The notes beneath the pieces are model-generated. The model made no database searches, was not told where the DNA came from, and saw only the letters and a program-made list of their open reading frames with translations. Made by a program: the position numbers and the translations under genes. Below, piece after piece: positions 1 through 23,140 of a DNA stretch of 23,140 nt. This DNA comes from a virus. Position 1 is the stretch's first letter. Each line of letters opens with the position of its first letter. The DNA is taken from the IMG/VR virus record IMGVR_UViG_3300032820_000129, positions 1-23,140 of that record, one strand, 5' to 3'.

Positions 1-1
1 A

Positions 2-775
2 ATAGAAAATTTTGGCGACACTGTTAGAATCATAAAAGAACCCACTATCACAGTTTCTGCATATACTAGAGGTTCCTCTGTAAATACTCAAGACTTAGCT
101 GACGATGAAATTCAATTAACAGTCGACAAAGCTAATGCATTTGCTTTTAAAGTAGATGACATTGAGGAAAGACAAGGACACATCAATTTTGAAACTCTAG
201 CTACATCAGCAGGTGCCTACACACTTAAAGACACCTACGATAGTGAAGTTCTATCTAACATTCAATCACAAGTCACATCAGGCAATACGTATGGTGCTGA
301 CCACGCAACAAACTCAATCGATACTGGTTTCGACACCGATGAAGTTGATCCTGTAAACGTACTTGCTCGTCTAGGCAGACTTTTAGACGATGGGAACGTT
401 CCTACAGACAACAGGTGGGCAGTAGCTGCTCCAAGATTCTTTGAAGAGCTACAGCAAACTAGTTCTAAACTACTTGATGCTAACTTCCTACAAGAAGGAA
501 GCAAATCTCAAGTTAGAAATGGTTTAGTTGTTCCACAACTAGTAAATGGCTTTAGACTTTATAAGTCTAACAACATGCCTGCTGCTAGTACTTCTGACGT
601 GCATATTGTTCTAGCTGGACACCAAGGTGGTGTTGCAACAGCTTCACAAATTGCAAAAACAGAAGTAGTGAGAGACACTGAATCTTTCGCTGACATTGTT
701 CGTGGTCTTCATGTTTATGGTAGGAAAGTTCTTAGAACTGAATCCATAGCTCAAGCCTACGTTAAATTAGATTAA
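2..775 (+). CDS. Major capsid protein (HK97-fold type), 5' end missing
   Basis: The reading frame is open from the window start and ends at TAA 773-775, leaving 257 residues of the C-terminal part. It should form the icosahedral head shell. The visible protein starts in a segment resembling the E-loop/P-domain entry (GDTVRI, KEPTITV, YTRGSSV), continues with KVDDIEERQ, a helix-rich P-domain-like stretch, RWAVAAPRFFEEL, VNGFRLYKSNNMPA, and ends in FADIVRGLHVYGRKVLRTESI. That last run is typical of the C-terminal A-domain of capsid proteins in marine podoviruses. Codon choice is richer in C-ending codons (AAC, GAC, TTC, TAC) than in the genes downstream, which suits a very highly expressed protein. 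The immediate neighbour is a small probable head protein. The assignment rests on sequence pattern and context; the exact capsid subfamily (P22-like or other) is not certain. Confidence 0.82.
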   Translation: MENFGDTVRIIKEPTITVSAYTRGSSVNTQDLADDEIQLTVDKANAFAFKVDDIEERQGHINFETLATSAGAYTLKDTYDSEVLSNIQSQVTSGNTYGADHATNSIDTGFDTDEVDPVNVLARLGRLLDDGNVPTDNRWAVAAPRFFEELQQTSSKLLDANFLQEGSKSQVRNGLVVPQLVNGFRLYKSNNMPAASTSDVHIVLAGHQGGVATASQIAKTEVVRDTESFADIVRGLHVYGRKVLRTESIAQAYVKLD

Positions 776-787
776 GGGGGAAGATAA

Positions 788-1228
788 ATGGCTACTTTAA
801 CACAAACTGGTGCTGGAACTGGACAAGGGCACGTGGCTTCTAATGCCGTACCTAAAGTTTACGCACAATCAACTGTTATTGATGGCACATCTACTGCTTT
901 AACTAGTGGAGATGTCTATCAAGCAATTAACGTACCAGCTAATTCTGTTGTACTAAGTGCAGGGATCGATGTGATCACTGCAGGTACTGGAACTGGTACT
1001 TTGGCATTAGGCGATGGCACAGTAACTTATGTTGCTGCTGCTACTCAATCTGCAGGTCAAATGACTTCAGGTGATGCTCTTGCTGAACTTGCTGTTACTT
1101 ATGCTGCAGCAGATACATTAGATGTAACTGTTGCTACTGCTAATGTTAACTCTAAAGTCCGAGTATGGGCTATTTTAGTTGACATTGATGGTCAAGGTGA
1201 CGATGAGTCTGGCGATACATATGCCTAG
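788..1228 (+). CDS. Small probable head decoration/structural protein (146 aa)
   Basis: The start ATG has a strong purine-rich ribosome site (AAGGGGG at 774-780) and lies 12 bases after the capsid stop. The protein is rich in Ala, Thr, Gly and Val, with almost no charged residues until the acidic tail (DIDGQGDDESGD near the C terminus). It contains no Cys, and alternating hydrophobic/Thr stretches suggest an all-beta fold. There is no signal peptide or membrane helix. Position directly behind the capsid gene and ahead of a terminator-like hairpin suggests it is co-transcribed with the capsid at high level, as expected for a head decoration or head-fibre protein. The function is inferred from position and composition; I do not recognise a named family. 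Confidence 0.6.
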   Translation: MATLTQTGAGTGQGHVASNAVPKVYAQSTVIDGTSTALTSGDVYQAINVPANSVVLSAGIDVITAGTGTGTLALGDGTVTYVAAATQSAGQMTSGDALAELAVTYAAADTLDVTVATANVNSKVRVWAILVDIDGQGDDESGDTYA

Positions 1229-1243
1229 ATAATGTCTTTGGTG

Positions 1244-1270
1244 GGGGGTATTGAGTACCCCCTGCCTTTT
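1244..1270 (+). terminator. GC-rich hairpin, probable intrinsic terminator/attenuator
   Basis: A perfect 7-bp stem, GGGGGTA (1244-1250) and TACCCCC (1256-1262), encloses the 5-base loop TTGAG. It is followed by TGCCTTTT. It sits in the only intergenic gap (1229-1285) between the two head genes and the next gene. In a very AT-rich background such a GC stem is conspicuous. The T-tract is short and separated by four bases, so partial termination is more likely than complete termination. Confidence 0.62.
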
Positions 1271-1275
1271 ACACA

Positions 1276-1280
1276 AGGAA
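1276..1280 (+). promoter_or_regulatory. Ribosome binding site that fixes the lipoprotein start
   Basis: AAGGA is five bases upstream of ATG 1286. An in-frame ATG further upstream at 1232 lies ahead of the hairpin, so translation from it would have to read through the stem-loop, and the signal peptide would be internal. This site therefore selects 1286. Confidence 0.7.
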
Positions 1281-1285
1281 AAATT

Positions 1286-1429
1286 ATGAAGAATTTATTT
1301 TTAGTTTTTATAGTTTCTGTTTTTCTAGTAGGATGCGGTAGTTCAAGAATTATGTTGAACGCTGATATTCCAGAATCACAAGCTATAACAATAGAAATTT
1401 CTACTCAAGATAACGAAACAGTAGAATAG
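1286..1429 (+). CDS. Small outer-membrane-type lipoprotein (47 aa)
   Basis: The protein begins with MKN, followed by a hydrophobic run (LFLVFIVSVF) and the lipobox LVGC, with Cys17 as the predicted lipidated residue. The mature peptide is only 31 residues (CGSSRIMLNADIPESQ onward) and ends in an acidic tail. Residue +2 after Cys is Gly, not Asp, so outer-membrane sorting is expected. The in-frame upstream ATG at 1232 is rejected because it precedes the hairpin and would bury the signal sequence. The stop TAG at 1427-1429 overlaps the GTG of the next gene, implying translational coupling. Known phage lipoproteins of this size include superinfection-exclusion proteins (T5 Llp type) and outer-membrane spanin subunits (Rz1 type). 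This one lacks the proline richness usual for Rz1, so the role is open. Confidence 0.72.
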   Translation: MKNLFLVFIVSVFLVGCGSSRIMLNADIPESQAITIEISTQDNETVE

Positions 1430-1605
1430 TGATTAAAACAGTAGGAATAGAATTATTGAAAATAAGCCTATGTATTTTCATGGTGCTTTTTTTGTATTTA
1501 GGGATAGCTTCTTTTAAGCTACAAGAATACACAGTTTTTCTAAGCCTATTACCTATTAATGTTGCGATAGGGTGGTTTATATACCATAGATTAAAACATG
1601 GCTGA
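1429..1605 (+). CDS. Small two-helix membrane protein, GTG start (58 aa); holin or exclusion candidate
   Basis: This frame fills the gap between the lipoprotein and the next gene exactly. GTG 1429-1431 shares a base with the preceding TAG, and the TGA at 1603-1605 overlaps the next ATG (1598) by 8 bases. The product has a short basic N terminus (IKTVGIELLK), a hydrophobic helix at about residues 8-28 (LLKISLCIFMVLFLYLGIAS), a short polar turn (FKLQEY), a second hydrophobic helix at about 34-53, and a basic tail (YHRLKHG). A two-helix hairpin of this length resembles class II holins, and also small exclusion proteins. There is no clear Shine-Dalgarno, so initiation probably depends on coupling to the lipoprotein gene. 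It is shorter than usual gene-calling cutoffs. Confidence 0.6.
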   Translation: MIKTVGIELLKISLCIFMVLFLYLGIASFKLQEYTVFLSLLPINVAIGWFIYHRLKHG

Positions 1606-1942
1606 GTCAACTTTTATCTCAGCAGCAGCAACACCAGGAAATACAAGCAGGACAGATGTATATACTTGTCCTAGCAATTTTAAAGGGATTGTAAGATTTA
1701 TAAACGTAGGCAATGTAGACTCATCAGCAAAAACAGCGATGCTAGAGTGGTATGACTCTTCAGCTACTACCTATTACCCTATTACAGGTTCTAAGTCTAT
1801 AGACGGAGAAGGGTATATAAATCTAACAGATATGTTTCTAATATTAGAAGCAGGTGACAAAGTAACAGTCACAGCAGGAACAGCAAGCACAGTAACAGCG
1901 ATAGCAGGTGTAGAGCTGATATACAATCCTCTAACAACATAG
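1598..1942 (+). CDS. Small protein of unknown function (114 aa), probably virion
   Basis: The protein starts MAESTFISAAATPGNT and contains Tyr-, Ser- and Thr-rich segments (VYTCPSNF, LEWYDSSATTYYPI), an acidic middle and a C-terminal stretch of Val/Thr alternation (DKVTVTAGTASTVTAIAGVEL). This pattern suggests a compact beta-sandwich. It has no signal peptide or transmembrane segment. It overlaps the preceding membrane-protein gene by 8 bases and is followed after 7 bases by the tail adaptor gene, so it belongs to the structural operon. Small beta proteins at this position can be head-tail completion or decoration proteins, but no family is recognised and the role is inferred only from context. 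Confidence 0.6.
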   Translation: MAESTFISAAATPGNTSRTDVYTCPSNFKGIVRFINVGNVDSSAKTAMLEWYDSSATTYYPITGSKSIDGEGYINLTDMFLILEAGDKVTVTAGTASTVTAIAGVELIYNPLTT

Positions 1943-1949
1943 GCAAAAC

Positions 1950-3065
1950 ATGGCTACATTTCTTACACTAGTAAATAACGTATTAACAGAATTAAATGAA
2001 CCTACATTGGCTACATCAGCAGATTTAAGTTCTGCTTCAGCTACAGTAGGAATACAAACGTCAGTAAAAGAAAATGTAAATAAATCTATACGAGATATAG
2101 CTACTTCAGAAGTAGAATGGTCTTATCTATACGCTTCAGGCACACAAGCTTTAACTGCTGGTATACAAGAATATACAGTTACTACAGCAGCTTCTACAAT
2201 AGACTGGGATAGCTTTGTTTTAGTACCTACAGAGTTATTAACTAATGGTGGGTTTACCAGTGACATAAGTAGTTGGACCGAATCAAACTCAGGTACTGGA
2301 GATGCTACATATTCTTCAGGTGCATTATCTTTAGCAGCAGGCTCTGGTACTAGTGCTGTATATCAAGCACTATCTCTTACAAGAGGTAGAACATATATGG
2401 TTTCGTTTGCTATGAAAAATGCTTCTACTTCAGGTACAGCAATAAGTCCTAGTTTAGCAGTCTCAGTAGGAACAAGTGCTTTAGCTACAGACGTATCTAC
2501 AGGCACATATACTTCTGCAGGAGGATCAAACGATGAAGGTGATCTTAGCTATCACAGTTTTACATTTGAAGCTTCTGCTACAGCACATTATTTAACAATT
2601 AAAAATTCAACTGCATCATCTACAGTATTAGTAGATAATGTTAGTGTAAAAGAAGATGTCCATCCTAAATCATTAAGATATTTAAATGAGGATGAATGGA
2701 GAGAAAGAATAGTTGGAACAGATAAAAATCAAAACCCTGACCACTTTGCAGAACCACAACATGTATACAGAACTGTTGCTTCTAGTTCGGCACTTACGTT
2801 TGGGGTCTCGCCTGTTCCAGATAAAAGCTCTTATACTGTGGAGTTTGATTATTATACTTCCCCAACAGACCTATCTGCGTCAAGTGATACGCCTAGTATA
2901 CCGACTCGTTACCACGATCTGATAGTTAAAAGAGCTGCTTATTACACATTACTTACTCGATCTGACCCACAGTTAGCTCAAGTATTTTTACAGGAATATA
3001 GCTTTGGTTTACAGAGAATGAGAACAGATTTGATAAATCGTAAAAATTATATGTTTGCAGTCTAA
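1950..3065 (+). CDS. Tail adaptor (gp4 / tail tubular protein A-like) with inserted carbohydrate-binding-like domain (371 aa)
   Basis: Two separated parts match the usual adaptor that joins portal to nozzle in short-tailed phages. The N-terminal residues 1-93 contain helices (FLTLVNNVLTELNEP, VKENVNKSIRDIATS) and DWDSFVLVP. Residues about 238-371 contain LRYLNEDEWRERI, FGVSPVPDKSSYTVEFDYY, the DLSASSDTPSIPTRYHDLIV run and a C-terminal helix. Between them, residues about 94-237 form an extra beta-rich module starting ELLTNGGFTSDISSWT and ending VLVDNVSVKED, the signature pattern of CBM4/9-like beta-sandwiches. The stop TAA shares its last base with the ATG of the nozzle gene. An AGG six bases before the start is a weak ribosome site. 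The adaptor call is good; the sugar-binding role of the insert is family inference. Confidence 0.78.
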   Translation: MATFLTLVNNVLTELNEPTLATSADLSSASATVGIQTSVKENVNKSIRDIATSEVEWSYLYASGTQALTAGIQEYTVTTAASTIDWDSFVLVPTELLTNGGFTSDISSWTESNSGTGDATYSSGALSLAAGSGTSAVYQALSLTRGRTYMVSFAMKNASTSGTAISPSLAVSVGTSALATDVSTGTYTSAGGSNDEGDLSYHSFTFEASATAHYLTIKNSTASSTVLVDNVSVKEDVHPKSLRYLNEDEWRERIVGTDKNQNPDHFAEPQHVYRTVASSSALTFGVSPVPDKSSYTVEFDYYTSPTDLSASSDTPSIPTRYHDLIVKRAAYYTLLTRSDPQLAQVFLQEYSFGLQRMRTDLINRKNYMFAV

Positions 3066-4591
3066 TGGCAGATATGTTGCAACCATATGTAGTTAATTGC
3101 AAAGGAGGCTTAGTGCTTAATAAATCTCAATTTGAGATGGAGCCTGGTGAAGCTATGGAATTAAGAAATTTTGAACCAGATATAGGTGGTGGATATAGAC
3201 GTATATCAGGTTTTGCTAAATTTAATACTAACGCAATAACTTCTGGAAGTACTACAGGTTCTTTACTTATGACTGCTATTTACAAAGATCGAGTTATAGC
3301 AGCTAGAGGTACAGAAGTATTTAAAATTCCTTCAGGTACAGGTTCAGTTACTCAAATAGATTCAGGCAGAACTGATGCAGGTAGATATGACTTTGATACA
3401 TATAATATGAGTGGTACAGATAAAATAATATGGGCAGACGGTGCTAACAATGCTTCTTCATATGATAATAGTTCAGTAACAGACATAAATGCTACTGGAG
3501 CTCCTTCTGATCCTAAATATGTAAAAATATTTAGAAACCATGCTTTCTACGCAGGTATGTCTGCAGCAACACAAAAATTAATATTTTCTGCTCCTTATGC
3601 AGAAGGTGATTTTACTGCTGCTAATGGTGCAGGTTCAATATCTGTAACAGGAACTATAACAGGATTAAAAGTGTTTAGGGAGCAGCTTTATGTGTTTTGT
3701 GATAATGCTATATTTAGAATAGTAGGAAACAGTCAAGCAGATTTTCAAATGCAGCCAGTAACAACTAACGTAGGTTGTGTTGCACCACAAAGTATACAAG
3801 AAGTAGGCGGTGATATTATTTTCTTAGCTGCAGATGGTTTAAGAACTGTTGCAGGTACAGAAAAAATTGGTGACGTAGAATTAGGAGTGATTTCTAGACC
3901 AATACAAAGAAGATTTACAGCACAAAATTCTGCTACTGCAGCAGCTACTATTACTTCTTTAGTTATAAAATCAAAAACACAATATAGATTATTTTTTTCA
4001 GAAACAGCTACAGAAGCAGAAGCTACAGGCATTATAGCGGTGTTTAAGGGAGATAGATGGGAGTTTGCAGATTTAAAAGGAATAAAACCTAATTGTGCAG
4101 ATAATGGGTACATTCTTGATGTTGAGCATACAGTACATGGTGGTTACGATGGTTATGTATATAAACAAGAATCAGGCAATACATTTACTAATGCCTCAGA
4201 TGGCTCTTTAAGCCTACAGGCAAGATATAAATCAGCTCACTTAACTATGGGTGACCCTGGTATTAGAAAAAGATTTCATAGAGCTATATTAAATTATAGA
4301 CCAGAAGGAAATTTAAATACTAATTTAGGTTTGGAATATGATTTTGGATCAGATCAAGTATTAAATCCAAATAGTATAGCATTTACAGGTACTGCAGACT
4401 TAGCTATTTATGGATCAGCAACATATGGAACATCTGCTTATGGCGGAGCAGAGTTTGTTTTAAGTAGGCAACCAATCGTAGGTTCAGGATTTGCGGTAGC
4501 AGTACAGTTTACAGAAAAGTCTGATGAAACGTCAGCACCCTATTCATTGAGAGGGTTTAGTTTAGAATTTGCAGCAGCAGGTAGGAGATAA
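3065..4591 (+). CDS. Tail nozzle / tail tubular protein B-like (gp10/gp12 type) (508 aa)
   Basis: The N terminus has the characteristic layout of nozzle proteins of short-tailed phages. It has a short approach (MLQPYVVNCKGGLVLN), then PGEA at residues 27-30, LRNFEPDIGGGYRRISGF, and an all-beta body with repeated patterns such as KIIWADG, LYVFCDNAIFRI, IIFLAADGLRTVAG, YRLFFSE and YVYKQESG that suggest a beta-propeller. The C terminus is also beta-rich (YSLRGFSLEFAAAGRR). Length fits the family. It closes the lower end of the tail tube and contacts the fibres and, probably, ejected proteins. It starts at ATG 3065 inside the TAATG junction with the adaptor gene. It has no independent Shine-Dalgarno, so coupled translation is likely. 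Confidence 0.8.
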   Translation: MADMLQPYVVNCKGGLVLNKSQFEMEPGEAMELRNFEPDIGGGYRRISGFAKFNTNAITSGSTTGSLLMTAIYKDRVIAARGTEVFKIPSGTGSVTQIDSGRTDAGRYDFDTYNMSGTDKIIWADGANNASSYDNSSVTDINATGAPSDPKYVKIFRNHAFYAGMSAATQKLIFSAPYAEGDFTAANGAGSISVTGTITGLKVFREQLYVFCDNAIFRIVGNSQADFQMQPVTTNVGCVAPQSIQEVGGDIIFLAADGLRTVAGTEKIGDVELGVISRPIQRRFTAQNSATAAATITSLVIKSKTQYRLFFSETATEAEATGIIAVFKGDRWEFADLKGIKPNCADNGYILDVEHTVHGGYDGYVYKQESGNTFTNASDGSLSLQARYKSAHLTMGDPGIRKRFHRAILNYRPEGNLNTNLGLEYDFGSDQVLNPNSIAFTGTADLAIYGSATYGTSAYGGAEFVLSRQPIVGSGFAVAVQFTEKSDETSAPYSLRGFSLEFAAAGRR

Positions 4592-4593
4592 TA

Positions 4594-7500
4594 ATGGCAG
4601 GTTATTCAGCAAGACAATCAAGTTTTACTACAGGAGATACAATAACAGCAGCTCATAGTAATAATGAGTTTAATGCTATTTTAGCAGCTTTTCATGTATC
4701 TACTGGGCATACCCATGATGGTACTACAGCAGGTGATGGTGGACCCCTTTCAACACTATACAGTAATACTATCAGTATGGGTACAGGTGCAGACACAGAT
4801 ATAGCAGTTACATTTAATGCTAACTCTAATGATGGTGTTATCACTTGGATGGAAGATGAAGATTATTTTCAGTTTTCTGACGACATACTATTAAGCACCA
4901 CAGAAAAAGTACAGTTTAGAGATACTGCAATATACATTAATTCATCTACTGATGGACAATTAGATTTAGTTGCTGATACAGAGATACAGATAGCTGCCAC
5001 TACTGTAGACATAAATGGTAACGTAGATATATCTGGAACCCTTACAATAGGTTCTGCAGGAATATCTGAAGCAGAATTAGAAATACTAGATGGTGCTACT
5101 GTTACTACTACTGAATTAAATATTATAGATGGTGATACTTCTGCTACTAGCACTACTGTGGCTGATGCTGATAGAGTAGTATATAATGATGCAGGAACTA
5201 TGAAACAAGTTGCTGTTACTGATTTAGATACTTATATTTCTGCTACATCAAAGACTTTAACAAACAAAACACTTACAAGTCCTGTATTAAACACAGGCGT
5301 TTCAGGTACTGCTGTATTAGATGAAGACAATATGGCTTCTGATTCTGCCACTAAGTTAGCAACACAACAATCAATTAAAGCTTATGTAGATTCACAAGTA
5401 ACAGCTCAAGATTTAGATTTTCAAGGAGATTCAGGCGGAGCTTTAAGTATTGATTTAGATAGTGAATCTCTTACTATTGCAGGAGGCACTGGTGTAACAA
5501 CAACAGGTTCTTCTAATACTGTAACTATAGCGGTAGATGCAGCACAAACAGGTATTACTTCTCTACTAGCAACCGATATTAAAATTGGTGAAGATAACGA
5601 AACTAAAATAGATTTTGAAACAGCTAACGAAATACATTTCTATGCTAATAATACAGAACAAGTATATTTAGCTGATAATATATTTGGTCCACAATCGGAT
5701 AGTGATGTTGATCTAGGCACAACAGGCGTTAGATGGAAAGACGCTTATATAGATACAATTACTACTACAGGTAATGTTACTGTAGGGGGTGATCTTACCA
5801 TATCTGGTGATGATCTTACTATGGCTACAAACACTGCAGGTCATTTACTTATTGCTGATGGTACTAATTATAATCCTACTGCTGTTGGTGATTTATCTGA
5901 AATAACTAGTATTGCTAGTGATGATGTGTTACTTGCTGTAGATACTTCAGGTGGTGGTCTAAAAAAAGTATCTAGGTCTACTTTAGTATCAGGTCTTGCT
6001 ACATCAAGTGCTATATCTAATGTTTCAGAAGATAGTACGCCACAATTAGGTGGTGATTTAGATGTAGATGGTAATGCTTTAGTTTCTACATCAAATGGTA
6101 ACATAGCCCTTACACCGAATGGATCAGGTGTTGTAAGAATAGATGGTAATGTAGATATACAAACAGGTGAAATTGTTCTTAAAAATGGTGGTTCTGTTTC
6201 TAATATTAAATTTTATTGTGAATCAAGTAATGCTCATTATACACAATTACAATCTGCAGCACACTCTGCTTATGGTGGTAATGTTACTTTAACTTTACCT
6301 GCAGCTACAGATACATTAGTAGGTAAAGCTACAACAGACACTTTAACAAACAAAACATTAACAACTCCTGTTATTGCTGAAATAGATTCTGGTGGTGATT
6401 TAACTTTAGATGCTACTACAGATGTTATTCTAGACGCTGGGGGAGGAGATATATTCTTTAAAGATGATGGTACTACATTTGGTAGTGCTACTAATACTTC
6501 AGGTAATTTAATAATTAAATCAGGAACTACTACTGCACTAACATTTAGTGGTGCTAATGTTACTGCTGCAGGTGATGTGGCTGTTACTGGTGATCTTACA
6601 GTAAATGGAACTACAACAACAGTAAATTCAACTACAGTAACTGTAGACGATCCTATATTTACATTAGGTGGTGATTCTGCTCCTGGTTCTGATGATAATA
6701 AAGATAGAGGTATTGAGTTTAGATGGCATAATGGATCGGCTGCTAAAGTAGGTTTCTTTGGTTATGATGATTCTGCTAGTGTATTTACATTTATTGCTGA
6801 TGCTACAAATTCTTCAGAAGTATTTAGTGGTACAGTAGGTAATGTTGCTTTTGGTGATATTGCAGGTACTTTAACAACTGCTGCTCAAACAAATATAACT
6901 TCAGTAGGAGCCTTAGATGGGGGTTCCATAACTTCAGGATTTGGTGCTATTGATAATGGTACTTCTGGAATTAGAACAAATACATTTACAGCAGAAACCT
7001 CGGTTGTACCTGATTCTTCAGGCGGTGCAGACTTAGGTAGCACTTCTGCAGAATGGGGTGATCTATATATTGCTGATGATAAAAAAATATATTTTGGTAA
7101 TGATCAAGATGTTTCTATTGAGTATGACGAAGATGGTATAGATACTCTACTTATAGCAGGTGGCGATGTAACTATAGCGGATGATAAAAAACTATACTTT
7201 GGTTCTGGTAAAGATGTAAGCCTAGAGTATGATGAAGATGGAAATGATACATTAAGTATTAATGGTGACGCTCTTATAGAAGATGATAAAAAACTATATT
7301 TAGGATCAGGTAAAGATTTTAGTATAGAATATGACGAAGACGGAAATGATACTACAGCCATAGTAGCTGCAAATGGTATTAGCATGGCACCCCATGGTTC
7401 TAGTGCAGGAAATGGTACAGAATTAAGATTCCAAGAGTTAGCAGCTAATGGTGCAAACTATGTAGGCTTTAAAGCTCCAGACTCTATAGGCTCAAATAAA

Positions 7501-8880
7501 ATATGGGCACTACCTAATGCTGATGGTACTTCTGGACAAGCACTGGTTACTGATGGTAGTGGGGTTTTAAGTTGGAGTACTCCTTCAAGTTTACCTAGCC
7601 AAAGCACTAATGGTGGAAAATTTTTAATGACTGATGGTACTAATGCAAGTTGGGAAACACCAGGATTTGCCCCTAACGAGCCTGGTAGTATTGCTGCTGC
7701 AGCATTAGGCACAAGTGAAATTAGTGTAACATATGCTCAAAATGATAAAACAAATGGAGAGGCTACTAGTTATAAAATATACTATGATACAGATTCTACA
7801 GTAACTTCTACAGATTCTTCTGTTACAAAAACTTCATCTCAATTTTCACATTCTTTTACTAGTCTTACTGCAAATACTACCTATTACTATAGGGTTTCTG
7901 CTGTTAACACTTATGGAGAAACATTAAGTTCAGCTACATATTCAGCTACTACAGCTCCTAGTGGAGCTACTAGTAAAGCTGCTGGCTCTACTATAGATGT
8001 TTCTGCTGATGGTTCAACAGATACATTTTTTGCAGATGGAACAGTAAATAATTTTACATTCTTCTTAGCAGGTGGCGGTGGTTCTGGAGGCGGTGGTCAC
8101 AATAATTATGGAGCTTACGGAGGTCATGGAGGTCAAGTTTCTGGAAAAGTAGTGTTTAGTGGCACTAATGCTGCAGGAAGAGTTTATACATACCACGTAG
8201 GAGGTGGAGGTCCTTCAGGTGGTGGTGGTCAAGGTAATGCCTACGATAAAGGTGGTAAAGGCGGTGGTGCAAGTGTTATATATTTCTACGGAGGCACTAC
8301 TCCTCTAGCTGTTGCAGGCGGTGGCGGTGGCGGAGGTTCTGGTTGGAATGGTCAGCCAGGTGACGGAGGTCAAGGAGGCGTAATTAATAATACTGATGGA
8401 GGTTCTGGTACTGGAGTTACTGATGATGGTGATCGTGGAAATACGACAGCTACACAACGTTCTATAGATGCCACTGATGGTTATGGTGGTACAGGTACTG
8501 CTGCTGGTGCTGGTGGAGACCAGGACAACTATGATGGTGCTGCTGGTAACGTAAAAGTTGGCGGTTATGGTGGCGGTCCTACAACTAGTAGTGGCGGTGG
8601 CGGTAGTTCTAATTGGGGTGCTGGCGGTAGCTTTAGCACTAATAGCTACGCTGCTGGAGGCGGTGGTGGCGGTGGCTATTATGGCGGAGGCGGAGGTGCT
8701 TATTCTGCTGGCGGAGGAGGCGGAGGCGGAGGCTCAAGCTTCATGGATGATTTATGCGAAGCCTTTAATAGTAGTACGACCCATAACAACAGAGGTACTA
8801 GAGGTACTCAAGGACCTTATAGTACGGCTGGTGCTGCTGGTGGTGCTGGAAAATTATTAATACAATTTAACGCAAGTTAG
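4594..8880 (+). CDS. Long modular tail fibre with FN3 domain and glycine-rich tip (1428 aa)
   Basis: This is the probable receptor-binding fibre. AGGAG at 4583-4587 precedes the ATG by six bases. The N-terminal part has the fibre motif GHTHDG at residues 38-43, likely near the virion-attachment end. The shaft has modules known from marine phage fibres: AELEILDGATVTTTELNI, LTNKTLTSPV and LTNKTLTTPV, ATKLATQQSIKAYVDSQV (from about 252), and DLGTTGVRWKDAYIDTI. Three tandem 34-35-residue repeats start at about residue 828. A fibronectin type III-like domain spans about 1027-1120 (SYKIYYDTDS, TANTTYYYRVSAVNTYGE). Residues about 1160-1380 are extremely Gly-rich, and a short tail ends LLIQFNAS. The downstream gene resembles a fibre-assembly protein, supporting the role. 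It could also be called a fibre/adhesin fusion. Confidence 0.85.
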   Translation: MAGYSARQSSFTTGDTITAAHSNNEFNAILAAFHVSTGHTHDGTTAGDGGPLSTLYSNTISMGTGADTDIAVTFNANSNDGVITWMEDEDYFQFSDDILLSTTEKVQFRDTAIYINSSTDGQLDLVADTEIQIAATTVDINGNVDISGTLTIGSAGISEAELEILDGATVTTTELNIIDGDTSATSTTVADADRVVYNDAGTMKQVAVTDLDTYISATSKTLTNKTLTSPVLNTGVSGTAVLDEDNMASDSATKLATQQSIKAYVDSQVTAQDLDFQGDSGGALSIDLDSESLTIAGGTGVTTTGSSNTVTIAVDAAQTGITSLLATDIKIGEDNETKIDFETANEIHFYANNTEQVYLADNIFGPQSDSDVDLGTTGVRWKDAYIDTITTTGNVTVGGDLTISGDDLTMATNTAGHLLIADGTNYNPTAVGDLSEITSIASDDVLLAVDTSGGGLKKVSRSTLVSGLATSSAISNVSEDSTPQLGGDLDVDGNALVSTSNGNIALTPNGSGVVRIDGNVDIQTGEIVLKNGGSVSNIKFYCESSNAHYTQLQSAAHSAYGGNVTLTLPAATDTLVGKATTDTLTNKTLTTPVIAEIDSGGDLTLDATTDVILDAGGGDIFFKDDGTTFGSATNTSGNLIIKSGTTTALTFSGANVTAAGDVAVTGDLTVNGTTTTVNSTTVTVDDPIFTLGGDSAPGSDDNKDRGIEFRWHNGSAAKVGFFGYDDSASVFTFIADATNSSEVFSGTVGNVAFGDIAGTLTTAAQTNITSVGALDGGSITSGFGAIDNGTSGIRTNTFTAETSVVPDSSGGADLGSTSAEWGDLYIADDKKIYFGNDQDVSIEYDEDGIDTLLIAGGDVTIADDKKLYFGSGKDVSLEYDEDGNDTLSINGDALIEDDKKLYLGSGKDFSIEYDEDGNDTTAIVAANGISMAPHGSSAGNGTELRFQELAANGANYVGFKAPDSIGSNKIWALPNADGTSGQALVTDGSGVLSWSTPSSLPSQSTNGGKFLMTDGTNASWETPGFAPNEPGSIAAAALGTSEISVTYAQNDKTNGEATSYKIYYDTDSTVTSTDSSVTKTSSQFSHSFTSLTANTTYYYRVSAVNTYGETLSSATYSATTAPSGATSKAAGSTIDVSADGSTDTFFADGTVNNFTFFLAGGGGSGGGGHNNYGAYGGHGGQVSGKVVFSGTNAAGRVYTYHVGGGGPSGGGGQGNAYDKGGKGGGASVIYFYGGTTPLAVAGGGGGGGSGWNGQPGDGGQGGVINNTDGGSGTGVTDDGDRGNTTATQRSIDATDGYGGTGTAAGAGGDQDNYDGAAGNVKVGGYGGGPTTSSGGGGSSNWGAGGSFSTNSYAAGGGGGGGYYGGGGGAYSAGGGGGGGGSSFMDDLCEAFNSSTTHNNRGTRGTQGPYSTAGAAGGAGKLLIQFNAS
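7075..7383 (+). repeat. Three in-frame tandem repeats in the fibre shaft (about 34-35 residues each)
   Basis: Units begin at 7075, 7180 and 7282 (residues 828, 863 and 897). Each carries DDKK, a Y-F/L-G turn and YDEDG followed by DT. The second and third units are the closest pair. They probably form a repeated beta-shaft element in the trimeric fibre. Confidence 0.8.
8071..8733 (+). repeat. Glycine-rich tip region of the tail fibre
   Basis: About 220 residues (1160-1380) consist largely of GGN codons with interspersed Asn, Ser, Tyr and Asp. The block KGGGASVIYFYGG, followed by PLAVAGGGGGGG, has the layout of the ALK/LTK-type glycine-rich domain (Gly_rich family). That layout is a beta strand after GGGAS, then a PLxxAGGGG strand. 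The local sequence is much GC-richer than its surroundings because of GGC and GGA codons. Confidence 0.75.
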
Positions 8881-8888
8881 GATAGAAA

Positions 8889-9239
8889 ATGAGTTTAGAT
8901 AAAGCAAAAAAAGCAGAAAAAGAAGCATTAAAATTAAACTATAATAGCAATATTAAAGATGTAGATTTAGAAATAACCTATTCAGGTAAAGTATATCAAG
9001 CTGATTATGAAAGTTATGAAAAAGTAATTCAAGCACTTTCTTGTAATACATTACCTTCTGGTTTTTTTTGGTTAACAAAAACAAATGAAAAAATATCTTT
9101 AAATAAAACTCAACTACAAGAACTAGCAGATGCTATGTATGCAGAACATTTTAGTATGTTTAATACTTATAATACTAATCGTATAAATGTCGATAACGCA
9201 GACGATTACGATAAAATTCCATACACAGCAGTAACCTAA
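8889..9239 (+). CDS. Probable tail-fibre assembly/chaperone protein, DUF4376-like (116 aa)
   Basis: The protein has a charged N terminus (KAKKAEKEALKLNYN). It then shows VDLEITYSGKVYQADYESYEKVIQAL (residues about 25-50), LPSGFFWLTKTNEKISL (55-71) and TQLQELADAMYAEHF (74-88). This order is a short beta hairpin ending in a YQAD-like turn, a helix, a W-x-T-x-x-N strand and a final helix. It matches the layout of DUF4376 domains that commonly accompany phage tail fibres. It lies 8 bases after the fibre gene, with AGGA six bases before its ATG, so co-expression with the fibre is expected. The family call comes from pattern memory and a profile search could overturn it. Confidence 0.6.
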   Translation: MSLDKAKKAEKEALKLNYNSNIKDVDLEITYSGKVYQADYESYEKVIQALSCNTLPSGFFWLTKTNEKISLNKTQLQELADAMYAEHFSMFNTYNTNRINVDNADDYDKIPYTAVT

Positions 9240-9242
9240 TAT

Positions 9243-9250
9243 AAGGAGGG
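9243..9250 (+). promoter_or_regulatory. Strong Shine-Dalgarno for the small holin-like gene
   Basis: AAGGAGGG, three bases before ATG 9254, is the best ribosome site in the window. It is the main evidence that the short downstream frame is translated. Confidence 0.7.
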
Positions 9251-9253
9251 CAC

Positions 9254-9424
9254 ATGCCAACAAAACCAACAGTAGCTTCTGTAAACCAAAAAATTGAATC
9301 CCATGTTGACGCATGTGCTGACAGATACCTTCTGATAGAAAAACGACTAACTAGGATAGAAACAATTATCATAGTGGCATCTGCAAGTAGTATAGGATTA
9401 TTATTAAAATTAGTTATAGGATAG
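9254..9424 (+). CDS. XhlA/holin-like small membrane protein (56 aa)
   Basis: The product is polar in its first 36 residues (MPTKPTVASVNQKIESHV, then a helix with YLLIEKRLTRIE) and ends in one hydrophobic segment at about residues 37-56 (TIIIVASASSIGLLLKLVIG). A short amphipathic helix with an RLxRIE pattern followed by a single C-terminal membrane helix is the layout of the XhlA family, small membrane proteins that assist holins. The start has an excellent Shine-Dalgarno at 9243-9250. The gene fits tightly between its neighbours, with 14 bases before it and 3 after. A role in lysis is plausible, but no endolysin is visible in this window. Alternatively it could be a minor tail or membrane-anchored protein. 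Confidence 0.62.
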   Translation: MPTKPTVASVNQKIESHVDACADRYLLIEKRLTRIETIIIVASASSIGLLLKLVIG

Positions 9425-9427
9425 GAA

Positions 9428-12376
9428 ATGCCTAAGAAAGATAAAAATAGAAAAAATTACCAAGACGGAGGTGACGTAAATCCTCTATTTACAGTAAAAG
9501 GTGCAGACCTTGCTGATTGGGATTCTTTATCGCCTGGAGACCCTTTAAAAAGAAGAAGTGAAGTTGCTGCTAGTAAATATGCTAATCTTGTTCAAGCTAA
9601 TCCTAGTGCATATGGTTTTGACAGTTGGGATGCTGCTAAAGATTCATGGACAGAAACATATGGTAGTTTAGCAAATGCAGCAGAAGGTTTTGCAAAAGAT
9701 ATATATACAAAAGGTGAATTTGGTGTTAGGGGCGGAGATTTAACTAATCTATCAAATATAGAAACAGTTAATTTAGGAGGTCAAAACCTAACAAGCTATG
9801 ATGATTCTGGAAGTGTAGTAGGTGGAACTACATTAACTAGTCAAGGAGTTACTACTGCTGATAATGCTGCTTTAAGAGGTGCTTTTTCTGGGGCTGAGTT
9901 TGGTGGTGTAAGTGCTGAGAAAAAAATTGTACATTATGTTATATATAACCCTGAAGGTACATCTACAAAATATTATACAAAAGAAGTGTATGAAGGAGAC
10001 CCAAAACCTGCAGGATATGTAGCAGGACCTTTTCCAGACGCTGATTCTGCTACTGCAGCACTTAATGCTCTTGTTGAACAAGCAAAAGCTAATGAAGGCT
10101 CTGGTGAAGGTGGAGGTACTGGTAACAATACTGTAACTGGAGAAACTGGAGGTCCTTTAGAAACTAGATTTGGTGATGTTTTAAATCAAATGGATCATCT
10201 AGCAGGTCTTTCAGGAAAAACTCCTGATTTATTGCCTACATCTAAAGTTAGTGCACAGGATATAAAAGTAAAAAATGAAGAGTTGGAAACAACTGGAGGC
10301 GTTCTTGTAGGTTCAGACCCAACTGCACTAACTTCGATTATTAGTAATGAACAAATAGAAGCACTACAGGCTGCAGGATATACACTTAAAAGTGATGCTG
10401 ATACTGTATCGGCTACTACAGATACTCATGCAAAAGTAACAAATCAAGCTTTTAATGCTCAAACGTTAAATGCATTATCAGATACTGTTACAGCACAAGA
10501 CGATACTCCTACAGTAGGAGAATCTATTATAGCACAAGCACCATCAACAGAAACTATAGGTGTTAAGAAAGCAGAAGGTTTAACTGCAGATGAAGTTGCT
10601 TCAGTAAGTAGAAGAAATGAACCTGCTGTAGAAGATTTTTCAGGAACATATAATCAACAGGCACAGTATGCTCAAAGATCAATGGAGGTAGGTGATACTG
10701 TTCCTGAAATTGATCCTTTAACAGCACATCAAGGTCCTGCTCAAGTTATGACAGAGTTAAGAGATAATGCAGTAATGCAACTTGCTCAGACTAGTGAAGA
10801 CGAACAAATTAGAGCTACAGCACAGGCTATGACACAACAAATGTCTGATGTACCTGTAGAAGCTACAGTACAAGGACAGTTAGTAAACCTTATGGCACAA
10901 TTTGCTGATGGTAAAATTCCACCATACGCTGCAGGTGCAATAAGAAATGCCAACGCCCAAATGGCTGCTAGAGGTTTATCTGCAAGTTCTATGGCAGGTG
11001 CTGCAATTATGCAAGCTGCTATGGAGTCTTCCCTACCTATAGCTGCACAAGATGCTCAAGTATTTAGAGAAATAAATTTAACTAATTTAAATAATAAACA
11101 ACAAGTAGCTTTAGCTAATGCAGCAGCAGGTTTACAGATTTCTTTAGCTGATTTAAATAATAGACAACAAAGAAATTTACAAAATTCTACTAATGCCTTT
11201 TCATTACAAACTCAAAGTTTATCTAATATGCAACAAGCTTCTTTAGCTAATGCACAATTAAGAGCTGCACTACAGGAAAGAGAATTAAATTTTGAACAAC
11301 AAAGAGCCATTACAAATGCTGCTAGATATTCTGAAATAGAAAATATAAATCTTAGTAATGAACAACAGGCTAAGATGCAAGATTCTGTAAATAATATACA
11401 GTTTGCTATGTCTAATTTGTCTTTCCAACAACAAAGAAGACTTTCTAAAGCTCAAATAGATGCTGCACTGACAGGACAAGAATTAACTAATGATCAACAA
11501 AGAGCTGTAATAAATGCTGCTAGAATAGCAGAAGTAAATAATCTTAAATTTACAGAAGAACAACAACGTAATTTAGCAGAATCACAAATTATGCAATCAT
11601 TAAGTTTAGCTGATTTAGACGCAGAAATGAAAACTGCTATTACTAATGCTGCTACATATGCAAATATGGATATGGCTAATTTAAATAATAGACAACAGGC
11701 TGAAGTATTAAATGCTCAATCTTTTTTACAATTAGATTTACAAGGATTAAGTAATAAACAACAAGGCGAAGTATTAAAATATCAATCAAAAACACAAGCA
11801 TTATTTAATGATGCTGCTGCTGATAATGCTAGAAAACAATTTAATGCTCAATCTGAAAATCAAGTAGATCAATTTTTTGCACAGTTAGGAGCTCAAGTAG
11901 CTCAACAAAATGCACAAAGAGTAGCTGCTATGAAACAATTTAATGTAGATCAAGAAAATTCACAAGCAAGATTTAATGCAAATCTTACAGATACTAGAGA
12001 TAAATTTAACTCTACTATGACTGCACAAATTAATCAATCAAACGCAGCTTGGCGTAGGCAAGTAAATACTGTAAATACAGCAACTCAAAATGAAGCTAAT
12101 AGAGTAAATGCTTTAAATAATTTTGCTATGAGTCAACAGGCTTTAAATAATTTATGGCAACAATACAGAGATGAGTCTTCGTGGTTGTTTACACAAGGAT
12201 TAACAAGAGAACAATTTGGACATGAGTTAGTTAAATTAAGTATGCAAGGAGATATTAATACAAGACTATTTAACCATAAATATAAAACTGGTGTATGGGA
12301 AAGTATTGGTGGTGCAGCTATGAGATGGTTAGCTGATGCTATGGATGAAGGAGAAACAAATGACCAGCCGTCTTAG
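9428..12376 (+). CDS. Large internal virion (core/ejection) protein with 22-residue repeats (982 aa)
   Basis: It begins with a basic segment and YQDGGDV (residues 11-17). About residues 150-230 hold a small alpha/beta-looking region (KIVHYVIYNPEG, YYTKEVYEGDPKP) followed by a Gly-rich linker. The part before residue 554 contains ARGLSASSMAGAAIMQAAMES, a pattern seen in internal proteins of marine phages. Residues 554-795 are eleven uninterrupted 22-residue helical repeats anchored by LxNxQQ. The C-terminal part is Gln/Asn-rich helix (VDQFFAQLGAQVAQQNAQR) ending in a mixed region (WLFTQGLTREQFGHELVKLS). There are no signal peptide or catalytic motifs. Following the fibre module and leading a run of large proteins, it occupies the position of gp14/gp15-like core proteins that form the ejection channel. 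The role is inferred from this. Confidence 0.68.
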   Translation: MPKKDKNRKNYQDGGDVNPLFTVKGADLADWDSLSPGDPLKRRSEVAASKYANLVQANPSAYGFDSWDAAKDSWTETYGSLANAAEGFAKDIYTKGEFGVRGGDLTNLSNIETVNLGGQNLTSYDDSGSVVGGTTLTSQGVTTADNAALRGAFSGAEFGGVSAEKKIVHYVIYNPEGTSTKYYTKEVYEGDPKPAGYVAGPFPDADSATAALNALVEQAKANEGSGEGGGTGNNTVTGETGGPLETRFGDVLNQMDHLAGLSGKTPDLLPTSKVSAQDIKVKNEELETTGGVLVGSDPTALTSIISNEQIEALQAAGYTLKSDADTVSATTDTHAKVTNQAFNAQTLNALSDTVTAQDDTPTVGESIIAQAPSTETIGVKKAEGLTADEVASVSRRNEPAVEDFSGTYNQQAQYAQRSMEVGDTVPEIDPLTAHQGPAQVMTELRDNAVMQLAQTSEDEQIRATAQAMTQQMSDVPVEATVQGQLVNLMAQFADGKIPPYAAGAIRNANAQMAARGLSASSMAGAAIMQAAMESSLPIAAQDAQVFREINLTNLNNKQQVALANAAAGLQISLADLNNRQQRNLQNSTNAFSLQTQSLSNMQQASLANAQLRAALQERELNFEQQRAITNAARYSEIENINLSNEQQAKMQDSVNNIQFAMSNLSFQQQRRLSKAQIDAALTGQELTNDQQRAVINAARIAEVNNLKFTEEQQRNLAESQIMQSLSLADLDAEMKTAITNAATYANMDMANLNNRQQAEVLNAQSFLQLDLQGLSNKQQGEVLKYQSKTQALFNDAAADNARKQFNAQSENQVDQFFAQLGAQVAQQNAQRVAAMKQFNVDQENSQARFNANLTDTRDKFNSTMTAQINQSNAAWRRQVNTVNTATQNEANRVNALNNFAMSQQALNNLWQQYRDESSWLFTQGLTREQFGHELVKLSMQGDINTRLFNHKYKTGVWESIGGAAMRWLADAMDEGETNDQPS
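11087..11812 (+). repeat. Eleven tandem 22-residue (66-bp) helical repeats in the 982-aa core protein
   Basis: Starting at residue 554, the anchors LNNKQQ, LNNRQQ, LSNMQQ, LNFEQQ, LSNEQQ, LSFQQQ, LTNDQQ, FTEEQQ, LDAEMK, LNNRQQ and LSNKQQ recur at exactly 22 residues each without insertions or deletions. Ten of eleven retain the QQ pair. The rest of each unit is Ala/Leu/Gln-rich and amphipathic. Confidence 0.93.
12348..12353 (+). promoter_or_regulatory. Shine-Dalgarno that decides the start of the 178-aa gene
   Basis: AAGGAG lies six bases before ATG 12360. The in-frame ATG at 12336 has no such site and would lengthen the overlap with the upstream gene from 17 to 41 bases. Confidence 0.7.
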
Positions 12377-12896
12377 AAATCAACTTAGTAAAATAAAATC
12401 TACAACAGATAACAATTATAAAGATGGTGGCTTTATATCTGGTATTGTTGATAGGGTTGTAGGAGCAGTAAGATGGACTGTAGAAACAGCTAGAGATATA
12501 GCTAGGGATATTATAAATGCTACAGGTGGTGAAGAAGGTGCAGTAGCTGGTATTGTAAGAGCTCTAACAGATAAAGGAGCATCTGATGCTGAAGTAGGAG
12601 ATATACTAGCACAATTAGGTCTTTTACAAAAAAGTGATTCTGATTCAAGTTCTTTAGTTGCTGATAAAATAGATATCGGTACAGTAAGTGATACAGGTTT
12701 TGTAAATCAAATTAGACCAGTTAAAGCAGGCGATCCCCCTTCTATGAGAATGGCAGGTACAAATCAAGTGCAAAATTTAGCAAATGTAGATTGGAAAAAA
12801 TTTGTTAAAAATAATACAGTATTTAATACTAGTCAATATAGTACACCTTCAACAAAAATTAGACCATCCCAAGGACCAAACATTAGAATAGGATAA
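12360..12896 (+). CDS. Probable minor internal virion protein (178 aa)
   Basis: It starts at ATG 12360, chosen for the AAGGAG at 12348-12353, and overlaps the 982-residue gene by 17 bases. The N-terminal 20 residues are polar and basic (MTSRLRNQLSKIKS) and lead to NYKDGGFISG (residues 19-28). An amphipathic helical segment follows (GIVDRVVGAVRWTVETARDI), then a second helical region (IVRALTDKGASDAEVGDIL). The C-terminal half is a low-complexity, probably disordered region rich in Ser, Asn, Pro and Gln (NTSQYSTPSTKIRPSQGP). No catalytic motif or family is recognised. Its place between two other DGG-bearing genes of the core block suggests a small core or scaffold-like component. An amphipathic helix could interact with membrane during ejection. 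Confidence 0.6.
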   Translation: MTSRLRNQLSKIKSTTDNNYKDGGFISGIVDRVVGAVRWTVETARDIARDIINATGGEEGAVAGIVRALTDKGASDAEVGDILAQLGLLQKSDSDSSSLVADKIDIGTVSDTGFVNQIRPVKAGDPPSMRMAGTNQVQNLANVDWKKFVKNNTVFNTSQYSTPSTKIRPSQGPNIRIG

Positions 12897-12899
12897 ACA

Positions 12900-13511
12900 A
12901 TGGAAGAAGAAGAAATAATGGATGTTAGAGATGGAGGGGTTGCTTCTGAAATAGACCCTTTTAATCACCCTACACCTGGACAATCATTAACACAAGAAGC
13001 AGGAAGACCTTTTGAAGGTCCTGCAGAAACTAATGACCCAGAACAAGTTATAGCTAAAATAATAGCTTTTTTTGAAAATCCAGAAGAAAAGGATATTCTT
13101 ATTTCTACTTTAATATCAGGTATGCCTGTTGAAGCTATAGTTCAAACATTTGCTTTAGGAGGAGTTGCTGAAGGAAAATTTTCAGCAGATGTTGCAGAGT
13201 TAATAAAACCTGCTTTAACTATACACATACTAAATTTAGCTATGGAAGAAGGTATTCCTGTACAAATATTTACAGATGAAGTTGTATCTGACGAAGTAAG
13301 GGAAGCAACCTTAGACGCAGAAACAAGAGAAAACGTAGATATAGGAAGACCTGAACTTGGAAAATTAATTAAAGGTAGGGAAAACCTAGATAGAGTAAAA
13401 GAAAGACTTGATGAAGTAAAAGGTAAAAATAAAGCAAGAAGTAGATTAAAACAAATTGAAAACGAAATACCTGTAGAATCTGATGGTAGTTTTATGGAAA
13501 TAGGAGAGTAA
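12900..13511 (+). CDS. Probable minor internal virion or scaffold-like protein (203 aa)
   Basis: ATG 12900 has AGGA (12890-12893) six bases upstream and lies 3 bases after the previous stop. The protein begins acidic (MEEEEIMDVRDGGVAS), carrying the same DGG element as its two upstream neighbours, here at residues 11-13. A Pro-rich linker (HPTPGQSLTQEAGRPFEGP) leads to a helical domain (about residues 45-130: VIAKIIAFFENPEEKDIL, VEAIVQTFALGGVAEG, LTIHILNLAMEEGI). A strongly charged helical C-terminal part follows (about 150-190, alternating Lys/Arg and Glu, REN-LDRVKERLDEVKGKNK). There is no signal or membrane segment. The charged coiled-coil-like end could be scaffold-like or a core assembly interface. 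No family is recognised; the role is inferred from position. Confidence 0.6.
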   Translation: MEEEEIMDVRDGGVASEIDPFNHPTPGQSLTQEAGRPFEGPAETNDPEQVIAKIIAFFENPEEKDILISTLISGMPVEAIVQTFALGGVAEGKFSADVAELIKPALTIHILNLAMEEGIPVQIFTDEVVSDEVREATLDAETRENVDIGRPELGKLIKGRENLDRVKERLDEVKGKNKARSRLKQIENEIPVESDGSFMEIGE

Positions 13512-13512
13512 C

Positions 13513-15348
13513 ATGGCTTTAGCACTTGCAGGATTAGCAAAAGGAGTATCAGAAGAATATATTGAATTAGACAAAGCGAAAGATAAACAAACACTAGAAC
13601 AAATAAAAGCTTCAGGTAAAGCAAAAATATTTAATTTAGGTCCTTTAATGAATCTTCCTACAAATCCTTTAAAAGAAGCTGATTCTAAAAAAAGGCAAGA
13701 TTTGTCAAAAGATTATTTTACACAACTTGTATCACACCCAAATTTTGAAATATATCGAGAAGCTTTTTTAAATCCAGAAAATGAAAGAACATATAATAGT
13801 CGTGAAGGTATAGATTTTAGACAAAAATATGAACAACTAGAAATGAACACAGTTGCTTTTTTTACAAGGCAAGTAAGAGGAGAAAATCAAAAACCTATAG
13901 GGTTAAATTATTTTGATGAAGATATATATAAAAAAGTTCCTGATTTTAGAGTAAAGGTACATAGAGCAAGAAACACTGATCCTAGTAGTTATACAGCTAA
14001 TATAGATGTAACAGCAGCAGAGTTAGGTTTAAATAATAATATAGATACTACTTTTGATAATTTTGATAAAAATGTACAAGATATTACAAATCCGTCAAAT
14101 ACTGATAAACAAAATTCAGGAGAAGTACCTATAGCTGTTGAGGCACCTGAAACAGATGGAGAAAGACCTTCTGCTTCAAAAATAAATCAATATACTCAAA
14201 GGATGTTTTTAGAAGACACAGCCGATGTGTGGAGTAAATCTTCAACTAGAGGACTAGAAAACGAAGAAAAAGCAGCATATGGTGAAAAGATTTTACAATT
14301 AGGTATTAATGGAGGTATAGATAAAGCTATTGCCACTGTTTCAGCATACATACCTATGTATAAAAAACCTTCTAGAGAAAATGTTTTGGATTTAGTAGGA
14401 GGTCCTTCAGAACCAGCCCTTAGTCCAAGCGAAAAAGATTATTGGGAAACTAAATGGTCTATGGCAGATAAAGTTTTTAAGATAAGTGCTTCAATTTGGG
14501 ATGTCTTAAAAGGAGATAATGGTATTTTTGTTGCAGGGGCTGCTGCAAATTGGCAAAACGTTATAGAAAATTATATGGGTGCAGGTGGGTTATTTGACCA
14601 AGTATCTCAAGTAGCTACAAATATAACAAACGAAGGATGGAGACTTGGTACTTTTGAAAAAGTAGGCAATAAATCAAAATTTGTAAATAGGTCTGCAGAC
14701 GAAGAAAAACAGTTTTTAAAAGATTTAGGTATTGGTGGAGATTTAACAATACAAGAACATCTTGAAATAGCAAAGGGCGGTGGCGGAAAAGGCGGTCCTG
14801 CAAGACTAGAATCTTTATTAGTTGCCTACGCTTTTGCTATAGCTATCGCTAACCAAGATTATCAAGGAGGTAAGGCGGTGTCTGATGCTGACTTCCAACA
14901 AGCCTATAGACAGGTTACTGGTGGATTATCTCAAGGTTCGTTGTTCCATGGTTTTAGAAACGTAGATGTATTATTAAATACAGTTAAAACTGTAAGAAAC
15001 AGTTTAGCTGATGATGCTTTATCTTCTTATATAATGAAAAAAGCAAAGGATGGTAAAAAAAATCAAACTAGAGAATTTATGACAAGTGCTGTAAGTCAAG
15101 TAGGTGGACAAGGCTATGAAAATGCTAAAGCAGGTGTAATTTTTGAAAGTATTTTTGGATATGATCCTTTTAAAGGATTTGTTTCTATGTCTAAAGAGTA
15201 TGTTGCACGTCAAGGTGGTGGCTTTAAGCAAATTAGTAATGTATTAGGGAGAGGCGGTGGTTGGACACCCACAAGATTTAAACGAGTTGGTAGAGAAGAA
15301 ACTCCTGATGCTGCAAGAAAAAATTTACTTAGTGGGTGGAAGAATTAA
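13513..15348 (+). CDS. Internal virion/ejection protein candidate (611 aa)
   Basis: AGGAG at 13502-13506 precedes ATG 13513 by six bases. The N terminus is helical and charged (SEEYIELDKAKDKQTLEQIK), followed by an alpha/beta region containing FYREAF-like and FFTRQVRGENQKPIGLNYFDED patterns. A Ser/Thr/Pro/Glu-rich linker lies at about residues 180-230. The C-terminal half is mostly helical and contains AKGGGGKGGPARLESLL, then VAYAFAIAIANQD and SDADFQQAYRQVTGG (about residues 420-465). This last element, a helix plus an SDADF turn, occurs in large internal proteins of marine podoviruses. No lytic transglycosylase or protease motif is seen. The TAA shares a base with the next ATG. It resembles a gp15-like core component by position and size. 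Confidence 0.62.
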   Translation: MALALAGLAKGVSEEYIELDKAKDKQTLEQIKASGKAKIFNLGPLMNLPTNPLKEADSKKRQDLSKDYFTQLVSHPNFEIYREAFLNPENERTYNSREGIDFRQKYEQLEMNTVAFFTRQVRGENQKPIGLNYFDEDIYKKVPDFRVKVHRARNTDPSSYTANIDVTAAELGLNNNIDTTFDNFDKNVQDITNPSNTDKQNSGEVPIAVEAPETDGERPSASKINQYTQRMFLEDTADVWSKSSTRGLENEEKAAYGEKILQLGINGGIDKAIATVSAYIPMYKKPSRENVLDLVGGPSEPALSPSEKDYWETKWSMADKVFKISASIWDVLKGDNGIFVAGAAANWQNVIENYMGAGGLFDQVSQVATNITNEGWRLGTFEKVGNKSKFVNRSADEEKQFLKDLGIGGDLTIQEHLEIAKGGGGKGGPARLESLLVAYAFAIAIANQDYQGGKAVSDADFQQAYRQVTGGLSQGSLFHGFRNVDVLLNTVKTVRNSLADDALSSYIMKKAKDGKKNQTREFMTSAVSQVGGQGYENAKAGVIFESIFGYDPFKGFVSMSKEYVARQGGGFKQISNVLGRGGGWTPTRFKRVGREETPDAARKNLLSGWKN

Positions 15349-18300
15349 TGGTAAAATTAATGAACGAAATAGATCAAGAGGCATTTAAACCACAAGAAGA
15401 AAAAGAAGAAAATCTTCTTGCAGAAGAATCTATTGAAATTCCTAGTTCAAACAATCTTGAAATACAACCTCAGCCTATACCTGTTGTACAAGAGCAGGAT
15501 GTACCTATGAATGTACAAGAATCAACACCTCCTGTAGCACAAGAAATTGTTTCTGAAAGAGAAAACAATTTATTAAATGAAATGCAACAAAACATTACTA
15601 CAGACGAAGAACGTGATTTAGAAACAGAAGTAGTTACAGAATTGCCTAGTCCAGAAGCACAACCAATTACAACAGAACAACCTGCTACGGAAGATCAACA
15701 ATTACCTATAGATGAACCTAGAGAAGGAGAAGGTTTTATATCAGAATTTTTTGCAGAGTCTAGAGGAACGCCTGCCAGCTTATTATATGATAGTTTTCTT
15801 ACAGGAAATTTTGTATATTCTAGTGAATTACGCAGAAGAGATTCAGGATTAAAAACAGGAGGGGGAGAAAAAGATAGTATATTTATGTGGGAAAATATTA
15901 TTGTTCCTGATTTTATAAAAGACGAAGAACGAATGACTGCAAAAGATGCTGTTTCTTTATTTTATCATGCTCAAGAATATATTGATTTAAATCTTTTAGG
16001 TGATCCTAATTGGCTATTAGATGCAGGGTCGGAAGTTTTTCCTAATGGTAGAACACTTGAAGATGTAGCAGAAGGTTTTAATAGAAGAAAATTACAATCT
16101 TATTTAGCATCTCCTGAAAGAAGTTGGAATAGAGACAATCCTAACGCTTTTGAAGAAGCAAAAAAAGAATATAATTTAAATGATAACTTAGCTTACATAA
16201 ATAAAGATAAAGCATATAACTTATTGCCTAGTAGAGATAATTCAACTGATCTGTCTGCAAAATTCTTTTTTGGTCTTTCAACAGACCCAATAATATCTAG
16301 TGTAACACAAGCCTATCCAGAAATTTTTCAAAATCAAGAAAACCTAGAAACAGTGTTTGGACCAAATGTTTTTGTAGATAATTTTGGCACAGTCGCACAA
16401 TTAGGACCTCCTACAAGTCCAGATGGAAAAAAAGTTGTAAATGGTTCATTTGTAGAACGTATGCAAGACATAGAAAACTATTGGGATTTTGGAAGGTTTA
16501 TATATAAAGCTATTATGACTGGACCAGCAATACCTGCTATGATTTCTGGATTTAGTGAATATGCTCTTGATTCTACATTTGGTGAGGGTACATATGATAA
16601 TTTAACTTTTGGTGTTGCTGATCCTTTTGTAGATTTTAATAGCCTACTAGTAGACAACCCTATCCCTGGTCTTAATAGTAATTTCTATGCTGAACAAGTA
16701 GTATCTGCTCAATGGCAAGGCGATTTAAGTGACAAACACTTTTTAGGTATGTTTGCAGATGCTTTAGCAACCTTTAGAGGTCTTACTAAAGGAGAGGAAT
16801 ATTTTCCTGTTGTAGGCACTAGAGCTAGAATAAAAAATAATGCAGAAGCTTTAAGAAATTTTAGAGAAGGAAACAAAAGTGTTTTTGCACCTCTTGATGA
16901 AGTATTTACAAGTAATCGAAAAGGTTTTGGAGCTTGGATTGAAAGAAAAAGAGCAGCACGAACAGCAAATGAATTACTGTTACAGGGAACTATAGGGGCT
17001 CAAAAAACTTTAAACCAATTAAATGATGCTAGATTTTACGTAGATGTAGCAGGTGCTTTAGGTTTTTCTGCAGCCGCAGGAATAAGAACAAGTTTACCTG
17101 AAGGTACTTTTTTAGATTACATGTTTAATGAAATGTATGGGGGTTCTATAGGATTCGGTACTGATATGTTAGGTATGGTGCTGTCTGCAAGGTATGTTAC
17201 TCCTGCCGTAAAAGTTATGTTTGATGGTGGTGGTAGAGCTGCAAGAGCTACAAACTTTTGGGCTAAAAGTTGGTATAGAAGAGACATGGGAAAAAAAGAA
17301 TATCTTAAAGATGTAGAGATGTACTCTGACGAAGCTCTTTCTAAAATGAGTGAAAGACAAGTTGCAGAAGCCTACTATGCTTCTTCTGGAGAAAGAAAAG
17401 TTATGGATTCTTATGGGGCGTTTTTAGAATCAGTTAGATTAAACGATCCTAAATCTTACGCACAAATTGTACAAATAGAATCTGCCCAAATGCAATTTTG
17501 GGATAGCCTAAATGAAATGATAAGATATAACAACGATCTTTTACCAGATGGCAGTCCTTTAAAACGCAGTCCTGCAGAATTAGAAGAACTTCAAAATTTA
17601 ACAATGGCTGAATTATTTAGTAACGATGGGGTAAGAACATATATAAATTCACAAAACGAAATAGATAATCTTCCTTGGTCAGGAAAAATTAATTTTAAAA
17701 AATTAAGAATTAAAGATGCTAAAAAAATAGCTTTGGAAAAAGCTTTAGAAAGACATCAAGCATTAGCAGACGTGGTAAGATTAATTTTACCAGGCGGTGC
17801 TCTTACTCAAGAACAAGTTTCTGTAGAGACTGCTAAAGCATCAGAATTACTTGTTAATTATGTAAGTAGGCAAGAACAAACCTTAGCAGAAGAATTAAGA
17901 AATTTACAAAACGAAATAGAAGTTTTAACAGAAGAAGCTAGGGCACAAGGAGCACATCCTGATTTTCCAAAGGATGTACCTTATGGACAAGCTACAACAT
18001 CTGCAGGAGAACCTATATTTGATCCTATAATTATTAATTCAAAAGCTAGATTAGTTGAAGAGTTAGAAAAATCAGGAATAAATTATTCTTCTGGTGAGGC
18101 AGGAGAGTATTCTAGAAATTTACTTACTGGTGCTTTAGCAAAAGCTAGAAGTGTGACAAATGAATATTACGACAAAAAGGTTAGACCTTTTTTTGGAGAT
18201 AAACAAATAAATATAAGTGATGCAGAATTTAATCAACAGTTTCAATTTATCAGAGATAGAGATGGTATACGACCTGAAATGGAATCAGTATATGCTGATA

Positions 18301-20387
18301 TAGATCAGTCTGCCGCAGGCGTATCTACATCTACTGCTGTTACTAGAACTGGAGGTGTATCTCCTTCTGCTATGGAAAAATTTACTGTTAGTAATATTAT
18401 AAGAGAAGGATTTCAAAGACAAGTACAAACAGCAGTAAATTTACCAGGAAACGAAGGTAAAGAGGATTTATTAAGAATATATAAAAGTTTACATGACTAT
18501 GACGGCATAACAGAGATACCTAATATAATAATAGGTAAAGGTGAGGCAGCACAAGAATTTAGATATGATGCAGCACAAGTTCCTAAAGAAGTTTTAGCTG
18601 ACAAAATTTCAGATTATATTAGAGGTAAACCTTTTGATTTTCTTTCAAAAGCAGAAGGACAAGCAGAGCCTTTAGGTTCTGTATTAACTTTAGATAATAT
18701 TCAAACTTGGAGAAGTAATGCTATAGAACAATTAAATAATGGTAATCTTACTCGTACTCAAAGAAGAAAATTATCTATGACTGTAAGAGACCTTAGTGCT
18801 GTATCAGAAATAGCATCACAAGTTTTATTGAATGACGCTATAGCAAGAGGAGAAGACGTTTCTAATATAAAAACTTATGCAGAAGCAAATAGAGTATATA
18901 TGAAAGAGATAGTAGAACCTTTTTATCTGGGTACAGGTAGAGATTTAATAGCACAAAAAGGTGGAGAATATTTAGTTTCTGGAGGTAATATATTTAAAGA
19001 ATTTTTAGTAGCAAATAAAAAATCTACTTTTGTAGATAGGCTAAACGATTATGAAAAAATATTTCCTAAAACAATTACTAATGATGAAGGTAAGATTGTA
19101 GATAACCCAAGAAGAAAAGAAGCAGACCATTTGTTAAAAGTATCTGTTGCAGACATGATAAGAAATAATGAAAATATATCTAATGCTGCAATAAATCATT
19201 TTCTTAGCCCTGTCTTAGGAAAAGATTTAGCTGAAGATATATTTAAAATACAAGGAAATTATATTAGTGATCACATAACAAAAGAACAAGGTGTTGCTTT
19301 AAAAAAATTAGACGAAAGCATAAGTCAAATACCTAACCTTGGAGCAGCAGAAGGATTTGAACATATAGGTTTAGCTAAAGAACTAAAAGACATTATGACA
19401 AAATCTCCTGAAAACAGTGTAGGAATATTTAGAGCTTTACAAAACATTGATCCTAGCGGAAACACTTTTAACAAACTTATAGAAGAAATAGCATTAGCCA
19501 ATCCTGTTACAATTATGGGTCCAAAAGGAACAATAGATGTTTCAGAACAAATAGTAAGAGGTCATTTTGGTGTTATAATAGGTAATGCTGCTACAGAAGA
19601 TATTGTTGATTTGTCTAAATATATAAGACTAGGGTATAAAGAACAAGAACTTCCTGATACACAAGATTTAAAACGTATGAATATAAATGATATACCAGTT
19701 AATACAGTTAAACAAAACAGAGCTGAAGTTTCTTACAGAAATTTTATGAATAAAAATAACTACGGAATTAAAGCAGGAAAATTTGATTTTGCTGAAATGC
19801 ATAATAAAGAAATGGCAAACATAAGGTATTTTGAACATTTAAATTTACAAGCTGGTGCTATATGGATGAAACAGAATGGTAAATTTTTAGATGTAGTAGA
19901 CCCTAGTGGATTACACAGAAAGCGTGTTGAAGTTATATTAGGTCAAGGTAGTCTTATAGAAATAGCTGCACCTGGTCAAACTAAGTTAGCAGGAGCTGCT
20001 GGAAGTATAGGTCTTCCTTCTGTTTTAGCTAAAGTATTTGCTGTATTTAGGGGTGTAGTAAGTTTAAAATGGATAGGTGCAGATGCAGCAATAAGAATGA
20101 ATCAACGTGCTCAATTAAATGCCACAGCAGCTATATTACAAAGTCCTCATGTTTCTGCTAGACTGTATCAAATATTTGAAGAAGGAAGATATACAAAAGA
20201 AAATATGAACTGGCTTGCACAATGGGCTAGACAAACTATAGGTATAGGCATAGAGCATACAGATGAAGATATTATAAATAGTGTTTTACGCACTGCAGAA
20301 GAAGAGCAGTTTACTGGGTATATGAAAACTATAAAAACTATAGAGGGAAGAGAAGAATTATTTGGTCCTAGCCCTATATTAAATTAA
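15348..20387 (+). CDS. Giant internal virion/ejection protein, gp16-like by position (about 1679 aa)
   Basis: I chose ATG 15348 because it sits in a TAATG junction with the previous stop, as at 3065. An in-frame GTG at 15336 would add four residues. The first 130 residues are a disordered Glu/Gln/Pro-rich leader (EEKEENLLAEES, PPVAQEIVSERENN). Beyond it the protein is mostly helical. There are possible membrane-active Gly/Ala/Met stretches at 16510-16560 (MTGPAIPAMISGFSEYAL) and 17130-17250 (YGGSIGFGTDMLGMVLSARYV), and a coiled coil near 17860-17950 (EQTLAEELRNLQNEIEVLTEE). A conserved-looking C-terminal part carries LAKVFAVFRGVVSLKWIGAD and AIRMNQR. No transglycosylase or protease signature was recognised. 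As the largest and last protein of the core block it is the best candidate for the protein ejected into the host envelope. Confidence 0.65.
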   Translation: MVKLMNEIDQEAFKPQEEKEENLLAEESIEIPSSNNLEIQPQPIPVVQEQDVPMNVQESTPPVAQEIVSERENNLLNEMQQNITTDEERDLETEVVTELPSPEAQPITTEQPATEDQQLPIDEPREGEGFISEFFAESRGTPASLLYDSFLTGNFVYSSELRRRDSGLKTGGGEKDSIFMWENIIVPDFIKDEERMTAKDAVSLFYHAQEYIDLNLLGDPNWLLDAGSEVFPNGRTLEDVAEGFNRRKLQSYLASPERSWNRDNPNAFEEAKKEYNLNDNLAYINKDKAYNLLPSRDNSTDLSAKFFFGLSTDPIISSVTQAYPEIFQNQENLETVFGPNVFVDNFGTVAQLGPPTSPDGKKVVNGSFVERMQDIENYWDFGRFIYKAIMTGPAIPAMISGFSEYALDSTFGEGTYDNLTFGVADPFVDFNSLLVDNPIPGLNSNFYAEQVVSAQWQGDLSDKHFLGMFADALATFRGLTKGEEYFPVVGTRARIKNNAEALRNFREGNKSVFAPLDEVFTSNRKGFGAWIERKRAARTANELLLQGTIGAQKTLNQLNDARFYVDVAGALGFSAAAGIRTSLPEGTFLDYMFNEMYGGSIGFGTDMLGMVLSARYVTPAVKVMFDGGGRAARATNFWAKSWYRRDMGKKEYLKDVEMYSDEALSKMSERQVAEAYYASSGERKVMDSYGAFLESVRLNDPKSYAQIVQIESAQMQFWDSLNEMIRYNNDLLPDGSPLKRSPAELEELQNLTMAELFSNDGVRTYINSQNEIDNLPWSGKINFKKLRIKDAKKIALEKALERHQALADVVRLILPGGALTQEQVSVETAKASELLVNYVSRQEQTLAEELRNLQNEIEVLTEEARAQGAHPDFPKDVPYGQATTSAGEPIFDPIIINSKARLVEELEKSGINYSSGEAGEYSRNLLTGALAKARSVTNEYYDKKVRPFFGDKQINISDAEFNQQFQFIRDRDGIRPEMESVYADIDQSAAGVSTSTAVTRTGGVSPSAMEKFTVSNIIREGFQRQVQTAVNLPGNEGKEDLLRIYKSLHDYDGITEIPNIIIGKGEAAQEFRYDAAQVPKEVLADKISDYIRGKPFDFLSKAEGQAEPLGSVLTLDNIQTWRSNAIEQLNNGNLTRTQRRKLSMTVRDLSAVSEIASQVLLNDAIARGEDVSNIKTYAEANRVYMKEIVEPFYLGTGRDLIAQKGGEYLVSGGNIFKEFLVANKKSTFVDRLNDYEKIFPKTITNDEGKIVDNPRRKEADHLLKVSVADMIRNNENISNAAINHFLSPVLGKDLAEDIFKIQGNYISDHITKEQGVALKKLDESISQIPNLGAAEGFEHIGLAKELKDIMTKSPENSVGIFRALQNIDPSGNTFNKLIEEIALANPVTIMGPKGTIDVSEQIVRGHFGVIIGNAATEDIVDLSKYIRLGYKEQELPDTQDLKRMNINDIPVNTVKQNRAEVSYRNFMNKNNYGIKAGKFDFAEMHNKEMANIRYFEHLNLQAGAIWMKQNGKFLDVVDPSGLHRKRVEVILGQGSLIEIAAPGQTKLAGAAGSIGLPSVLAKVFAVFRGVVSLKWIGADAAIRMNQRAQLNATAAILQSPHVSARLYQIFEEGRYTKENMNWLAQWARQTIGIGIEHTDEDIINSVLRTAEEEQFTGYMKTIKTIEGREELFGPSPILN

Positions 20388-20399
20388 CAAAATCACAAT

Positions 20400-20404
20400 A
20401 GGAG
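20400..20404 (+). promoter_or_regulatory. Shine-Dalgarno supporting the GTG start at 20411
   Basis: AGGAG lies six bases before GTG 20411. The nearby ATG at 20409 is out of frame and is followed immediately by TGA, so the GTG is the only start compatible with the site and with the signal peptide. Confidence 0.72.
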
Positions 20405-20410
20405 ATTGAT

Positions 20411-21364
20411 GTGATACAGAGATTACGAGAGTATGCCATAATAGGTATAGCTTTAGGTATAGTCACAAGTGTGGCATTTGGTGAGGATTCCAACATAACC
20501 AATACCACTACGACTACATCTACTGTAACTTCTAATAATACCAACGTAAATACCAATAACAATAATAATGTAAATACAACAACCAGCAACAATAGCAATA
20601 CTAACCTCAATACCAATAACACAACCATAAACAGTACTGCAACAAATACCAATAACAATACTAATGTTAGCACATCTACTAGTAATGTTACATCTAACAT
20701 AACTCAAACACAAAATGTTACTAACACAAATACCAGCACTGTAAATTCTACATCTAACAATACAAATTTATCTACCAATAATAATAACAATGTAAACACA
20801 TCCACATCAAACAGCACTGTAAGTTCACAGAACGTGAATACTAACAACAATAATAATGTTAACAGTTCACAAAATGTGAATACTAACAATTCTACCAGCA
20901 CATCATCTGCTACACAGAAAGTAACACAAAGAATTAAGACCGCCCCTCCGTCAGCAGTGGCTCCTTCCATCATGTCCTATTCCCAGGACCTATGCACTAC
21001 AGGGGCTTCAGCAGCAGTCCAGACACAAATCTTTGGTGTATCAGCAGGTAAATCTGTACGAGACGAAAATTGTGAACGTTTGAAAAATTCCAAAGCTCTC
21101 TACGACATGGGAATGAAGGTAGCGGCTGTAGCCCTACTTTGCCAAGACGAAAAAGTTTTTAGAGCGATGGAACAAAGCGGCAGTCCTTGTCCGTATAAAG
21201 GTAAGATAGGTGCTGAAGCCCAGAAAGCATGGGATGAAAATCCAGAAGACAGACCTGACTGGCATCTTATAAAAGCAGATATGAAAGGGTATGAGTTTAG
21301 AGCTTACAAGAAAAAAGACTTTTGTAAGAAATACCCAACACAAAAGATATGCTTAAAACCCTAA
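20411..21364 (+). CDS. Exported protein: signal peptide, Asn/Thr-rich array, six-cysteine C-terminal domain (317 aa)
   Basis: The GTG start with AGGAG upstream gives a classical Sec signal (basic MIQRLREY, hydrophobic AIIGIALGIV, cleavage expected after SVAFG near residue 24). Residues 28-169 are almost entirely Asn, Thr and Ser with periodic Val/Leu/Ile (TNVNTN, TNLSTN, SSQNVNTN), which could fold as a beta-solenoid or remain an extended spacer. From about residue 170 composition changes abruptly to an ordinary globular domain. It begins with TAPPSAVAPSIMSYSQDLC and contains NCERLKNSKALYDMGMKVAA, LLCQDEKVFRAM, SPCPYKGKIG and KDFCKKYPTQKICLKP. Its six Cys could make three disulfides outside the cytoplasm. 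From memory, similar sequences recur in marine phage genomes without known function. It overlaps the next exported-protein gene by 16 bases. Confidence 0.75.
   Translation: MIQRLREYAIIGIALGIVTSVAFGEDSNITNTTTTTSTVTSNNTNVNTNNNNNVNTTTSNNSNTNLNTNNTTINSTATNTNNNTNVSTSTSNVTSNITQTQNVTNTNTSTVNSTSNNTNLSTNNNNNVNTSTSNSTVSSQNVNTNNNNNVNSSQNVNTNNSTSTSSATQKVTQRIKTAPPSAVAPSIMSYSQDLCTTGASAAVQTQIFGVSAGKSVRDENCERLKNSKALYDMGMKVAAVALLCQDEKVFRAMEQSGSPCPYKGKIGAEAQKAWDENPEDRPDWHLIKADMKGYEFRAYKKKDFCKKYPTQKICLKP
20492..20917 (+). repeat. Asn/Thr/Ser low-complexity array in the exported protein
   Basis: About 142 residues (28-169) are made from variants of NTN, NNN, TST and NVN units, with a hydrophobic residue appearing every few positions. 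Within it, 20822-20847 and 20864-20889 are a 26-base near-identical pair (two differences) offset by 42 bases (14 residues), indicating recent unit duplication. Confidence 0.85.
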
Positions 21365-23140
21365 TATCATTAATCCTACTTAGTAGTTTTGCCTACGCTA
21401 GTACGCCCACCTTCACTGTAGGTACTGACCCCCTCATAGATATAACTTCTACAGGCACAGGATTAAGCTTAGGCGATGATAACATGTCAGGGATGAAAAA
21501 TATCGGTTTCGATTTTACCTTTTATGATCAGACTTTTTCTCAAGTAAATATATCTATGAACGGATTCTTTACTTTCCAAAATAACTTCTCGGTCTCAAGA
21601 TCAAGAAATTACAGATCAGAAACACTACCAGCCACCTCATTTAATTACTCTGTTTTTCCTGCATGGTCAGATTTTATTAGAAGATCATCTGGCAACCAAT
21701 CTCCCTACATACAAACATTTGGACAAACATCTGATACAGATCAATACTTTGTTATTATGTGGGATAATGTTTCTGAATACAGTAATGGATTAAAAAGTAC
21801 TTTCCAAGCTATACTATACGAAACGACTAATGAAATTTCTTTTAGGTATGACGAGTTACGCATACAGAATCACGACATAACTATAGGCTTGCAAGGCAAT
21901 AATGAAGCTGTAACGTATCTGAGATATGAAGACACTGGAAGCACAACCTTTATTGAGACAGATGATTTTAGTGTAAGCACAGCTATTGATGAATCATTTA
22001 GCAATCTTTCTTCTGAATGTTTAATTGATTCTGATTTTAGTGAATTGTGTGATGTGTATGATTTAACAAACTATTCTGAGGAAGAAGACTATTTATATGG
22101 AACAGGGCTTACAGACGCTATGCTGTATGGCTATGACGATGAGGAGGATTTTTATGGATTTGATGAAGAAGATGAATACCTATACGGAGAAACAACTTTT
22201 CTTACGTTTACTGACGATTGGCACAACGATGGTGATAGCTACGATGTTATTACTATCAGTAGTGATATACTTTTTGTTGAGGAATATGATTTAGAAGAAC
22301 CTGTTTTTATAGATACACATTTTGAGTTTACGGATGATTCTTTTTCACCTGATTTAGAAGAAATAAGTTTTATACCCCTTGAAGACATAACAGACACCGA
22401 AGTTATAGATATATTTGAAATACATATAATAGATACAGAAGAAGACTTTCTTATGTTTGTAGAAGAAGAACTTACAGAAGAAGAGTTTGCTGAAGTAATA
22501 GAAGAACATTTTAATGAAGAAGAAGCTATAGAAGAAGAAGAACAAGCACTTGACGAAGCTGTAGAAGAAATAACACCTGACCAAGTAGAGGAAGAAGAAT
22601 TTACTGAAGATGATTTTATAGAACAAGAACTAGAGCTACTAGATAATATAGATGATGAAGAGAAAGATACTAAAAAAGAAAAACGAAACAGAATTAGATC
22701 AATAGTAGCGTCTACTAATTCCCTACTTGAAAGAATAAACCCTAATATAACTGGAGGCACTTCTCAAACTAGCACTACAGTTTCCGTATCTAGCAATACA
22801 TCTGGTGCATCATCATCTCCTATGTCTGTATCTAGCTCACCTAGTATTTCAGATCAGATAGCCTCATCTCAAGCACAGACTAACACTGTCTTACAATCTA
22901 TTAATCTTGTACCTATGCCTGCAATAGGCAATACACCTTCTACAATGATGGCTGAGGTCCAAGTTACAACTATGGATAATCAGATAGAGAGTATGACTAG
23001 CACTATGGTAACAGCATCTGAAGCTGACCAGATAGCAGAACAGATAGTAGCTAGTAACATAAGAGCACAACAAGAACAATCACAACAACAAGAACAAGAA
23101 TCTGGTACATATGATACAGCAGGACAAGCAACATTACTTG
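21349..23140 (+). CDS. Large exported acidic protein with nidogen-like domain, 3' end beyond window (at least 597 aa)
   Basis: The frame is open from ATG 21349 to the window end. It starts with a textbook signal peptide (MLKTLISLILLSSFAYA, cleavage before STPTF). Residues about 20-205 are beta-rich and resemble NIDO-type domains: a VFPAWSDFIRRSSG segment, YFVIMWDNVSEYS, TFQAILYETTNEISFRYDEL and ITIGLQGNNE. Two Cys (224 and 235) follow. Tyr-Gly motifs recur at Tyr250, 260, 269 and 279 in a very acidic stretch. Residues about 365-445 are Glu-rich helix (EELTEEEFAEVIEEHFNEEE), then a short basic patch (KKEKRNRIRS), then Ser/Thr/Gln-rich sequence to the edge. It has no obvious Shine-Dalgarno and overlaps the preceding gene by 16 bases, so translation is probably coupled. 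The function is unknown; an extracellular matrix or adhesin-like role is inferred. Confidence 0.75.
   Translation, partial: MLKTLISLILLSSFAYASTPTFTVGTDPLIDITSTGTGLSLGDDNMSGMKNIGFDFTFYDQTFSQVNISMNGFFTFQNNFSVSRSRNYRSETLPATSFNYSVFPAWSDFIRRSSGNQSPYIQTFGQTSDTDQYFVIMWDNVSEYSNGLKSTFQAILYETTNEISFRYDELRIQNHDITIGLQGNNEAVTYLRYEDTGSTTFIETDDFSVSTAIDESFSNLSSECLIDSDFSELCDVYDLTNYSEEEDYLYGTGLTDAMLYGYDDEEDFYGFDEEDEYLYGETTFLTFTDDWHNDGDSYDVITISSDILFVEEYDLEEPVFIDTHFEFTDDSFSPDLEEISFIPLEDITDTEVIDIFEIHIIDTEEDFLMFVEEELTEEEFAEVIEEHFNEEEAIEEEEQALDEAVEEITPDQVEEEEFTEDDFIEQELELLDNIDDEEKDTKKEKRNRIRSIVASTNSLLERINPNITGGTSQTSTTVSVSSNTSGASSSPMSVSSSPSISDQIASSQAQTNTVLQSINLVPMPAIGNTPSTMMAEVQVTTMDNQIESMTSTMVTASEADQIAEQIVASNIRAQQEQSQQQEQESGTYDTAGQATLL
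22093..22191 (+). repeat. Short Tyr-Gly acidic repeat in the large exported protein
   Basis: Four Y-G dipeptides, each preceded by L or F and surrounded by Asp/Glu, fall at residues 250, 260, 269 and 279, a spacing of 9-10 residues (for example DYLYG, AMLYGYDDEEDFYGF, EYLYG). Confidence 0.65.

Follow-up and report, generated by a model that had tools for sequence, protein, structure and literature searches.

A mobile, apparently undescribed three-gene set of unrelated phages, predicted to direct two proteins to the envelope and to anchor a third in the membrane

Curli systems are known from other pelagiphages (PMC9599517, PMC7029224), in which CsgG, CsgF, and CsgA-B form a multigene exported accessory module that, like the gene set described below, occurs across podo- and myo-pelagiphages. 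Spanins (Rz/Rz1 and the u-spanins) come close in another respect, as the third protein of our set, C, resembles i-spanins in its predicted layout of an N-terminal membrane helix followed by a coiled coil and often lies with its partners near an endolysin gene. Some of the A proteins also resemble spanins in combining a signal peptide with a C-terminal hydrophobic segment. RemA of Flavobacterium johnsoniae (PDB 8gl6), a lectin or adhesin on the cell surface of gliding bacteria (cited in PMC10994853), has an N-terminal head to which the heads of the window-type and the YIYEANQ-type B proteins are related. The family phrog_20531 (function unknown) covers all sampled A domains (46/46, best E=3.7e-17) but names A only, with no function, partner genes, or mechanism attached to it. 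A partial literature search yielded no earlier description of the trio, and the A, B, and C families are otherwise unnamed in the libraries searched. As judged from sequence, A-B-C is apparently a mobile, undescribed three-gene set of which two proteins go to the envelope and the third is membrane-anchored.

The window, by which we mean the whole stretch of DNA analyzed, carries late phage genes and makes up all 23,140 bases of its virus record, so that it has no continuation there. The genes include a major head protein (phrog_267 match, E=8e-51), a head-closure Hc3-like protein, a tail protein, a long protein that resembles fibres, and large proteins without an assignment. The capsid is nearest to those of HTVC033P, HTVC115P, and the HMO-2011 group (49-41% identity). 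A and B are located at the 3' end, with A directly 3' of very large virion-type proteins and with the contig end falling inside B (Table 1). The initial annotation had placed the two genes at these positions, with a 16-base overlap and amid virion-type late genes, and all of this holds, the surroundings being confirmed by the head, head-closure, and tail genes upstream of A. In homologs, too, the two genes generally overlap where they meet, and 13, 31, or 16 shared bases are the commonest cases.

Table 1. Features of A and B in the window.
Feature	Coordinates	Strand	Basis
Gene A, 317 aa, exported protein rich in Asn/Thr, 4-Cys domain at the C-terminal end	20411..21364	+	sequence and homologs
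A Sec signal peptide, residues 1-24	20411..20482	+	sequence; hydrophobic N-terminus conserved
A low-complexity N/T/S-rich spacer	20483..20938	+	composition; no tandem repeat
A conserved helical 4-Cys domain (Cys195, 221, 244, 260)	20948..21235	+	alignments
Overlap of A and B	21349..21364	+	exactly 16 bases
Gene B, exported protein, open at contig end, 597 aa seen	21349..23140	+	ORF and homologs
B Sec signal peptide, residues 1-17, MLKTLISLILLSSFAYA	21349..21399	+	sequence; hydrophobic N-terminus in homologs
B beta head domain, distantly related to the RemA N-terminus	21400..21993	+	structure prediction and profile
B acidic stalk, residues 216-455, 37% D/E, net charge -81	21994..22713	+	composition
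B S/T/Q-rich C-terminal region	22714..23139	+	sequence

The start codon of A is GTG, preceded by AGGAG, and that of B is ATG. Both proteins begin with a Sec/SPI-type signal, with cleavage predicted between SVAFG and EDSN in A and between SSFAYA and STP in B. As 97% of 116 A homologs and every B homolog (109/109) keep a hydrophobic N-terminus, these signals are not a chance feature, and the proposal that both proteins are Sec substrates is supported by sequence as well as by conservation.

Behind its signal, A continues with a tract (residues ~25-176) that consists of N, T, and S to ~80%. Tandem Repeats Finder detected no tandem repeats in it, and the spacing of V, I, and L showed no periodicity (p=0.48). 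Among homologs, the tract ranges from 15 to 275 residues, with a median of 159, and because of this variable length and the lack of periodicity we read it as a spacer. The Asn/Thr-rich array suggested earlier is therefore right in its N/T/S richness but not as an array, and the idea of a repeat protein was dropped for the same reasons. The C-terminal domain follows the motif NCERxKxSK-L-GMKVAAVxLLCQDxxVFxAM-GxPCP, and its four cysteines are invariant in the homolog alignments, as anticipated from the proposal of a disulfide-type domain. The cysteine count of the whole A protein is even (8, 6, or 4) in 114/131 cases, consistent with disulfides formed after export. AlphaFold2 predicted a small helical core for an A fragment, with pLDDT 79-87 at fragment residues ~61-120 and lower values elsewhere, and a Foldseek search of this model against the PDB gave no significant fold match. 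We regard a profile match between A and dynein light chain (E 0.17) as accidental. In at least 10 loci, A has a strongly hydrophobic C-terminal segment.

Full-length relatives of the window-type B mostly comprise 640-710 residues. Their conserved end (WYEP-IY..DN) lies past the contig end of the window and is seen in homologs only; the C-terminal motif was matched in 80/90 complete B proteins, and among the misses two are broken copies and six have the region with variation. We modeled B on the close relative L003, for which a beta structure was confidently predicted for the head (residues ~30-200, pLDDT ~90), and the acidic stalk was of low confidence. The earlier description of a nidogen-like beta domain followed by a long acidic region is thus borne out for the beta fold and the acidic region; Pfam NIDO was not matched. 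The B profile matched the RemA N-terminus with E=5.8e-13, and the window B alone did so marginally (E=0.0011). This match is limited to the head of ~150 residues and leaves out the remainder of RemA with the type 9 secretion signal at its C-terminus; the conserved C-terminus of B is a different motif, and the heads of other B proteins are unrelated to RemA. One of these is the 'NLITNGNFETGNASGWTT' type, for which the annotation of HTVC033P and Votkovvirus reads 'putative carbohydrate binding domain'. When Mosig and L162 were compared, identity was 87% for the A core, 70% for full A, and 36% for the B C-terminus, and the 27% identity of their B heads was at the level of shuffled sequences (26%). 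The predicted head of B is exchangeable between related modules, with A conserved. Apart from one marginal PHROG match in one member, B falls outside the Pfam, NCBIfam, and PHROG families, and Foldseek of full-length B gave nothing useful in the PDB and one uncultured phage protein in BFVD. In a separate observation, the B protein of L147 (8468-10609) has about a dozen C..NPL....CPGYQ.A repeats, and 34/101 B proteins have comparable Cys repeats in a shorter set.

Homologs were collected from IMG/VR with the window B as query (48 loci) and with an A-domain profile, which matched at least 600 viral contigs; 599 of the matches listed were confirmed, and 80 loci were kept. In 126 loci with A, a B-type exported protein comes directly next in nearly all that have room for it, across unrelated phages, and this co-occurrence agrees with the view of the initial annotation that two exported proteins of a late phage operon form one system, against which rare co-occurrence would have spoken. 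Comparison of these loci indicates that the pair is really a trio, with C past the contig end of the window. C was found within 1.5 kb downstream of a complete B in 94/104 loci, and most of the ten loci without a modeled C hold a look-alike with a transmembrane segment plus coiled coil that escaped the C model (such as L128, L126, L121, L084, L131, L107, and L059); in L146, C is present but farther off, and L055 and L158 had neither C nor a look-alike. C has about 77-190 residues, with an N-terminal hydrophobic helix, a coiled coil, and usually the end NPL[AGS]. In L003, past the position that corresponds to the window end, B (664 aa) is followed by a small two-helix membrane protein and then by C. 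The inter-locus distances of A, B, and C correlate strongly (Mantel r 0.68-0.79, 0/500 permutations), as expected under co-inheritance. Pfam, NCBIfam, and PADLOC returned nothing convincing for the three proteins, the PADLOC models of known anti-phage defence families giving weak partial matches only, to stretches of B and C.

Among 50,697 phage records, A was present in 11, namely the Pelagibacter phages HTVC023P, HTVC033P, HTVC115P, HTVC202P, EXVC032P, and Mosig, the roseophages CRP-207 and CRP-810, Votkovvirus S28C10, and two Manatee Spring genomes. A is followed by B and then by C in the pelagiphages. The roseophages and ct7L0027 retain A and C and have B swapped for a different protein, which in CRP-207 carries a clear signal peptide. 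The trio has purM and peptidase M15 as neighbors in HTVC023P, lies upstream of terminase in HTVC202P and beside primase and ribonucleotide reductase in Mosig, and is found between tail-fibre genes and terminase in Votkovvirus S28C10; the neighbors in HTVC115P differ from all of these. The A domains of Mosig, a myovirus, and HTVC023P, a podovirus, are 68% identical, which indicates transfer between phage families. A was not detected in HMO-2011, CRP-345, CRP-13, HTVC103P, and HTVC104P despite the common capsid type. By these sequence comparisons, A-B-C is a mobile accessory cassette common to unrelated phages. Across 84,980 bacterial and archaeal genomes, 23 loci were found, every one of them on a marine MAG or single-cell contig, with mixed taxonomy. 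Six were inspected, most of which had phage genes, so that we read the hits as phage sequence from bins or from infected cells, without taking this to prove the family absent from bacteria. An origin of A and B as bacterial genes acquired by phages is accordingly disfavored.

To address the role, we searched the 41 module-bearing records for endolysin families, leaving out matches inside very large virion-type frames and reading module boundaries in metagenomic records from the locus coordinates. A stand-alone enzyme was present in 16 records, in 9 of which no more than 3 kb separated it from the module, compared with an expectation of 2.2 (P=8e-5, with the relatedness of the records left out of account). 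In the other 7, it was 10-24 kb away, which argues against the cassette being an obligate part of a lysis cassette. Lysis genes and accessory genes both tend toward the edges of late regions, which also counts against a lysis reading. In individual cases, peptidase M15 adjoins the module in HTVC023P, an amidase is near it in HTVC033P, and, by eye, L147 has a GH19-like endolysin just downstream of C, and L162 has spanin-like genes just upstream of A. A GTA-type 3-TM holin was found in only 5/41 records. A lipobox was found in 0/137 A proteins, so an assignment as o-spanin or u-spanin fails, and the lipobox pattern in 12/129 B proteins is mostly inside the hydrophobic signal rather than at the cleavage site and hence not consistent. 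Furthermore, B has no counterpart among spanins, and as ordinary spanins apparently stand beside the L162 trio, the latter is not a spanin replacement.

Taken as a whole, the predicted properties are best explained by a late-expressed, periplasmic, inner-membrane-anchored envelope complex, an explanation that we hold at somewhat less than even confidence. A and B would be exported via the host Sec system into the periplasm late in infection, where A would fold with disulfides and form a base together with C, anchored in the inner membrane. B would project from this base as a long acidic stalk, with its head binding an envelope or surface glycan, and the complex would assist late envelope disruption and release beside holin and endolysin. 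Because of the endolysin proximity and the cases of HTVC023P, HTVC033P, L147, and L162, such a lysis or late-envelope role is ranked first among possible functions, if only tentatively. The inner-membrane type of C and the C-terminal hydrophobic segment of A point to the periplasm and inner membrane rather than to the extracellular space. This bears on the proposal of a curli-like extracellular fibre, matrix, or aggregation system, in which A would polymerize via its Asn/Thr tract and B would decorate the polymer. The Asn-rich tract, the adhesin-like B head, and the curli systems of other pelagiphages (PMC9599517, PMC7029224) had made this attractive, but CsgG (PF03783) was found in 0/41 module-bearing records, with 4/14 control genomes positive; as some of the records are fragments, this absence is strong, not absolute. 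No outer-membrane pore or exporter accompanies the trio within the module, the gene set differs from that of curli, and the A tract, which can be as short as 15 residues and is not periodic, lacks regular amyloid-type subunit repeats. The curli (T8SS) link was therefore abandoned, and a fibre of any such kind is very improbable, the more so as an inner-membrane anchor is suggested for C and for some A proteins.

Superinfection exclusion, which is the main alternative and ranked second, and for which the exported complex would display or position the B head so as to block receptor binding or DNA entry of rival phages, appears somewhat unlikely. It would explain why B heads are swapped and A is conserved, as different heads could correspond to different receptors or competitors, and it fits the accessory nature of the cassette, A being undetected in the five phages of the same capsid type named above. 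Exclusion factors are, moreover, typically membrane-anchored exported proteins. However, exclusion leaves the frequent endolysin proximity unexplained, B is far larger than known exclusion lipoproteins, A has no lipobox, and a late position is unusual for exclusion genes. Improbable, in our view, is also that A, B, and C belong to the particle, for example as an adhesive appendage or ejection accessory whose signal peptides serve membrane insertion at entry. That the genes come right behind those of very large virion-type proteins in the window and that the head is of the adhesin type would suit a virion component, but the signals are of the cleavable Sec type, no convincing structural PHROG was found for A, B, or C, and podoviruses as well as a myovirus carry the trio, with genome positions that are unrelated (beside RNR/primase in Mosig, upstream of terminase in HTVC202P). 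The neighbors in HTVC023P, Mosig, HTVC202P, HTVC115P, and Votkovvirus differ, so that the trio has no conserved place in the head and tail gene order, and by this gene order virion membership is unlikely.

It is conceivable, though we remain rather doubtful, that the putative envelope complex represents a previously unrecognized machine of marine phages, composed of a conserved disulfide-domain and inner-membrane base with swappable adhesin or carbohydrate-binding heads on an acidic stalk, and exchanged as one unit between podo- and myoviruses. If true, none of the known systems for lysis, exclusion, or secretion would have an equivalent of it. The cassette occurs in phages that infect the ocean's most abundant bacteria, and the HTVC023P type has been described as widespread (PMC9599517). 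Exported multi-gene cassettes common to unrelated phages usually signal a strong selective benefit in the infected cell, so that the cassette offers a concrete starting point for learning by what means SAR11 phages manipulate the envelope of their host or break it.

Describing A-B-C also unites hypothetical genes, including two annotated as 'lysozyme' without an enzyme-like sequence. CRP-207 gp73 (L056:3292-3873) and CRP-810 gp51 (L054:9204-9626) carry this label and are read here as C proteins; the label is a probable mis-annotation. A small EF-hand-like, two-helix membrane protein without a PHROG match adjoins C in a roseophage (L056:3870-4226) and in a T4-like contig (L147:10619-11062) and is possibly a further partner or a holin. 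Between B and C of another T4-like contig (L146:2970-4887), three additional exported proteins are encoded, along with a transglutaminase-like (Peptidase_C93) protein. One of the exported proteins, with 141 residues (phrog_37374), matches 180 Vibrio phages, and in the one examined, the T5-like phage Ceto (L163), small exported proteins like those of L146 lie directly upstream of holin and endolysin. Finally, a related membrane-anchored protein is encoded near the trio in three T4-like contigs (L146:5644-6222, L152:10799-11362, and L162:4895-5476); it is DUF1353-like by eye, and the L146 copy belongs to the tail-assembly-chaperone PHROG phrog_1158.
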